Source: Pseudoclavibacter sp. Marseille-Q3772 (GTDB taxonomy: Bacteria > Actinomycetota > Actinomycetes > Actinomycetales > Microbacteriaceae). From it: a stretch of DNA of 64,000 nt. Made by a program: the position numbers and the translations under genes. The stretch lies in the NCBI RefSeq assembly GCF_916618895.1, contig NZ_OU745391.1, positions 1,240,001 through 1,304,000 of the forward strand. Reading direction: 5' to 3'. The notes beneath the pieces were generated by a model. It did not search any database. It had not been told where the DNA came from and saw only the letters and a program-made list of their open reading frames with translations. Below are positions 1 to 64,000 of this stretch, piece after piece (position 1 is the stretch's first letter; each line of letters begins with the position of its first letter).

Positions 1-1989
1 CTGCGGCGCGCGCTCTTCCTCATCGGCAAACATCCCCTCGGGGAAAAGCTCAAGTTCGATCGCGGCGGTAACGCCCGGGGCATCTTCCGGGGCGATGCGA
101 GTTTGGTTGCGCAACTGGCCCGCCGGCAGCTGATGAATTCGCGAGATCGCCGAAAGTAGGCGCTCCTGCTGCGGCCCCATCCTGTCGCCCGCCGGGTTTG
201 GCAATTGATTTGCTTGCGACTGCCCTGCGGCAATTGCCTCGCCGTTTTCAGCCTGTGCGATCACGCCGACCTCACGCAATTGCGCGAGCCGCTCCCGCTC
301 CGCCAGGGCAGCGTTTCGGATGAGCGTGCGGGCGTAGCCGGTTCCGGGCCGGAACTCCTCCCCCGGCAGCTGTGCGATACGCACACTCGGAGACACCCGA
401 ATCGCGGCCAGGCGCTGCATCAACTTGGCATCCACACCATTCGGCACAATCACGGTTACCGGCGCGAACGCGCGACGCTGCGCGGCAATGGCCGATGCGA
501 GAGTCGCATCCATAATCGGATGCGCTTCGAGTTCGAGTTCGAGCACGCCGTTGTTATCGGGGCTGAGCACCGTATCGATACAGCGCACCATATTCGCGTC
601 CACATCGGCATCCTCGACGAAACTCGCGACCTTCCAATCGTGCAGCCGAGCGTCCACCCGCTCCAGCCCGCGGTCCACCATCCGACACAACCCGACACGC
701 ACCGGCAAGCCACCGTTCTCGCGATGCAGGTGCACGGCACCGGAAAGCCTGCGAATGAGGGTCGATGATTCCGGCAGATCGGCCGGTAAGGTCACACCGA
801 GCCGGACCGTGTGCATATCCGGCAGATCCAGGGCACGGATGCACGTAGTTACGGTCGCGTCCGCGTCGCGTGAACCCGTGGCCCGCAGCACAATCCGCGC
901 GGGAGCGACCGGGTTTGCCTGCACGGCCGCGTGCGCCAGCTTGGCAACCTGCATCGCCACGCGATCACAGGCGCCATCGAAGTCCCAAGCACTGCCATTG
1001 GGCACCAGACAGCGCCACTGCAATTCAACTTCCTGTACGCCCGGTTTGGTGCACAGCGCACGGGCGCGTTCAAGCAACTGGTTGACGCCATAGTCGCCGA
1101 GCACATAGTCGGTCAGCGGCATCACGCGGGCACCGACACCGGCTTCGTTCGCGGCACGAATCGCCTCATCGAGTCGCTCATCGCCGCCGGTGATGATTGC
1201 GCTACCGAACAACCTGCGCGCTGCCCAGCGCACCGCCGGCACGGCAATAAATGGAATACCGGGACCGGCAAATGCGCCCACCTGGAAACCGCGGCGAGCG
1301 CGAGGCGAGAACGTGTCAGGGATGCGGGCGGCAAGGTCGCTGAGCCCGAATCCGGAAGCGAGCAGGTCGTCGGGGCGCAGCACGTCATCGACCAGGCTGC
1401 GCAAGAACGTCTCGCCACCCTCACTTCGCAGGGCGAGATTCAACTCGGTATCGCGATCGAGTTTCGCCCGGCGGCGCGCGTTCGACTCATCCTGCTTGGC
1501 GCGTTCAACGGCGTAGCGCGCCTCACAATCCTCACGCCACCAACTCGCAAGCATCTGCATGGCCGGTGCCGCCGCGCGGTCAAGCGCAACCACATCCGCA
1601 TCCTCAACCGGCTGAGCAAACAGCGGCTCGCGCTGCTCGCCCTCGGGCTGATTTGCCCCACCGGATGCGTGTTCGCTGCCATCGCCGATATCGCCAGTGC
1701 CCGAGGCGGCGCTTTCATCCCACTCGGGCGCGCGCCATTGCAGATCACTCGGGGTGACGAGTTCTGCCTGCGGCACCTGCTCGGGTTCGCCGGTTTCACG
1801 CTCATGCGCGCGCTTGCGCTGCAGGATGGTGCGCACGAGATCGGCGCGCTCCACCCGTCGGGCGCGCACCTGCTCCATCGCCCGCTCAGCGCCGGGCTCA
1901 CTTGCCTTCGGATGCACGAAGCGACGATCCTGCGATGCGGCAGAACCGTCTGCGTTTCCCGGAAACTGCGGCGGAAGCTGAGGTGCCAT
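1..1989 (-). CDS. PutA-like protein, proline dehydrogenase region, 3' end outside window
   Basis: The frame is open from an ATG at 1989 to base 1, giving 663 residues with no stop. Residues about 420-480 align in order with the proline dehydrogenase barrel of bifunctional PutA: GGLPVRVGL, then LERVDARLHDW, then DANMVRCID. A later segment, GTGYARTLIRN, sits where PutA has its YLVRRLDEN helix. In the family, FAD-linked ProDH oxidises proline to pyrroline-5-carboxylate and a C-terminal aldehyde dehydrogenase (here outside the window) makes glutamate. Key residues look lost: the KGA motif reads CRM, and the paired arginines of the proline-binding helix are absent. The N-terminal 100 residues are charged and unrecognised. 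It lies 100 bp after the hemD-like gene on the same strand and has no clear ribosome site. The assignment is by eye from scattered motifs; a degenerate ProDH fused to an active dehydrogenase is possible. Confidence 0.65.
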   Translation of the reverse strand, partial: MAPQLPPQFPGNADGSAASQDRRFVHPKASEPGAERAMEQVRARRVERADLVRTILQRKRAHERETGEPEQVPQAELVTPSDLQWRAPEWDESAASGTGDIGDGSEHASGGANQPEGEQREPLFAQPVEDADVVALDRAAAPAMQMLASWWREDCEARYAVERAKQDESNARRRAKLDRDTELNLALRSEGGETFLRSLVDDVLRPDDLLASGFGLSDLAARIPDTFSPRARRGFQVGAFAGPGIPFIAVPAVRWAARRLFGSAIITGGDERLDEAIRAANEAGVGARVMPLTDYVLGDYGVNQLLERARALCTKPGVQEVELQWRCLVPNGSAWDFDGACDRVAMQVAKLAHAAVQANPVAPARIVLRATGSRDADATVTTCIRALDLPDMHTVRLGVTLPADLPESSTLIRRLSGAVHLHRENGGLPVRVGLCRMVDRGLERVDARLHDWKVASFVEDADVDANMVRCIDTVLSPDNNGVLELELEAHPIMDATLASAIAAQRRAFAPVTVIVPNGVDAKLMQRLAAIRVSPSVRIAQLPGEEFRPGTGYARTLIRNAALAERERLAQLREVGVIAQAENGEAIAAGQSQANQLPNPAGDRMGPQQERLLSAISRIHQLPAGQLRNQTRIAPEDAPGVTAAIELELFPEGMFADEEERAPQ

Positions 1990-2089
1990 GTCGAGAGTGT
2001 AGCGCCGCGCCGATGCTCGGGATGCGAGCGACGCGGTTGGCGCTGCAACACGGTCTCGAACGCGGGATGTGGCCGGCTGCCGAGCGCGG

Positions 2090-3001
2090 TTACGGCAGGT
2101 CGAGCTTGCCCGTACTGGGGCGCTCCTCATCGACCGCGGGGATGTCCTCGCGTCGTACCTGCGTTTCCTCGAGCTCTTCTTCGAGCTTCATGAGTTGGCG
2201 AATATCAATCGCCGAGGTCTCGACCAGCGGCTCACCCGCCGCCGCCCACTCGAGGCCGTCAAGCAGCGAGGCGATCGAGCGCTGTTGCGCAACCACATCG
2301 ATCCGCAAACCGAGCGCTCGCGCATCCTTCGTGGTTCGCGGCCCAATCGCCGCGAGCAAGATATCGTCCGGGATCGGCGCGAACTGTTTCATGAGCTGTT
2401 CGGCAACCGACCCGCTGGTGACCAGCGCCGCGCGGATGCGGCTATTGCGCATGTCATAGCGAATCGACTCGGCTGCCGGCACGCCAACGCTGCGATACGC
2501 CGTCACCGAGTCCACCCGATGCCCGCGCCGCCACAATCCACGCGCAAAATCGGGCTGTGAAGCCTCGGAGCGCAACCAAAGCACCTTAATCTTCGGGGCG
2601 CGTCGCGAACACTCCGGCCACTCGACCAGCAATCCCTTCGCCGAGTTGTCGTGTTGCGGTGCGAAATCGACGTGATATCCGGCGGCTGCGAGGGCGGATG
2701 CGGTTGTCTCGCCGGCTGCCACGATGCGGGTTCGCGGCGGGATCGGCACATTCATCGAATGCATGACGTCCACCGCGGTTGCGCTCGTAACCGCCAACCA
2801 GTTGTAGTGACCGTGCGCGAGCCGCTGGAGCGACTCCATCAGTAGCTCCGCATCCTTCGGCGCCGGGCTGGCGAAGTTGATCAGCGGCGCAACAATGGGA
2901 AAAGCTCCGCGAGCGCGAACCACTTCGGCCACATTGTGTCCAAAGGATCCGCCTCGCGGAACCAGAATCTTCCAGCCGCGTAACGGCCCGGCGCTCCTCA
3001 C
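2090..3001 (-). CDS. hemD: Uroporphyrinogen-III synthase (HemD) family protein
   Basis: 303 residues from a GTG at 3001. The opening LRGWKILVPRGG, the central WLAVTSATAVDVM strand-turn and later blocks (RIVAAGETTASALAAAGY, VLWLRSEAS, AALVTSGSVAEQLM) follow the two-lobe alternating fold of uroporphyrinogen-III synthase, which cyclises hydroxymethylbilane in cytoplasmic tetrapyrrole synthesis. The family is poorly conserved, so the call rests on strand order and the TS/G turns rather than catalytic residues. No other haem genes are adjacent; the gene starts 5 bp after the DUF3618 gene stop and is probably cotranscribed with it. A stand-alone HemD-fold protein of other role cannot be excluded. 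Confidence 0.8.
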   Translation of the reverse strand: MRSAGPLRGWKILVPRGGSFGHNVAEVVRARGAFPIVAPLINFASPAPKDAELLMESLQRLAHGHYNWLAVTSATAVDVMHSMNVPIPPRTRIVAAGETTASALAAAGYHVDFAPQHDNSAKGLLVEWPECSRRAPKIKVLWLRSEASQPDFARGLWRRGHRVDSVTAYRSVGVPAAESIRYDMRNSRIRAALVTSGSVAEQLMKQFAPIPDDILLAAIGPRTTKDARALGLRIDVVAQQRSIASLLDGLEWAAAGEPLVETSAIDIRQLMKLEEELEETQVRREDIPAVDEERPSTGKLDLP

Positions 3002-3006
3002 GGTCG

Positions 3007-3294
3007 TTAGCGACGGGTGAGGGTGATCACACCGGCGATGATGCCAGCCAATCCGGCAGCCGCAACACCGAGCAGACCGTAGACCTTCGTTGGGTTCTCT
3101 TCTTTTGCTGCGATGAACTGCTGCTTGCGGTCATCCTTCCACTCGCCGAAGCGAGCGGGAACGTCGAGCTTGTATTCGAGCGCGTTCAGGGTTTCGGCAA
3201 GTTCCCGGCGCGTGGCCTGGATGTCGCGGCGCAACTCGGCGCTGCTGCGCTTCGGTTCCTGCGGCTTGTCGTCCTGCGTAACTGCGTTACTCAT
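3007..3294 (-). CDS. DUF3618 domain-containing membrane protein
   Basis: 95 residues. The first 20 are polar; residues about 17-50 carry the DUF3618 signature, RRDIQATRRELAETLNALE, a short amphipathic helix common in small actinobacterial envelope proteins. A single membrane helix (YGLLGVAAAGLAGIIAGVITL) ends the chain just before TRR, suggesting a tail anchor with the charged helix in the cytoplasm. The start overlaps the preceding holin-like gene by 8 bp, indicating translational coupling. The molecular role of the family is unknown. Confidence 0.85.
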   Translation of the reverse strand: MSNAVTQDDKPQEPKRSSAELRRDIQATRRELAETLNALEYKLDVPARFGEWKDDRKQQFIAAKEENPTKVYGLLGVAAAGLAGIIAGVITLTRR

Positions 3295-3760
3295 AGCGGC
3301 CCATCCCCTTTACTGCGTTGAGGTCCTGACGCACAGACTCCATGGTCTGTTCGGGTTTAATACCCTTCATCTTCTTGAACATGACGATGCCCACGATCGT
3401 TGCGATGATCATCACCAGCAGCAGCGCTCCGGCGACGATCAGGGCCGAGAGCCACGGCGCGAACCACGAGTTCAGGCCGAGAATGGCGAAGGTAATCAGC
3501 ACCGCCCACAGCGTGAGCCCGAAGAACGCAACAACAGCGAACATACCGGCGCCGATACCACCCTTGGTGGCCTTCGCCGTGAGCTCTTGCTTGGCGTGCT
3601 CCATCTCATCCTGAGCGAGCTTGACTGCCAGGCGGGGAACATTCCCCACGAGCTTTGCCAGCGGCAGCCGCGACTTGGGGTTGAACTTACCGAAGCGCAT
3701 CGGCGCCTCAGCGTTGGGGAATGGACCGCGTGCGGGGTCCGGCTTGTCGTAAGCGCTCAC
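3287..3760 (-). CDS. Phage-holin-family / DUF1469-like membrane protein
   Basis: 157 residues. A polar N-terminus of about 45 residues is followed by an amphipathic helix (VKLAQDEMEHAKQELTAKA) and two hydrophobic helices, about 69-95 and 101-127, separated by a short turn. This is the layout of the holin superfamily III / DUF1469 proteins. In actinobacterial chromosomes these genes sit next to DUF3618 and YtxH-like genes, as here, and are housekeeping envelope proteins rather than lysis genes. No phage genes are near. The 3' end overlaps the DUF3618 gene. Confidence 0.85.
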   Translation of the reverse strand: MSAYDKPDPARGPFPNAEAPMRFGKFNPKSRLPLAKLVGNVPRLAVKLAQDEMEHAKQELTAKATKGGIGAGMFAVVAFFGLTLWAVLITFAILGLNSWFAPWLSALIVAGALLLVMIIATIVGIVMFKKMKGIKPEQTMESVRQDLNAVKGMGRYE

Positions 3761-3840
3761 CTAAATTAGTCCCTTCAAAGCTGGTATCGAATCCGGCGTC
3801 CGCGCCCGCATCAGCAGCTGCGGGCAGCGGATGCGGTTGC

Positions 3841-4161
3841 TTAGTTGCTGGTCGAAGCCGGGCTGGTTGCGGTTCCCGATGGTGCGGATGCGTTGCGCTT
3901 GCGCTTGGTCGCGCCCATCACCTGGCTGACCGTGGCCGAGGCGAGCTTGCCGGCACCTTTGAAGGTGCTCTCCACAGCCTTCGGGACGTAGCGGTCAACC
4001 AGACCCTGTGCATTAGCGACCTGCTTCTGCACCGGCTTCGATTCCCATACCTTGGCGGCGTTCTCGGCAATCTGTTCGTACCGTTCACGTCCGGCGCGCG
4101 CACCAAGGACGTATCCCGCTGCTGCGCCAACCAGCAGTGCAAGTTTGTTCGAGGTCTTCAT
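3841..4161 (-). CDS. YtxH-like small membrane protein
   Basis: 106 residues from ATG 4161. This start is preferred over an upstream in-frame ATG because AAGGAAGG lies just ahead of it. An N-terminal glycine-rich membrane helix (LALLVGAAAGYVLGARAG) is followed by a charged amphipathic helix and a Ser/Thr/Ala-rich tail, matching YtxH-type proteins. It is the first gene of a three-gene membrane cluster with the holin-like and DUF3618 genes. Role unknown; general stress proteins of this type are known in Firmicutes. Confidence 0.8.
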   Translation of the reverse strand: MKTSNKLALLVGAAAGYVLGARAGRERYEQIAENAAKVWESKPVQKQVANAQGLVDRYVPKAVESTFKGAGKLASATVSQVMGATKRKRNASAPSGTATSPASTSN

Positions 4162-4250
4162 CTTCTTTCCTTCCTTGGTGGATCGCATCTAGGGTATCGC
4201 CCGAAATACCGAGCAAATCCCGAGATGCCGGTGCGGTTCTCAGGTATCCG

Positions 4251-6221
4251 TTACCAAATCTCAACACGCGCGCTCGGCTCCAACCACAGCGCATCCGCCT
4301 CGGTCACCGAAAATGCGTCATAGAACGGCTGCAGGTTGCGCACGATCTGGTTACACCGGAACTCGGCCGGGCTGTGCGGGTCGACGGCGAGCAGCATCTT
4401 CATGAACTCGGGGCGACGCTGTTCGCGCCAGGCCTCAGCCCACGCCAGGAAGAACCGCTTTGCCGCACTCACCCCATCAATCTCGTGCTTGGGGAGCTGC
4501 TCGGCACCGCCGATGTGGATCAGGTAGGCCTTCCAGGCGATACCCAAGCCGCCCAAATCGCCGATGTTCTCACCGATCGTGAGCTCACCGTTCACCGTCT
4601 CGCCCTCGAGGCCCTGCGGCGTGAGCACACTGTACTGCTCGATCAACGAGCGGGTGTGTGCCTCGAATGCTTGCCGATCCGCATCCGTCCACCAGTCCTG
4701 GAGGCGGCCGTCACCGTCATACTTCGAGCCCTGGTCATCGAACCCGTGACCGATCTCGTGCCCGATCACCGCGCCGATCGCACCATAGTTTGCCGCCGCA
4801 TCCCGCCCCTCGTCGAAGAACGGAAGCTGCAGGATCGCTGCCGGGAAGGCAATCTCGTTCGTCGTGGGCATGTAGTAGGCGTTCACCGTCTGCGGGGTCA
4901 TCAGCCACAGATCCTTGTCGACCGGCTGGCCCACGCGCGCGAAGTGGCGCTCCGACTCGACCGCAGCCGAGCGGTGCGCGTTACCGACGACATCGTCGCG
5001 ATGAATCTCCAGCGCCGAGTAGTCCAGCCACTTCGGCGGGTAGCCGATCTTCGGGTAAAACTTGTCGAGCTTCGCGAGCGCGCGCTGTTTCGTGTCCTCG
5101 CTCATCCACTCGAGCGTGGTAATCGATTCGCGGTACGCGGCCACCAAATCCGCAACCAGCGCATCCATGCTCGCCTTTGCCGCCGGCTTGAAATGCCGCG
5201 CAACATACGCCTCGCCGATCACCTCGCCGAGCATGCCTTCCACATGCCCGATGCCGCGCTTCCACCGTTCGCGCTGCTGCGGCACGCCCGTGAGCACCGT
5301 GCCGAAAAACTCGAAGTTTGCCGCCGAGATTTCTGGGGTCAGCAGCGCTGCGTGTGCGAGCACGATGCGCCACATCAGCCAGTTGCGCCAAGCCGCCAGG
5401 TTCTCTGGGGTGAGGAGCGTGGCCAGGCCGGTGACGAAACTTGGCTCGCACACCACCGGCCGATCGAATACGCCCTCGGGCGCCTGGAGCTGATCGAGCC
5501 ACGCCCGCATCGGCAGCTCACCGAACGGTTCGAGGAACTGTTCGAGCGTCATCGGGTTGTAGGTCAGATCTGCCTCGCGCGACTTGACCACATCCCAGTG
5601 GTGCGCGGCAATCTCGGTTTCGATGCGCAGAATCTGCTCGGCTCGTGCAGCCGGTTCGTCAACGCCGACCAGCTGCAGCATCCGCTCGATATGGGCAACA
5701 AACTGCTCGCGGATCGGCGCGTACTGCTCCTCGCGGTAGTACGACTCGTCCGGCAGGCTCAGGCCCGACTGCGAAACGTACAGGGCGTTGACCTGCGGGT
5801 CGCCCGCATCCGGGCTGACATACATACCGAAGAAACCGCCACCGCCGCGCTGTTCGTGTGCGCCCAGCAGTCGCAAGAAATCGCCCAAGTCTTCGGCGGC
5901 GAGGGCGGATGCGATATCGGCGTCGATCGGGGTGGTGCCAAGCTCGCGCAACCGGTCTTCATCCATGAACGCCGCATACGCATCCTGAGCCTTGCGCAGC
6001 GGCGTGCCCTGTGCGGCCTCGGTTTCGAGGATTTCGCGCACGGCGGTCTCAGCTTCGTCGACGAGGAGGTGGAACGAGCCGTAGCTGCTCTTATCGGCGG
6101 GGATCTCGGTGTTCGCAATCCACGGGCCGTTCACGTGACGGAACAAATCGTCCTGCGGGCGAATCTGTTGATCATACGAGTCGTAATCGAGTCCGGCAGG
6201 CAGTGCGTGTTCAGCAGTCAT
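4251..6221 (-). CDS. M13 family (neprilysin-like) zinc metallopeptidase
   Basis: 656 residues from ATG 6221, which has GGAG five bases upstream; a longer in-frame extension lacks a ribosome site. The gluzincin zinc site HEIGH is at about residues 488-492, followed by GFDDQGSKYD. The NAYYMPTTNEIAFPA substrate strand lies before it and the third zinc ligand, in GENIGDLGGL, follows. The length is normal for the family. No signal peptide is visible, so this member is probably cytoplasmic, cleaving small peptides, as is usual for actinobacterial PepO-like enzymes. It is divergent from the MATE gene with about 110 bp between them. Confidence 0.95.
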   Translation of the reverse strand: MTAEHALPAGLDYDSYDQQIRPQDDLFRHVNGPWIANTEIPADKSSYGSFHLLVDEAETAVREILETEAAQGTPLRKAQDAYAAFMDEDRLRELGTTPIDADIASALAAEDLGDFLRLLGAHEQRGGGGFFGMYVSPDAGDPQVNALYVSQSGLSLPDESYYREEQYAPIREQFVAHIERMLQLVGVDEPAARAEQILRIETEIAAHHWDVVKSREADLTYNPMTLEQFLEPFGELPMRAWLDQLQAPEGVFDRPVVCEPSFVTGLATLLTPENLAAWRNWLMWRIVLAHAALLTPEISAANFEFFGTVLTGVPQQRERWKRGIGHVEGMLGEVIGEAYVARHFKPAAKASMDALVADLVAAYRESITTLEWMSEDTKQRALAKLDKFYPKIGYPPKWLDYSALEIHRDDVVGNAHRSAAVESERHFARVGQPVDKDLWLMTPQTVNAYYMPTTNEIAFPAAILQLPFFDEGRDAAANYGAIGAVIGHEIGHGFDDQGSKYDGDGRLQDWWTDADRQAFEAHTRSLIEQYSVLTPQGLEGETVNGELTIGENIGDLGGLGIAWKAYLIHIGGAEQLPKHEIDGVSAAKRFFLAWAEAWREQRRPEFMKMLLAVDPHSPAEFRCNQIVRNLQPFYDAFSVTEADALWLEPSARVEIW

Positions 6222-6331
6222 ACGCTCCAGGGTAGTAAGCGGATGCGGCCCAAGCTGCGCACTTCGCAAATGGTCGTAATACAACCTCAGTTTGGTTCCC
6301 AGCAGACTCTCAGCATGAGAGACTTATCCGC

Positions 6332-7777
6332 GTGACCAACACCCCGACCGCAACGTCAGCGAGCACGACGAAGCGCATCCTGAACCTCACCCTCCCGGCA
6401 CTGGGGGCGCTTATTGCGCAACCGATCTTCGTTGCGACCGACACCGCGATGATTGGGCACCTGGGTGAAACCGTCTTGGCAGGCCTTGCGATTGGGTCGA
6501 TGTGCATCACCACCATCGTCGGGCTCATGGTGTTCTTGGCCTACACCACCACCCCGGTCGTTGCCCGCCGGCTAGGTGCCGACGACCGTGCGGGCGCCAT
6601 TCGCGCGGGCTTCGACGGGATGTGGCTCGCGCTGTACTGTGCCGTGGCACTGCTGCTGGTGGGCATCGTTGCCGCCGGGCCGGTAGTTAGCGCCCTCACC
6701 GACGACGCCTTCGTCGAGTCAGCTGCCATGAGCTACTTCACGATCTCGCTGTGGGGGCTGCCCGGCACGCTCGTTTCGCTTGCCGCCGTCGGCCTGCTGC
6801 GTGGGCTGCAGGACACCCGCACACCGCTGGTCGTCTCTGTCGCCGGGGCGATTAGCAATATCGTCTTCAACTACGTGTTCATCTACATCCTGGAGCTCGG
6901 AATCGCCGGCTCTGCGCTCGGCACCGCCCTGGTCGAAACGCTCATGGCCTGCGTGTACATCGTCATCGCGCTACAGGCCGCGAGCAGCGAACAGGTGTCG
7001 ATCGCGCCCGGAATCGGCGAACCGCGAGCGCAACTGCGTGCATCCGCCTATATGTTCCTGCGCACGCTCTCGCTGCGCATCGCCATGGTGGCGATGGTGT
7101 GGGCGGCCGGCACCATTGGCACGACGCAATTGGCGGCGCTGCAGGTTGGGCTCACCGTATTTAACCTGCTGGCGTTCACCCTCGATGCGCTCGCCATTGC
7201 CGCGCAGGCGATGATCGGGCACGACCTCGGGGCCGGTCGCTCCTCCGTTTCGCGGCTCGCGCTGCAACTGTGTGCCTGGGGCGTTGGCTTCGGAATCCTG
7301 CTCACCGGGGTGATTCTCGGGGCGACCCTGCTTGCCGGCGGGACCGACTCGGGCGGGCTGGCCGTGCTGTTTACCAGCGACACGAATGTGCAGCTGGTGG
7401 CCGGGCGAGTGCTCTTTGCCGTCGCTACCGTCATGCCGCTTGCCGGACTGGTGTTCGTGCTCGACGGCATCCTTATCGGCGCTGCCGATAACCGATACCT
7501 GGCGATCACCAGCGCGATCAACCTGGTCGTGTTTGGGGTGGCGTTGGCGATTGTGCTCGCGCTGCCGAACCTCGATGAAACCGCGACCCTGATCGGCGTG
7601 TGGCTCGCATTCGGTGCGGCCATGATGCTCTCGCGGGCGATCACGCTCTTTAGCCGCATCCTCGGCGAGCGGTGGCTTCGTGTGGGCGAGTCCGCGGTGG
7701 CGGCAGCTGGCGATGAGGCAGCGGGTGAGGACAATGCGAGTGCCCCGACAACTGGAGCCACGCTGGTGCGTGGCTAA
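6332..7777 (+). CDS. MATE family efflux transporter (DinF-like)
   Basis: 481 residues from a GTG. The N-terminal helix [18 protein letters not shown], the [15 protein letters not shown] turn and the [13 protein letters not shown] loop are typical of the DinF branch of MATE antiporters. About twelve membrane helices in two six-helix bundles are visible. The family exports cationic drugs or metabolites using a proton or sodium gradient. The last 40 residues are a hydrophilic Ala/Glu-rich tail. The nucS gene follows 33 bp downstream on the same strand and may be cotranscribed. The substrate cannot be told from sequence. Confidence 0.93.
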
Positions 7778-7809
7778 CCGCATCCGCGCACGCTCGGTAC
7801 GCTTTTGGG

Positions 7810-8505
7810 GTGCGTCTAGTCATTGCTCGCTGTTCGGTCGACTACGTTGGCCGACTCACTGCCCACCTGCCCGAAGCGAACCGGCTGCTGATTCATAAGG
7901 CCGATGGTTCGCTGCTTGTTCACAGTGATGGCGGCAGCTACAAGCCGCTGAACTGGATGAGCCCGCCGGCGACGTTTGAGGTTGCCGAGCTGAGCGAAGA
8001 GCAGCAGCTGGCCGGTGTGGTTGAGTGCTGGGAAGTGAAGCACCGCAAGTCCGGGGACACGCTGCGGGTGAATATTTTTGAGTTCGTGCACGATTCCCAT
8101 CACGAGCTCGGCACCGATCCGGGGCTGACGAAGGACGGTGTGGAGGCGCACCTGCAGGAGCTCTTGGCCGCGCAGATCGATCGGCTCGGTGACGGGCACA
8201 CGCTCGTGCGCCGCGAGCATATGACGGCGATCGGGCCGGTGGATATTCTGGCGCGCGATGCCGAGGGGGCTGCGGTTGCGGTGGAGATTAAGCGGCGCGG
8301 TGAGATTGACGGGGTGGAGCAGCTCACGAGGTACTTGGAGCTGATGAACCGCGACCCATTGCTCGCGCCGGTGCAGGGGGTGTTTGCGGCGCAGGAGATC
8401 AAGCCGCAGGCGCGGACGCTGGCTGAGGACCGTGGGATCCGCTGCCTGGTGCTGGATTATGACGAGATGCGCGGCGAGGAGTCGGGGGAGCTGCGGCTGT
8501 TCTGA
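7810..8505 (+). CDS. nucS: Mismatch-specific endonuclease NucS
   Basis: 231 residues from a GTG. The protein matches actinobacterial NucS/EndoMS throughout: N-terminal [16 protein letters not shown], the WMSPP segment, and the restriction-fold nuclease core GPVDILARD followed by [19 protein letters not shown]. The core supplies the Asp/Glu/Lys metal site that cuts both strands at mismatches. NucS replaces MutS-MutL in this phylum and is a strong taxonomic marker. The C-terminal ELRLF resembles the short motif that docks NucS on the sliding clamp. It is followed by a 250 bp gap holding an inverted repeat. Confidence 0.96.
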
Positions 8506-8560
8506 GCTCAAGCTGCGGCACACGCCACCCCGGCCTGTGCCGCAGCTACCCCGCAAAACC

Positions 8561-8635
8561 GTCAGAAGTGTCACCAATTTCGCCAAATTCCGGCGAAAGT
8601 GACCGATTATGAGCGAAATTGGTGACAGTTCCGAC
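8561..8635. repeat. Family B intergenic inverted repeat, copy 1
   Basis: Two 23 bp arms, 8561-8583 and 8613-8635, match at 21 of 23 positions when folded. The core arm is TCAGAAGTGTCACCAATTTC, and the loop is 29 nt. Measured from TCAGAA to its partner the element is 73 bp. Two further copies with nearly the same end (TCAGAACTGTCACCAA) lie at 24868 and 27944. It sits in the gap between nucS and the glycosyltransferase gene; the rest of this gap shows no gene. Confidence 0.85.
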
Positions 8636-8754
8636 AATATGCAGCGGGGCGGCTGGGTTGGACTTCTTGGGGTTGCTGGAGCCTGCAGCTGGGGTGCGGT
8701 TACTGCGGCTACTGGCAACGGCTACTGCAGCCACTGACAGCAAGTCGGTATGGT

Positions 8755-9858
8755 GTGCGGGTGCGATTCTTTTTTGATGCGCGATATATCCGCACCGACT
8801 TTCACGACGGCATCAGCCGCTACTCCGCCGAGCTCGCCCGCGCGCTGCACCAATCACACCCCGATGAGGTGACGTTCCTCATCCACGACCGCGCCCAGCT
8901 CGAACACCTACCCACAACAGCCAAGTGGCTGCTCTTCCACTCCAACGAGTCGCCACTCGAGCCCATCGCCGCGTTCAAACTCAACAAGTACAAGCCCGAC
9001 GTAGTCTTCTCGCCCCTGCAGACAATCGGCACCGCAGGTCGCAAGTACCTCGCAATCAACACGCTCCACGACCTCATCTACCACCGACACCCCAAGCCAC
9101 CGGGCCACCTCAACCCACTGCTTCGGCTCGGCTGGCGCGCCTACCACCTCACCTACATTCCGCAGCGCCTCACGCTCAACGGCGCGGACCTCATCGCCAC
9201 CGTCTCCGAAACCACCAAGCAGCAAATCCGCGAACACAAGCTCACCCGCAACGATGTGGTCGTGGTGCCGAACGCGCCGAACGAACTCGCAACGTTCCTC
9301 GACGCGGATGCGCGCCCAGGGTCCCAAGCACCGGCAAACATTGTGTATATGGGCGCGTTCCTGCCGTACAAGAACGTCGAAACCCTCATTCGCGGGATGG
9401 CGCACCTGCCCGGACGCACCCTGCACCTGTGCAGCCGCATCCAGCCCGCCCGCAAGCGCGAACTCGAAGCGCTCGTGCCCGAGGGCGCGAACGTCGTCTT
9501 CCACGAAGGCGTGAGCGATGCCAAGTACGCGCAGCTGCTCGCCGACCGCGCAGTGCTCGCGACGGCATCACTCGATGAGGGATATGGCCTGCCGGTCGCC
9601 GAGTCGCTCGCACTGGGCGTACCCGCCGTAATCAGCGATATGCCGATCTTCCACGAGGTTGCTGGCGATGGCGCGAAGTATTTTGATCCGCATGACCCTG
9701 CGGCGTTTGCCGCAGCAGTGCTTGCCCTCGATAACGACGATGAACGCAGTCGGGTTCGGGACGCTGGCCTGCGGCATATCGCACAGTTCAGTTGGCAGCG
9801 TTCCGCAGCAACGCTATGGGATGCGGCCGGGCAGCTCCTGCAGGCTCGCGGGCGGTAA
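8755..9858 (+). CDS. Family 4-type glycosyltransferase
   Basis: 367 residues from GTG 8755 (a second GTG two codons later is possible). GT-B fold: the N-lobe begins with RVRFFFDARYI. The C-lobe carries the donor-binding block ATASLDEGYGLPVAESLALG, containing the EX7E motif, then GVPAVISDMPIFHEVAG. Such enzymes transfer sugars from nucleotide donors to glycolipid or wall acceptors at the inner membrane face. No signal or membrane helix is seen. The acceptor is unknown; the neighbouring HAD gene gives no pathway clue. Confidence 0.88.
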   Translation: MRVRFFFDARYIRTDFHDGISRYSAELARALHQSHPDEVTFLIHDRAQLEHLPTTAKWLLFHSNESPLEPIAAFKLNKYKPDVVFSPLQTIGTAGRKYLAINTLHDLIYHRHPKPPGHLNPLLRLGWRAYHLTYIPQRLTLNGADLIATVSETTKQQIREHKLTRNDVVVVPNAPNELATFLDADARPGSQAPANIVYMGAFLPYKNVETLIRGMAHLPGRTLHLCSRIQPARKRELEALVPEGANVVFHEGVSDAKYAQLLADRAVLATASLDEGYGLPVAESLALGVPAVISDMPIFHEVAGDGAKYFDPHDPAAFAAAVLALDNDDERSRVRDAGLRHIAQFSWQRSAATLWDAAGQLLQARGR

Positions 9859-9912
9859 CTCGCGGGCAGCTAAGGGCCGCCGCGTCACATCCGACCGCTA
9901 CCCTGGAGCATC

Positions 9913-10689
9913 ATGACCGCATCCGAACCGCGCGATCACGCCGATGTCGTGATCACCGAACCCCCGCACCCCACCCAGCCAGAACACCGGCCGGCGACGC
10001 CGAACTCGCTGCCGCTCGGCGATGGCACCCCACCGTTCACGACGGTGTTGTGGGATTTGGACGGCACGATTAGCGACTCGGCGGCGGGGATCGTCGCGGC
10101 GATGCGCGCCACGTTCGACACGTTCCGAATGTCGATCCCCGATGACGAGACATTGCTCAGCTACGTTGGCCCGCCGATCATCGATTCGTTTCGTGAGCAG
10201 GGGTTAAATGACGCGATTGAGCTGACGCACGCGCTAGATACCTACCGCGAGATTTATGAGGAGCACGGCCTGTTGCAATCCCCCGCGTACCCGGGCGTGG
10301 GCGAGATTATTGCCGAGCTGCACCGGCGCGGCGTGCGCCAATCGACCGCGACGAGCAAGCCCGAAACCGCAGCTACCCGCGTCCTCGAGCACTACGGCCT
10401 GAGCCAGTACTTCGACTTCATCACCGGCGCGAGTGCCGACGAATCACGGTCGGCGAAGGCGGATGTGGTCGCCGAGGCGCTGCAGCGGCTGCGCTCCATC
10501 GACGCTGATCTCTCCCGCGCGATCATGATTGGCGATCGACACTACGACGTGACCGGTTCGGCGCACAACGGCGTCCCGGCGATCTACGTCACCTGGGGGT
10601 ACGGCCGGGTCGGTGAGGATGCGGGTGCGGTTGCGGTTGCGACGACTCCGGAAGAACTGCGAGAGCTACTCGGGCTCACCGCCTCATAG
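9913..10689 (+). CDS. HAD family phosphatase, phosphoglycolate-phosphatase-like
   Basis: 258 residues. A 40-residue proline-rich N-terminal extension precedes the HAD core. Motif I is DLDGT (catalytic Asp at about 48 and 50), a helical cap follows (YVGPPIIDSFREQGL), the motif III lysine lies in TATSKPETAATRVLEHYG, and motif IV is MIGDRHYDVTGSAHNG. Cap type and motifs place it with Gph/PpaX-like phosphatases acting on small phosphorylated metabolites. The N-terminal extension is poorly conserved in the family, so the true start could be internal. It is 54 bp after the glycosyltransferase on the same strand. Confidence 0.88.
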   Translation: MTASEPRDHADVVITEPPHPTQPEHRPATPNSLPLGDGTPPFTTVLWDLDGTISDSAAGIVAAMRATFDTFRMSIPDDETLLSYVGPPIIDSFREQGLNDAIELTHALDTYREIYEEHGLLQSPAYPGVGEIIAELHRRGVRQSTATSKPETAATRVLEHYGLSQYFDFITGASADESRSAKADVVAEALQRLRSIDADLSRAIMIGDRHYDVTGSAHNGVPAIYVTWGYGRVGEDAGAVAVATTPEELRELLGLTAS

Positions 10690-10769
10690 CGCCGCACGAC
10701 TCATAATGCGGGCGCACCGCATAGCGTGTCGCACCGCCTCAACACGGGCCGCAGCAAACCACACGCCCG

Positions 10770-11624
10770 CTAGGACTTGTAGTCGGGCGCTGCCGGCGCG
10801 CCGACGAATTCTTCGTAGGTTGCTGCCTTGGACTCGTGATATTCGGTTGCCGCTTCGACACCGATGTAGCGAAAGTGCCAGGGTTCGTAGTCGTATCCGG
10901 TGATCGCGGTTTTACCCTTGGGGTAGCGAAGAATAAAGCCGTACTTCCAGGAGTTTTCGAGGAGCCATTTCCCGGCTTTGGTGTCGCCAAAGCAGGCCTC
11001 GAGCACGCAGCCCTCAGCCGGTGCGGAGATATCGGCGGCGAGTCCGGTTTGGTGTTCGCTGTGTCCTGGGCGAGCGCTGGTGGCGTCGGCGCCTTCTTCA
11101 CCGAGTTCGTCAATGTACCCCTCGTACAGCTCTTGCTGTAGATCGCGGTCGCGGAATCCACTGGTCATATCGAGGTCGTGGCCGGCTTTCGAGGCGGCTT
11201 GGAACATTTTTTTGATGGCCTCGGCGGCTTCCCGCCGCAGCGAGTGGTTATTGGCCGAGGGCACTCCGATGGCGCTCATTTCGACCAGGTCCGAGGGCTT
11301 GTAGTCCGGTTTCCGCAGTGGCTCGGCTTTGTTCACTAGCACGGTGATGCTGTCGACGGATGTGATGTCGTAGCTGGGCTGAGCGGTTGGGGTCGGCGAG
11401 GCGGTCCCGGTAGGTTGTGCATCGGTTGGGGTTAGTGTCGCAGGAACCGTGTGCGTCGGTGTGCTACCGGCAACGATGCTCAGCGCGTTTCCTCCGGGGA
11501 CCTGCTGCAGTGCGACGACGGCACCGATTGCGGTCACCGCGCATACGGCCAAACCAAGAACCCAGCTGCTGGCGTGTGTGCGTGAGCGTTCCGCGCTCGT
11601 GCCCTCTGGTTCTTGTGCGTCCAT
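10770..11624 (-). CDS. D-alanyl-D-alanine carboxypeptidase, VanY/peptidase M15B type
   Basis: 284 residues from ATG 11624, which follows AAGGGAACG. A short cytoplasmic segment leads into one membrane helix (VLGLAVCAVTAIGAVVAL), a Thr/Pro-rich linker, and an extracytoplasmic M15B domain. The zinc and catalytic residues are in HSEHQTGLAADISAP and EPWHFRYIG. The enzyme trims the terminal D-Ala from peptidoglycan stem peptides. It is a single-pass membrane protein with the catalytic domain outside. It stands alone on the minus strand, convergent with the HAD gene 80 bp away. Confidence 0.92.
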   Translation of the reverse strand: MDAQEPEGTSAERSRTHASSWVLGLAVCAVTAIGAVVALQQVPGGNALSIVAGSTPTHTVPATLTPTDAQPTGTASPTPTAQPSYDITSVDSITVLVNKAEPLRKPDYKPSDLVEMSAIGVPSANNHSLRREAAEAIKKMFQAASKAGHDLDMTSGFRDRDLQQELYEGYIDELGEEGADATSARPGHSEHQTGLAADISAPAEGCVLEACFGDTKAGKWLLENSWKYGFILRYPKGKTAITGYDYEPWHFRYIGVEAATEYHESKAATYEEFVGAPAAPDYKS

Positions 11625-11779
11625 CGTTCCCTTATCGTGTGCGTGTCTGGCTTCGAGGTAAACCTCCTTGCCGTGGATGCGCTCTAGTGTTGCACGGTCT
11701 TCGCCGTTGCGGGTGAGCGCACTCCGATTGTTGCTGTACTGGCACGCCAAGATAGCCGCTGCGGGCGTGGGATGGGGTG

Positions 11780-12283
11780 CTAGTTCGGCTCGCTGCCAGT
11801 GCGGGAATCGTCGGTTTGGTCATCGGGGTCAACGTCGAGCGTGACGGTGAATCCACTGATGAAGTCGGGGCGCCAACGCATGAGCTCGCCCCGACGCGGG
11901 CGTTCGCCGAGCATCATGGCGACGACGCTGTGTTCGCCCGCGGAGAAGACGCGCCGGCTGTGTCCGCTCCGGGTGTTCGCCTCGGCGAGTTCTCGTTCGA
12001 GTTCCCGCACCCGGCGGCGCAGCAGCTGTACTTCTTCGCGCAGTCGAAGCACGCGCAATATACCTTCGAGCCCGAGGCCGTCTTCGGAGAGATCTGCGAT
12101 TTCGCGCAGCCGGGTGATGTCGGCTAGGGAATAGCGCCGCACGCGGCCGGCCGTTCGGGCGGGAACGACCAGGCCGAGTCGGTCGTATTGACGCAGGGTT
12201 TGCGGATGCATGCCGGCCAGCTCGGCGGCGACGGCGATAGGAAATACCGGTGTGGTGTCGTCTGGGTCGAGTGTTGTTGGCAT
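11780..12283 (-). CDS. hspR: Heat-shock repressor HspR (MerR family)
   Basis: 167 residues. A MerR-type winged helix-turn-helix occupies residues about 12-65 (VAAELAGMHPQTLRQYDRLG), then a coiled coil with REEVQLLRRRVRELEREL. The tail is acidic and unconserved, longer than in Streptomyces HspR. HspR binds HAIR operators and represses the dnaK operon and clpB, with DnaK as corepressor. It is the last gene of dnaK-grpE-dnaJ-hspR, 12 bp after dnaJ, closing a feedback loop. HAIR-like sites are visible at 16059, 16122 and 37765. Confidence 0.95.
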   Translation of the reverse strand: MPTTLDPDDTTPVFPIAVAAELAGMHPQTLRQYDRLGLVVPARTAGRVRRYSLADITRLREIADLSEDGLGLEGILRVLRLREEVQLLRRRVRELERELAEANTRSGHSRRVFSAGEHSVVAMMLGERPRRGELMRWRPDFISGFTVTLDVDPDDQTDDSRTGSEPN

Positions 12284-12295
12284 GATTGCACCCCC

Positions 12296-13282
12296 TTACG
12301 TTCGAGCTTGCCGCATGAGATCGTCACGCGGGTTTTCGTTGTCGGATGCGGCGACAAACGCGTCGAGTGCGGCTCGCTGTTCGCTGTTGAGGTTTTGCGG
12401 TACGGCGACTTCGAGGCGCACGATGAGGTCGCCGTGGCCCCGTTTCGTCGGCGCACCGCGTCCGCGCACGCGCAGTTTCTTACCGGCTTGGCTGTAGGCG
12501 GGAACCTTCACCTTCACGGTGCTGCCATCGGTGCTTGGCACTTCGATCGTGGCGCCGTTGATGGCTTCGGCGTAGGTTATCGGTACGTTGACGACGATGT
12601 TGTCGCCGTCGCGCGAGAACACCGGGTGTTCGCGCACTGCGACTTCGAGGATGAGGTCGCCGGGTTTACCGCCGTTTGGGCTCGGCGCGCCTTTGCCGCG
12701 CAGGCGAATCTTCTGGCCGTCTTTAACGCCGGCCGGGATGCGGACGGTTACGGTTCGACCGTCTTGTCCCTGTAGGTCGATGGTGTCGCCGTTGAGGGCG
12801 GTCATAAAGCTGAGGGTGGTGTGGGCACGCTGGTCGGCTCCGGGCTGCGGGCCCCGCTGGAAGCCGCCACCGCCGCCGAACAGCCCACCGAGGAGGTCTT
12901 CGTAGCCGGCACCCTGTGCCTGCGAGAACCCGCCGGGACCGTAGCTCGTTGATTGGCTGAACCCGGTAGTACCCGGACCGAAGAAGCTACCGAATACGTC
13001 CTCGAATCCACCGGCGCCACCGTGCCCTCCGGTGAACCTGGCACCGGCGCCCATGGCGCGGATCTGGTCGTATTCCTGGCGTTCCTTCGGGTCGGAGAGC
13101 ACATCGTATGCTTCCGATATCTCCTTGAACTTTGCCTCGGCCGCGGGATTGTCGGGGTTCGAGTCTGGGTGGTACTGGCGCGCGAGTTTGCGGTACTGCT
13201 TCTTCAGTTCGGCTTCGCTGACGTCTTTTTCGACACCGAGCACCTGATAGAAGTCTTTTTCAAACCAGTCTTGGCTTGCCAC
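12296..13282 (-). CDS. dnaJ: Chaperone DnaJ, zinc-finger-less (CbpA-like) form
   Basis: 328 residues. The J-domain has HPD at 38-40 inside [13 protein letters not shown] Gly/Phe-rich region (about 75-145) follows, then the two C-terminal substrate-binding beta domains and a dimerisation tail. The cysteine-rich zinc finger with CxxCxGxG repeats is absent, so this is a type II / DnaJ-B protein. It stimulates DnaK ATP hydrolysis and delivers substrates. It lies 88 bp after grpE, a gap containing a strong hairpin, and just before hspR. Confidence 0.95.
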
Positions 13283-13320
13283 GCGATGTCCTTTCCGCCT
13301 TCCGGCTGTATTGGTACGAC

Positions 13321-13359
13321 AATGGGGATGCTTCGGTCACGCACCGGAGCATCCCCATT
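13321..13359 (-). terminator. Stem-loop between grpE and dnaJ
   Basis: Arms 13321-13336 and 13344-13359 (AATGGGGATGCTTCGG and its complement) pair at 15 of 16 positions around a 7 nt loop. No U-run follows on the transcribed strand, so it is more likely a partial terminator, attenuator or RNA processing site that lowers dnaJ-hspR relative to dnaK-grpE than a full terminator. Confidence 0.6.
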
Positions 13360-13370
13360 TCCGGTGCCGG

Positions 13371-14051
13371 TTATTCTGCGACGAAGACCGCTACCTTGGC
13401 CGGGCGAATCTCTCGTTCGCCGATGCGGTAGCCCACCTCGATCACATCAGCGATGGTTGATTCGCTGACCTCAGGGTTCGGTAGCTGCGCAACCGCTTCA
13501 TGGATCTGCGGGTTAAAGACTTCGCCGACTTCGCCGTAGCACTCCACACCCATGCGGGTAATGGTGCCGCGGAACTTCGTGGCGATAACCTCCATCGGCG
13601 TTCCCGATTCGAGGTCGCCCGCAGCCTCAGCCCGGTCGAGGTCATCAAGTACGGGCAACAGCTGTTTCACAACCTTGCCGATGGTGATCTCGGCCAGTTC
13701 TTCTTTTTCGCGGTCGGTGCGACGGCGGTAGTTGGCGTAGTCAGCCTGCAGCCGCTTGAGGTCGGCCAGGTACCCGTGCGGGTCATCGGCATCCTCACTA
13801 GCAGCGGATGCGGGTGCTTCCGCCTCGGCGTCTGCCTCGCTGTCTGCCTGCTCGGACTCGGCGGGCGAGTCACTCGCGCTTGCGTTGGACATTGCCTCTT
13901 CAAGCAGCGAGTTGAGCTCGTCCTCCGAGATCGTGGGCAGGTCGTCGTCGCTGCCCTCGGCTGCGGCAGCCTCGGACGAGTTCTGCTGCTCCTCGGGTGC
14001 TGTCTCGTCTTCCCGCGGGGTGTCGTTCTCGTTCCGGTTCTGCTCAGTCAT
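13371..14051 (-). CDS. grpE: Nucleotide exchange factor GrpE
   Basis: 226 residues. The first 95 are very acidic and low in complexity (Glu/Asp/Ser/Ala), longer than usual. A coiled coil (YLADLKRLQADYANYRRRTD) and the C-terminal beta domain follow, with the signature MGVECYGEVGEVFNPQIHEA. GrpE releases ADP from DnaK as a homodimer. It starts 2 bp after the dnaK stop codon, so the two are coupled. Confidence 0.96.
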   Translation of the reverse strand: MTEQNRNENDTPREDETAPEEQQNSSEAAAAEGSDDDLPTISEDELNSLLEEAMSNASASDSPAESEQADSEADAEAEAPASAASEDADDPHGYLADLKRLQADYANYRRRTDREKEELAEITIGKVVKQLLPVLDDLDRAEAAGDLESGTPMEVIATKFRGTITRMGVECYGEVGEVFNPQIHEAVAQLPNPEVSESTIADVIEVGYRIGEREIRPAKVAVFVAE

Positions 14052-14053
14052 TG

Positions 14054-15970
<1,917 letters not shown>

Positions 15971-16058
15971 TTAGTGGTTTTCGGATGGAGTCGCCTTGCG
16001 ACCCCCGCTCGTCCAGACCCGTGCCGGGCTGTTTCGCATCCGCATCGCGAGCCGAAAA

Positions 16059-16079
16059 CCTGAGCGAACCTAACTCAAG
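16059..16079. promoter_or_regulatory. HAIR operator for HspR, distal to dnaK
   Basis: CCTGAGC, seven bases, ACTCAAG: 12 of 14 half-site positions match the HAIR consensus CTTGAGT-N7-ACTCAAG. It lies 146 bp upstream of dnaK in the gap between dnaK and the divergent nuclease gene. Site identified by eye from the known consensus. Confidence 0.75.
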
Positions 16080-16121
16080 TCTAACCCTGAGTCGATCAGT
16101 GTCAAGTTTGGAAAGCTGAGA

Positions 16122-16142
16122 GTTGAGTGAACTCGACTCAAG
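16122..16142. promoter_or_regulatory. HAIR operator for HspR, near-perfect
   Basis: GTTGAGT, seven bases, ACTCAAG: 13 of 14 half-site positions match CTTGAGT-N7-ACTCAAG. With the site at 16059 it forms a pair whose left ends are 63 bp apart, six helical turns, so both could be bound on one face. The rest of the 372 bp gap between dnaK and the nuclease gene shows no gene; a further half-site-like CCTGAGTC lies at about 16086. Confidence 0.85.
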
Positions 16143-16285
16143 GTACTGAATCAGCCCAGTTCGAGGACCAGCAGACCCCCCGCCCTCGTGGCGAGTAACC
16201 TCACATTCATCTGGGCGTCGCCAACCCAAAACCAGCGACAGCTAGGCTGCAGCAAACCAACTCAACCAACCCGCGAGGAGCCCCA

Positions 16286-17803
16286 ATGAAGCTTCGTTTC
16301 GCCGCACTGGCCGCTGCCGCAGCCATCGCGATCGCACCGCTATCAGCGCAACCGGCCGCATCCGCCGCCGAACAAACCGTAGAACTCAAGGTGTCTACCT
16401 TTAACGCAAGCCTCAACCGCGACGCCGAGGGCCAGCTGCTCACCGACCTGAGCACCCCCGACAACCAGCAGGCAAAGAACGTCGCCGAAACCATCCAGCG
16501 CGCGAACCCCGATGTCGTGCTCGTCAACGAATTCGACTACGACGAGCAGCACGAATCGGCAAACCTCTTCCGCAGCAACTACCTCGAAGTTTCACAGAAC
16601 GGCGCCGACCCCGTCGAGTACCCCTACATGTGGACCGGCCCGGTCAACACCGGTGTACCAAGCGGTTTCGACCTCAACAACGACGGCAAAGTTGAAGGCC
16701 CCGACGACGCCCTCGGCTTCGGTAAGTTCCCCGGCCAGTACGGCTTCGTCGTGTACTCGAAGTACCCAATTAACGAAGACTCGGTACGCACCTTCCAGAA
16801 CTTCAAGTGGAAGGACATGCCCGGCGCCCTGATCCCCGAGAACGCTGACGGCACCGGCTGGTACAGCGACGAAGAGCTCGAAATCATGCCGCTGTCCTCA
16901 AAGACTCACGCCGACATTCCCGTCGACGTCAACGGCACCACCGTGCACGTACTCGCTGCACACCCCACCCCGCCCTCGTTCGACGGTGAAGAAAAGCGCA
17001 ACCAGAAGCGCAACCACGACGAGATCCGCATCTGGGCCGACTACATCTCGCAACAGGCCGACTACCTGTACGACGACAACGGCAACACCGGCGGCCTCGA
17101 CGCAGGCGAGAACTTCGTAATCGTTGGTGACTACAACGCGGATGCGCTCGACGGCGACTCGTGGGACGGTGCCATTAACCAGCTGCTCGACTCGGAGCTC
17201 ATCCTCGACCCCAAGCCCACCTCGGCCGGTGCACCAGAAGCCGCTGAACTGCAGGGCGGCGCAAATGCCGACCACAAGGCCGACCCTGCGCTCGACACCG
17301 CGGACTTCAACGACAACCCGGCACCGGGTAACCTGCGCGTTGACTACGTCCTGGCAAACAGCACCGCTACTGCGCTTGACTCGGCAGTGTTCTGGCCGAC
17401 GCGCGACGACGAACTGGTGCGGCTGACCGGCGAATACCCGTTCCCGACCTCGGACCACCGACTCGTCTGGGCGAAGTTCGCGTTCCCGGCTGCCGCCGAA
17501 GACACCCCGGCTCCGGGCGAGACCCCTGGCGAGACCGATGCCCCGGCACCGGCACCGGCTCCGGGCGAAACCCCCGGTGAGAGCCCGGCACCTACCCCCG
17601 GCGACACCCAGGCACCTGCCGAGCCCACCGAGCCTACCCAGACCGATGCATCCGCCACCCCCGGCGACAAGCAGGATTCGGCGGTAGGACTGGCAACGAC
17701 CGGTGCTGACACGCTGCTGCCGATGGCACTCGTTGCCGCAGGACTGCTGGGTGCCGGAGTGCTCGTCGCGTGGCGCACCTACCGCCGCACCGAACACGAG
17801 TAA
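16286..17803 (+). CDS. Cell-wall-anchored endonuclease/exonuclease/phosphatase family protein
   Basis: 505 residues. A signal peptide (about 1-30, ending SAQPAASA) leads into an EEP-fold domain with TFNASLN, the metal glutamate in VLVNEFDYD, a GDYNADA metal site and the catalytic SDHRLVWAKF. A Pro/Glu/Gly/Thr-rich spacer (about 405-460) follows, then a sorting signal: LATTG at 469-473, hydrophobic helix, RTYRR tail. LAxTG signals are cut by class E sortases. The enzyme probably acts outside the cell on nucleic acid, phospholipid or sugar phosphate; many secreted actinobacterial relatives are annotated only at fold level. It is divergent from dnaK. Confidence 0.9.
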   Translation: MKLRFAALAAAAAIAIAPLSAQPAASAAEQTVELKVSTFNASLNRDAEGQLLTDLSTPDNQQAKNVAETIQRANPDVVLVNEFDYDEQHESANLFRSNYLEVSQNGADPVEYPYMWTGPVNTGVPSGFDLNNDGKVEGPDDALGFGKFPGQYGFVVYSKYPINEDSVRTFQNFKWKDMPGALIPENADGTGWYSDEELEIMPLSSKTHADIPVDVNGTTVHVLAAHPTPPSFDGEEKRNQKRNHDEIRIWADYISQQADYLYDDNGNTGGLDAGENFVIVGDYNADALDGDSWDGAINQLLDSELILDPKPTSAGAPEAAELQGGANADHKADPALDTADFNDNPAPGNLRVDYVLANSTATALDSAVFWPTRDDELVRLTGEYPFPTSDHRLVWAKFAFPAAAEDTPAPGETPGETDAPAPAPAPGETPGESPAPTPGDTQAPAEPTEPTQTDASATPGDKQDSAVGLATTGADTLLPMALVAAGLLGAGVLVAWRTYRRTEHE

Positions 17804-17868
17804 ACACCCGAAGCGCATGATTGCGCTGCTGGCCGCGCCGTAGGCTCGCGCGAACAGCAGGGACACAC

Positions 17869-17901
17869 TGCCCGAGGTATCTCTTGCGGATACCTCGGGC
17901 A
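17869..17901 (+). terminator. Stem-loop after the anchored nuclease gene
   Basis: Arms 17869-17881 and 17889-17901 (TGCCCGAGGTATC) pair perfectly over 13 bp with a 7 nt loop, followed by CTTGTCTTC. It lies 65 bp after the stop codon. A factor-independent terminator with a weak U-tract is the simplest reading. Confidence 0.65.
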
Positions 17902-18004
17902 CTTGTCTTCACCGGCAACATTGACCTGCGCGAGAGACTGACCGCCAACATTCGTCGCCAGACGTCGGCCGACATCAGCACGAGAAGAGGTCTCCGCTCA
18001 CCCT

Positions 18005-18077
18005 CGGACAAATGGCGAATATACGACCCAGCAATCCATATATCCGGGTGCCCACCCCTATTTTCGCCATTTGTCCG
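18005..18077. repeat. Family D intergenic inverted repeat
   Basis: Arms 18005-18023 and 18059-18077 (CGGACAAATGGCGAATATA) pair at 18 of 19 positions around a 35 nt loop. The total of 73 bp is the same as family B elements, but the arm sequence is unrelated. It lies in the 460 bp gap between convergent genes. The remainder, about 18110-18265, is a low-complexity CAGCRRC-rich stretch with no convincing gene. Confidence 0.75.
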
Positions 18078-18265
18078 CATGCAGGGCGGTGCTGCCGCTA
18101 AGCGGCCGGCGGACACAGCACAACACCGTGGATTGCGCCAACGACAAGCAGCAAGAGGCAGCGCCAGCCGCAGGCAGCCAGCGGCAGCGAGCGTGAGCGG
18201 CGGCGCCAAGCGCCAGCAGCACCAAGCGCAAGCGACAGCGCCAAGCGGCGGCAGCAGCAAGCAGG

Positions 18266-19669
18266 CTAGGCGCCGAGGACGCGATCCAAGTAGGCGTTGT
18301 GGAACACGCGCTCGGGATCAACCTCATCCCGCAGCGCCACAAACTCATCGAAACGCGGATAGAGCGCGCTCAGTTCGCGCGCGCCGAGCGTATGCAACTT
18401 GCCCCAGTGCGGGCGTCCGCCGGCGGCGTGCAGCACCGCCTCCATCTCACCGAAATACTCATCGTGCGGCTCACGCACGTAGCGGTGCACCGAAATATAG
18501 GCGCTCTCGCGCTCGTATGCCGGTGAGAGCGGGATGTTATCGGCTGCGGTGACGCGCACCTCCAGCGGGAACGACACTCGCCAATCATGCCGTTCAATCA
18601 GCGCCCGGATCTCGCGCACCACCTCCGGGCCATCCGCGAGCGGCACCGCGTACTCGAGCTCGTTGAAGCGCACCTTGTGCGACTGCGCGAATACCTGGTG
18701 CGAATCATCCGTGAACTTTTTACGCGCCATCAGCGTCGCGGTGAACTGGTTCACCTTCGGCACCATGCTCGGCGCCATCGTCCCCACAGCAGCCGAAACC
18801 TGCCGGCCCCAGGTCTGCACGAGCGCCTCATCCAGGAACCGCGAAAACGCGTTCTGTGGCGCGTAGCCCTCAGCCTCCTCGCCCTCGCGCAGGCGGCGAT
18901 TGCGCTTCACCAGGGCAGTGGTCGAGTGCGGATACCAGAGGAAACTGAAGTGGTCGTGCTCGCGAGCCTGCGCCACGAACGAGTCGAGCACATCGTCGAC
19001 GGGCATAACCTCTTCATCAGCGGCAACCCGGAACATCGGCACGCATTCCAGACCGACCTCAAGGATCACGCCGAGCGCGCCGATACCGAGCCGGCCAAAG
19101 GTAAAGAGTTCGGGATGAGTGCGTGCGTCGCAGTACAGAATCGAGCCGTCGGCGAGCACCATCCGCAGCGAACGCACCGCACCGGAAAGCCCCGTGAATC
19201 GCAGACCGGTGCCGTGCGTTCCGGTCGAGATTGCGCCAGCGATGGTTTGGGCAGCAAGATCGCCCTGGTTCGCGAGCGCCAAGCCGTGCGGGCGCAGCAG
19301 TTCGGGAATCTTCGAGATCGACGTTCCGGCCCGGAACGTCGCCACATTGGTTTCGCTATTGACCGACACCAGCCCCGTGTAGTCGCGGAAATGCATCCGC
19401 AACCCGTCCGTCGTAGCGATGTCGTTAAACGAGTGTCCCGACCCGACGGTCTTCACCTTCAGCCCGGAACCACCGGCACCAATCACGAGCGCCTTCACCG
19501 CGGTTTCGCTCGTCGGCCCGGCAGTCAGCTGCGATTCATCGCTAACGGCACCAGACCAGTTGCGCCATGCATAGGTGCGTTTCTTCGAGGTGGATGCGGT
19601 TTGGTTGCGCTTGTCTGCGGACTTTTTCGCAGACTTCTTCGCGTCAGCGGACGGACGGTCAGCCTTCAA
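18266..19669 (-). CDS. FAD-linked aldonolactone oxidase (D-arabinono-1,4-lactone oxidase family)
   Basis: 467 residues from a TTG at 19669 that has AAAGGA six bases upstream; an in-frame ATG at 19729 without a ribosome site would add 20 residues. A Lys-rich leader of about 25 residues precedes the FAD-binding PCMH domain (VKTVGSGHSFNDIATTDG, TFRAGTSISKIPELL, ISTGTHGTG). The C-terminal ALO domain ends with GRPHWGKLHTL and FDEFVALRDEVDP. Family members oxidise aldonolactones or sugar alcohols with oxygen or another acceptor in the cytoplasm. No sugar-pathway neighbours are present. The substrate is unknown. Confidence 0.9.
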   Translation of the reverse strand: MKADRPSADAKKSAKKSADKRNQTASTSKKRTYAWRNWSGAVSDESQLTAGPTSETAVKALVIGAGGSGLKVKTVGSGHSFNDIATTDGLRMHFRDYTGLVSVNSETNVATFRAGTSISKIPELLRPHGLALANQGDLAAQTIAGAISTGTHGTGLRFTGLSGAVRSLRMVLADGSILYCDARTHPELFTFGRLGIGALGVILEVGLECVPMFRVAADEEVMPVDDVLDSFVAQAREHDHFSFLWYPHSTTALVKRNRRLREGEEAEGYAPQNAFSRFLDEALVQTWGRQVSAAVGTMAPSMVPKVNQFTATLMARKKFTDDSHQVFAQSHKVRFNELEYAVPLADGPEVVREIRALIERHDWRVSFPLEVRVTAADNIPLSPAYERESAYISVHRYVREPHDEYFGEMEAVLHAAGGRPHWGKLHTLGARELSALYPRFDEFVALRDEVDPERVFHNAYLDRVLGA

Positions 19670-19729
19670 CGCGCATCCTTTCTCGCTCGGGGGTGGATTT
19701 GAGGGCCGGTCAGGCGCGACGTACGGCAT

Positions 19730-20005
19730 CGCACACGAAACGCGCGCGCCACTATACTCGCGGGAGCGCCGTGACGCACACCATCGAGAACGTCACCCGA
19801 TACCGCAATATCTTGTGGCGTTTCGATGAAACAACCCGAGTAATTGTGTCACCTTCCGCGCCTGGATGCCCAACCGAGTCGTCATATTGGCAAAAAGCCA
19901 CAGCCTCGGCGGCAGTGGGCGCGGGCGATTTATCGGCACCGCACCGGTTCCTTGCGCGACGAGGTCGCACGAATCACCCGCAGCAACGCGACACTACGCG
20001 GCGGC
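19730..20005. other. Intergenic stretch, no gene seen
   Basis: Between the oxidase and chorismate mutase genes, both on the minus strand. A minus-strand TATAGT at 19754-19749 could be a -10 element for the oxidase gene, but no good -35 is visible. No hairpin with a U-tract or repeat was recognised. Confidence 0.4.
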
Positions 20006-20335
20006 CTAGTTCCCGCCCTGCGCGCCACCGGACTCGGCGGCGATTCGCTCGTGGTGGTTGATTACCTCGGCGATCACGAAGCTCAGGAACTTCTCCGCGA
20101 ACTCGGGATCCAGATCCGCCGCGCGGGCAAGCTCACGCAGGCGCGCGACCTGCTGCTGCTCTCGCTGCGGATCCGATGCCGGCAGTCCCGCATCCGCCTT
20201 CAACTGACCAACCTGCTGCGTGCAGCGAAACCGTTCGGCGAGGATGTGGATCAGCGCCGCGTCGATATTGTCGATCGACCGGCGGATGCTCGCGAGCTTG
20301 GCCAGCGCATCCGCCGGTGTGCCCTGTTCGCTCAT
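20006..20335 (-). CDS. Chorismate mutase (AroQ type)
   Basis: 109 residues, the usual length of a stand-alone AroQ-fold mutase. The first long helix has IRRSIDNIDAALIHILAERF, with the active-site arginine and Asp/Asn. Then come RCTQQVGQLKADAGLP and a Glu/Arg-containing final helix (FLSFVIAEVINHHERIA). It converts chorismate to prephenate for Phe/Tyr synthesis. No signal peptide, so cytoplasmic. It starts 5 bp after the deoC stop on the same strand. Confidence 0.92.
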   Translation of the reverse strand: MSEQGTPADALAKLASIRRSIDNIDAALIHILAERFRCTQQVGQLKADAGLPASDPQREQQQVARLRELARAADLDPEFAEKFLSFVIAEVINHHERIAAESGGAQGGN

Positions 20336-20340
20336 TGTGC

Positions 20341-21045
20341 CTATGCTTCTGGCGCAACGGCGAGCACGTCGCGACTGGCCGACATACCCAGGCGGCTCGC
20401 ACCGGCTTCGATCATCGCCATCGCGTCGTCGTAGCTACGGATACCGCCAGAGGCTTTCACGCCGAGGCGGTCGCCCACGGTCTTGCGCATGAGCGCGACC
20501 GCGTGGGTGGATGCGCCACCGGCCTTGTGGAACCCGGTCGAGGTCTTGACGTAGTCGGCGCCGGCGGCCTCGGACGCCTCACAGGCGGCGACGATTTCGT
20601 CGTCGGTGAGCGCGGCCGATTCGATGATGACCTTCAGCAGCGTCGGCGAGGGTGCAGCCTGGCGGACGGCCTCGATATCAGCCTTCACGAGGTCGGCGCG
20701 GCCTGCTTTAAGCATGCCAATGTCGATCACCATGTCGATTTCGTGTGCGCCCTTCACCACCGCGTTTGCGGCTTCGAGTGCCTTCACGTTCGAGTCGTGT
20801 TTACCGGATGGGAAGCCCACGACGGTACAGATCTTCGGCGCGGCGTTCTGGTCGGCGCCTGGCGCGTCGACCTCCGACGACCATGCCTCTCCGACCGGCA
20901 GCATGTTTGGCGAAACGCAGATCGAAAAGGTGCCGAGCTCGCTCGCTTCGCGGTGCAGCGCAACGACGTCGTCGTTCGTGGCATCGGTTGCGAGCAGGGT
21001 GTGGTCGATGTACTTCGCAAGTTCTGCGCGGGTGAGCTTTGCCAT
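20341..21045 (-). CDS. deoC: Deoxyribose-phosphate aldolase
   Basis: 234 residues. The class I aldolase barrel shows [23 protein letters not shown] and [15 protein letters not shown]. The Schiff-base lysine is in [14 protein letters not shown] and the second lysine in [13 protein letters not shown]. It cleaves deoxyribose-5-phosphate to glyceraldehyde-3-phosphate and acetaldehyde in deoxynucleoside salvage. No other deo genes are adjacent; chorismate mutase follows closely. Confidence 0.97.
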
Positions 21046-21135
21046 GTGTTCTGTCCTCAGTTCTGCACGTCGTCGGAAGCGCGAACAACCTCGTCGCGCG
21101 GGTTCAATTTTGTCATGGCCCAGCGGTGAGCTTGC

Positions 21136-21750
21136 TCACGCAGCGTCGATACGAGCCCGGAGCCGTTCCCGGACCTGCGGCCACTCGGGCGCCAGGATGC
21201 TGAATACCAAGGTGTCGCGCCAGGTACCGTCGGCTCGCAGCCGATCTTCGCGCAGCTGCGCTTCCCGAACCGCACCGAGTTTCGTAACCGCCGCTGCCGA
21301 CCGCTCGTTGCGCGCATCCAACTCAAAGGCCACGCGGTGGAACCCGCCCGAGAACGCCGCCTCAAGCAGCGTGTGTTTTGCATCCGGGTTCACCGTGGTC
21401 CCCCACACGCGCGGCGCATACGCGGTGTAGCCGATGATGGTGCTGAAGCGCGAGAAGTTGGCACCGTACAACGAGGTGGTGCCAATCGCATCCCCAGTTG
21501 CCATCTCGCGCACGAGGTATGCTCGTGCGCTTTCACCCGACGGCGAGTAATTCGTGTACCACTGAACAAACGCGTCGTCAGTGTCGGGCAGGGCCGCTGC
21601 ACCACCGCCGAATCCGCCGGCGAACACCTCAGCGTGACGCAGCGTGGGTGCGAGCTCGGCAATACCCTCGCGGGTGAGCGGTTCGAGCCGGATGTGCGTG
21701 CCTGTGAGCACCGCATCCGGCGCCGGCAGGGTTGGTGGGGTCGTGGTCAC
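21136..21750 (-). CDS. GNAT family N-acetyltransferase (RimJ/RimL-like)
   Basis: 204 residues from a GTG at 21750 with AGAGG upstream; an in-frame start at 21783 is less likely. The fold runs IRLEPLTREGIAEL, then the central beta strands (AIGTTSLYGANFSRFSTIIG). The acetyl-CoA helix region is TLLEAAFSGGFHRVAFELDARNERS, with the AVTKLGAVREAQLRED tail seen in RimJ/RimL-type enzymes. The acceptor may be a protein N-terminus or a small amine. Close to thiD upstream (33 bp) on the same strand. Confidence 0.88.
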   Translation of the reverse strand: MTTTPPTLPAPDAVLTGTHIRLEPLTREGIAELAPTLRHAEVFAGGFGGGAAALPDTDDAFVQWYTNYSPSGESARAYLVREMATGDAIGTTSLYGANFSRFSTIIGYTAYAPRVWGTTVNPDAKHTLLEAAFSGGFHRVAFELDARNERSAAAVTKLGAVREAQLREDRLRADGTWRDTLVFSILAPEWPQVRERLRARIDAA

Positions 21751-21783
21751 GGTGCCTCTTTCGCTGTTGTGGTCGGTGCGCAC

Positions 21784-22587
21784 CTAGGCGCGGTCGCCCT
21801 GCCAGACGACGTCGAAGGGGGTTTCGCCCTCGATGGCGCGCGCAACGCCCTCAGTGACGAACGTCTTCGCGGCGTCGACGGCATCGTGCAGTCCTTGGCC
21901 CTTCGCCAATCCCGCGGCGATCGCGGTCGCGAGCGTGTCGCCGGCTCCGGATACGCGGGTGGAGCCGATTTTCGGGCGCGCAAATTCGGTAAGTTCTGCC
22001 CCATCCCACAACACGTCGATCGCCTGGTCGCCGGGAGTGTCCATGCCGCCCTTCACGAGCACGGCCTTCGGCCCGTCTTCGGCAATCCGCTTGGCGGCCT
22101 CGCCGTAGTCGCGCACGGTTTCGAGCGACTCCATGCCCGAGAGGATGCTGGCTTCAACAAGGTTCGGGGTGAGCACATCGGCGAACGGCAGCACTTCGCT
22201 GCGCAGCGCCATGTCGATGTCGAGCGCGGCTCCGGGCTCCTGGCCCTTGCAGATCAGCACCGGGTCGAGCACGATGTTCGGCAGCTTGGCGTCGCGCAGG
22301 ATGTCGCGCACCGCTTCGACCGTGGGGACGGCGCCGAGCATGCCGATCTTGACGGATGCGGGCTGCCAGTCGGCGAGCGCTGCTTCGGCCTGGTCGCGGA
22401 TAACCTGCGCGTCGATGGGCACGAAGCGGTGGTCCCAGTTGTTCTTCGGATCGAACGAAACGATGCAGGTGAGGGTGAGGGATCCGAAGACGTCGAACTC
22501 CTGGAGGGTGCGCAGATCGGCCTGGCAGCCGGCACCACCGGTGGATTCGGATCCGGCAATAACGAGGGTTACGGGGGTTTCAGACAT
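21784..22587 (-). CDS. Hydroxymethylpyrimidine / pyridoxal kinase, ThiD-PdxK family
   Basis: 267 residues. The ribokinase-fold signature GSESTGGAGCQADLRT at the N-terminus, ASVKIGMLGAVPTVEAV, VLDPVLICKG and the anion-hole motif RVSGAGDTLATAIAAGLAKG are all present. The family phosphorylates HMP and HMP-P for thiamine, or pyridoxine/pyridoxal. The VSFDPKNNWDHRFVPID segment, in place of the usual ThiD VTAQNT loop, and the GAGCQAD form recall the Firmicutes PdxK branch. No thiamine genes or TPP riboswitch are adjacent, so the substrate is open. Confidence 0.88.
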   Translation of the reverse strand: MSETPVTLVIAGSESTGGAGCQADLRTLQEFDVFGSLTLTCIVSFDPKNNWDHRFVPIDAQVIRDQAEAALADWQPASVKIGMLGAVPTVEAVRDILRDAKLPNIVLDPVLICKGQEPGAALDIDMALRSEVLPFADVLTPNLVEASILSGMESLETVRDYGEAAKRIAEDGPKAVLVKGGMDTPGDQAIDVLWDGAELTEFARPKIGSTRVSGAGDTLATAIAAGLAKGQGLHDAVDAAKTFVTEGVARAIEGETPFDVVWQGDRA

Positions 22588-22706
22588 GTCTCACCCTTCT
22601 CACAATCGTGGCCACGCTTTTCGCGACCTTGGTGACAGCATCGTAGGCCCGCATCCCTTGCAGTGACCTTGAAGGGATGCGGGTGTTGCTGGCTCGCCGG
22701 ATGCGG

Positions 22707-23996
22707 CTAGTCGCCGAGCAGGTTATGCAACTCGATGATGTCGTCGCGGTCAGGCCCCGTGCCGATCGCCGAGATGCGCGCGCCCGAGAGTTCTTCGATG
22801 GCCCGCACGTAGCGCTGGGCGTTGGCGGGGAGTTTGTCGAAATCGCGGATTCCGGCAATGTCTTCCTGCCAGCCGGGGAACTCTTCGTAGATGGGGGTGG
22901 CGTGGTGAAAGTCACTCTGCGAGACGGGCATTTCGTCAAAGCGCTGGCCGTCAACGTCGTAGGCGACGCACACCGGGATCGTCTCGAACTTCGAGAGCAC
23001 GTCGAGCTTGGTCATGACGATATCGGTGAAACCGTTGATGCGCGATGAGTAGCGGGCGATCACCGAGTCGAACCAGCCGGTGCGGCGCGGGCGGCCCGTG
23101 GTCACGCCGAATTCACCACCGGCCTGACGCAGTCGCTCGCCAACCTCGTTGTCGAGTTCGGTGGGGAATGGACCCGACCCCACGCGGGTGATGTAGGCCT
23201 TCTGGATGCCGACGATGCGGTCGATCTGACGCGGCGAGATACCGGCGCCGGTGGCCACTCCCCCGGCGGTTGCCGAGGATGAGGTGACGTACGGGTAGGT
23301 GCCATGGTCGATGTCGAGCATCGTTGCCTGCCCCGCTTCAAACACGACGATCTGGCCGTTGTTCAGGGCGTTGTGCACCTCGAGCGAAGTGTCGCCGACC
23401 ATCGGGCGCAGCCGTTCGGCGTAACCGAGCAGGTTGTCGGCGATTTCGTCGATGCTGAAGGAGCGGCGGTTGTAGGTCTTCACCAGCAGCTCGTTCTTTT
23501 GCACCAGCGCGCCTTCGATTTTTTGGCGCAGGATGCGTTCGTCGAAGATGTCTTGGATGCGGATACCGACGCGGTTGATCTTGTCGGCGTAGGTCGGGCC
23601 GATTCCGCGGCCGGTGGTACCGATGCGGCGCTTGCCGAGGAAGCGCTCGGTGACCTGGTCGAGTGCCCGGTTGTACTCGGGGATGACGTGCGCATTGCCG
23701 GATACCCGCAGTTTCGAGACGTCGATGCCGCGCGATTCGAGGTGTTCGAGTTCTTCGAAGAGCACGCCGAGGTCGACCACAACGCCGTTGCCGATCACGG
23801 GGGTTACGCCGGCGCTGAGGATGCCGGATGGCAGCAGGTGCAGCGCGTATTTTTCGTCGCCGACGACGACGGTGTGGCCGGCGTTGTTCCCGCCGTTGAA
23901 CTTGACCACGTAGTCAATGCGGCCGCCGAGCAGGTCGGTCGCTTTGCCTTTTCCTTCGTCGCCCCACTGCGAACCAATAATCGCTACGCCTGGCAT
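22707..23996 (-). CDS. purA: Adenylosuccinate synthetase
   Basis: 429 residues, normal length. The GTP-binding loop [14 protein letters not shown] is near the N-terminus, followed by [31 protein letters not shown] and [15 protein letters not shown]. It joins IMP and aspartate using GTP to form adenylosuccinate in AMP synthesis. It stands alone, with a terminator-bounded 222 bp gap upstream. Confidence 0.99.
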
Positions 23997-24160
23997 GTCT
24001 CACCCTGTTTCGTTGTGCGCTGCGGTGGGTGCAGCGCCTTGCGGTTGCCGGCATCGCCTGAGTTCGGCCGTGCCGGACACACGAACAGCCCGAACGCATT
24101 CGGGCACGTACCTATGCTACCGGCCGGAGTGCATCCAGCCCTGATTCGGCACGGAAAACG

Positions 24161-24190
24161 CGCTTATCCCCGCGGATGCGGGGATAAGCG
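24161..24190 (-). terminator. Rho-independent terminator of the DUF3151 gene
   Basis: A perfect 13 bp stem, CGCTTATCCCCGC paired with its complement, closed by a four-base loop (24174-24177). Read on the minus strand it is followed by CGTTTTCC. It lies 28 bp after the DUF3151 stop codon. Confidence 0.85.
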
Positions 24191-24218
24191 TCGGTTGTTG
24201 TGAGGTCGCGCGTTTTTA

Positions 24219-24644
24219 TTAGTCCTGACCGGCCGCATCCAACGCGACCGGATCGGCATCACGTAAGAACGCTGTGAGCCGCTCAACCTCCGCAGTTTCA
24301 CCGATGGCATCGGCAGCGCGACGCAGCTGCCACACGCTGCGAAGGACGCCGCGATTCGGCTCATGCTCCCAAGGAACGGGACCCTGCCCGCGCCAACCCG
24401 CTTTGCGCAATGCATCCAAGCCACGGTGATAGCCGACGCGAGCGTACGCATACGCCGTGACGTGCCGGCCCGCGGCGAACGCGGCGTCGGCAGCGCTCGC
24501 CCACACCGCAGACGACTCGGGGTACTCGGCGGCGAGCTGCTCGAGTGCGGCCAGCTCGTTCGGCGTCTGCTCGAGCGCTGAGGTGACTTCGGGTTCGGCT
24601 GCGAGACGGGTTTCTGGGATTCCCAATAGGTTGCGTGCATCCAT
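24219..24644 (-). CDS. DUF3151 domain-containing protein
   Basis: 141 residues from ATG 24644, close after AAGGG. The whole chain matches the actinobacterial DUF3151 family: NLLGIPETRL, then LAAEYPESSAVWASAADAAF, YAYARVGYHRGLDALRKAGW and WEHEPNRGVLRSVWQLRRAA. Helical TPR-like pattern, cytoplasmic, function unknown. It is commonly found near purA in this phylum, as here. The long frame upstream of 24644 is GC-rich shadow and lacks family similarity. Confidence 0.88.
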   Translation of the reverse strand: MDARNLLGIPETRLAAEPEVTSALEQTPNELAALEQLAAEYPESSAVWASAADAAFAAGRHVTAYAYARVGYHRGLDALRKAGWRGQGPVPWEHEPNRGVLRSVWQLRRAADAIGETAEVERLTAFLRDADPVALDAAGQD

Positions 24645-24865
24645 GCCCTTGATCGTAAAACCCCGGGATGTGTGCCAGCGGAGCCGCCGTAACTCCGCCC
24701 GCGCTGCGCACTCCCCCGCATCCGCGCTTCGCGCTCCCCCGCGAACGCCACAACTCCCTCGCACCCGGCCACGCCCACACCTCCACAATCCAGTCCCCCG
24801 CACCCACCGCCGGAACCGCACACACCCCGCGCACGCTCTCCCACCACCCGCGCGGGCGCTGCGGC

Positions 24866-24943
24866 GATCAGAACTGTCACCAAAACGGGGCATTTCGGCC
24901 CAATTCGGCCCGGTTTTCCGGGTTTTTGGTGACAGTTCTGATC
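24866..24943. repeat. Family B intergenic inverted repeat, copy 2
   Basis: Arms 24866-24885 and 24924-24943 (GATCAGAACTGTCACCAAAA) are a perfect 20 bp inverted repeat around a 38 nt loop that is itself C/G- and T-rich. From TCAGAAC to its partner it is 74 bp. It sits between the divergent DUF3151 gene and the FMN riboswitch. The remainder of 24645-24865 is GC-rich with no gene recognised. Confidence 0.9.
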
Positions 24944-25010
24944 AGTTTTCTCTGTTACTGAAAACATGCGCAAACTCGCCCGAGGGCGTAGCATGACAGC
25001 AACGAGTACA

Positions 25011-25150
25011 CGTGCTCCGGGGTCGGTGAAATTCCGAGCCGGCGGTTACAGTCCGCGACCCGCGACCGCGCATTCGCAAGAACGCGCAACAGCGGTTGAT
25101 TCGGTGAAACTCCGAAACCGACGGTTACAGTCCGGATGGGAGGCAGCACG
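25011..25150 (+). promoter_or_regulatory. FMN riboswitch (RFN element)
   Basis: The conserved RFN blocks are present in order: GGTCGGTGAAATTCCGAG, GGCGGTTACAGTCCGCGA, GATTCGGTGAAACTCCGA, ACCGACGGTTACAGTC and GGATGGGAGGCAGCACG. The closing P1 stem pairs CGTGCT (25011-25016) with AGCACG (25145-25150). It lies 164 bp upstream of a permease start and so should shut off the riboflavin uptake genes when FMN is high. Confidence 0.95.
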
Positions 25151-25313
25151 CGGTAACCGTAGCCAGCCGCATCCGGGCAACCGGCCGCGTACAGCAGCCT
25201 CACACGCGCCCCTCGCGCCGAGCACGCACCCGCTGGCAGGCACAACGCAACCATGCCCACCGCCGCCGCCTCCCGCATCCCCACCCTCGGGGCCACAACA
25301 GCAGGAGGCCCCC

Positions 25314-26111
25314 ATGACCGCGACCGCACGGCGCATCGCCGCACCACTCGCGCTCGCCGCCGCACTGCTCATCGGCTGGGAGCTCTACGTGCGGCTCGGC
25401 GGCATCAGCGAAACCTTCCTGCCCGCTCCCTCCACCCTCGCGCAACGCCTCTGGCTCGAATGCACGCGCGGCCCGATGCTACGCCACACCGGCGTCACCC
25501 TCACCGAAGCGCTCTACGGCACCGGCATCGCCGTCATCATCGCGCTGCCCCTGGGCTACCTCGTCGGGCGCGTGCGCTGGATCCGCCACACGCTCACTCC
25601 CTACATCGCCGCATCCCAAGCCATCCCCGCCGTCGCGCTCGCCCCGCTGCTGGCCTTGTGGATCGGCTACGGCCTCACCCCCATCGCGATCCTGTGCGCG
25701 ATCGTCGCGTTCTTCCCAATGCTCGTGACCACCGTGCTCGGCATCCGCGCCATCCCCACCGACGTGCTCGAAGCCGCCCGGCTCGACGGCGCCAACTGGG
25801 CGCAAACCCTGCGCTGGGTCGAGGGCCCGCTCATGCTGCCGAGCGTGCTGGCGGGTGTGCGCGCCGGAATCGCACTCTCGGTCACCGGCGCGGTCGTCGG
25901 CGAGTTCACCATGGGCGGCAAGGGCCTGGGTATGCTCCTCACCCTGTTTCGGGATGCAAATGACACGGCCGGTCTGTTCGCCACGCTCATCATGCTGGTC
26001 GCCCTCGCCCTGGGTCTGTTCACCGCCATCTACCTGCTCGAACACCTCGCCAGCCGACGCGGACGCGGCACACCCCGCCGCCGCGCATCCGTGCCGCTGC
26101 TCAACCCCTGA
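25314..26111 (+). CDS. Riboflavin ABC transporter permease (RibX type)
   Basis: 265 residues from ATG 25314, which has AGGAGG five bases upstream; the frame is open further left but that part overlaps the riboswitch. About six membrane helices are visible. The ATPase-contact EAA loop reads EAARLDGANWAQTLRWVEGP, typical of the SsuC/TauC/ThiX permease family. The family covers sulfonate, pyrimidine and riboflavin uptake; control by an FMN riboswitch and pairing with the next binding lipoprotein point to RibXY riboflavin import. No ATPase gene is linked, as in described RibXY loci. Confidence 0.88.
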   Translation: MTATARRIAAPLALAAALLIGWELYVRLGGISETFLPAPSTLAQRLWLECTRGPMLRHTGVTLTEALYGTGIAVIIALPLGYLVGRVRWIRHTLTPYIAASQAIPAVALAPLLALWIGYGLTPIAILCAIVAFFPMLVTTVLGIRAIPTDVLEAARLDGANWAQTLRWVEGPLMLPSVLAGVRAGIALSVTGAVVGEFTMGGKGLGMLLTLFRDANDTAGLFATLIMLVALALGLFTAIYLLEHLASRRGRGTPRRRASVPLLNP

Positions 26112-26160
26112 ACCGCTTGAATCGCGCGCCCCAAAACCGCTGCACCGCCCAAAGGACACC

Positions 26161-27180
26161 ATGACCCGCCCCGCCCGAGCCCACCGCATCCTGCGCCGTA
26201 TCGCCGCCGCAACAATCGCCGCCATCACCGCCGTCGCCCTTGCCGGCTGCCAGCTCGGCGAGTCCGACGACGACATCACCATCGGACTCACCTACACCCC
26301 GAACATCCAGTTCGCGCCCTTCTACGTCGCCGAAGAACTTGGCTACTTCGAAGACGCCGGCGTCAACGTCGAGCTGCGCCACCACGGCGAAAGCGAAGAA
26401 CTCTTCGGCGCCCTCAAAAACGGCACCGAAGACATGGTCTACGCCAGCGGCGACGAAATCACCCAGGCCGCCGCGGGTGGGCTCGACGCCAAAGCCGTCG
26501 CAACCCTGTACGCCACCTACCCCGCCGTACTCATCGCGCCCGCCGACTCCGACATCACCTCCGCCGCCGACCTGCGCGACAAACGCGTCGGCGTTCCCGG
26601 TGCCTACGGGCAAACCTACTTCGCGCTGCTGGCCATGCTCGCCGACGCCGGCATGAGCATCGACGACATCACCCTCGAGCAAATCGGCTACACCCAGCAG
26701 GCCGCGCTCACCAGCGGCAAAGTGGATGCGGTGATGGGCTTCGTCAACAACGACGCGGTGCAGCTCGACGCCAGCGGGTTTGCGGTGCGCACTATCGAGG
26801 CGGTGGGTGCGGATGAGCCGCGTCTCGTGGGTCCGGCCCTGACCGCAAGCAACCAGCTGATCTCGCAACACGGCGAGCAGATCGACCGCATTCTGACCGC
26901 CATCGACCGGGCGAACGAGGTGATCCGCACCGACCCGGAACGCGCCGTCGAGATCGCAGCCAACTACATCCCGACCCTCACCACTGACGAGCAGCGCGAG
27001 GCCGCACTCGCGACGCTGAAAGCAACCACGCCGCTGCTGTCGGACACCATGCGCAACGTGCAAGCCGATTGGCAGCGCATGGCGTCGTTCCTCGCCGACG
27101 AGGGGTTGATCACCGAGCGTGTCGCGCCCGATTCGCTGTTCACGAACGAGTTCCTCGGGCCGGATGCGAGCGGCGCGTAG
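26161..27180 (+). CDS. Riboflavin-binding lipoprotein (RibY type, NMT1/THI5-like)
   Basis: 339 residues from ATG 26161 after AAGGACACC. The lipobox LAGC places the lipidated Cys at about 30. The mature part is an NMT1/THI5-type periplasmic-binding fold: TIGLTYTPNIQFAPFYVAEE, YFEDAGVNVELRHHGES, KRVGVPGAYGQTYF. It should capture riboflavin or a precursor outside the membrane for the permease encoded 49 bp upstream. Thiamine-precursor binding (ThiY) is the alternative, but the FMN riboswitch argues for a flavin. Confidence 0.88.
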   Translation: MTRPARAHRILRRIAAATIAAITAVALAGCQLGESDDDITIGLTYTPNIQFAPFYVAEELGYFEDAGVNVELRHHGESEELFGALKNGTEDMVYASGDEITQAAAGGLDAKAVATLYATYPAVLIAPADSDITSAADLRDKRVGVPGAYGQTYFALLAMLADAGMSIDDITLEQIGYTQQAALTSGKVDAVMGFVNNDAVQLDASGFAVRTIEAVGADEPRLVGPALTASNQLISQHGEQIDRILTAIDRANEVIRTDPERAVEIAANYIPTLTTDEQREAALATLKATTPLLSDTMRNVQADWQRMASFLADEGLITERVAPDSLFTNEFLGPDASGA

Positions 27181-27192
27181 GGCACAATACTG

Positions 27193-27849
27193 GTGATGAC
27201 TACACACGGCGACAACCCGACCCACGAACTGTCGACCTGGGGCGTTGGCCCCTGGCCGGGTGGTCGCGAACAGTGGCCCGACGACCCGCGCTACGACCCG
27301 GAGCTGCTCGAGCACGGCGACACCCGCAATGTGATCGACCGCTTTCGGTACTGGCGGATGTCGGCGATCGTTGCCGAGCTGGATAAGACCCGGCATCCGT
27401 TTCACGTGGCTATTGAGAACTGGCAGCACGATATGAACATCGGGTCGATCGTGCGCAGCGCGAATGCGTTTGGGGCGAACACGGTGCATATTGTGGGCCG
27501 CAAGCGGTGGAACCGCCGCGGGGCGATGGTCACCGACCGGTATCAGCATGTGGTGCATCACGAGACGATCGCCGACCTGGTGGCGTGGGCGCGCGAGTCG
27601 GAAATGCCGATTGTTGCGATTGACAATGTGCCCGGATGCGTGCCGATCGAAACGACGCCGCTGCCGGAGCGGTGCGTGTTTCTCTTTGGGCAGGAGGGGC
27701 CGGGGCTGACGCGCGAGGCGGTGGATGCGGCTGAGCAGGTGATCGAGATTACGCAGTTCGGTTCTACCCGGTCGATTAATGCGTCGGCTGCGGCGGCGAT
27801 CACGATGCACGATTGGGTGCTGCAGCATGTGTACGGCCGCGGGATTTGA
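27193..27849 (+). CDS. TrmH/SpoU family RNA 2'-O-methyltransferase
   Basis: 218 residues; start is GTG 27193 or ATG 27196. The three SPOUT-knot motifs are clear: NIGSIVRSANAFG, then CVFLFGQEGPGLTREAVD, then ITQFGSTRSINASAAAAI. About 60 leading residues are specific to an actinobacterial subgroup. It uses S-adenosylmethionine to methylate a ribose in tRNA or rRNA; the target is not evident. It starts 12 bp after the ribY-like stop codon. Confidence 0.92.
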   Translation: MMTTHGDNPTHELSTWGVGPWPGGREQWPDDPRYDPELLEHGDTRNVIDRFRYWRMSAIVAELDKTRHPFHVAIENWQHDMNIGSIVRSANAFGANTVHIVGRKRWNRRGAMVTDRYQHVVHHETIADLVAWARESEMPIVAIDNVPGCVPIETTPLPERCVFLFGQEGPGLTREAVDAAEQVIEITQFGSTRSINASAAAAITMHDWVLQHVYGRGI

Positions 27850-27943
27850 GTAGCGCGGCTGCGCTGTTGTAGCGGCGGGTGCTGTTGCTGCGGGCACGGC
27901 TGTAGCGGCGGGCACGGCCGAGTCGGGTCTTGCCGAGATTGGG

Positions 27944-28017
27944 TCAGAACTGTCACCAAAACCCCGCAAAACCCGGGCAAAACACCCCAAAACACCCCAA
28001 ATTGGTGACAGTTCTGA
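27944..28017. repeat. Family B intergenic inverted repeat, copy 3
   Basis: Ends TCAGAACTGTCACCAA (27944-27959) and its perfect complement (28002-28017). The loop is an A/C-rich string of CCCC and AAAA blocks. Total 74 bp, the same as copy 2. It sits between the convergent methyltransferase and exonuclease III genes, where it could also act as a bidirectional terminator. Confidence 0.9.
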
Positions 28018-28078
28018 TCGCCGCGGTGCCCGCGCGCGGTGTGTGGGGGTGCGGAGGTGCCGCGGCGCCCGCGCGGCG

Positions 28079-28915
28079 CTAGAAAATCATCGGCGCGTCG
28101 TCATCCAAAGCCGTCTCCGCGTCCAGCGTCACCACCACCGGCACATGGTCGCTCGGCCCGTCGCCCCCGCGCTCATCACGCTCAATCGACGCCTCCAGCA
28201 CCAACTCATCAAACGCAGGCGTTCCCAACACAAAGTCGATCCGCATGCCCTCGTTCCGCGGAAACCGCAGCTGCTGATAGTCCCAATAGGTGTACCCGGC
28301 CACATCCCGCGAGCGCGCCGCGTCAATAAACCCGTCGTCCAAGAACGCCGCAAACGCCTCCCGCTCCGGCGCGGTAACGTGCGTGCGCCCAGCAAAAAAC
28401 TCGATATCCCACACATCGGTATCCAGCGGCGCAATATTGAAGTCACCCATGATCGCGAGCGGCTCATCGGCATGCGCACGACGCCGCTCCCGCAGCGCCT
28501 CACGCAGCGCCGCAAGCCATTCCAGCTTGTACTGATAGTGCGGATGGTCGATCTCGCGCCCGTTGGGCACATACAGCGAGTACAGCCGCATCCCTTCAAC
28601 GGTCACCGCGAGCGCCCGCGCCTCGCGCGGCAGCACACCCTCAGCATCGGCCTTGCCGAATCCGGGCATCCCGGCGAACCCGGTTTCGGCATCCTCGATC
28701 GGCAGCCGCGAAGCAAAGGCAACACCGTTCCACTGGTTCACGCCGTGCGCGATCACCTCGTAGCCGGCGCGCTCAAACGCCTCGTAGGGGAACTGCTCGG
28801 GCTTGCACTTGGTCTCCTGCATCGCCAGCACGTCGATATCGGCGCGCTGCAGAAAATCAACGACGCGCGCTTGGCGCGTCCGAATCGAGTTCACGTTCCA
28901 GGTGGCAATCCGCAT
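28079..28915 (-). CDS. xth: Exodeoxyribonuclease III (AP endonuclease)
   Basis: 278 residues from ATG 28915. The EEP-fold motifs are MRIATWNVNSIRTR, the metal glutamate in LAMQETKC, LYVPNGREIDHPHYQYKLEW, GDFNIAPLDTDVW and the catalytic GPSDHVPVV. It cuts DNA 5' to abasic sites in base excision repair. An acidic 12-residue tail ends the protein. It is divergent from pyrE with 66 bp between start codons. Confidence 0.96.
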   Translation of the reverse strand: MRIATWNVNSIRTRQARVVDFLQRADIDVLAMQETKCKPEQFPYEAFERAGYEVIAHGVNQWNGVAFASRLPIEDAETGFAGMPGFGKADAEGVLPREARALAVTVEGMRLYSLYVPNGREIDHPHYQYKLEWLAALREALRERRRAHADEPLAIMGDFNIAPLDTDVWDIEFFAGRTHVTAPEREAFAAFLDDGFIDAARSRDVAGYTYWDYQQLRFPRNEGMRIDFVLGTPAFDELVLEASIERDERGGDGPSDHVPVVVTLDAETALDDDAPMIF

Positions 28916-28981
28916 GGTTCTACGGTAGCCGGATGCGGCCTGGTCGCGGCTCCCCGCAGCGCACGGTCGTATCATGGCAGG

Positions 28982-29536
28982 GTGACTTCCGCACGCGAAC
29001 AACTCATTCAGCTCATCTCCGACGAGGCCGTCTTCCACGGAGACTTCACCCTCACCAGCGGCAAAAAGGCGAGCTATTACATCGACCTGCGCAAGCTGTC
29101 GCTCGATCACCGCGCCGCGCCGCTGATCGGCCAGGTGTTGCTCGAGCTGGTGGATGAGTTCGGCGATATCGCTGCGGTCGGCGGGCTGACGATGGGCGCT
29201 GATCCGCTCGCGAACGCCGTCATGCACACGGCGGTTGCGTCCGGTCGCGCGCTCGACGCCTTCGTGGTGCGCAAGGAACCGAAGGATCACGGTCGCGGCC
29301 GGCAGGTTGAGGGTCCGGATGTGACGGGCAAGCGGGTGGTTGTGCTTGAGGACACTTCCACCACGGGCGGTTCGCCGCTGAAGGCAATCGAGGCGCTCGA
29401 GAAGGTCGGCGCCGAAGTCGTCGCGGTGTGCACGATTGTGGATCGCGCGACCGGTGCCGGTGAGCGTATCGAGCAGGCCGGCTACCCCTACCGGTACGCG
29501 ATCAGCCTGGACGATCTCGGGCTGACTCCGCAGTAA
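28982..29536 (+). CDS. pyrE: Orotate phosphoribosyltransferase
   Basis: 184 residues from a GTG at 28982. The family pattern is complete: FTLTSGKKASYYIDLRKL, GGLTMGADPLANAV, VVRKEPKDHGRGRQVEG (the catalytic lysine loop) and the PRPP-binding VVVLEDTSTTGGSPLKAIE. It makes OMP from orotate and PRPP in pyrimidine synthesis. It is not with other pyr genes; a membrane protein gene follows 11 bp later. Confidence 0.97.
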   Translation: MTSAREQLIQLISDEAVFHGDFTLTSGKKASYYIDLRKLSLDHRAAPLIGQVLLELVDEFGDIAAVGGLTMGADPLANAVMHTAVASGRALDAFVVRKEPKDHGRGRQVEGPDVTGKRVVVLEDTSTTGGSPLKAIEALEKVGAEVVAVCTIVDRATGAGERIEQAGYPYRYAISLDDLGLTPQ

Positions 29537-29547
29537 TTCCGGGGCGC

Positions 29548-30315
29548 GTGGTGGGAAGTCACGAGTATCGTCGCTCGGCGCAGCAGGGCGGCCCGGGTCA
29601 AACCCAGCATCGCCAGCACCGGCTCAACAGGCAACAATGGCGCCCCACGCCGAGGGCACTCATTGTCCCGCTCGCACTGGTTGTGGCCGGTCTCATCATC
29701 GGCATGGTGTGGGCGCCGTGGGGGCGCGACCGCTCAGCGAGCGAGCAGACACCCACGCCGACCCCGGATGCGTTTGCTCTCGAACCCGGCGCCTGTATCG
29801 GCACGCTCGACACCGGCTGGGAGGACGAGTTGCAGCAAGTACCGTGCAGCGAACCGCACACCGGCGTGGTCCTCGGTACTGTTCCGGTCGCATCCGTGCT
29901 GCCTGACACCGAAACCGGCCCACCAGCGGCAACCAGCACGCCAACCGCGGGCACCTCGCAGACGCAACCCGCCGCATCCGCCCCGCTGTGGCCAGGAGAC
30001 ACCGCGCTTGCCGAACGCGCGATGCTCGCCTGCGAGCGGGCCGAGCAGTGGCAGCGCGCGGTCGACGATGAACTCACCGTGGTTACGCGCTGGCCGCGCC
30101 AGAGCGAGTGGGATGCGGGCAAGCGCGACTATCTCTGCCTCGCGCGGGTGCCAGCGGTAGCGGTACCGACGCCGACAGTGGCCAAGCCAACAGCGGATGT
30201 GCCGATCCGCTCGGTAAGCGCCTCCGCCGGTTCGGCAGTCGAACGCCTCCATTGCCCCGGAGATACCCCGACAACGCGCCGGAACGCGCGACTGAAGGCA
30301 GCTTCGGAGCCATAG
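29548..30315 (+). CDS. Membrane-anchored septum-formation-like domain protein
   Basis: 255 residues from a GTG. A basic, Gln-rich cytoplasmic segment of 35 residues is followed by one membrane helix (ALIVPLALVVAGLIIGMVWA). An outside domain begins LEPGACIGTLDTGW and continues VPCSEPHTGVVLG, the Cys/Cys-pro-His pattern of the actinobacterial septum formation family. A third conserved Cys lies in MLACERAEQW and a fourth in YLCLARVP. The final 45 residues are low-complexity and overlap the convergent AraC gene by 187 bp, so the natural end or one of the two reading frames may be shorter in function. Probably cotranscribed with pyrE. Confidence 0.7.
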   Translation: MVGSHEYRRSAQQGGPGQTQHRQHRLNRQQWRPTPRALIVPLALVVAGLIIGMVWAPWGRDRSASEQTPTPTPDAFALEPGACIGTLDTGWEDELQQVPCSEPHTGVVLGTVPVASVLPDTETGPPAATSTPTAGTSQTQPAASAPLWPGDTALAERAMLACERAEQWQRAVDDELTVVTRWPRQSEWDAGKRDYLCLARVPAVAVPTPTVAKPTADVPIRSVSASAGSAVERLHCPGDTPTTRRNARLKAASEP

Positions 30316-31202
30316 CCGGTCAGTTCTGCGACCCGTGCCACGCTGAGCCGGTCGTTGACCAACAGCAGCTGTGCCTGCTGCATCCGCAATCGAGTGAGGT
30401 ACGCCATCGGAGTCTCCCCCACCACTGCAACGAACCGCGCGCTAAAGAGCGAACGAGATACGTTCGCGACCGACGCCAGCGCGGCAACATCCCAGTCCCT
30501 GCCCGGCGACTCGTGCATCGCCGCGATGGCAGGACCAAGCCGGTCATCGTTAGCTGCCGTAAACCAGCCTGCGTCAGCGTGCCCGGCGATCCAAGTGCGA
30601 ATAACCTGAACGACGATGATGTCCGCGAGCCGAGAGGCCACGACGTCGCCGCCCACCCGGCTCGCGGCGAGTTCGTCGCCCATGAGTCGGATTGAGTCGA
30701 GGATGCCCGAGTTTGCGGCGACCGATTCGCGTGTCATGACGAGTACCGGCGGCAGGTGACGCGCCATCTCGCGCGCCGCGAGGCTCTCGAACCCGACAAT
30801 CCCACAAATAAGTCGTGTGGCTGCTCCGCCACCGCCGTGCACAAGTCGAGAGTGCTGAGGGCCGAGGTATTCCTGCGGGAGCTGGTCGACTCGAGGGCAT
30901 TGCGGATGCGGTGTGTCGGCGCTGTCGTTGACGCTGTGCAGGATGTGGCCGCGACCGTGCGGCACAAGCGCGATGTCGCCCGATCGAAGTTGGAGGCAGG
31001 TTTCTCCCTCGAGTGCCAGTGTGCACTCGCCCACCGTGACGACGTGGAAGCTAATCGAGTTGGCGATCGCCGGCATCGTAACCCCCCAGGGGTCAGTGAG
31101 TTCAACCTGGCAGTAGAAGTCGCCTCGTAACCGGACGCGATGTAGTAGTTCTTCGAGCCGCGACGTGGCACTGACCGCGGAAACCGGAGATTGCTGAGCC
31201 AT
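30129..31202 (-). CDS. AraC family transcriptional regulator with cupin sensor domain
   Basis: 357 residues from ATG 31202; in-frame starts upstream at 31238-31253 are also possible because no ribosome site stands out. The N-terminal cupin domain has ISFHVVTVGECTLALEG and RSGDIALVPHGRGHIL. The C-terminal double helix-turn-helix shows NVSRSLFSARFVAVVGETP and ELTGYGSEAAFSRAFRRVVG. It is divergent from the NmrA-like oxidoreductase gene, its likely target. The last 35 residues lie beyond the DNA-binding domain and overlap the convergent gene. Confidence 0.9.
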   Translation of the reverse strand: MAQQSPVSAVSATSRLEELLHRVRLRGDFYCQVELTDPWGVTMPAIANSISFHVVTVGECTLALEGETCLQLRSGDIALVPHGRGHILHSVNDSADTPHPQCPRVDQLPQEYLGPQHSRLVHGGGGAATRLICGIVGFESLAAREMARHLPPVLVMTRESVAANSGILDSIRLMGDELAASRVGGDVVASRLADIIVVQVIRTWIAGHADAGWFTAANDDRLGPAIAAMHESPGRDWDVAALASVANVSRSLFSARFVAVVGETPMAYLTRLRMQQAQLLLVNDRLSVARVAELTGYGSEAAFSRAFRRVVGVSPGQWRRSTAEPAEALTERIGTSAVGLATVGVGTATAGTRARQR

Positions 31203-31390
31203 AGATTCATTCTGGCCAAAAATTGATCGTAACTCCATCATTTTGGCGTTCAAATCAAGATCTTCGGCGTATGCATCATACTAACGAGCACCTTGTATCG
31301 ATATTTTTGGACTCGTTGCGGTACGACTCGCAACATCCCATCTCGATTGCGGGGTGAGGGAAGCCCCAGCCGTCATCGTTAGGAGTCCCC

Positions 31391-32248
31391 ATGTTTGTCG
31401 TATCTGGAGCCACGGGCCGTGTCGGATCAGGCGTTGCTGACCACCTGCTCACTGCAGGCGCCCCGGTTCGCGTCCTGGTTCGTCGTGCCGAAACCGTCAC
31501 GCAGTGGGAAGCCAAGGGCGCCGAAGTGGCAGTCACTGATTTGCGCGATAGCGAAACATTGCGAACCGCGCTTGACGGGGCGCAGGCATTCTTTGCGATG
31601 ATGCCCTTCGACCTCACCGTCGCCGACCTTGATGCCTACGCGGGCGAGGTCGCCACATCCGTTGCCACCGCGGTCGCCGCTAGCGGAGTTCCTCACACGG
31701 TGATGCTTTCGTCAGGTGGCGCCGACCTTGCCGAAGGAACCGGCCCGATTCGCGGTCTGCACGTCATGGAAGAGCAGCTGCTTGGCACCTCGACCACGTT
31801 GACCGCGCTTCGTTCGGGTCATTTTCAAGAGAAGCTCGGCGATGTGATGGATGCGGCAAGCAATGAGGGTGTCTTCCCCGTGTTTTCGCGCACCGCGGAT
31901 GAGCCGGTGCCGATGGTCGCTACCCGCGATGTCGCGCAGGTCGCCGCCGAAGCACTGCTCGCGGGTGCCACGACGTCGGAAGCGGTGGATATCGTTGGGC
32001 CCGCGTATACCGAGCGCGAAGTAGCTGAAGCGCTCGGCGCCGAGCTCGGCCGCGACCTCACCGTCATCATCGTTCCGGCAGCGAGCTGGACCGACGCGCT
32101 GACCGAGGCCGGCTTCGACCGCCACATTGCCGAGTCATTAAGCGAGCTGTATCACGCCTACGACGACGGCAAACTCGATCCTCGCGGCGACCGCAGCGTG
32201 ACGGTCACGACTCCGCTAACCGAAACCATCCGGCGTATGCTCGCCTAA
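31391..32248 (+). CDS. NmrA-like NAD(P)-binding oxidoreductase
   Basis: 285 residues. The Rossmann start MFVVSGATGRVGSGVADHLL is followed by PVRVLVRRAETV and MLSSGGADLAEGTGPIRGLH. It belongs to the atypical SDR NmrA/YtfG group, which act as quinone reductases or redox sensors; the usual Tyr-x3-Lys pair is not apparent. The gap to the divergent AraC gene (31203-31390) looks more A/T-rich than its surroundings and probably holds both promoters. The substrate is unknown. Confidence 0.9.
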   Translation: MFVVSGATGRVGSGVADHLLTAGAPVRVLVRRAETVTQWEAKGAEVAVTDLRDSETLRTALDGAQAFFAMMPFDLTVADLDAYAGEVATSVATAVAASGVPHTVMLSSGGADLAEGTGPIRGLHVMEEQLLGTSTTLTALRSGHFQEKLGDVMDAASNEGVFPVFSRTADEPVPMVATRDVAQVAAEALLAGATTSEAVDIVGPAYTEREVAEALGAELGRDLTVIIVPAASWTDALTEAGFDRHIAESLSELYHAYDDGKLDPRGDRSVTVTTPLTETIRRMLA

Positions 32249-32277
32249 CTATCCCGACAGCAGTACCGAGCCGCCAA

Positions 32278-33693
32278 CTAGCAGTTGCGCTCCAGGCCAG
32301 CATCGACCAGGTCGAACGCCGTCATCATGCGCGGGTCATCCATGTAGTCGAGCGGGGAGGCGCTCCAGAACACGGTGACCTGCCGCAGCCCGTCAGCACT
32401 GGACATCGTCAGCGCCCGGTATCCGAGCCCCGAACCCAGGTGGCCGTACACGGTACCGGCCTGCCCGATCTGAATGTGCTCGTGCCCCTCATACTCAACC
32501 AGGCTGCCGGAGCCGGATTCGGGCACCGTGGGCAGCACGTCAAGTCCGGGGTAGCTTGCCTCCGGGTCGGTCTCGAGGGATGGGGATGCGCTCGGTCCCA
32601 CCGTTGCGGATGCGCCAGGCTCGACGGTGGTCGGGCTGGCGCTTGCCTGCGGTTCGGTGGCTGCGGGAGCCTCCACCGGCATCAGCACATCGTGCGATGC
32701 CGCACACTTCGCGCCGCGCCCCTGCACGCCGAGCCCGTACCCGTCGCCGTTCAGCCGCAGCATATAGCCGAGCAGTTCCGGCGGCAGCAGCTGCCCGGTC
32801 ATCAAACCGCGCATAAACGTGTTGACATCGCTAACGGTCGACACGACCCCGCCGGCCCCGTTCCACAGCGAGTTGTCCTGCTCAGTCACATCCACGGACA
32901 GGCCGCCATCGATCCAGTAACCGTGCAGATACGGCGCGGGCATAGCGGTGCCCTCGGGGATGCTGGTCTGCTTCAGCTCCAGCGGCGCAACGATGCGGTC
33001 GTGCAGTTCATCACGCAGGGCGTTCCCGGTGATGTGCTCGATCAGCATCGTGATGATCACATAGTTCGTGTTCGAGTAGTGGAAGCTGCCGCCGGGCTCG
33101 TCTTCCCACGGCTGTTGCAGCGCGAGGTCCACGAGCTCCTGCGGTTTCTTGCCGTGTTTTAGCGTTTCGGGGACCTCCAGCGGGTCGTCCATGGCGAGCG
33201 ATTCGACATAGTCAGGAAGCCCCGAAGTGTGGTTCAGCAGCTGCGCGATGGTGACTTGTTTGCCGTCAACAATGCCCGGCAAATACTCCTCGACCGGGTC
33301 GTCGAGCTTGATCTTGCCCTCGGCCACCAGTTGCAGGGTGATCGTGGCCACCATCGGTTTGGTCAGGGATGCGATTCGAGCGTGTTCGGATGCGGATGCG
33401 GGCGCGTCAGAGCGCACGGACTCCACGCCCTTGGCGTGCGTCCACACTTCATCGCCCTCACGCACTTCCACGAGCACGGCCGGCGCCCCCTGATCGACCA
33501 TCTGCTGCATCAGCGATTCGAGGTCTTCCGTGTTGAAGTCCGCCGTCGCCGTTGGCCGCAGCGGCACGGCCGTGGGCCCGGGTTTCGCACCACCGGCACA
33601 GCCGGTGAGCAACCCGAGCCCGCACAGCAACGTGGCAGCGAGCAGCTTGGTCTTGCGACGGGGGTTCGAGGTGGTGGTTCGCACGGTCGGCAT
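32278..33693 (-). CDS. Serine hydrolase lipoprotein, class C beta-lactamase / PBP4 fold
   Basis: 471 residues. Lipobox LLTGC puts the lipidated Cys at about 32. The active-site SxxK is SLTK within HARIASLTKPMVATITL, and the YxN motif is YSNTNYV. The third motif near the C-terminus resembles GHLGSGLGYRAL. A Ser/Pro/Ala-rich insert (about 350-400) separates the last part. Members are D-alanyl-D-alanine peptidases, esterases or amidases at the outer face of the membrane; true beta-lactamase activity is not implied. It is convergent with the NmrA-like gene. Confidence 0.9.
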   Translation of the reverse strand: MPTVRTTTSNPRRKTKLLAATLLCGLGLLTGCAGGAKPGPTAVPLRPTATADFNTEDLESLMQQMVDQGAPAVLVEVREGDEVWTHAKGVESVRSDAPASASEHARIASLTKPMVATITLQLVAEGKIKLDDPVEEYLPGIVDGKQVTIAQLLNHTSGLPDYVESLAMDDPLEVPETLKHGKKPQELVDLALQQPWEDEPGGSFHYSNTNYVIITMLIEHITGNALRDELHDRIVAPLELKQTSIPEGTAMPAPYLHGYWIDGGLSVDVTEQDNSLWNGAGGVVSTVSDVNTFMRGLMTGQLLPPELLGYMLRLNGDGYGLGVQGRGAKCAASHDVLMPVEAPAATEPQASASPTTVEPGASATVGPSASPSLETDPEASYPGLDVLPTVPESGSGSLVEYEGHEHIQIGQAGTVYGHLGSGLGYRALTMSSADGLRQVTVFWSASPLDYMDDPRMMTAFDLVDAGLERNC

Positions 33694-33767
33694 CGTGTCA
33701 TGCGCAGGTGAGTTTCACGTTAACTGCGAGAAAGCGAAGCGTCGCTGTGGTGGGCTGTGTGCCGCGG

Positions 33768-34556
33768 CTAAACCTGTTTGGACGTGCCGGCGTCGATAAG
33801 GACCTCGGCGCCAACGAGTCCGGTCGTGACCGGCGATGCCAGGAAGGTAATGAGTGCCGCGACCTCCTCCGGCTCAATGAGCCGTCCGGTGCTCATACCG
33901 AACGCTGCGGGCATCCCCTGCATGAAGTCGTCATAGGAAGCGCCGAACGACTCGGCCACCAGGGCACCGAATCCTTCGGGGTCCCGCCACAGACGCGTCC
34001 CTACTGGCCCGGGCGAGACGGTGTTAATCCGCACCCCTTGCGGGCTGAATTCCTCACTGAGACGCTTGGTGAGCGCGTTAAGCGCTGCTTTGGCCTCGCT
34101 ATAGCCAACCGGTCCGGTTGCTGGGATGGTCGCGTTGATTGACGACACGTTCACCATCGCTCCGTGGCTGGCAACCAGGTGAGGCAGGCTTGCGCGAGCC
34201 ATCCGGACCGTGGTGAATAAGTTGCGATCCACCAGGTCGAGCCACTGCTTGTCAGGCACGTCAAGGAATCCCGCGAGCGTCTGGGCGGTGAACTCGCCCG
34301 CACCCACGCAATTCACCACAACGTCGATGCCGCCGCCGAGATTGAGCGCTGCCGCCACGACCGATTCCGCGGCTTCAGGAGCGGTGAGGTCCGCAGCCAC
34401 CACCTCACGGGCCACGGCGGCCAACTCCGGGGTGGGGGTTCGGGTCGCGCCCACCACGTGGGCTCCCTCGGCGGCAAGCGCGCGGGCCGTGGCCAGACCA
34501 ATCCCTCGGCCAGCGCCGGTCACGATAGCGGTCTTGTCGAGCAGTTGGAGGTCCAT
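33768..34556 (-). CDS. Short-chain dehydrogenase/reductase
   Basis: 262 residues, classical SDR. The cofactor motif TGAGRGIGLA lies in residues 13-25, NCVGAGE replaces NNAG, and the catalytic serine precedes the YSEAKAALNALTKRL (YxxxK) helix. The residue after the first cofactor strand suggests NADP(H). It follows the TetR gene by 78 bp on the same strand, a common regulator-target arrangement. Substrate unknown. Confidence 0.92.
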   Translation of the reverse strand: MDLQLLDKTAIVTGAGRGIGLATARALAAEGAHVVGATRTPTPELAAVAREVVAADLTAPEAAESVVAAALNLGGGIDVVVNCVGAGEFTAQTLAGFLDVPDKQWLDLVDRNLFTTVRMARASLPHLVASHGAMVNVSSINATIPATGPVGYSEAKAALNALTKRLSEEFSPQGVRINTVSPGPVGTRLWRDPEGFGALVAESFGASYDDFMQGMPAAFGMSTGRLIEPEEVAALITFLASPVTTGLVGAEVLIDAGTSKQV

Positions 34557-34634
34557 GAGTCCTATTCCTTCACTATTTTGGAATTTTGATTACAGAATGA
34601 GGGTGTGCGTAGCCAGTGGCAAGGTGGTCGATGC

Positions 34635-35213
34635 TCAGACGAGAACGGTCAGGGCGGAATCGATGACGCCGTACAGGGTGTCACGGTCGTGCAGGACGCT
34701 CATCACGCGCAGACCAGCCAGAGTCGTGCCCAGGTGCTCGGCGATCGCCTGAGCATCCTTGTTAGCGCCCACGTCGCCCTCGATCTGGCCTCGGCGGATG
34801 CGGTCAGCGATCCACCCGATGGAGGCATCCTGCATAACCTTTAGGCGGGCAGCCAGATCCGGGTCCGCACCAGCCATTTCAACGATCGTGTTGCCGATCA
34901 GGCAACCTCGGCGTTGCGCCTGCACTAAGTCATCGTCCACGACAGCGCGAAATGTCGCGCGCAGGCATTCGACCGTCGAGCCCGGCTGCTCGAGCAATGC
35001 GTGCGCCATCGCATCCACCTGTGCCTGATACACGTCCAGACACCGAGAGAAGAGCTCGCGCTTACTGTGGAACGCGTTGTAGAGACTGCTGGTGCCCACG
35101 CCAGTAGCCTCGGCAAGCTGGGCGGGGGTGGTGCCGGCATATCCGTGGGTCCAAAACGTCTCCATGGCGCGGTCGAGGACTACGGCCTCGTCGAACTGTC
35201 TGTGGCGTCCCAT
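34635..35213 (-). CDS. TetR/AcrR family transcriptional regulator
   Basis: 192 residues. The N-terminal helix-turn-helix has YAGTTPAQLAEATGVGTSSL and YNAFHSKRELFSRCLDVY. The C-terminal ligand-binding helices match the TetR_C type (RRGCLIGNTIVEMAGADPDLA). It most likely controls itself and the SDR gene downstream. A dyad, TGGAATCAGAGTTCCA, 22 bp upstream of the start is a candidate operator. Confidence 0.93.
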   Translation of the reverse strand: MGRHRQFDEAVVLDRAMETFWTHGYAGTTPAQLAEATGVGTSSLYNAFHSKRELFSRCLDVYQAQVDAMAHALLEQPGSTVECLRATFRAVVDDDLVQAQRRGCLIGNTIVEMAGADPDLAARLKVMQDASIGWIADRIRRGQIEGDVGANKDAQAIAEHLGTTLAGLRVMSVLHDRDTLYGVIDSALTVLV

Positions 35214-35234
35214 GGGACCATGCTACCCCAATAC

Positions 35235-35250
35235 TGGAATCAGAGTTCCA
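35235..35250. promoter_or_regulatory. Candidate operator of the TetR regulator
   Basis: TGGAA, six bases, TTCCA, located 22-37 bp upstream of the tetR-like start codon. A related TTTGGAATTTTG string occurs in the gap before the SDR gene. The inference is from position and symmetry only. Confidence 0.4.
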
Positions 35251-35387
35251 AATATTTCTACCAGCGACCCGATCGGTTCAACACTTGCCATCGACAACCT
35301 TTGGTTGACCGCCCGTGGGGTGAGTCGTTCATCCGGACTCCGCCGCCCTGGATACACAGCCTGCCACCACGCATCCCTGCAACACAC

Positions 35388-35482
35388 GTTGTGGCAAGTT
35401 GCGCATCCAGCCCGCGCTCGTACCAGTTGTGGCAAGTTGTGCACCCTCACTCAGCGGAGAAAGGGGCACAACTCGCCACAAT
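35388..35482. repeat. Family C inverted/direct repeat
   Basis: TTGTGGCAAGTTGTGC (35427-35442) pairs with 35466-35481 at 15 of 16 positions, total 55 bp. A direct copy of the arm, TTGTGGCAAGTTGCGCA, starts at 35389. It occupies the 357 bp gap between the tetR-like gene and the clpB 3' end, which otherwise holds no recognised gene. Confidence 0.7.
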
Positions 35483-35570
35483 CGAGGAGCACGGATGGGG
35501 CACGCGGGCGCGGGGCCTGGGACGCGGGGCCGGGCCACTCGGGTGATCCGCGCCCAGGGCACTGACTCAG

Positions 35571-37718
35571 TTAGGCGCGCACCGCTTCCACCCGCAACCC
35601 GTCGTCGCCGAGATCAACGCGGACCGTATCGCCATCGTGCACGGTACCCGCAAGCAGTTCGCGTGCGAGCCGGTCGTCGATCTCGCGCTGCATCAGTCGA
35701 CGCAGCGGACGCGCACCGTACACGGGATCGTAACCGCGTTCTGCCAGCCACTGGCGTGCATCCTCGCTAACCTCGATCGTGAGCCGTTTCTCAGCCAGAC
35801 GCGCCTCGAGGGTGCGCAGGTTGAAGCCAACGATCGCGGCGAGCTGTTCGGCCGTGAGCGCATCAAACATGACGATCTCGTCGAGTCGGTTAAGGAACTC
35901 GGGCTTGAACGCCTGCCGCACCGCGGCCATTACCGCCTCATGCTGCGCCTGCGGTGCCATCGACGGGTCGATCAGGAACTGCGAACCGAGGTTCGAGGTG
36001 AGGATGAGGATGGTGTTTCGGAAGTCGACCGTGCGGCCCTGCCCGTCGGTGAGGCGGCCGTCGTCGAGCACCTGCAGCAGGAGGTCGAACACCTCGGGGT
36101 GCGCCTTTTCGACCTCGTCGAAGAGCACCACCGAGTACGGGCGGCGGCGAACGGCTTCGGTGAGCTGTCCGCCCTGCTCGTAGCCGACATATCCCGGAGG
36201 GGCACCGACCAGGCGGGCAACGGAGTGCTTCTCGCCGTACTCAGACATATCGATACGCACGATCGCGCGCTCGTCATCAAACAGCAGTTCCGCCAGCGCC
36301 TTCGCCAGCTCGGTCTTACCGACACCGGTTGGCCCGAGGAAGAGGAACGATCCGGTGGGCTTGGACGGGTCGGACACACCGGCACGCGAGCGACGGATCG
36401 CATCCGACACCGCCGTAACCGCCGCATCCTGCCCAACGACCCGCTCGTGCAGTTCGCTTTCGAGGTGCAGCAATTTTTCGCGCTCGGATTGCAGGAGCTT
36501 GCCGACCGGAATACCCGTCCACGCGGCCACGACCCCGGCGATATCTTCGTCGGTGACGTGGTCGTTCACCATCCGCTCGTGCTGCTGTTCGTTGTTTTCG
36601 GCCTCGGCGAGTTCGCGTTCCAGGCCCGGGATTTCGGCGTACAGGATGCGGCTGGCCGCCTCGAGGTTGCCCTGCCGCTGCTCGTTATCGGCGCGCATAC
36701 GTGCGTCGTCGAGCTTGGTTTTAATGTCACCGACGCGGTTAAGGCTCGAGCGCTCTTCGTCCCAGCGGGCTTGGAGCTCATCCAGGCGCGCCTGCTCGCT
36801 GGCCATCGTTTCGCGCAGCGACTCAAGGCGTTCCTTGGAAGCGTCGTCGTGCTCTTTCTTGAGCGCGAGCTCTTCGAGCTTCATGCGGTCGATCTGCCGA
36901 CGCAGCGTGTCGAGCTCGACCGGCGAGGAGTCGATTTCCATCCGCAAGCGCGATGCAGCCTCGTCGATCAGGTCGATGGCCTTATCGGGCAGTTGGCGGG
37001 ATGTGATGTAGCGGTTCGAGAGGGATGCGGCGGCCACCAGCGCGGCGTCGCTGATCGCGACCTTGTGGTGTGCTTCGTAGCGCTCTTTGAGGCCGCGCAG
37101 AATCGCGACCGTGTCTTCAACCGACGGCTCGCCCACGTACACCTGCTGGAAGCGACGCTCGAGTGCGGAGTCCTGCTCGATGAACTCGCGGTACTCGTCG
37201 AGCGTGGTTGCACCGATGAGGCGCAACTCGCCGCGCGCGAGCATAGGTTTGAGCATATTGGCGGCCGAAACACTGGATTCGCCGCCACCGGCGCCCATCA
37301 GCGTGTGTAACTCGTCAATGAAGGTGATGACGCGACCTTCGCTACCGACGATCTCGTCGAGTACCGCCTTCATCCGCTCTTCGAAATCGCCCCGGTACTT
37401 GGCACCGGCGAGGATCGCGGAGATGTCGAGCGAGATCAGTTCTTTGTTTTTTAGGGATTCGGGGACGTCGCCGGCGACGATACGGCGGGCGAGTCCTTCG
37501 ACGACGGCGGTTTTACCGACGCCGGGTTCACCGATCAATACCGGGTTGTTCTTGGTGCGGCGCGTGAGCACCTGGCTGACGCGCCGAATCTCGGCGTCGC
37601 GGCCGATCACCGGGTCGAGTTTTCCAGACCGAGCGATTTCGGTGAGGTTGACGCCGAAGCGTTCGAGTGCGGATTGCGCCTGCTCATCCGGAGCCTGAGC
37701 GCCTTGCATATTGGCCAT
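35571..37718 (-). CDS. clpB: ClpB-type disaggregase lacking the N-terminal domain
   Basis: 715 residues from ATG 37718, which follows AAAGGAG; upstream in-frame starts are weaker. The usual ClpB N domain of about 150 residues is missing and the chain enters the first AAA+ module almost at once ([17 protein letters not shown]). The M-domain coiled coil follows (about 320-430), then the second AAA+ module with [17 protein letters not shown] and [20 protein letters not shown]. With DnaK it rescues aggregated proteins. A HAIR site 47 bp upstream places it in the HspR regulon. Confidence 0.96.
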
Positions 37719-37764
37719 AGTTGGTCTCCTTTCGCTGGCCTGTGCGGGATGCCGACTCAATAAC

Positions 37765-37785
37765 CCTGAGTCGTACTGACTCAAG
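37765..37785. promoter_or_regulatory. HAIR operator upstream of clpB
   Basis: CCTGAGT, seven bases, ACTCAAG: 13 of 14 half-site positions match CTTGAGT-N7-ACTCAAG. It lies 47-67 bp upstream of the clpB start, the expected place for HspR to cover the promoter. Confidence 0.88.
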
Positions 37786-37983
37786 TTTACGACTTTTCCC
37801 AGGTCGCGCAAGGATTATTTTTGCCGGGTCGCCGGCGGCTTCCGCAGCCGCGTCCGCCCTGCCGCCGCATCCGCCCCGCGCCGCCGCATCCGTGCTCTCA
37901 CCCACCCCCATCCGCGTCCGCCCTCCATCTGCGTTGGGGCCTACTTTGCATACCCCACATCCACCTCACCCTGCTCCCTCCCT

Positions 37984-38327
37984 GCGTTTGGGCCCACTTT
38001 GCACAGTAAGTCGCGGTGCAAGTGTGCGAAGTAGGCCCTAACGCACCCTCGTAACCAGCGTTGTGGCCGACTTTGCACAGTAAGTCGCGGTGCAAGTGTG
38101 CAAAGTAGGCCCAAACGCGGGAGAGGGGGGTGGAAGTGTGCAGAGTCGGCCCAAACGCGGGAGAAGGAAGGGCGGGCGCGCGGGGCGTGGATGCGGGGTG
38201 AAGGTGTGCGATGCGGGGGTGAAGGTGCGGAGGTTTGCGATGTGGGCCTGAACGTGGGTGTTGTTTCTCGGTTTGGGCCGACTTTGCACGGTAATTCGGG
38301 TTGGAAGTGTGCAAAGTGGGCCCAAAC
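37984..38327. repeat. Family A inverted repeats, cluster 1 (three full units)
   Basis: Full units at 37986-38042, 38060-38116 and 38271-38327, each exactly 57 bp from GTTNGGG to its complement. Arms read like GTTTGGGCCGACTTTGCAC and its complement, around a conserved centre resembling AGTAATTCGGGTTGCAAG. Single arms lie at about 37932, 38137 and 38236. The cluster fills the 726 bp gap between clpB and the transglycosylase gene; no gene is seen there. Confidence 0.9.
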
Positions 38328-38444
38328 GCTGTTTTCTGAGTGCGCGGCGACCGCTGCTTTGGGTGCGCGGCGCATGCCGGTTTTTTGGGGGCGCGGCGCA
38401 CGCTGGTTTTGGGGGTGCGCGTCGGCTGCAGCGAAGACCGCGAC

Positions 38445-39341
38445 CTAACTCGCGTAGCGCGTGGCCGCATCCGACACCCGCGCCACATACTCCACCGGCA
38501 CGTTGTACGCATGCACTGCAGCGAGCCAGTTCTCCGGAACCGTCAAATCGCCGCCAACAGCGCACAGGTACGCAGCCGCAGAGAGCGCGGCGTCGTCAAT
38601 GTGCTGCGGATCGCGCACACCGTCGCCGTTGCCGTCCTCGCCGTACTCAGCCCAGGTCTGCGGGGTGAACTGCATCGGCCCAACCGCCCGGTCAAGCTCT
38701 GCATCCCCATCCAATGCCCCACCGTCGGTGTCGCCAATGTGGTCGACCCCGTCACCATCAAGCGGTACACCGACGAGCTCCGGCTCTACCCGCCCGCCGG
38801 CAGTGATCTTCCCGCCACGAAGCGTGCCGTGCGCCGATTCGACCTCGCCGATCCCCGCGAGCGTATTCCAGCCGAGCCCGCACGACGGGAACCGTTGCTC
38901 AATGGCAAGCGCAGCGCCCGCGTATGCCCGCAGCGCTCGCTCCGGAATGTCGAAGCGAGCGGCAGTTTCGTGCACCCAAGAAGCGTCGGGGAGGGATGCG
39001 ATCCGCAAGCCGGCAGCGTCCGTTTCGGCGGGGTGCGGCGAGGGATCCGGTCCTGGTTCCGCCAGCTCGGGTCGCTCCGCAGCGCTGGGTGCATTGAGCG
39101 CCGCGTCCTGCGCAGCGCCGCCCGAAGCGGGCCAACGTAGTATGCCTGTGGCCGCCATGCCGCCAACGATCATGGCGATCAGTCCGCACACCGCGAGCGC
39201 GATCAGCAACACCGGTGGGCGGCCAGGCGGCCGGTGGTGCTCCTCCGCGACCAACGGCGCATCATCCGGGGAGGAACCGCCAAACTTGCCGCTGTCCGCT
39301 GGTGCCGTCTCACCGCTCACAATCAGCGGTTCTTCACTCAT
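38445..39341 (-). CDS. Lytic murein transglycosylase, membrane-anchored
   Basis: 298 residues from ATG 39341. One membrane helix (VLLIALAVCGLIAMIVGGMA) lies near residue 45-65, then an Ala/Pro linker and a soluble-lytic-transglycosylase-like domain. The catalytic glutamate is in TLAGIGEVESAHG, and the fold continues with ELDRAVGPMQFTPQTWAEYG and HIDDAALSAAAYLCAVGGDL. It cleaves peptidoglycan glycan strands from the outer side of the membrane. It stands alone between two repeat-filled gaps. Confidence 0.9.
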   Translation of the reverse strand: MSEEPLIVSGETAPADSGKFGGSSPDDAPLVAEEHHRPPGRPPVLLIALAVCGLIAMIVGGMAATGILRWPASGGAAQDAALNAPSAAERPELAEPGPDPSPHPAETDAAGLRIASLPDASWVHETAARFDIPERALRAYAGAALAIEQRFPSCGLGWNTLAGIGEVESAHGTLRGGKITAGGRVEPELVGVPLDGDGVDHIGDTDGGALDGDAELDRAVGPMQFTPQTWAEYGEDGNGDGVRDPQHIDDAALSAAAYLCAVGGDLTVPENWLAAVHAYNVPVEYVARVSDAATRYAS

Positions 39342-39565
39342 ACACACCACCTAGCGCCACCCCGCCAGCGCGAACCGGCCACGCCAGCACCATCCGGCCG
39401 CACCAGCGCGAACGAACGAGACCAGTGCGCCTCGCGAACCGGCCCCACCGCGCAAACGGGCCGCACCAGCGCGAAAACCAGCCCCGCCAGCGCGAACCCA
39501 GCACCGAACTCAACCAGCGCAAACCAGCCCGACCAGCACCAAAAACCCAGCACCAACCACCAACA
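39342..39565. repeat. Degenerate CCAGCGCGAACC-type short repeats
   Basis: The 224 bp gap holds about ten imperfect copies of a CACCAGCGCGAACC-like string in one orientation, at irregular spacing. No gene or hairpin with a U-tract is evident. It separates the transglycosylase from the surface protein of the metal-transport island. Confidence 0.6.
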
Positions 39566-41995
39566 TCAACGCGAACCGGCCACATCAGCGCCGCCCTCAG
39601 CCGCTGCCGCGAGCGCCCCCATCCGACGCACATACCACCACGCGACACCGGCGATTCCGCCGACGAACGCGGTCGCGCCGCCACCGATCAGCGCACCGAC
39701 AAGAACCGGATCCATCTCGTCTCGGCGAGCGTCCGCCTCGACGGGTGCATCCGCATCCGCACCGCTACCCACATAGGTGACGCCCTGCTCGGTTTGCTTG
39801 CGTTTCTTGTCGGCTTCGGCCTTCGCCTGCTCGGCCGCCTGCGCCTCGGCCTTGGTGACATCGTCGCGCACATCGCGGGATGCGGCGGCCGCCTCGGCCG
39901 AGACGCTCACGCCGCAGAAGGCATCGCCGAGCGGCACATCGCCAACCTGGAATACGTAGGTGTGTGCTGCGGTGTCGACCGATTTTCCGGTGCTCGGGTT
40001 CGTGGCGGTTGCCGACACGTTGAGCTTGTAGATACCGGGTTTCGAGAACACCCACTGGGCGTGTACGTGCGCGGGTTTGGGCACGTGGATGGTGCCGGAC
40101 AGCTGGGTGCTTCCGCCATCGAGCAGCGGACTGACGCTGCCGAAGTTGGCGACCGTGTACAGGTGCACGGCGCCCGGTCCGTCGACCGAGTTCACGTTGA
40201 TGCGCACATCGGTGTATCCGCTGGTCGTGGTTGCGTTGGTGTCCCAGCCCGGCCAGATCAGCTGCGGGTTTTGCGTCACTGGCAGCACGAATCCGCGCGG
40301 GGCACCCGGGTAGCCGCCGGGAACGTCGATCTCGGCCTCGGGCTTCACCCGCAGCAGGACGTCCTCGGCCTCGTGCAGCACATGCGATCCGGTGACATCT
40401 TCTTTGAGTTGGAGCACGGCGCCGCGCGATGAGGCGGACACGTTAAAGGCGTCAATGTGTCCGGCGTCGAACACGTGGCTCGGCTCGCAGGTTGCGGTTG
40501 CGTCGGCTTTCGGGGGCGCGGAAGGCTTCGAACCGGATCCGCCGGCACCACCAGAACCACCAGCACCACCGGAACCGCCGCCAGGGCGCACGACACTTTC
40601 ACCGGGAGCAGCGCTCACGCGCACACGATCCCAGCCGACAACCTTGCCGTCCTGGCGGCGAATCGAAAGCTTCGCGTCTCCCGGTTTGCCCGGCGCGGTC
40701 ACCGTGAGGTGCCCATCAAACGAAACCTGCTGCCATCCGGCCCAGCTCGCCCCCGCATCCGTATGCCACCATGCCGATACCCAGGTGCCGGCAAGGGACG
40801 CATCAGTAACCTCGGCAACCATCGCACTGCCCGCACGAACCGGCGATTTCGGCGCGCGCACGGTCTTCCCCGCGGCAGTGGCGTTCAGTTCGGATGCGGT
40901 GGGTGCTTTGGCGTCGTCGTGGTCGGGGCGTTCGGCCACCTTACCGTTCACGGTGATCGGCAACGCATTGCGTTCGGCAATCGCAACGCTTGCGAATTCA
41001 TCGTTGTAGGTGGGCACGAACCGGGCGATGATGCGGTGTTGCCCTGGCGCGAGCCCGCGGGTTTCGAGGGTCGCAACGCCGTTGTTCACCGGGGCGTGGC
41101 CGAGGATCGCACCGGTGGTGAGGTCGACAAACTCGACGGCACCGCGAGCGCCGCGAGGGGTCATCTGCGCGGTGAGCCCCAGCGGTTTGCCGGCGTCGAT
41201 GGTGCCGGTGCTGGCGCTGAAGTTCATTGTGGTGCGTTCGGTGAGCGCGTCAAAGGCGCCCACGTGGAACGAGTATCGCTGTTCGTCAGTGACGGTCTTA
41301 CCGCCGATGACCGTGCTGCCGCGGAACGTGAGCTCATACCGGCCCGGTTTCGAGAACGCCCAGAACGCGTGGGTGTGCTGGCGCATCCCCATGGTCCATG
41401 CCGGCAGTTTGTCACTGGATGAGAACAGTCGGTTGTAGCTACCGAATCCGCCCGAGTTGAAGATTTCGACCCGGCCCGGTCCCTGCACGTCGGTTAGCTG
41501 TAGCGAGACTTTGCCGTTGTCGGATGCGGCCACGAGCGCTTCGTTTTCGGTGCTGAATCCCGGCCACAGCAAATCCTGCTGTTGCACCTCGGGCGCAACC
41601 CACGCATCCGGCCCGAACGACTGCAGGAACGGCACGTTCTTCGGGGTGGCGATCTTCGATTTGGTACCCAGGTGGAACACGGTGCGGTCGGTGTCAATGC
41701 GCTGGCCGGCGACGCCGTCGAGGTCAGCTTTCGAACCGAGTACGAACTTGCCGTCGTCCACGAAGGAGGACACCGCATCACTGTGGCCAGAGGTGAGCAC
41801 CGTGCGTTTGATGGTCTGCGGTGCCGGTTCGTTGAGTTTTCCGGATGCGGCGTGTGCGGCGCTCGGGATACCGGTGGTCAGCAGCGCAATCGCGCAGATC
41901 GCGGCCAGTACAGAGGCGAGCAGACGCTGCGTGTGCCGAGGCGCCCGGCTGTTTCGGCGGATGCGCGCGTGGTGATCGTACCGGATGCTGGTCAT
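39566..41995 (-). CDS. Transporter-associated surface protein with two TIGR03769-like domains (TIGR03773-like)
   Basis: 809 residues from ATG 41995; the start overlaps the permease stop as ATGA. A twin-arginine-like basic leader and hydrophobic signal end at SAAHA (about 48). The first surface domain spans about 64-255 (VLTSGHSDAV ... HTHAFWAFSKPGRYELTF). An Ig-like middle, a Gly/Ser hinge (about 480-500) and a second surface domain (about 505-705; VFDAGHIDAFNVS ... HVHAQWVFSKPGIYKLNV) follow. A charged coiled stretch and a C-terminal membrane helix (VLVGALIGGGATAFVGGIAG) close it. Both domains keep the Asp/His-rich corners. It is presumably displayed on the cell surface to support the linked metal importer. 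Confidence 0.88.
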   Translation of the reverse strand: MTSIRYDHHARIRRNSRAPRHTQRLLASVLAAICAIALLTTGIPSAAHAASGKLNEPAPQTIKRTVLTSGHSDAVSSFVDDGKFVLGSKADLDGVAGQRIDTDRTVFHLGTKSKIATPKNVPFLQSFGPDAWVAPEVQQQDLLWPGFSTENEALVAASDNGKVSLQLTDVQGPGRVEIFNSGGFGSYNRLFSSSDKLPAWTMGMRQHTHAFWAFSKPGRYELTFRGSTVIGGKTVTDEQRYSFHVGAFDALTERTTMNFSASTGTIDAGKPLGLTAQMTPRGARGAVEFVDLTTGAILGHAPVNNGVATLETRGLAPGQHRIIARFVPTYNDEFASVAIAERNALPITVNGKVAERPDHDDAKAPTASELNATAAGKTVRAPKSPVRAGSAMVAEVTDASLAGTWVSAWWHTDAGASWAGWQQVSFDGHLTVTAPGKPGDAKLSIRRQDGKVVGWDRVRVSAAPGESVVRPGGGSGGAGGSGGAGGSGSKPSAPPKADATATCEPSHVFDAGHIDAFNVSASSRGAVLQLKEDVTGSHVLHEAEDVLLRVKPEAEIDVPGGYPGAPRGFVLPVTQNPQLIWPGWDTNATTTSGYTDVRINVNSVDGPGAVHLYTVANFGSVSPLLDGGSTQLSGTIHVPKPAHVHAQWVFSKPGIYKLNVSATATNPSTGKSVDTAAHTYVFQVGDVPLGDAFCGVSVSAEAAAASRDVRDDVTKAEAQAAEQAKAEADKKRKQTEQGVTYVGSGADADAPVEADARRDEMDPVLVGALIGGGATAFVGGIAGVAWWYVRRMGALAAAAEGGADVAGSR

Positions 41996-42903
41996 GCGGA
42001 TACCTCCGAGGGAACAGTTGCGAGCAGGGCTTCGTCTTCGGGTTGGATGCGGCCGGCACGCCAGCGTGCGATCGCACCGTGGCGGGGTGCGAAGACCCAG
42101 GCGAGCACGAAAACGGCGGTGGCGACGAGCACGATGGTGCCGCCGGTGGGCAGGTCGAGCGACCAGGACAGGTAGAGCCCGATGAGTGCGCTGAGCCCGC
42201 CGATGGTCGGGGCGATCAGCATCATTCGGCCGAGCGAGTCGGTGAGTAGTCGTGCGGCGGCAGCAGGCGTAACCAGGAGCGCGAGCACCAGCACATTTCC
42301 GATGGTTTGTACTGAGATCACCACGGCTACGGCCACGGACACGTACAGCACCAGGTCGAGGGCCATCACCGGTAGCCCGCTGGCGCGAGCCATTTCTCGG
42401 TCGAGGGTGGCGGCGACGAGTTCTTTGTGGAGGGCGAACAGTACGAGCATCAGGATGAGGCCGGTGACGATCACGGTGATGAGGTCTTCTTCGCGGATCC
42501 CGACGATCGTGCCGAAGAGGAATTGTTGGAGTGAGCCGGCATATCCCGGCGAGAAACTGATAACCACAATGCCGAGTGCGAATGCGCCGACAAAGAACAC
42601 ACCGATCACACCGTCTTCTTTCAGGCGACGGTTCTGGGAAAGCAAGGCGATTAGCACGGCAGTGACCACACCGGCGATGGCACCGCCGAGCACCAGGTTG
42701 CCCTGGATCACGAACGCGATCGCAAGCCCCGGAAACACTGCGTGCGCCACCGCATCCCCAATAAAGGCCATACCGCGCAGCACCACATAGGTGCCGATCA
42801 CGCCGCACACCACGGCGGAGCACATGGCGATGATGAGCGCTTTGCCGAGGAATGCGAGATCGGGGTTCAGCAGATCGTGGATGAAATCGATCGGGGAGAT
42901 CAC
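41992..42903 (-). CDS. Anchored-repeat-type ABC transporter permease (ABC-3, ZnuB/MntB-like)
   Basis: 303 residues. Eight to nine membrane helices are visible. ABC-3 features include LRGMAFIGDAVAHAVFPG near the N-terminus, and the cytoplasmic coupling region LLTDSLGRMMLIAPTIG. This family moves zinc or manganese. It overlaps the ATPase gene by 4 bp upstream and the surface-protein gene by 4 bp downstream, so the three are translationally coupled. Confidence 0.93.
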   Translation of the reverse strand: MISPIDFIHDLLNPDLAFLGKALIIAMCSAVVCGVIGTYVVLRGMAFIGDAVAHAVFPGLAIAFVIQGNLVLGGAIAGVVTAVLIALLSQNRRLKEDGVIGVFFVGAFALGIVVISFSPGYAGSLQQFLFGTIVGIREEDLITVIVTGLILMLVLFALHKELVAATLDREMARASGLPVMALDLVLYVSVAVAVVISVQTIGNVLVLALLVTPAAAARLLTDSLGRMMLIAPTIGGLSALIGLYLSWSLDLPTGGTIVLVATAVFVLAWVFAPRHGAIARWRAGRIQPEDEALLATVPSEVSA

Positions 42904-43766
42904 GACAGCACCGTCCGTTCTGATTCGATCCCGCTGGTGTTGGTTGCGTGCGGGGTGGGTTGGGCGGTTGTTGGATGCGGCGTGGCGGCTGTTTGCGTTG
43001 TGACCGCTGGCGCGTCCTGATGCGGCGCGGCGTCGGCTTCGCGGTCGATGCCGAGCGCGTGCAGCAGCGGGTTATTGCGGGTGATCGCGAAGGTGCGCAT
43101 CCACAATTCAGGGTCGTGCAGGGATGCGGGGGTACCGTCAGCAATCACCGTGCGGTTGAGGAGGCATAGCCGATCGCAGATGTGCATGGCGCCGGCCAAA
43201 TCGTGCGTGGTCATCAGCACCGCCTGCCCCTCGCGGGCGAGCGAGCGAAACAGTTCGCTCAACAGCTCCTGAGTTGGCATATCCAATCCGGTGAACGGCT
43301 CGTCCAGCAGCAGCACTTCCGGTTCGAGCGCGAGTGCGCGCGCAACGAGTACGCGCTGGCGCTGACCGCCGGAGAGCTCGCCAACGGGCCGTCGCGCGAG
43401 ATGGCTCATGCCGACGCGATCCAATGCGCTGGCGGCGAGCTCGAAATCCCGCTGCCCCGGCCGGCGCAACCACCCCACACGCTTCGCGCGGGCGTTGAGC
43501 ACCGCATCCTCAACCGAAATCGGAAAATCCCACACGAACTCGTGCCGCTGCGGCACATATCCGGGCCGGCCTCCGCGGCAGGTCGTTCGACCGGATTCGG
43601 GATGCACCAGCCCGAGCGCCGTGCGCAGCAGGGTGGTTTTACCGGCACCGTTCGGGCCGATGAGTCCCACCAGCTCGCCCGACCGAACGCTCAGGTCGAC
43701 TTGCTGCAGTACTCGTCGGCCGCCCAATTGGACGGTGAGTGATTCCAGTTGCAGGGCTGCGGTCAT
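42900..43766 (-). CDS. Anchored-repeat-type ABC transporter ATP-binding protein (ZnuC/MntA-like)
   Basis: 288 residues. Walker A GPNGAGKT at 37-44, signature LSGGQ at 131-135, Walker B LLLDEP at 152-157, and the H-loop in VLMTTHDLAG. The best family fit is cluster-9 metal importers. The C-terminal 55 residues after HALGIDREAD are a Thr/Ala/Pro-rich tail with several His, not part of the nucleotide-binding fold. Overlaps both neighbours by 4 bp. Confidence 0.94.
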   Translation of the reverse strand: MTAALQLESLTVQLGGRRVLQQVDLSVRSGELVGLIGPNGAGKTTLLRTALGLVHPESGRTTCRGGRPGYVPQRHEFVWDFPISVEDAVLNARAKRVGWLRRPGQRDFELAASALDRVGMSHLARRPVGELSGGQRQRVLVARALALEPEVLLLDEPFTGLDMPTQELLSELFRSLAREGQAVLMTTHDLAGAMHICDRLCLLNRTVIADGTPASLHDPELWMRTFAITRNNPLLHALGIDREADAAPHQDAPAVTTQTAATPHPTTAQPTPHATNTSGIESERTVLS

Positions 43767-44959
43767 CGGGCGGCTCCGGATGCGGTCTCGTCGGTTGCGT
43801 CGGGGGTTTCGTCGGTTGCGTCTGCAGTTTCGCGTGGGTTGTCGGGCGTTTCACCTGCCGCGTCGGTAGCGGCCTTGTCGCCTGCGGCACCGTCTGCAGC
43901 CGCCTCGGTAGCGGCGCTACCCTGCTCACTCGCGGCACCGGCCGAGGAAGCCTGGGCTGCGCGCACTCGCCGCTTCATCGCCGCGTTCGCGTTCACCATC
44001 ACCACTACGGCGATCAGCAGCACCACGCCAACACCGGCAATGATCCACCACACGAAACTCGGGATACCGCCCTCATCTCCAGCCGCATCCTCACCAGCAG
44101 CATCTTGACCAGCAGCATCTTGACCAGCAGCATCCTGACCGTTCGCACCCGCGGGAGCCCCCGCATCCGCCCCCTGCTCGAGCGGCGCCGCAGCAAACGC
44201 CTCTTCCGGATCGGTCGCATCCCCGACCGAGAAACGAAGCGTGTCGGATGCGCTCACATGCGTGCCATCGCGCAGATCAGCCTCGAACTGCAGCTGCACG
44301 CGGTAGGTGCCGGGTTTGCTGAACACCCAGTTGGCGTGCGTGTGCGTATTCAACTCAATCCACGTGGACTGCGGCAGCGCCTCGCGTGTGGTGTACAGCA
44401 CCTCCGGAGCGCCGAAGTTACCGCTCTGCAGGTACACGTTCAGGTCGCCCGGGCCGTCGAATGCGGTGATCGACATGGTGACGCCGAGGTCAACCTGGTC
44501 AAGCACCATCGGTTCCTGCGTGTTCCAACCGGTCCAGATCACATCCTGCTTCTGCGTCTGCGGGACCACATACATTTCGGTGCCGGGCTCGGCGCCGAGG
44601 AACGAATAGTTGCTGTCATCGGGGACGGCAAGTTTCGCCTTATCGTTGACCTTGATCGCCACATCCTTCGGCATGCGCCAGAACCGGGGGATGCTGGTGT
44701 CGTCGTGGATCTGCACGGTCCACTCGCCGGTGCTCAGCGTGGGACCGATGTCGATGTGACCCGCGTCAAGTACGACCCGGTCGGTCGCCTGCTGCTGGTT
44801 GGGGTCGATGACCTGGTTCAGCCCGCCGTTGTTGTCGCCCGTAGGCGGTTCGGTTTCGGCATGCGCTGCCACGGGGAACGCGGTCGGCAGGAGCAGCCCG
44901 AGCGTGGCGGCGGCGATTGCGGCCGTGGCGCGGGTGAGCTGTGGGACGAGGAAGCGCAC
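43763..44959 (-). CDS. Choice-of-anchor M domain protein, single TIGR03769-like domain
   Basis: 398 residues from a GTG at 44959 with AAAGGA upstream. Signal peptide ends near VAAHAETEP. The surface domain (about 55-245) shows VVLDAGHIDIGP, FLGAEPGTEMYVVPQ, FDGPGDLNVYLQ and NTHTHANWVFSKPGTYRVQL. A spacer containing GQDAA repeats follows, then a membrane helix (FVWWIIAGVGVVLLIAVVVM, about 300-322) and a charged Thr/Glu/Asp cytoplasmic tail. It is membrane-anchored outside the cell, coupled by ATGA overlap to the ATPase gene. Confidence 0.9.
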   Translation of the reverse strand: MRFLVPQLTRATAAIAAATLGLLLPTAFPVAAHAETEPPTGDNNGGLNQVIDPNQQQATDRVVLDAGHIDIGPTLSTGEWTVQIHDDTSIPRFWRMPKDVAIKVNDKAKLAVPDDSNYSFLGAEPGTEMYVVPQTQKQDVIWTGWNTQEPMVLDQVDLGVTMSITAFDGPGDLNVYLQSGNFGAPEVLYTTREALPQSTWIELNTHTHANWVFSKPGTYRVQLQFEADLRDGTHVSASDTLRFSVGDATDPEEAFAAAPLEQGADAGAPAGANGQDAAGQDAAGQDAAGEDAAGDEGGIPSFVWWIIAGVGVVLLIAVVVMVNANAAMKRRVRAAQASSAGAASEQGSAATEAAADGAAGDKAATDAAGETPDNPRETADATDETPDATDETASGAAR

Positions 44960-44996
44960 GGTGGTGTCCTTTCGGGGCGTGGCTTGGGGGTTGTTC

Positions 44997-45016
44997 GTTT
45001 GGTTTGGTTTGGTTTG
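44997..45016. repeat. Pentanucleotide repeat (GTTTG)4
   Basis: Four perfect copies of GTTTG in the 88 bp gap between the binding-protein stop and the next start in the transport cluster. It is outside coding sequence. Confidence 0.7.
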
Positions 45017-45047
45017 TGGCTTGGGTTTCGCGAGCGGATGCGAGCGG

Positions 45048-46613
45048 CTAGTCGGGCTTATCGCCCAGGCATTCGCGCATCGAATTCGCGTTAAACCGCA
45101 TCAACTCGACGTAGCTGTGCACCTCCGGTGTGAACGAGTCACTCAGCAGCTCACACACGCGGATGCCTTCGGTTTCGGCGATATCGGTGAGCACGTTGGA
45201 GCGCACCGCCAGGTTTGGTTCGAGGAACACTGCCGGGACCTTCAGGTTCCGGATGGTTTCGGTCAAGCGACGGCGGTCGGCAAGGCTCGCCTCCACGGCC
45301 GGGTTCGGGGATACGAAGCCGGACACCTTCACGTCATAGGCCTCGGCAAAGTAGCCAAATGAGTCGTGCGTGGTGATCAGCGTTCGACGCGACTTGGGGA
45401 TCTGGTCAATGGTCTGACGCACCTGCGCGTCAACCGCATCCAACTCGTTCAAATAGGCATTGGCGTTGCGGGTATATTCGGCCGCATTGCTCGGATCAAG
45501 CTCGATGAGCTGGTCGCGGATGATCTGCACATACGCCTTGGCATTGTGCACATCGTGCCAAAGGTGCGGGTCGATCTCGCCGTGGACGTGCTTGCCGAGT
45601 ACCGCCTGCGCGAGCTGATACACCTGTTCGCCCGGGTTGCCGAGGAATCGGTAGCTGGGGTCCGGCGGAATCTCGTGGAGCGCGGTGTTCGGGATGTTGA
45701 TCACCACATCCTCGAGCGGATAGTAGTCGCGACCCGCTTTGTCGGCGCGAGCCGCCGCATCCCGATCGTGCAAAACATGCAATTTGTGCTCGTGCAGGTC
45801 GACCGTGAGGTCGGCGTGACCGGAATCCAGCACGGTGGCCTGCTCGTATCCGGGCACCGAATGGGGGTCGACACCCACCGCGAAGACCACCGAACCGCTG
45901 GCAATGTCGGTGGGTTCGGATGCGCCGGGCTCGCGTAGGCGCGCGCTGAGGTCGAGTCGGTACACGCCCGGTTTGCTGAACGCCCAACTCAGGTGCGTAT
46001 GAGCATCCGGCGGCAGCGAAACCGTGTCTTCGACGTCGCCGCGCAGTCCGTCGCTCGAATTGAAGTACTGCTCGATATCGCCGAAGCTGCCGGTGAGATA
46101 GGCGTGCAGCGTGCCGGGGCCGGACATGCCGGTGGCGCTCAGCTCGACGCTTGCCGAGCGCGCCACATCCGCCTGCGCGCCGCCCTCGGCGCGGAACCCT
46201 AACCAGACCGTGTCCAGCGATGCATCCTCAACGAGCGGGATGATGTTGGCCGCGTACTTGACGGCTTCTTCAGCGAGGGCAATATTGGCGGAGCTCTTTG
46301 GCAGGTTGGCGTCGATCGCGGCGATCAAGCGCTGCTCTTCGAGCATGAGGTAGTTGGTGAACGCGGCGTCGGCGTAGACGATATCGCGCACATTGCGCAA
46401 GCTCGGCTCGTACGAGTGCGGGTCGCCGCCCTCCGGGACGAGCGAGGAGACCACCACATGCTCTCCCCCGACGTGCTCGACGAAGTCGGCGATGATTCCG
46501 GTGGTGGTGACCACGCGGATGCGGCCGTCGTCGGTGCTTGGCAGTGCCTGCTGGGTGCATCCAGCCAGGAGCAGCGCCGAACATACGGTCGCAAGCAAAC
46601 GGAATCGGGACAC
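45048..46613 (-). CDS. Metal ABC transporter binding lipoprotein with inserted surface-anchor repeat (TIGR03772-like)
   Basis: 521 residues from a GTG at 46613. Lipobox LLLAGC, lipid Cys at 19. It begins as a cluster-9 (ZnuA/MntC) binding protein: VVTTTGIIADFVEHVGG with metal His66 in GGDPHSYEPS. From about 132 to 335 the fold is interrupted by surface-domain sequence: first a C-terminal half (SGPGTLHAYLTGSFG, HTHLSWAFSKPGVYRLDL), then an N-terminal half (VLDSGHADLT, YRFLGNPGEQVYQLA). The ZnuA fold resumes at GKHVHGEIDPHLWHD (His342/344) and supplies His416 in THDSFGYF. It should bind Zn or Mn outside the membrane. Confidence 0.9.
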   Translation of the reverse strand: MSRFRLLATVCSALLLAGCTQQALPSTDDGRIRVVTTTGIIADFVEHVGGEHVVVSSLVPEGGDPHSYEPSLRNVRDIVYADAAFTNYLMLEEQRLIAAIDANLPKSSANIALAEEAVKYAANIIPLVEDASLDTVWLGFRAEGGAQADVARSASVELSATGMSGPGTLHAYLTGSFGDIEQYFNSSDGLRGDVEDTVSLPPDAHTHLSWAFSKPGVYRLDLSARLREPGASEPTDIASGSVVFAVGVDPHSVPGYEQATVLDSGHADLTVDLHEHKLHVLHDRDAAARADKAGRDYYPLEDVVINIPNTALHEIPPDPSYRFLGNPGEQVYQLAQAVLGKHVHGEIDPHLWHDVHNAKAYVQIIRDQLIELDPSNAAEYTRNANAYLNELDAVDAQVRQTIDQIPKSRRTLITTHDSFGYFAEAYDVKVSGFVSPNPAVEASLADRRRLTETIRNLKVPAVFLEPNLAVRSNVLTDIAETEGIRVCELLSDSFTPEVHSYVELMRFNANSMRECLGDKPD

Positions 46614-46654
46614 GATGCGCTTTCTGTTGAGTCGTTGGTTTTTGGTTTCTTTAA

Positions 46655-46750
46655 TTAGCCACCCAGGCGTCTCTTCAATCAGCCACCCAGGCCTCGCTCC
46701 AATCAGCCACCCGGGCCTCTCTCTAATCAGCCACCCAGGCGTTCGGGCCC
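46655..46750. repeat. Four tandem 24 bp repeats upstream of the binding-protein gene
   Basis: Units start at 46655, 46679, 46703 and 46727; each contains YAGCCACCCAGGC. Read on the minus strand the frame of the downstream gene would give P-G-W-L-I repeats. The last unit merges with a family A repeat. The unit length keeps frame, but a signal peptide starting at 46613 makes translation of this part unlikely. Confidence 0.75.
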
Positions 46751-46912
46751 ACTTTGCACACTTACAACCCGGGTTACTGTGCAAACCAGGCCCCAACCCT
46801 GCTCACACCTCCACGTTCGGGCCCGCTTCGCACACCTCACGCCCCTCCATCCGCGTTGGGGCCCACATCGCACACTTCCTCCGCATCCAAGTAGCCAATG
46901 TGGGCCTCAACG
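46741..46912. repeat. Family A inverted repeat, cluster 2 (one full unit plus remnants)
   Basis: Full 57 bp unit at 46741-46797 in reverse orientation to cluster 1 (arm GTTCGGGCCCACTTTGCACA). Degenerate arms continue to 46912, including GTTGGGGCCCACATCGCACA near 46855. It lies in the 369 bp gap between two genes of the transport cluster, where no gene is seen. Confidence 0.85.
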
Positions 46913-46982
46913 GTGGTCGCACTGTTGCAGCGGATAGGGTGAGCACAAGCAAGGCAACGGCAGTCAGGCTCCTCGAGTCGGG

Positions 46983-48428
46983 TTAGTGACGCGCACGGCG
47001 AGTGAGCGTGGCCGCACCGACGAGCGCGAGCAACGCAGCAACAGACGCGATACCAAGGAACTGGTCAATCTCGGCACCGGTCTCGGCAAGCTGCGACTTA
47101 CCGTTGTTGCTGCCCGACGCTTGCGACTGCCCGGATTTCTGCGCGCCCTGACCAGCCGGATCGTTTGCGGCCGGGTTATCTGCGGCCGGATCGTTAGCAG
47201 CCGCGTTGTTGTCGTCAGGGCGCTGCTCGGCGCCGATCGCGCCCGGACCCGAGCCGTCATTCGAGCCGGCGTTATCGGCGTCATCGGATGCAGCTGAAGC
47301 CGACGGGCCGTTACCAGAGGGCATTGTTTCGGTAGGGGTGGATGCGGTCGGTGTCGGCGTTTCCGTCGGCTCCGGTGACTGAGTTGGTTTGGATGTTTCA
47401 GTAGGTTTCGGCGTCTCCGTCGGTTCCGGAGCTTCAGTCGGTTCCGGAGTTTCAGTCGGTTCCGGAGTTTCAGTCGGCTTCGGAGTTTCGGCATTAATCG
47501 TGACTTCCTCGGAAGCTACACGCAGCGCTTCGTTCGTGGCGTAGTCCTTGCCGCCGATGGTGACCGCACGGTACCGCTCACCGTCAACTGCTGGAACCGT
47601 CAAGGTTTCGGAATTCGCATCCGCAACCTGTTGCCATCCACCGTTCTCGTACTTCTCCCACGTGAGTGTGTTGAACAGGGTCTCGCCCTCGGCAGCGCTA
47701 GCCGTGAGCGTGACTTCACTTCCAGGAGCTACCGCATCCTCGCCGCCGGACACCGCCACAGTGGTCGGAGCTGGTTTCACAGTGAACGTGTACTTGGCAG
47801 TGTTCGATGTTTGCTTGGCGGAACCGTCGGCTTTGCTGGCAGTTGCCTGCACAGTCATTGTGTAAGTGCCGGGTTCGGTGAATGCCCAGTTTGCGTGCAC
47901 GTGAGCTGCAAGATCCTGGTGAATGGTGTTGGGCAACTTAAAGCCGCCGTCCTTAAGCAATGACTGCGGGCCGCCGAAAGTTCCCTGTGACCACACATAG
48001 ACCTCACCCGGGCCATCCACAGCTTGAACATTGATGCCAGCTTTGAGATCGCTGCCAAACACCTCCTGCGCCTGCAGGCTGTCCCAGCCTGGCCACAGCA
48101 GAGACTGATCTTGCGTTATCGGCAGGAAGTAGAAGTTGCCAGGAACACCATCTGGCGTGGCGCCTTTGGGCACATTGTTGGCAATCGAATGGTTCGCAAC
48201 CACGAGCTCAACATCTTCGGGAGCGTGGGCGACGTGACTGCCAGTGACGTCTTCTTTGAGGTTGAGGACCAATTTGCCGCCGTTGACAGCGAGGTTGAAC
48301 GCGTCAACGTGGCCCTTGTCAAGCTGTACCTTGTCCGCAGCGTTGGCCGGATTGGCGCCGATGAGGGATGCGGCGGCCACCAGCAGCGAGGCAACCGTCC
48401 CGCCAAGGGGGCGAAGGAGTGATGCCAT
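46983..48428 (-). CDS. Cell-wall-anchored choice-of-anchor M protein with LAETG sorting signal
   Basis: 481 residues from ATG 48428, with AAAGG upstream. Signal peptide ends at NPANA (about 30). One TIGR03769-like domain (about 32-225): VQLDKGHVDAFNL, NFYFLPITQDQSLLWPGWD, HVHANWAFTEPGTYTMTV. An Ig-like stretch and a [13 protein letters not shown] spacer follow. The sorting signal is LAETG at 447-451 with hydrophobic helix and RRARH tail. It is the first gene of the transport cluster, downstream of a Zur-like dyad, and the only member covalently attached to the wall. Confidence 0.9.
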   Translation of the reverse strand: MASLLRPLGGTVASLLVAAASLIGANPANAADKVQLDKGHVDAFNLAVNGGKLVLNLKEDVTGSHVAHAPEDVELVVANHSIANNVPKGATPDGVPGNFYFLPITQDQSLLWPGWDSLQAQEVFGSDLKAGINVQAVDGPGEVYVWSQGTFGGPQSLLKDGGFKLPNTIHQDLAAHVHANWAFTEPGTYTMTVQATASKADGSAKQTSNTAKYTFTVKPAPTTVAVSGGEDAVAPGSEVTLTASAAEGETLFNTLTWEKYENGGWQQVADANSETLTVPAVDGERYRAVTIGGKDYATNEALRVASEEVTINAETPKPTETPEPTETPEPTEAPEPTETPKPTETSKPTQSPEPTETPTPTASTPTETMPSGNGPSASAASDDADNAGSNDGSGPGAIGAEQRPDDNNAAANDPAADNPAANDPAGQGAQKSGQSQASGSNNGKSQLAETGAEIDQFLGIASVAALLALVGAATLTRRARH

Positions 48429-48591
48429 CGACGTGAACCTTTCTTCGGGCAGGGCCCGGTAGGTCCGGGGATGGGGGTGGTGCCTCGCCTCGTCAAAGTC
48501 GCTCCGTGTCACAGTGACGGCGCTTGTACGCACGTCGCACAGACGCTGCAGCGCTCTGGCGCTCGCTTCGCGATCACCACATCCCATTCCC

Positions 48592-48610
48592 GGTAATGGG
48601 AATGATTACC
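48592..48610. promoter_or_regulatory. Zur-box-like dyad upstream of the metal-transport island
   Basis: GGTAAT, seven bases, ATTACC: a perfect 6 bp inverted repeat with the core TGGGAATGATTACC. Ten of 15 bases match the actinobacterial Zur operator TGAAAATGATTTTCA. It lies 164 bp upstream of the first gene of the cluster. A different metal regulator could also use it. Confidence 0.5.
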
Positions 48611-48895
48611 GTTAGAGTACATGAGGTGTGGGGCGCGCCGCATCCTGCGTTCGGGCTTGCGCCCCTGGCCTACGTTCCGAGTGAAGTGCCAACTCGCGCT
48701 GCCGCCTGGGTACCCGCTTGCACACCCGGCGGACATCCCGCCCACGCACGCCCCCACGCGCTTCACGCCTCACCCACTTGACCGCTACCCGGCGGCACTG
48801 CCCCGAATGAGTGCCCACTCGCGCTGCCTCCTGGGGCGCTCCTCGTGCACCCTCGCCTGCACACACCGGCACCTTCACACACCGCCACCTCCCCT

Positions 48896-49287
48896 GCGTT
48901 GAGGCCCAATTTGGCTACTTGGAGGCAGGCAAAGGCACCAAAGTGGGCCCCAACGCAGCCTCGCAAACAACGTTGGGGCCGACTTTGCACAGTAGTTCGG
49001 GTTGCAAGTGTGCGAAGTAGGCCCCAACACGGATTGGAGGGAGGGGATGGGAGAGGGATGGGATGAGGGACACGAGGTATGCAAAGTGGGCCCGAACGTG
49101 GAGGTGTGAGCAGGGTTGGGGCCTGGTTTGCACAGTAGTTCGGGTTGTAAGTGTGCGAAGTAGGCCCCAACGCGGATGAGAGGCGGAGTCGGGGAGCGGA
49201 TGAGAGGCGGAGTCGGGGAGCGGATGAGAGACACGGAGTGTGCAAAGTGGGCCCCAACGCTGAATGATGATCAGCGTTGGGGCCCAC
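48896..49287. repeat. Family A inverted repeats, cluster 3 (three full units)
   Basis: Units at 48898-48954 (variant A2 arms TTTGGCTACTTGG / GGCACCAAAGT), 48972-49028 and 49115-49171, each 57 bp. Single arms at about 49079, 49238 and 49274. A 24 bp tandem repeat (CGGATGAGAGGCGGAGTC...) runs 49173-49220 with a partial third copy. It occupies the 932 bp gap before putP; the other part (48611-48895) shows no recognised gene. Confidence 0.9.
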
Positions 49288-49360
49288 CGTCGCAGTTGGG
49301 CACTAGGGCCTACTGGTGCGGTTTTTACTGTTGCGGTTTACGCGGGATGCAGCGGCGAGC

Positions 49361-51082
49361 CTACCGCACGGCAGAGCTACCCGAGCCCGCACCCGAGCCG
49401 GAACCGTCCGAAGCAGCGCCACCACAAGCATCCGCATCCGTGCAATCAATCGGCTCGATCACATCCGCGGAAGCAACACCGTCAGCAGCATCCGAACCAC
49501 CGGAACCCGAAACACCGTCAGCAGCACCACCCGAACCAGCAGCATCCGCCTGCGCAGCGCCGGTCACGCCCGCAGCGGCCGCTTCCGAGCCAGGCAGCAC
49601 AATCGCACCGGTACGCGTAAACTCACGCTGAATCTCAGGGTTGTGCTCATAGGTAGCCATGCTCACGAACACCGCCGCGAGCAGCGCAAGGATGAACGCC
49701 GGCAGCAGCTCGTACAGACCAATACCGAAGGGGTCGACCGCCTTCCAAACGAACACGGTGGTCGCACCAACAGCCATACCGGCCATCGCGCCCCAGTTGG
49801 TGAGTCGACGCCAGAACAGGCTCAGCAGAATCAACGGACCGAAGGCAGCACCGAATCCGGCCCACGCAAAGCTCACCAGACCCAGAATCGTGTCGTTCGG
49901 CACAAGCGCCATCAGCATCGCAATTGCCGCCACCAGCAGCACCACGACGCGACCCATCCACGCAAGCCCGCGCTGCGAAATGTTCTTGTCGAACATGCGG
50001 TAGAGGTCTTCCACCAGCGCCGAGCTGGTCACGATCAGCTGGCTCGAGATCGTCGACATGATCGCGGCAAGCACAGCAGCCAGCACGAACCCGGCGATGA
50101 GCGGGTGGAACAGAATCTGCGAGAAGACCAGCAGCACCTGCTCCGGGTCATCTAGCGGCACTTTGTTGTTGTGGAAGTACGCCAGCGCGACGAACGAGCC
50201 GAGCACCGTACCGATGAGCGACAGCCCCATCCAGCCGAGCCCAACACGACGACCAGCCTTCGCATCCTCGGGCGAACGCAGCGCCATGAACCGAACGATA
50301 ATGTGCGGCTGACCAAAGTAGCCAAGGCCCCAAGCCAGCGCCGACACGATCGAGATGATCACGGCCGGGTTCTCCGCGATACCCGCGCCGAACAGCGACA
50401 GCTGGTCGGGATTGATTTCGTTGACGGTGTTGATCACTTCACCGAAGCCGCCGGCCTGAATCACGCCGATAATCGGCAGCACAATCAGCGCAGCCATGAT
50501 GATCACGCCCTGGGCAACGTCGGTCAGCGAAGCACCGAGGAATCCGCCAAAGAAGGTGTACAGCAGTGTCACGCCACCGACAATCAGCATGCCGTGCAAG
50601 TATTCGCCGCCGAAGCTGGCCTCAAAGAACTTACCGCCGGCCACCATTCCCGACGAGATGTAGAGGGTGAAAAACACCACGATCACGATTGCGGTCACGG
50701 TGCGCAGGATGTGCGTGTTATCGCGCGTGCGGTTCTCAAAGAAACTCGGGATGGTGATGGAGTTACGCGACACCTCAGTGTAGGCACGCAGGCGCGGCGC
50801 AACGATGAACCAGTTGAGGTACGCGCCGAGCAGCAGGCCGATCGCGACCCACGCTTCGATGAGGCCGGTCGCGTAGATCACGCCCGGAAGTCCCATCAGC
50901 AGCCAGGCCGACATATCGGATGCGCCGGCGGATAGCGCGGCGGTGATTGGCCCGAGGCGGCGGCCACCGAGCATGTAGTCTTCGTGGCTCGATGTCTGGC
51001 GCGCAGCGTAAACACCGATGCCAACCATCGCGGCGAAATAAATGAACACCGCGACAAGCATCATGGCAAGTTCGGACGACAC
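49361..51082 (-). CDS. putP: Sodium/proline symporter (SSS family, PutP type)
   Basis: 573 residues from a GTG at 51082, which follows GGGAGG; a longer frame upstream is unsupported. Thirteen membrane helices in SSS order. Diagnostic segments include GGRRLGPITAALSAGASDMSA, IEAWVAIGLLLGAYLNW, GLGYFGQPHIIVRFMA and AAIMSTISSQLIVTSSALVED. It imports proline with sodium. The last 80 residues are a Ser/Gly/Ala-rich hydrophilic tail not typical of PutP. It is not adjacent to the PutA-like gene at the left end of the window. Confidence 0.93.
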   Translation of the reverse strand: MSSELAMMLVAVFIYFAAMVGIGVYAARQTSSHEDYMLGGRRLGPITAALSAGASDMSAWLLMGLPGVIYATGLIEAWVAIGLLLGAYLNWFIVAPRLRAYTEVSRNSITIPSFFENRTRDNTHILRTVTAIVIVVFFTLYISSGMVAGGKFFEASFGGEYLHGMLIVGGVTLLYTFFGGFLGASLTDVAQGVIIMAALIVLPIIGVIQAGGFGEVINTVNEINPDQLSLFGAGIAENPAVIISIVSALAWGLGYFGQPHIIVRFMALRSPEDAKAGRRVGLGWMGLSLIGTVLGSFVALAYFHNNKVPLDDPEQVLLVFSQILFHPLIAGFVLAAVLAAIMSTISSQLIVTSSALVEDLYRMFDKNISQRGLAWMGRVVVLLVAAIAMLMALVPNDTILGLVSFAWAGFGAAFGPLILLSLFWRRLTNWGAMAGMAVGATTVFVWKAVDPFGIGLYELLPAFILALLAAVFVSMATYEHNPEIQREFTRTGAIVLPGSEAAAAGVTGAAQADAAGSGGAADGVSGSGGSDAADGVASADVIEPIDCTDADACGGAASDGSGSGAGSGSSAVR

Positions 51083-52260
51083 AGTCGTTCCTCCCGTTGT
51101 TGGATGTACAAGGTAAATCGGATGCGGGGGCGCGGGTCGTAATGTTCGTTCGTGCGCTCGCACACGCATCGTTGGTAAATTCCGGAGTACCGGTCTCGCT
51201 CGCTGCGTCGTCAAATCTCGACGACGAGGGCAAGATCTCGTATCGGCGCGGCGGACAAAATCGGCGTGATCGGGCACGACTGTTCGCTCCAGCCAAACCG
51301 GCAACAGTGAGGCGCTTCCGGCCGTTACGACTTGTCCAGGGTACACAGCCAAGGAAACTGGACCTAAACGAGGGGTGGCGCTTTGTGTAAACCGGGTCGG
51401 CTGACTTGGGTTTTCTTGTGGGCGAATTGAACGGATGTTGCGATGCGGCTGAACGGGTTATGTACTGCGGTTCAGGATGCGCTCAGTTGGTAGGCGTGCG
51501 TGCCTCAGGATGCGGTCAGGCTGTGGATGCGGTCAGGCTGGTCTCAGGCAGTGGGTGTGAAGAACTCAGCGTGTTGCCGGACCACTACCCGCCGGCCCAC
51601 AGTTGCTGAAAGTCCACGGCACAGAAAGCCTTCAGCCCACCCCCAACGCGCGCACAGGTCACCCTCCACAGCACTGCCAGCCTGGGCACAAACGCCGAGC
51701 GCAGGCCACACAGCGCACCCTCGTCCCGCTTTCAATGCGCGCGCAGATCACAGTCCACAGCATTGCCAGCCGGCCCACAGTTGCTGAAAGTCCACGGCAC
51801 AGAAAACCCTCAGCCCGCCTTCAATGCGCGTGCAGGTAACGATCCCCAGCACTGCCGGCCTGGGCACAGACACCGAGCGCAGGTCACACAGCGCACCCTC
51901 GGCCCGCTTTCAATACACGTACAGATCCAGCATTCTCACCGCTCAGGATGCGACCAGAGTGCAATCCGGGTGCCTCAGAGAGCTGTCAGGATCAAGCTCG
52001 AGCACGGTCAGAACGAAACCAGAGCGCAATCAGGGTGCAATCAACATCAAGCTCAATGTGCGATCAACGCCCACTCAGGTGGCACGCATCCACCTCCTAC
52101 CAACACGAAGGTTAACAACCGTTGACTCTTGCGTAACCACTCGACCACGAATCCACATCCCCGCAACCACACCCCACATCCTCACATCCTCACCTTCACA
52201 TCCGCACAGTGAAGGCGATGTCAGCACGCTCAGAAGGAAGCCAACCCCGAAAGACACCCC
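51083..52260. other. Gene-free stretch with nested repeats
   Basis: Over 1.1 kb without a convincing reading frame. It begins with short GGATGCGGTCAGGCTG repeats at about 51507-51541 and then two 178 bp tandem units (see 51591). The rest (51940-52260) is A/C-rich with ACACATCCACATCC-like strings. Short frames here have no start signals or recognisable domains. Confidence 0.6.
51591..51935. repeat. Two tandem 178 bp repeats
   Basis: The segment GCCGGCCCACAGTTGCTGAA starts at 51591 and again at 51769. The following about 165 bp are clearly homologous with scattered substitutions. Each unit contains two shorter related halves ending CACAGCACTGCCAGCC / CACAGCATTGCCAGCC. No protein is encoded. 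Confidence 0.85.
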
Positions 52261-52269
52261 AGCCAAGGC

Positions 52270-52298
52270 TTGCTGTTTACCTTGCGTTAACCTATACT
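52270..52298 (+). promoter_or_regulatory. SigA-type promoter of the SRPBCC gene
   Basis: TTGCTG at 52270-52275, a 17 bp spacer, and TATACT at 52293-52298: near-consensus housekeeping promoter. A dyad CTTGCGTTAA (52281-52290) with TTAACGGCAAG (52303-52313) overlaps the -10 and start region and could be an operator. Confidence 0.7.
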
Positions 52299-52393
52299 TA
52301 ACTTAACGGCAAGAATGCCGGGATGAAGCACCCGCTTCAAAACAGTAAATACAACGAATCTGCTTAGGCAGCCAAGCACTCTAGGAGGGGCAA

Positions 52394-53005
52394 ATGTTTG
52401 AAATGAATGGAAGCATTGCTCGCAATGCTGATGGCTACCGGGTTTCCTTCTCAATGGATCTCGACTTTGACCGCGCCACAGTTTGGCACGCGATCTCAGA
52501 TCGCGACGCACTGGCTGGGTGGCTCGGAACTTTCTCTGCACCGCTGGAACGCGGAAACGTTTTCGGCCTTCAGTACCTCAACGACGCCGACTACAGCATT
52601 AAGGGCTATGTAGTCGACGCAACCGCTCCGAACTCGCTGGAATACCGCTGGGAGTTCAACGCCGAACCGGAAATGCGCGTGTACTTCACGGTTACGCCAG
52701 ATTCGGCGAAGGGATCGACCCTGCATCTGTCGGTATCGGGACTTACCGCTGAAAACGCCGTTCGTGTCGCAGCGACCTGGCACGCCCAGCTCGAGTTCCT
52801 GCGCGAGTACCTGATCGAAGGTCAGGCACCCGCTTATGCGCTGCGGTTCCGCCGCGACGAGGTGGCACCCGCCTACGCGAAGCAACTTTCGGTGTACGAA
52901 GCGCGGCTCGCCGCACTGGAAGCCGAGGCTGAAGCGAGCGGATCACTGCTCGACAATGCCGCCGAAACGCTGAGCGTAATGCGTCAACACGCCTACCTCG
53001 CCTAG
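52394..53005 (+). CDS. SRPBCC (AHSA1-like) domain protein
   Basis: 203 residues from ATG 52394, preceded by AGGAGG five bases upstream. Residues about 8-145 form an AHSA1/START-like fold: FDRATVWHAISDRDALAGWLG, NSLEYRWEFN, VRVAATWHAQLEFLREYL. A C-terminal helical part is rich in Ala/Glu. Such folds bind hydrophobic ligands or act as Hsp90 co-chaperones. The gene is flanked by a strong promoter and a strong terminator, so it is a single-gene, well-expressed unit. The true ligand is unknown. Confidence 0.85.
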   Translation: MFEMNGSIARNADGYRVSFSMDLDFDRATVWHAISDRDALAGWLGTFSAPLERGNVFGLQYLNDADYSIKGYVVDATAPNSLEYRWEFNAEPEMRVYFTVTPDSAKGSTLHLSVSGLTAENAVRVAATWHAQLEFLREYLIEGQAPAYALRFRRDEVAPAYAKQLSVYEARLAALEAEAEASGSLLDNAAETLSVMRQHAYLA

Positions 53006-53048
53006 GGGCGAAGGCGGTTTCCGCACACCGTAACTACAGTTTCAGGAC

Positions 53049-53089
53049 AGTCGGATGCTCGGGTCATGTGCCCGGGCATCCGACTTTTT
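53049..53089 (+). terminator. Rho-independent terminator after the SRPBCC gene
   Basis: Arms 53049-53063 and 53071-53085 (AGTCGGATGCTCGGG) pair at 14 of 15 positions around TCATGTG and run directly into TTTTT. It lies 44 bp after the stop codon. Confidence 0.9.
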
Positions 53090-53161
53090 CTGCATCGTAG
53101 CGTTGCCCACATCCGGGTGCCCGCATCGGGTGCCCTGTTCTGTCAGCCCCGCCCTACTCCA

Positions 53162-53294
53162 GCGTTGAGGCCCACTTTGCACAATAGCCCGAGCCGCAAG
53201 TATGCAAAGTCGGCCCCAACGCGGATGGGGCTACACGGTTCGGGCCCACATCGCACAGTAACCAGGCCCGCAAGTGTGCAAAGTCGGCCCCAAC
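53162..53294. repeat. Family A inverted repeats, cluster 4 (two full units)
   Basis: Units at 53164-53220 and 53238-53294, each 57 bp, both in the orientation of cluster 1. A further left arm (GTTGAGGCCCGAAGTGG) lies near 53312. They fill the gap between the SRPBCC terminator and the maltokinase 3' end. Confidence 0.9.
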
Positions 53295-53411
53295 GCAGAA
53301 GAGAGAGCGCCGTTGAGGCCCGAAGTGGCGGGCAGCAATACAGCGCAACAAGACGGCGGGCAACACGACGCACCAAAACACGGCCGCAACAACGCAGCCA
53401 ACGCAACCGAA

Positions 53412-54833
53412 CTACGCGTGCTGACTCGACGCATCCCCAGACAGCCGCTGAATCGCAAGCACCGGAATCGGCAACCACTCGGGCCGATGACTCGCCTCAT
53501 ACAGCGCCTCGTACACAGCCTTGTCAAGCTCGTACGCACGCAACAGCACGGCCAGGTCGGCGTCGCCTACCCCATCCGCATCCAGCCCCCCGCCGGCGTA
53601 ACCGTCCAAGAACGCAGCCCGCGCCGCATCCGCCCACTCGCGGCCAATCTCACGCCCGGCACGCACCGACAGCGCACCCGAAACGTAATCGAACGAGCGC
53701 AGCATCCCCGCGAGGTCGCGCTGCGGTAGATCGGGCAGGTTGCGCTCGTCGAGCGACCGCAACGGCTCGCCCTCGAAATCGAGCAGCACCCAGCCACGGT
53801 CGGGCACAGCGAGCACCTGCCCCAGGTGATAGTCGCCGTGGATGCGTTGCAGTCGCGGCCAGCGCACCCGCGCGGCCTGCGCGTACACCTGCGTCACCGC
53901 ATCCCGCATGCTCTCAAGCTCAGGAACCTGCGCGACCGCTAGGTCAAAACGCCGGTGCATCTGTGCGACTGCGGTTTCGATATCGGATGCGATGGGTTCG
54001 ACAGTGGGCATCACCCGTCCCAGCGTGGCGTGCACTTCGGCCGTCGCCTCGCCCAGCAACCGCGCGAGCTCGTCGAACGCCTCGCCGCTTTCGGCGAAGC
54101 GCAGGGCGACTCGCCAGGCATCCTCAACGCCCGAGAAAAACTCCTGCGCGAACACAAAGTGACCGGAAACTTTGCCGCGTTCGGGGTCGTTCCACACCCC
54201 GGCTACCTGCCCAAACGTAGGCGGGACTCGCAGGGATCCAGCGGCCGCGAGCGCGGTCTGCAGGGTGACGTCGGGGTTGTCGCCGGGGTGGATGGCGCGG
54301 AAAATCTTGATGATCAGCGGGACCGCAGCCTCGCCGTCCTCGTGCTGCAGGTCGCAGATGATCGACGTGTTGGACTGCTCGCCTTGCAGGATGCGGGAGC
54401 TCGCGAATTGCGCAACATTCGCCCCGGGCATGGGCTGTCCGTACACGTCCACGCCCGGCGCGCCCGGTGCATCCGCGCCGAGAATCTGCCCCTCGTCACC
54501 GATCAGGTCGATGATGGCGCGCGCGAATGCGGGGTCGTGGGCGCCGTCCACGAGGGCTGCGCGGTCGCCGTGTTCGGTCGCCGCGCCGATGTATCCGCGA
54601 GTGTCGACGTGCGCGTCAACGTCGCGGATCACCATGGGGACCTGGTAAGTCGCGGCGCCTGGGTTGGCGGCGTCGCGGACGAGGGCGACGGTGATCAGGC
54701 GAACACTGTCGTCGTCTTCCGGGGCGGTCAGCTCGTAGCTGCCGACGAGTTGTAGCTGTTCGGGCTGCTGTTCGCCCGCGAACCAGCGCTGCTGCGGCAA
54801 CCACTGCGCGAGCAGCGACATAACGTTCGACAT
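53412..54833 (-). CDS. Maltokinase (Mak/Pep2 family)
   Basis: 473 residues from ATG 54833 with GGGAG upstream; the longer upstream frame runs through family A repeats and is rejected. The N-cap domain begins LLAQWLPQQRWFAGE. The kinase-like core has the catalytic RIHGDYHLGQVLAV and metal-binding VLLDFEGEPLRSLDERNLPD. The conserved LAGMLRSFDYVSGAL and AFLDGYAGG follow. In actinobacteria Mak makes maltose-1-phosphate for the GlgE alpha-glucan route and is often fused or adjacent to TreS. No treS, glgE or glgB is in the window. Confidence 0.93.
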   Translation of the reverse strand: MSNVMSLLAQWLPQQRWFAGEQQPEQLQLVGSYELTAPEDDDSVRLITVALVRDAANPGAATYQVPMVIRDVDAHVDTRGYIGAATEHGDRAALVDGAHDPAFARAIIDLIGDEGQILGADAPGAPGVDVYGQPMPGANVAQFASSRILQGEQSNTSIICDLQHEDGEAAVPLIIKIFRAIHPGDNPDVTLQTALAAAGSLRVPPTFGQVAGVWNDPERGKVSGHFVFAQEFFSGVEDAWRVALRFAESGEAFDELARLLGEATAEVHATLGRVMPTVEPIASDIETAVAQMHRRFDLAVAQVPELESMRDAVTQVYAQAARVRWPRLQRIHGDYHLGQVLAVPDRGWVLLDFEGEPLRSLDERNLPDLPQRDLAGMLRSFDYVSGALSVRAGREIGREWADAARAAFLDGYAGGGLDADGVGDADLAVLLRAYELDKAVYEALYEASHRPEWLPIPVLAIQRLSGDASSQHA

Positions 54834-54973
54834 GAGGCTCTCCCTTCGGCGCGACGTTCGCCCGATAAGCCTATGCAGGCTTTGCTTGGATGCGGGTGGA
54901 TGCGCAGGGATGCGCGGTGGGGATGCGGGTGGATTGGCGGTTGCGCGCCTCCCCTCCGCGCCCCACCCCCTCC

Positions 54974-55233
54974 GCGTTGAGGCCCACATCGCACACTTGC
55001 AACCCGCATCACTGTGCAAACCAGGCCCCAACCGTGCTGGCCCTGCCGCGTTCGGGCCCACATCGCACACTCCGCACCCCTCCCATCCCCACCCCATCTG
55101 CGTTGGGGCCCACATCACACACTTGCAACCCGCATCACTGTGCAAACCAGGCCCCAACCCTGAAACACCATCCACGTTCGGGCCCACTTTGGTGCCTCAA
55201 CACGGACCCAAGTAGCCAAAGTCGGCCCATACG
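54974..55233. repeat. Family A inverted repeats, cluster 5 (three full units)
   Basis: Units at 54976-55032, 55102-55158 (both reverse orientation to cluster 1, arms GTTGGGGCCCACATC...) and 55176-55232 (A2 variant, with CCACTTTGGTGCC and AAGTAGCCAAAGTCGG). Each is 57 bp. A single arm lies at 55049. The 471 bp gap between the maltokinase and NUDIX genes shows nothing else. Confidence 0.9.
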
Positions 55234-55304
55234 TTGCCTTATGAAGGCGCTTCGCCCAGCTCGTGGCCCCAAGAGGCCCCTGGTCCGCCCGCTAGGGTTG
55301 GTTC

Positions 55305-55823
55305 ATGGCGCTTGTTCAAGTCTGTGTCACCTACCTGCTTCGCGAAGGCGCGAACGGAACCGAAGTCCTGCTGGGCCGCAAGAAGTACGGCCTCGGCGAA
55401 GGCAAACTCGTAGGCCCTGGCGGCAAGCTCAAGCCCGGCGAGCATCCACGCATGGCCGCAGTCCGCGAAATCGAAGAGGAGGCGGGCGTGTTCGTCGACC
55501 CCGAAAACCTACGCCACACCGGCCTGCTCACCTATCTTTTCCCCACCAAAGTCGAATGGTCGCAAGAGTCTTGGGTGTACCTGTGCCGCGACTGGATCGG
55601 CGAACCGGAAGAAACCGTTGAACTCGCGCCGCAATGGCATCCGCTTGACACCCTCCCACTCGATCGGATGTGGTCAGATGCGAGCTACTGGCTTCCGACG
55701 GCCCTACAAGAAACGTTCGTGCGAAGAAGCTTCATCTTCGGCTCCGATCTGCACACCGCGATTGCCAGTGACGATCCAGACACCGGCCTTCCACCGCTTC
55801 CGCCACCCGACGCACTCAGCTAA
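55305..55823 (+). CDS. NUDIX hydrolase (MutT/MTH1-like)
   Basis: 172 residues. The NUDIX box is complete: GPGGKLKPGE, then REIEEEAGV. YLLREGANGTEVLLGRKKYG before it and the WYVP-like WVYLCRDWIGEP after it resemble MTH1-type 8-oxo-dGTP or 2-hydroxy-dATP diphosphatases. The QWHPLDTLPLDRMWSDASYW region matches the MTH1 substrate-side helix. Cytoplasmic nucleotide-pool cleaning is the likely role. Convergent with the methyltransferase gene. Confidence 0.9.
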   Translation: MALVQVCVTYLLREGANGTEVLLGRKKYGLGEGKLVGPGGKLKPGEHPRMAAVREIEEEAGVFVDPENLRHTGLLTYLFPTKVEWSQESWVYLCRDWIGEPEETVELAPQWHPLDTLPLDRMWSDASYWLPTALQETFVRRSFIFGSDLHTAIASDDPDTGLPPLPPPDALS

Positions 55824-55916
55824 ATCGCAACTCAACAGCAGCCAACGCCCAGGCACACTGCTCGAGAACGATCGCCAAAGTCACAGACCGCGTCCAGGGG
55901 ACGCCCGGCGAGCTTC

Positions 55917-56984
55917 TTAACGTACAACTGAACGCGTCACCGTGAACTTCGAGGTGCGTGCCAGCTGCTCCGTCGGCCCAACGCAGCGTTCTAAGAAGTT
56001 TCGGTGACGCAAATGCGAGTTGAAAACAGTCAAGCAAACTCCCCCGCTTCTCAGCATCCGCCCAGCCGACGCAAACATGGTATTCGCCATACCCGCATCC
56101 ACCTCACGCTGGTCATGAAACGGCGGATTACACAGCACTAAATCCACCGATCCGTCAGTGATTCCCGCACCTGCATCGGCACGCAGCACGCGAACATTCG
56201 GCAGCCGGTTCGCGGATGCGGTTGCTACAGCAGATGCGCACGCCGCCCAGGACCGGTCGGTTGCGATCACCTCGGCACCCGGATATGAGCGGGCCAAGAT
56301 TGCTGCAAGTATGCCGCTTCCGCAGCCGAGATCGACCGCGCGGGTAATGTCAGCCGGCACACGCGCATCCCGCAGCAACCCCCCAGGCAACGCACCGAGC
56401 GTCTCCAGCAACGCCCTGGTACCGATATCGAGCTCATTCCCAGCAAACACCGCCCCGTGAGCGCAGACATCCAACTCAAGTTCATCATCGCGACGACACG
56501 CCGGATACTTAACGGTCACATCCGCCCTCGGCCGCCTTGCCACCAACACTCGCGACTTGCGGGCGCCGCGCGAGGCGCGAACATCCTCAAAGTGCCGGCT
56601 CAGTACGTCGTTCATCGACCTCGCCAGGTGTTTCTCACGGCCGGCCAGCATCAAGGTGACGCGTTCATCAGCGCTACTGGCAACAACCGCCGCGATCTCG
56701 TCGAGTTCGGCGAGTGACTTCGGCAACAATCCGACCACTAGCTCGGCACCGGTCGCGACCTCGGGTAGGTCCACGCTCTCAGCAACGGGCGATAGGAATC
56801 CGGAGTCGCTGAATGTGCGCAATTGCGCCGGCTCGAGCGCGCGAATGGCCGATGTCACCGCGGCGTCACCGAGGTCGATCACCGCACAGCGCGTTTGCGG
56901 CCCGAGCGCACCGGTGTCCGCGATTTCACGCAACAGCACGTCGACAACCGGATGAGGGTGTGCACGTTCGCGTTGCGTGGTCAT
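55917..56984 (-). CDS. Class I SAM methyltransferase, RsmC/RlmG-like
   Basis: 355 residues. An N-terminal degenerate methyltransferase half (about 1-170) is followed by an active half with the SAM loop AVDLGCGSGILAAILARSYP and the NPPF catalytic motif in LVLCNPPFHDQREVD. A two-half layout with NPPFH is characteristic of RsmC (16S G1207) and RlmG (23S) guanine-N2 methyltransferases. Actinobacterial homologues are usually annotated only as methyltransferases; the target is inferred. Confidence 0.88.
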   Translation of the reverse strand: MTTQRERAHPHPVVDVLLREIADTGALGPQTRCAVIDLGDAAVTSAIRALEPAQLRTFSDSGFLSPVAESVDLPEVATGAELVVGLLPKSLAELDEIAAVVASSADERVTLMLAGREKHLARSMNDVLSRHFEDVRASRGARKSRVLVARRPRADVTVKYPACRRDDELELDVCAHGAVFAGNELDIGTRALLETLGALPGGLLRDARVPADITRAVDLGCGSGILAAILARSYPGAEVIATDRSWAACASAVATASANRLPNVRVLRADAGAGITDGSVDLVLCNPPFHDQREVDAGMANTMFASAGRMLRSGGVCLTVFNSHLRHRNFLERCVGPTEQLARTSKFTVTRSVVR

Positions 56985-57055
56985 GGTTCGAGCATCCCAT
57001 ACCGGCGGCAGTGACGTTTACTTACGCCGACACTCAGGCGCCCAATCAGGAATAG

Positions 57056-57091
57056 AAGGGAGGCCCACACCAACAAGTGTGGACCTCCCTT
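57056..57091. terminator. Long stem-loop terminator between convergently placed gene ends
   Basis: Arms 57056-57070 and 57077-57091 (AAGGGAGGCCCACAC) pair at 14 of 15 positions around a 6 nt loop. It lies 34 bp beyond the stop of the thioester adhesin gene on the minus strand and carries short U-tracts on either strand. Confidence 0.85.
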
Positions 57092-57124
57092 ATTGCAATC
57101 GGAGATTCCGACTAGCTATGTACC

Positions 57125-58603
57125 CTAAGCGTCCTGACGCCGACGAGTCACCAGCAAACCTCCGACAATGAGTGCTCCCGCACCAATCACGAGCAGCCCT
57201 GCGACATTCTCAGCACCGGTCTCGGCGAGGCCGTTACCCTTACCGCCGTCGTCAGCCGGCTTGGTTGCCGGAGCAGACTCGGACGGGGTCGACTCGCTCG
57301 GTTTAGTCTCCGCCGGAGTACTCTCGGTCGGAGTCGGTTCCGGGGTGCCCGTCGGTTCCGGGGTCTCGGTCGGAGTCGGTTCCGGGGTGACCGACGGCTC
57401 CGGAGTCTCGGTCGGAGTCGGTTCCGGGGTGCCCGACGGCTCCGGGGTCTCGGTCGGAGTCGGCTCCGGGGTGCCCGACGGTACCGGGGTCTCGGTCGGA
57501 GTCGGCTCCGGGGTGCCCGACGGCTCCGGGGTCTCGGTCGGAGTCGGCTCCTCGACATATACGGTCTGCGCTTCGTCGTCAATATTTTCGTGGGTTGCGA
57601 CTACATCACCATTCGCGTTGAGAAGCTTCTCGAACACAACGAGCTGCTTGCCAGCGTATCCCTCGGGAACATCGAAGGTCACGTTAACAGTGCCCTGCGA
57701 TGCCTTTGGAACGAAGCTCGCCTTGGCCGTAATGCCTGTAGCAACGGGGCCATCGTCAGTCTTTTCCATGAGCTCACCGGTAACGGTGTAGTCCTCACCC
57801 GGAGTAAGACCCTCGAACGTCACCTTGTCGACTACGGTGCCGCCCTCGGCAGCGATGTTCTTATCGCTATCAGCCTGATCCGTCGCACTGGTTGAAAGCT
57901 TCGGTTCTTCGATCTCCTCACCCGTGTCCGGGTTGACGAACTTCGCAGTCAGCAGGTGTTGGTACTTAGCCGCACCGGTGCCTTCCACCTGCGTGAAAAT
58001 TGCGAGGGTTTCCTTCTCGGGGTCCGCCTGCACAAGCGTCACCGGAGCGTCTTTACGACCGGTAAGAATCTCGGTGGCCTCCTTGACATTGGAGGGAACC
58101 TTCGAGTTGAACGTCGCACGGCTGTCAGTGTAGAACCACACGGCGAGCTGTGTAGCAGCTCGGAACTCCGCATCAGTGAGCCCAAGCTTCTCCTGCAGAC
58201 CAGCCTTGTTGACCGGGTAGCCGTTCTTCAGGGCGTTAAGCACACCCTGTTCAGCATCCTCCCGCGGGTTATCGGCGTAGTTCTTCAGAGGCTCTCCAGC
58301 ATTGCGTTCGAAGCGAACCGCTGCATCGTTCGTTGGGAATGGCTTCGAGATGTTGAAGCAGTAGACAATTTCTGACTCATTTGGGACCGGTCCGCCCGAA
58401 TAGTCAACGTCCTCGGGAAACACCACCATAGGATCGATAGAGTTGTAGCTCGGATAGGGTTCTTCCTTGTGGACTACGGGATCAATGACGGCCCGATAGT
58501 GTTCAGCGGCCGGTGTCTCAGCCGCCGCTGACTGAACATTAGGCACGAATAAGGCTGCTGCAGCAACAGCAGCGACGAACAACCTCGAAATCGCTTTTGG
58601 CAT
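57125..58603 (-). CDS. Thioester-domain / VaFE-repeat surface adhesin with LAETG sorting signal
   Basis: 492 residues from ATG 58603, with GGAG five bases upstream. Signal peptide ends near SAAAETPA. A thioester domain spans about 40-190: the Cys is in EIVYCFNIS (Cys82) and the partner Gln in [12 protein letters not shown] (Gln152), which would form an internal Cys-Gln thioester for covalent host-surface binding. One VaFE-type Ig domain (about 235-355) has [20 protein letters not shown] and [14 protein letters not shown] spacer of five 14-residue [13 protein letters not shown] repeats leads to LAETG (459-463), a hydrophobic helix and RRRQDA. Wall-anchored, Gram-positive pilus-like adhesin. 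Confidence 0.93.
57323..57532. repeat. Five 42 bp tandem repeats inside the adhesin gene
   Basis: CTCGGTCGGAGTCGG recurs at 57323, 57365, 57407, 57449, 57491 and 57533, an exact 42 bp period. Each unit encodes 14 residues of the Pro/Thr/Glu wall spacer. Such arrays change copy number by slippage without breaking the frame. Confidence 0.92.
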
Positions 58604-58944
58604 ATACACTCCGGTAGTTTTTTAAGTACGTTCCACTCTGTAGATCAGGTGCGTTCAAGCCAGGCCTCGCCGACAACGATAATGACTGAACCAAACCCAC
58701 TCCGAGCACGTTTGGCCATCAGTTTACTGACAGCCGCGTTCCAAGATAGACCCTGGCAGTGAATAATGCACCTTGTGAATGAAAATCAATCGTTTTACTT
58801 GCGTAACTGATTAGATACGCGTAAAGCAGTGCCGCCAAGGACACACGCCGTTAACTCAGGGTCGTAGCATGGTGTGAATACGTCCGATGCGCTCGGATTA
58901 TTCCCTGTCCGCGCGGCTTTGCCCGCAAACTTCCTGGAGATCAC
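58604..58944. other. Divergent promoter region, adhesin and sulfolipid genes
   Basis: The 341 bp gap is more A/T-rich than its surroundings, with GAATGAAAATCAATCGTTTTAC near 58776 as one candidate regulatory site. No reading frame or long hairpin was recognised. Confidence 0.4.
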
Positions 58945-60174
58945 GTGAAGATCGCAATTCTCGGCGGCGACGGCTTCTGCGGCTGGCCCACCTCGCTACA
59001 CCTGTCGAACCTCGGCCACGATGTTGTCATCGTCGACAACCTGTCTCGCCGCAAGATCGACGAAGAGCTCGGCGCGAACTCCCTCACCCCCATCCGGTCA
59101 ATCGAAGAGCGCATCGCCGCGTGGCAGGAAGTTTCGGGCAAGACGGTCGAGTTCAAGAACATTGACGTCGCACAGGACTACGACGCCCTGCTCAAGCTGA
59201 TCGTCGACGACCAGGTCGACGCCATCATCCACTTTGCCGAACAGCGCGCCGCTCCTTACTCGATGAAGTCGCCGTGGCACAAGCGCTACACCGTCGACAA
59301 CAACGTCAACGCCACCAACAACGTGCTCACGGCCGTCGTCGAGTCGGGCCGCGATGTCCACCTCGTACACCTGGGCACCATGGGCGTGTACGGCTACGGC
59401 ACCGCGGGCATGAAGATCCCCGAGGGCTACCTCGACATTGAGGTGGTCTCCGACGAGGACGAGCAGGGCAACACCACCGAACCGCACCGCGTTCAGCAGC
59501 AGATCCTGTACCCGACCAACCCCGGCTCGGTCTACCACCTCACCAAGGTGCTCGACCAGAACCTGTTCGCGTACTACGCCAAGAACGACCGCCTGCGCAT
59601 CACCGATCTGCACCAGGGCATCGTCTGGGGCACCAACACTCGCGAAACCGCGATGGATGAACGCCTCGTTAACCGCTTCGACTACGACGGCGACTACGGC
59701 ACGGTATTGAACCGTTTCCTCATGCAGGCGGCGGTCGGCTACCCGCTCACGGTACACGGCACCGGCGGCCAGACCCGCGCCTTCATCCACATCCAAGACA
59801 CCGTTCGCTGCATCGAGATTGCGCTGAACAACCCGCCGCAACGCGGCGACCGGGTGATGATCTTCAACCAGATGACCGAAACGCACCGGGTGCGCGACCT
59901 CGCGCAGCTCATTGCAAAGATCGCGGATGCACAGGTCGAGAATGTGCCCAACCCGCGTAACGAGGCGGCCGAGAACGAGCTGCACGTGCGCAATGACACC
60001 TTCCTCGACCTCGGCCTCAACCCAACCAAGCTCGCCGAGGGCCTCCTCCTCGAGGTCACCGACATCGCCCGCAAGTACGCCGATCGCGCCGACCACTCGA
60101 AGATCCCAGCCACCTCACTGTGGACTTCGAACCAACAAGCCGGCGTCCCCGCATCCGTTAACGCCGCGAACTAG
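58945..60174 (+). CDS. UDP-sulfoquinovose synthase (SQD1 type)
   Basis: 409 residues. The extended-SDR cofactor loop is in the SQD1-specific form GGDGFCGWPTSLHLSNLGHD. Sequence order follows plant and bacterial SQD1: NSLTPIRSIEERIAAW, IIHFAEQRAAPYSMKS, LVHLGTMGVYG, YHLTKVLDQNLFAY (catalytic Tyr/Lys), HQGIVWGTNTRET, and GTVLNRFLMQAAVGYPLTVHG. It converts UDP-glucose plus sulfite to UDP-sulfoquinovose. The next gene, 18 bp downstream, encodes the matching lipid transferase. Confidence 0.93.
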   Translation: MKIAILGGDGFCGWPTSLHLSNLGHDVVIVDNLSRRKIDEELGANSLTPIRSIEERIAAWQEVSGKTVEFKNIDVAQDYDALLKLIVDDQVDAIIHFAEQRAAPYSMKSPWHKRYTVDNNVNATNNVLTAVVESGRDVHLVHLGTMGVYGYGTAGMKIPEGYLDIEVVSDEDEQGNTTEPHRVQQQILYPTNPGSVYHLTKVLDQNLFAYYAKNDRLRITDLHQGIVWGTNTRETAMDERLVNRFDYDGDYGTVLNRFLMQAAVGYPLTVHGTGGQTRAFIHIQDTVRCIEIALNNPPQRGDRVMIFNQMTETHRVRDLAQLIAKIADAQVENVPNPRNEAAENELHVRNDTFLDLGLNPTKLAEGLLLEVTDIARKYADRADHSKIPATSLWTSNQQAGVPASVNAAN

Positions 60175-60192
60175 CCGCCCCGAAAGTTCACC

Positions 60193-61464
60193 ATGCGCAT
60201 CGCACTATTCACCGAGGTCTTCCTACCGAAGATCGACGGTGTGGTCACGCGTGTACTGCGCACGGTCGAAGAGCTGGCGGCGCTCGGCCACGAGGTGCTG
60301 ATCTTCGCCCCCGGAAACCCACCCAGCCACTACGCCGGCCAGCGGGTAATCCGGGTGAACTCGGTGCCAATGCGCCCCTGGTATCCCGAGCTCAAAGTGG
60401 GCCTTGCAACCCCGCGCATCGCCCGCGAGATGGAGCAGTTTGCGCCGCATGTGGTTCACCTCGTGAACCCGGTTGTGTTGGCTGCGTACGGCGCCCTGTC
60501 GGCGGCTCGTCGCGATTTGCCCATGCTCGCGAGTTTCCACACTGACACGCCGCAGTATGCGGATGCATTGGGTCTCGGTCCGATTCGGAAGGTCGGCACC
60601 GAGTACCTGCGCCGCATCCACAATCTCGCCGAGGTCAATCTGTGTACCTCGCCGCAGATGGTGGAGCGCGCCGAGCATCTCGGCTTCGAGCGCGTGGACC
60701 TTTGGCCGAAAGCGATCGATACCGCGAACTACCGGCCGGATCGCGCCAGCCAGCAGATGCGCGAACTGCTCACCGACGGCCATCCGAACGACAAGCTCAT
60801 GATCTACGTGGGCCGCATGTCGAAGGAAAAGAACCTGCGAGCGCTCCTCGGCCCGTTACGCGCGCTGCAGGATCGCGGCGTGCGCTTAGCGATGGTCGGA
60901 TCCGGTCCCGATCGCGCCGAGCTCGAACGCGACTTTGCCGGCACCAACACGGTGTTCACCGGCTATATGTCCGGGGATGCATTGGCTTCGGCGTTTGCGT
61001 CCGCAGATGTGTTCGCGTTCCCGTCGACGACGGAAACTCTCGGGTTCGTGGCGCTCGAGTCGATGGCTTCCGGCGTGCCCGTAGTGGGTGCGCGTGCCGG
61101 CGGCATTCCCTTTGCCGTCTCCGAGGGACGCTCGGGGCTGCTATTCAACCCGGCCTCCGAACAGGATTTCATCGCGCAACTCGACCGGCTGCTGTTCGAC
61201 GATGAGCTTCGCCGCACGATGGGCACCGCCGCGCGCGAGGAAGCGCTCGAAAGCTCGTGGCGAGCGGCAACGGAACGCCTGGTCGAGCTCTACGAACTCG
61301 CCATCGATCGGCACTGGCGACGGGCAAACTCCCTGCACACCTATTCGCTCCCGATGCGCCTGTTTGGCCGGCCGTTGCCGCGCCCGCGCGATCTAGCCCC
61401 GGCACTGACCCACACCGGAGATCGAAAAGTTCCCCAAACTCAACAAGACCCCTCCGTAGGTTGA
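60193..61464 (+). CDS. Family 4 glycosyltransferase, SQD2/SqdX-like
   Basis: 423 residues. N-lobe start FTEVFLPKIDGVVTRVLRTV is shared by SQD2/SqdX and PimB-type enzymes. Then come FHTDTPQYAD, YVGRMSKEKNLRALLGPLRA and the donor loop ETLGFVALESMASGVPVVGA with EX7E. Coupled 18 bp after the SQD1-type gene, so the simplest role is transfer of sulfoquinovose to diacylglycerol at the inner membrane face. A mannosyltransferase role is the alternative by sequence alone. Confidence 0.9.
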   Translation: MRIALFTEVFLPKIDGVVTRVLRTVEELAALGHEVLIFAPGNPPSHYAGQRVIRVNSVPMRPWYPELKVGLATPRIAREMEQFAPHVVHLVNPVVLAAYGALSAARRDLPMLASFHTDTPQYADALGLGPIRKVGTEYLRRIHNLAEVNLCTSPQMVERAEHLGFERVDLWPKAIDTANYRPDRASQQMRELLTDGHPNDKLMIYVGRMSKEKNLRALLGPLRALQDRGVRLAMVGSGPDRAELERDFAGTNTVFTGYMSGDALASAFASADVFAFPSTTETLGFVALESMASGVPVVGARAGGIPFAVSEGRSGLLFNPASEQDFIAQLDRLLFDDELRRTMGTAAREEALESSWRAATERLVELYELAIDRHWRRANSLHTYSLPMRLFGRPLPRPRDLAPALTHTGDRKVPQTQQDPSVG

Positions 61465-61583
61465 TTCCAAGTCATCTTTTTGATGTGGATCGCTACGTTC
61501 AACCCGTTACTGGGTGCGTTCAATCATGTTTGGCCGTTATGGTGCAGGCGAACGTTTGTTACACAACAGAACTTGGAGTCCTT

Positions 61584-62066
61584 ATGAAAACCCTTCGCAA
61601 GCTCGCTGTAATCCCCGCACTTGCTGCCGCACTCTCGATGGCTGCCTGCTCCGGTATGGGCCGCCCCTCGGTCAGTGACCTGCAGGAGGCGATGAAGGTC
61701 GGTCTGGAAAAGAGCGGCAACCCGATGCTCGGTCAGCTCGATGATGACGTCACGGACAAGCTCACGCAGTGCATGGCCGAGAAGTTCCACGACTCGGACC
61801 TCAAGGACGAAACCCTGCGGAAGGCTGTTGAAGCGGCCAAGAAGGGTGAAGAGGTCGCCGAGGTTGACCCGGAAGAAAAGAAGAAGGCTGAAGAGATCTC
61901 GCAGAACGCTGGTATGGAATGCGCAGAGAAGTTCTCTGATGAGATCATGGGCGGCATGGGCGGCGGCATGGACGGTGGCGCCAACGGCGGCATGGACGGC
62001 GGCGCCAACGGCGGCATGGACGGCGGCGCCACCGACGGATCCAACGGCATCAACCTGGGCGGTTAA
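61584..62066 (+). CDS. Small lipoprotein with Gly/Met-rich C-terminal repeats
   Basis: 160 residues from ATG 61584, with GGAG six bases upstream. Lipobox MAAC gives a lipidated Cys at about 22. The middle is a charged helix pair with two further Cys (LTQCMAEKF, AGMECAEKFS). The C-terminus is three copies of GGMDGGAN (24 bp units) after MGGMGGGMD. No family was recognised. Met/Asp spacing would suit a metal role, but this is a guess. A hairpin and a second small lipoprotein gene follow. Confidence 0.75.
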   Translation: MKTLRKLAVIPALAAALSMAACSGMGRPSVSDLQEAMKVGLEKSGNPMLGQLDDDVTDKLTQCMAEKFHDSDLKDETLRKAVEAAKKGEEVAEVDPEEKKKAEEISQNAGMECAEKFSDEIMGGMGGGMDGGANGGMDGGANGGMDGGATDGSNGINLGG

Positions 62067-62083
62067 TTTCGATACCTCATACT

Positions 62084-62121
62084 GAATGCCGGGTCACGCA
62101 GCAACGCGTGGCCCGGCATTC
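62084..62121 (+). terminator. Stem-loop between two small lipoprotein genes
   Basis: Arms 62084-62099 and 62106-62121 (GAATGCCGGGTCACGC) pair at 15 of 16 positions with a 6 nt loop. A U-tract is lacking, so termination may be partial and the downstream lipoprotein gene may be cotranscribed. Confidence 0.7.
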
Positions 62122-62138
62122 GTGAGAAAGGATCGCCC

Positions 62139-62483
62139 ATGCGCTTGCGTCGCTACTCGCTGGTTCCCGCCATTGCCGGCGCACTGGCGCTCACTTCCTG
62201 CGCACTCGTACCCGAGGACGCCATGCATGATGTGCTGGTGACGGCCGTGCAAGAGCGATTCGAGCAGCTCGGCGACGCGGTGAACGTCACTCGCGAGCAG
62301 GCCGAATGCGTAGTGCAGAAACTCGACCAGCAGGGCGTATCGCTCGGACAGCTGCCGAAGATCATCGAAGATCTCTCCAAGGGCGATACGTCGAATGTGT
62401 CTGCCATCGGCAACAAACTCAACGACGCGGCAGCCAGCTGCGGTATCTCCACCGAACACACCACGGCGCCGCCAACAAACTAG
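62139..62483 (+). CDS. Small lipoprotein, related to its upstream neighbour
   Basis: 114 residues from ATG 62139 after AAAGGA. Hydrophobic leader ending LALTSC gives a lipid Cys at about 21. Two other Cys lie in QAECVVQKLDQQG and AAASCGIS. Helical and charged, like residues 30-130 of the preceding lipoprotein (both have a pair of Cys about 50-60 residues apart), suggesting a duplicated family. Function unknown. Confidence 0.75.
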   Translation: MRLRRYSLVPAIAGALALTSCALVPEDAMHDVLVTAVQERFEQLGDAVNVTREQAECVVQKLDQQGVSLGQLPKIIEDLSKGDTSNVSAIGNKLNDAAASCGISTEHTTAPPTN

Positions 62484-62549
62484 CCGCAGCCAACCGGCCG
62501 TACAGGCACGAGCGGGTACCGCATCCGATACCCGCCCGCGCGACGCAGG

Positions 62550-63758
62550 TTACGCCTGCAGCGCCGTCAACCGCGTCGTCGCATCCAGGCCGCGGATCTG
62601 CTCAAGCGCCGCCTCAGGAACACCGTTCGTGCAATCGGTCACCACATAGCCGTACCCACCACGGGTCGCCAGCTGCTGGCTGTCAATGTTGACGCCGTGC
62701 TCACCGAGCACCGAGTTCACCGTTGCCATCACGCCGGGAACATTGCGGTGCAGGTGCAATAGGCGCGTACCCTGCTGGATGCGGTCCAAGCTCACTTCCG
62801 GCAGGTTCACAGACATGTAGGTGGATCCGGTCTGGACGTAGTCTCGGAACTTACCGGATACGAACCGGCCGATGTCCTCCTGCGCCTCGGCGGTTGAACC
62901 ACCGATGTGCGGGGTGAGGATCACGTTCGGGATGCCCTGCAGCGGGGAGACAAACTCGTCACCCTGCTTCTTCGGCTCCTTCGGGTACACATCCAGACCG
63001 GCGCCGGCGATGTGGCCAGAGAGCAGGTTGTCGCGCAGCGCGTCGATGTCGACGACGTGGCCGCGTGACAGGTTGAGGAACAGCGAGCGCGGACGCATTT
63101 TCGCGAAGGTCTCTGCGTTAAACAGGTTGGTGTTCTCGGGGCGTCCGTCGACGTGTACCGAGATCGTCTCAACCGTGCTCAGCAGCTCATCGAGGCTATT
63201 GCAGCGCGTGGCGTTACCGAGCGCGAGCCGGTCGACGACGTCGTAGAAGTAGACGTTCATGCCGAGCGATTCGGCGAGCACGGACAGCTGCGAACCGATG
63301 TTTCCGTAGCCGACGATACCGAGGGAACGGCCGCGCACTTCATGCGAGCCCTTGGCTGTCTTGCTCCACACACCGCCATGCATATTACTGCTGTGATCGC
63401 CGAGGTGGCGCGCGAGGTTGATGATCTCACCGATGGCGAGCTCGACCACCGAGCGGGTGTTCGAGTAGGGCGCGTTAAACACCACGATCGAATGCTCCGC
63501 GGCCGCATCCAGATCGATCTGGTTGGTACCGATGCTGAACGCACCGATGGCGAGCAGTTCGGGGAGAGACTCGATCACGCGTCGCGTGGCCTGCGTCTTC
63601 GATCGAATGCCGAGCAGCTGCACCCCCTGAGCGGCCTCAATGAGTTCGTTCTCGTCGAGGGCGCCCTTGCGGGTCTCAACCTCGATGCCCTGGCTGGCGA
63701 GGAGACGTTCGGCTTCTGGGTGAATGTTTTCTAGGAGCAGCGCTTTCACCCTTGCCAT
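62550..63758 (-). CDS. serA: D-3-phosphoglycerate dehydrogenase
   Basis: 402 residues from ATG 63758. Short SerA of the E. coli type with one C-terminal ACT domain. The NAD site is LGIVGYGNIGSQLSVLAE, followed by FLNLSRGHVVDIDAL and the catalytic His in LTPHIGGSTAEAQEDIG. The ACT domain (about 325-402) has LHLHRNVPGVMATVNSVLGE and likely binds serine as inhibitor. First step of serine synthesis. The extra in-frame residues to 63782 lack a ribosome site. Confidence 0.95.
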   Translation of the reverse strand: MARVKALLLENIHPEAERLLASQGIEVETRKGALDENELIEAAQGVQLLGIRSKTQATRRVIESLPELLAIGAFSIGTNQIDLDAAAEHSIVVFNAPYSNTRSVVELAIGEIINLARHLGDHSSNMHGGVWSKTAKGSHEVRGRSLGIVGYGNIGSQLSVLAESLGMNVYFYDVVDRLALGNATRCNSLDELLSTVETISVHVDGRPENTNLFNAETFAKMRPRSLFLNLSRGHVVDIDALRDNLLSGHIAGAGLDVYPKEPKKQGDEFVSPLQGIPNVILTPHIGGSTAEAQEDIGRFVSGKFRDYVQTGSTYMSVNLPEVSLDRIQQGTRLLHLHRNVPGVMATVNSVLGEHGVNIDSQQLATRGGYGYVVTDCTNGVPEAALEQIRGLDATTRLTALQA

Positions 63759-63799
63759 TGTAGTTCGGCACGATGGATGCACAGCCCCGCGTCGATTCG

Positions 63800-64000
63800 T
63801 TACGTCGCGGTCGGCAGCGTGACCGTGATCTGCAGGCCGCCGTCGTCATTCGGTTCGATCGCCAGCGTGCCATCCGAGTGCTCGACGATTGCCTGCACGA
63901 TCGACAGGCCGAGTCCGCGGTTTGCCCCGCCAGTGCGTCCCTTCGTGGTCTTGAACGGTTCCGTGAGCTGTTCGATTTGGGCGGATGCGATCGGCTCGCC
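63800..64000 (-). CDS. Sensor histidine kinase, C-terminal fragment
   Basis: The last 66 residues of a protein entering from the right edge. The ATP-binding (HATPase_c) G2 motif region RGLGLSIVQAIVEHSDG is clear, followed by the final strand LQITVTLPT. The preceding LTEPFKTTKGRTGG is the F-box/loop. This end is characteristic of two-component kinases; the sensor part and partner regulator lie outside the window. Confidence 0.88.
   Translation of the reverse strand, partial: GEPIASAQIEQLTEPFKTTKGRTGGANRGLGLSIVQAIVEHSDGTLAIEPNDDGGLQITVTLPTAT

Follow-up and report, generated by a model that had tools for sequence, protein, structure and literature searches.

Our analysis demonstrates that a six-gene island on the minus strand of the window (the whole 64,000-nucleotide stretch analysed, in a genome of 2.01 Mb, one contig), at 48428-39566, belongs, as a new member, to the "anchored repeat" ABC system (TIGR03769-TIGR03773). 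Its binding lipoprotein carries the shared surface domain of the island, the M domain, in a circularly permuted form, that is, opened at a different loop, re-joined and inserted in the substrate-binding protein (SBP). With a probability of roughly 60%, we propose that the island is a high-affinity zinc importer of the C. diphtheriae Znu type, in which zinc would pass from the M domains to the permuted domain of the SBP and then into its cleft.

The island encodes a wall protein, a binding lipoprotein, a membrane protein, an ATPase, a permease and a two-domain membrane protein, with five M domains (NF038134/TIGR03769) in total. The features are listed below, with gene starts picked by eye from signal peptides and overlaps.

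48594..48614, no strand: Zur-type 21-bp palindrome TAATGGGAATGATTACCGTTA, with 8/10 half-site positions matching
46983..48428, minus strand: ZnuG-like wall protein (G), with a signal peptide, one M domain (47778-48323) and an LAETG sorting signal
46614..46982, no strand: gap between the wall gene and the SBP gene, 369 bp, with a REP-like repeat inside
45048..46613, minus strand: ZnuA-like binding lipoprotein (A, the SBP), TIGR03772 at 685.9 bits (cut-off 350.45)
45606..46214, minus strand: circularly permuted M domain inserted at the D-loop position of the SBP, with HxH ahead of GHxD
43763..44959, minus strand: ZnuE-like membrane protein (E), with one M domain (44225-44773)
42900..43766, minus strand: ATP-binding subunit (C), TIGR03771 at 335.8 bits (cut-off 268.8)
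41992..42903, minus strand: permease (B), TIGR03770 at 424.5 bits (cut-off 296.8), Pfam ABC-3
39566..41995, minus strand: ZnuF-like protein (F), with M domains at 41261-41800 and 39944-40471

The C-terminus of G reads SQLAETG, followed by a hydrophobic stretch and RRARH, and the SBP has the lipobox LLAGC with its cysteine at 46559. By eye, E has one hydrophobic segment and a charged tail. In F, an Ig-like Big_3_5 domain separates the two M domains and a hydrophobic segment lies at the C-terminus; no sortase motif was seen in F by eye. The SBP gene stands close ahead of E-C-B-F, 88 bp from the E gene. The stops and starts within E-C-B-F overlap at 43763-43766, 42900-42903 and 41992-41995, and thus these four genes look translationally coupled. 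The original prediction of a six-gene importer island with the same domain on all outside proteins is borne out, since NF038134 matches all four of them. The island edge it had placed at 48610 marks where an in-frame extension begins upstream, and the likely gene start is 48428.

A REP-like hairpin of ~60 nt (GTTGGGGCCyACTTyGCACA ... TGTGCAAAGTCGGCCCCAAC) flanks the island and also lies between the wall gene and the SBP gene (37937-38310, 46745 and 49011-49241). Genome-wide, the pattern has 61 matches in about a dozen clusters, compared with 9 for the reversed pattern. An SLT-type lytic transglycosylase-like protein is encoded directly downstream of the island (38445-39350, minus strand), and an FMN riboswitch lies elsewhere in the window (25008-25153, plus strand, 89.8 bits).

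The SBP, ATPase and permease all exceed the curated cut-offs of their anchored-repeat families. For the surface protein family TIGR03773 (cut-off 190.3), F (261.1) and E (192.1) are over and G (113) is under; G is placed by NF038134 (151.5, cut-off 55) and TIGR03769 (58, cut-off 30.9). NF038134, the choice-of-anchor M domain within which the TIGR03769 match falls, scores 192.1 bits in E, 270.4 in F and 93.0 in the SBP, the last two in two stretches each. Together, the C. diphtheriae Znu-type gene set A, E, C, B, F and G with HxD/HxH domains is present in full. Among named genomes, the nearest SBP locus is that of [Zimmermannella] bifida (L009, 81%), and Gulosibacter sp. 10 (L010, 69%) comes second, which makes a Gulosibacter-like actinomycete the most likely host. 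Two other identities fall short of their curated cut-offs. For AztABCD, all three scores are under them (AztC 193.1/350, AztB 220.8/280, AztA 187.1/220 bits); a general profile scan of eight proteins named no AztD. For a canonical ZnuA, PRK09545 reaches 69 bits (cut-off 268), and the M domain occupies the loop position.

Of the 8 NF038134 matches in this genome, 6 lie in the island, where the SBP counts as two pieces, and 14 control genomes had none. The residues H12, D14, W86, G88, H150, H152, F157, G161 and Y163 are invariant in 75 aligned canonical copies and correspond to the HxD/HxH motif of Peng et al. AlphaFold models the E domain as a beta-sandwich (pLDDT 96.5), with no close solved relative in the searches made. 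Outside the island, the only other frame with a match is CmrA-like, with two copies of the domain. This protein, at L052:about 2350-4910 (G000:C1:1674349 to about 1676908, minus strand), has a sortase-like LATTG end and is encoded far from the island.

In the window SBP, positions 67-169 of the NF038134 profile match ahead of positions 1-73. The domain predicted in the lipoprotein is therefore present, but it is circularly permuted rather than canonical. To test this, 84 canonical domains from the window and 30 named loci were combined in one profile. Versions of it with the columns rotated at 17 different points were then run against 31 SBPs, one per locus. The summed best single matches were 1926 for the unrotated profile and 2668, the highest value, for a cut at residue 73. 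The window SBP matched the unrotated profile in two pieces (70.2 and 27.3 bits) and the rotated one in a single continuous match of 97.5 bits. The rotated profile was superior in 30 of the 31 SBPs, by a margin under 2 bits in L031 and L036, and did not win in L035. HxH precedes GHxD in all 31. Neither profile matches two plain SBPs encoded in the genome of the window (top score -0.2 bits). In G026, G059, G079, G123, G124 and G163, among the matches listed, the second half likewise comes first, followed by 1-73/75 in one frame.

The structural model of the SBP (mean pLDDT 83.4) agrees with this arrangement: of the 18 elements listed for the canonical domain, 17 are found again, those of 85-189 ahead of those of 6-76. 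The insert is mostly at pLDDT 78-97 in ten-residue blocks, with 63-72 at 261-280. Low-confidence stretches lie at 109-114, 269-274 and 320-328; both insert junctions fall in such stretches, so the pose of the insert over the cleft is not fixed by the SBP model. By alignment, the insert occupies the position of the zinc-acceptor D-loop of AztC, directly ahead of the ligand motif DPHxW (DPHLW). H48, H332, H398 and D474 (mature numbering) are invariant in 64 aligned sequences and are, by analogy, the likely metal ligands of the SBP.

In the domain tree, the SBP inserts form one clade with a support of 0.999 (28 of the 31 used). The canonical domains closest to them are those of small single-M-domain proteins in one Streptomyces species (L024:5886-6629 and L038:5833-6537), each with a Zur-type box at its start. 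We found no description of a permuted acceptor domain in the literature searched, a search whose reach mostly excluded subscription journals. The accessible text of the C. diphtheriae study (PMC12445094) remarks on a reversed motif in ZnuA, and a search of it for permut-, His-rich and relay gave no match. A permuted SBP domain would account for that reversed motif.

A second permutation was found in wall proteins of nine related loci (L028 and L030-L037; ten frames, L033 twice). Here a late domain consists of the HxH half followed by the GHxD half, as in the wall-protein frame at L034:7463-10852, and the sequence ahead of it is mostly low-complexity linker. A profile rotated at residue 126 scored 140-148 bits, compared with 82-94 unrotated, in 10/10 frames. 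This second permutation is absent from the window. The two cases indicate two natural circular permutations of one beta-sandwich domain.

The M domain and the SBP nearly always occur together. Surface genes widespread without ABC genes would contradict the original prediction, and our survey does not refute it: among 345 genomes of the class, the window's own included, NF038134 was over its cut-off in 24 and TIGR03772 in 23, all within the 24, so that 23 of the 24 domain-bearing genomes have the SBP. Among 396 genomes of the phylum, NF038134 was over its cut-off in four, namely G000, G026 and G123, which have the SBP and were already counted, and G551, which does not. G154 and G551 are thus the domain-only exceptions across the two samples. 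In G154 the M domain is split over two frames, and no SBP is over the cut-off. In G551, of another class, a 697-aa protein (L054:6269-8362) carries the M domain close to its end, and again no SBP is over the cut-off; by eye, the N-terminal part of this protein looks propeller-like and a sortase-like gene lies close by. By domain position, the A-E-C-B order holds in 29 of 31 loci, the window included, and the other two (L028 and L029) are short fragments. An M-domain gene lies upstream of A in most loci. The window and loci L009-L013, L015-L020 and L023 have an F-type gene after B; L026 does not.

The island is probably under the control of Zur, as judged from a box ahead of the wall gene. We spotted this box by eye before ranking the sites with a matrix built from published Zur sites; it is the top site of the window, at 21.5 bits compared with 13.5 for the next. 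One of 60 window shuffles reached 21.47 against 21.48 for the site, so that the box alone is a ~1-in-60 event over the whole window. Its weight comes from its position and from the other loci: such a box (threshold 18 bits) lies near the start of an M-domain frame in 27 of 31 loci, compared with 0 of 155 first-order Markov shuffles. A box was counted as near if it fell within -400 to +350 bp relative to where a stop-to-stop frame matching the M domain starts, and SBP frames were counted as well. The loci without it are L023 and L031 (both with a box elsewhere), L028 (a 4.3-kb fragment) and L034. Exact-pattern box searches are circular and were excluded from the evidence; with 3 mismatches allowed, the strict core TGAAAATNATTTTCA of Zur sites has 0 matches in the window. 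Among the best sites listed, none above about 6 bits falls in the gap between the wall gene and the SBP gene. Sequence alone cannot separate a Zur box from the boxes of other Fur-family proteins. The CmrA-like gene has a Zur-type box just upstream (L052:4915, 20.7 bits), and the site ahead of the canonical znuA of the genome, at 13.2 bits, is not above background. Scans of the island for promoters (2 sites, 1.4 in shuffles) and terminators (2 sites, 7.5 in shuffles) were put to no use. Zur sites have been predicted earlier for such clusters, according to the accessible parts of PMC2823685 and PMC3022926.

Published work on the C. diphtheriae homologue points to zinc as the ligand. In the accessible part of PMC6711530, dip0438-0444 are repressed by zinc and Zur, and a Znu-type system was shown in 2025 to handle zinc, as reported in the accessible text of PMC12445094. 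The view that the ligand is not established is thus out of date, and the idea of metal binding through the His/Asp corners gains support, with zinc as the metal in the homologue. From the same accessible text (PMC12445094), ZnuE, ZnuF and ZnuG show zinc-induced thermal shifts in vitro, loss of ZnuE impairs growth in low zinc, and the motif His residues of ZnuE matter in vivo. The zinc-induced shift persists in a 3xAla (His-to-Ala) ZnuE, which leaves the motif as a putative binding site. Loss of ZnuA has a modest effect only, loss of ZnuF or ZnuG has no effect while the transporter is present, and ZnuF and ZnuG depress growth without the transporter (PMC12445094, accessible text).

We then propose a mechanistic model for zinc uptake by the island. 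The M domains on G, F and E, with His-x-Asp near one end and His-x-His near the other, would catch zinc outside the cell and pass it to the SBP, from which the permease B and the ATPase C would pump it inward. The AztC D-loop is required for the receipt of zinc from the chaperone AztD, although its deletion causes only a minor growth defect in vivo. Since the insert of the SBP occupies this position, the last extracellular step is likely a transfer between domains, in which E, F or G hands zinc to the permuted domain, a putative zinc binder, and the zinc then enters the His3-Asp cleft. The M proteins most likely do the job of AztD. We infer that zinc moves directly and in this order between M domains and enters through the insert.

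It is tempting to speculate further that zinc travels along copies of one domain and ends in a permuted copy that replaced the SBP acceptor loop, the domain having been opened at two loops in evolution and donors and acceptor meeting through like-with-like contacts. Such a chain would amount to a homotypic metal relay across a Gram-positive wall; we put this forward tentatively, as somewhat less than an even chance. A relay from wall to permease, as originally predicted, is plausible and compatible with the permuted copy at the acceptor loop, but the published knock-outs fit it only partly: C. diphtheriae can do without F and G and almost without A, arguing against a strict relay, and the growth depression by ZnuF and ZnuG without the transporter also fits plain sequestration.

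A surface buffer is a less likely account, in which G and F store or sink zinc on the wall and the permease is supplied by E, with or without the SBP; zinc would move by release and diffusion, with no directed relay. The dispensable, transporter-dependent behaviour of F and G agrees with it, sequestration or storage is suggested by the authors themselves (PMC12445094, accessible text), and several domain copies in F and CmrA-type proteins are expected of a store. However, a store needs neither a copy of the same domain in the SBP acceptor loop nor near-complete co-occurrence with the SBP. It is unlikely that the permuted domain is a docking module and the M domains merely self-adhere to set the SBP beside E at the permease, with zinc only in the SBP cleft and E. 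The canonical domain folds as a beta-sandwich whose arrangement is common and adhesin-like, and C. diphtheriae needs E but can almost do without A (PMC12445094, accessible text), but the motif His and Asp residues of the insert, in rotated order, are invariant in 64/64 sequences, beyond what docking alone would demand. Another metal or a metal chelate is very improbable in this organism: Cluster A-I proteins bind Zn, Mn or Fe and the closest solved relative of the SBP by sequence is a manganese protein, but the homologue is under zinc/Zur control (PMC6711530, accessible part), AztC, which tops the tied folds with the highest identity, is zinc-specific, and the genome offers a better manganese candidate in a separate SBP-ATPase-two-permease operon, next to which lies a gene judged DtxR-like by eye.

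Little is understood of how metals cross the thick Gram-positive wall and reach an importer in the membrane. If the permuted domain at the D-loop position is the zinc acceptor, as our preferred reading holds, the question reduces to in-vitro transfer with and without the insert.

Among known systems, streptococcal AdcA presumably resembles the window SBP in having a zinc-binding domain joined to an SBP, and we take the AdcA and Pht domains to differ from the M domain. In the window SBP, the domain is a permuted insertion and not a terminal fusion. Pht proteins are surface zinc proteins of streptococci and, in the accessible part of the source, are proposed to feed an SBP. The canonical zinc importer of the same genome (L050:2452-6700) comprises a ZnuA-like SBP of the Cluster A-I type, an ATPase and two permeases and is adjoined by a Fur-family gene at L050:6278-6700; its SBP has a very long His/Asp-rich loop where the island SBP holds the M domain. 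In AztABCD of Paracoccus, the SBP loop is chaperone-fed, whereas the window has M-domain proteins in place of AztD. AztC ranks first among tied structural matches to the window SBP, and AztA and AztB give high scores for the ATPase and permease. The C. diphtheriae homologue znuAECB-znuFG (troA/dip0438-0443) shares the six protein types, the A-E-C-B-F order and the M-domain motifs in A, E, F and G. The window differs from it in that no counterpart of dip0444/0445 was recognised adjoining the island, F has an extra Ig-like domain, and G lies upstream, bearing the only strong Zur-type box of the window.
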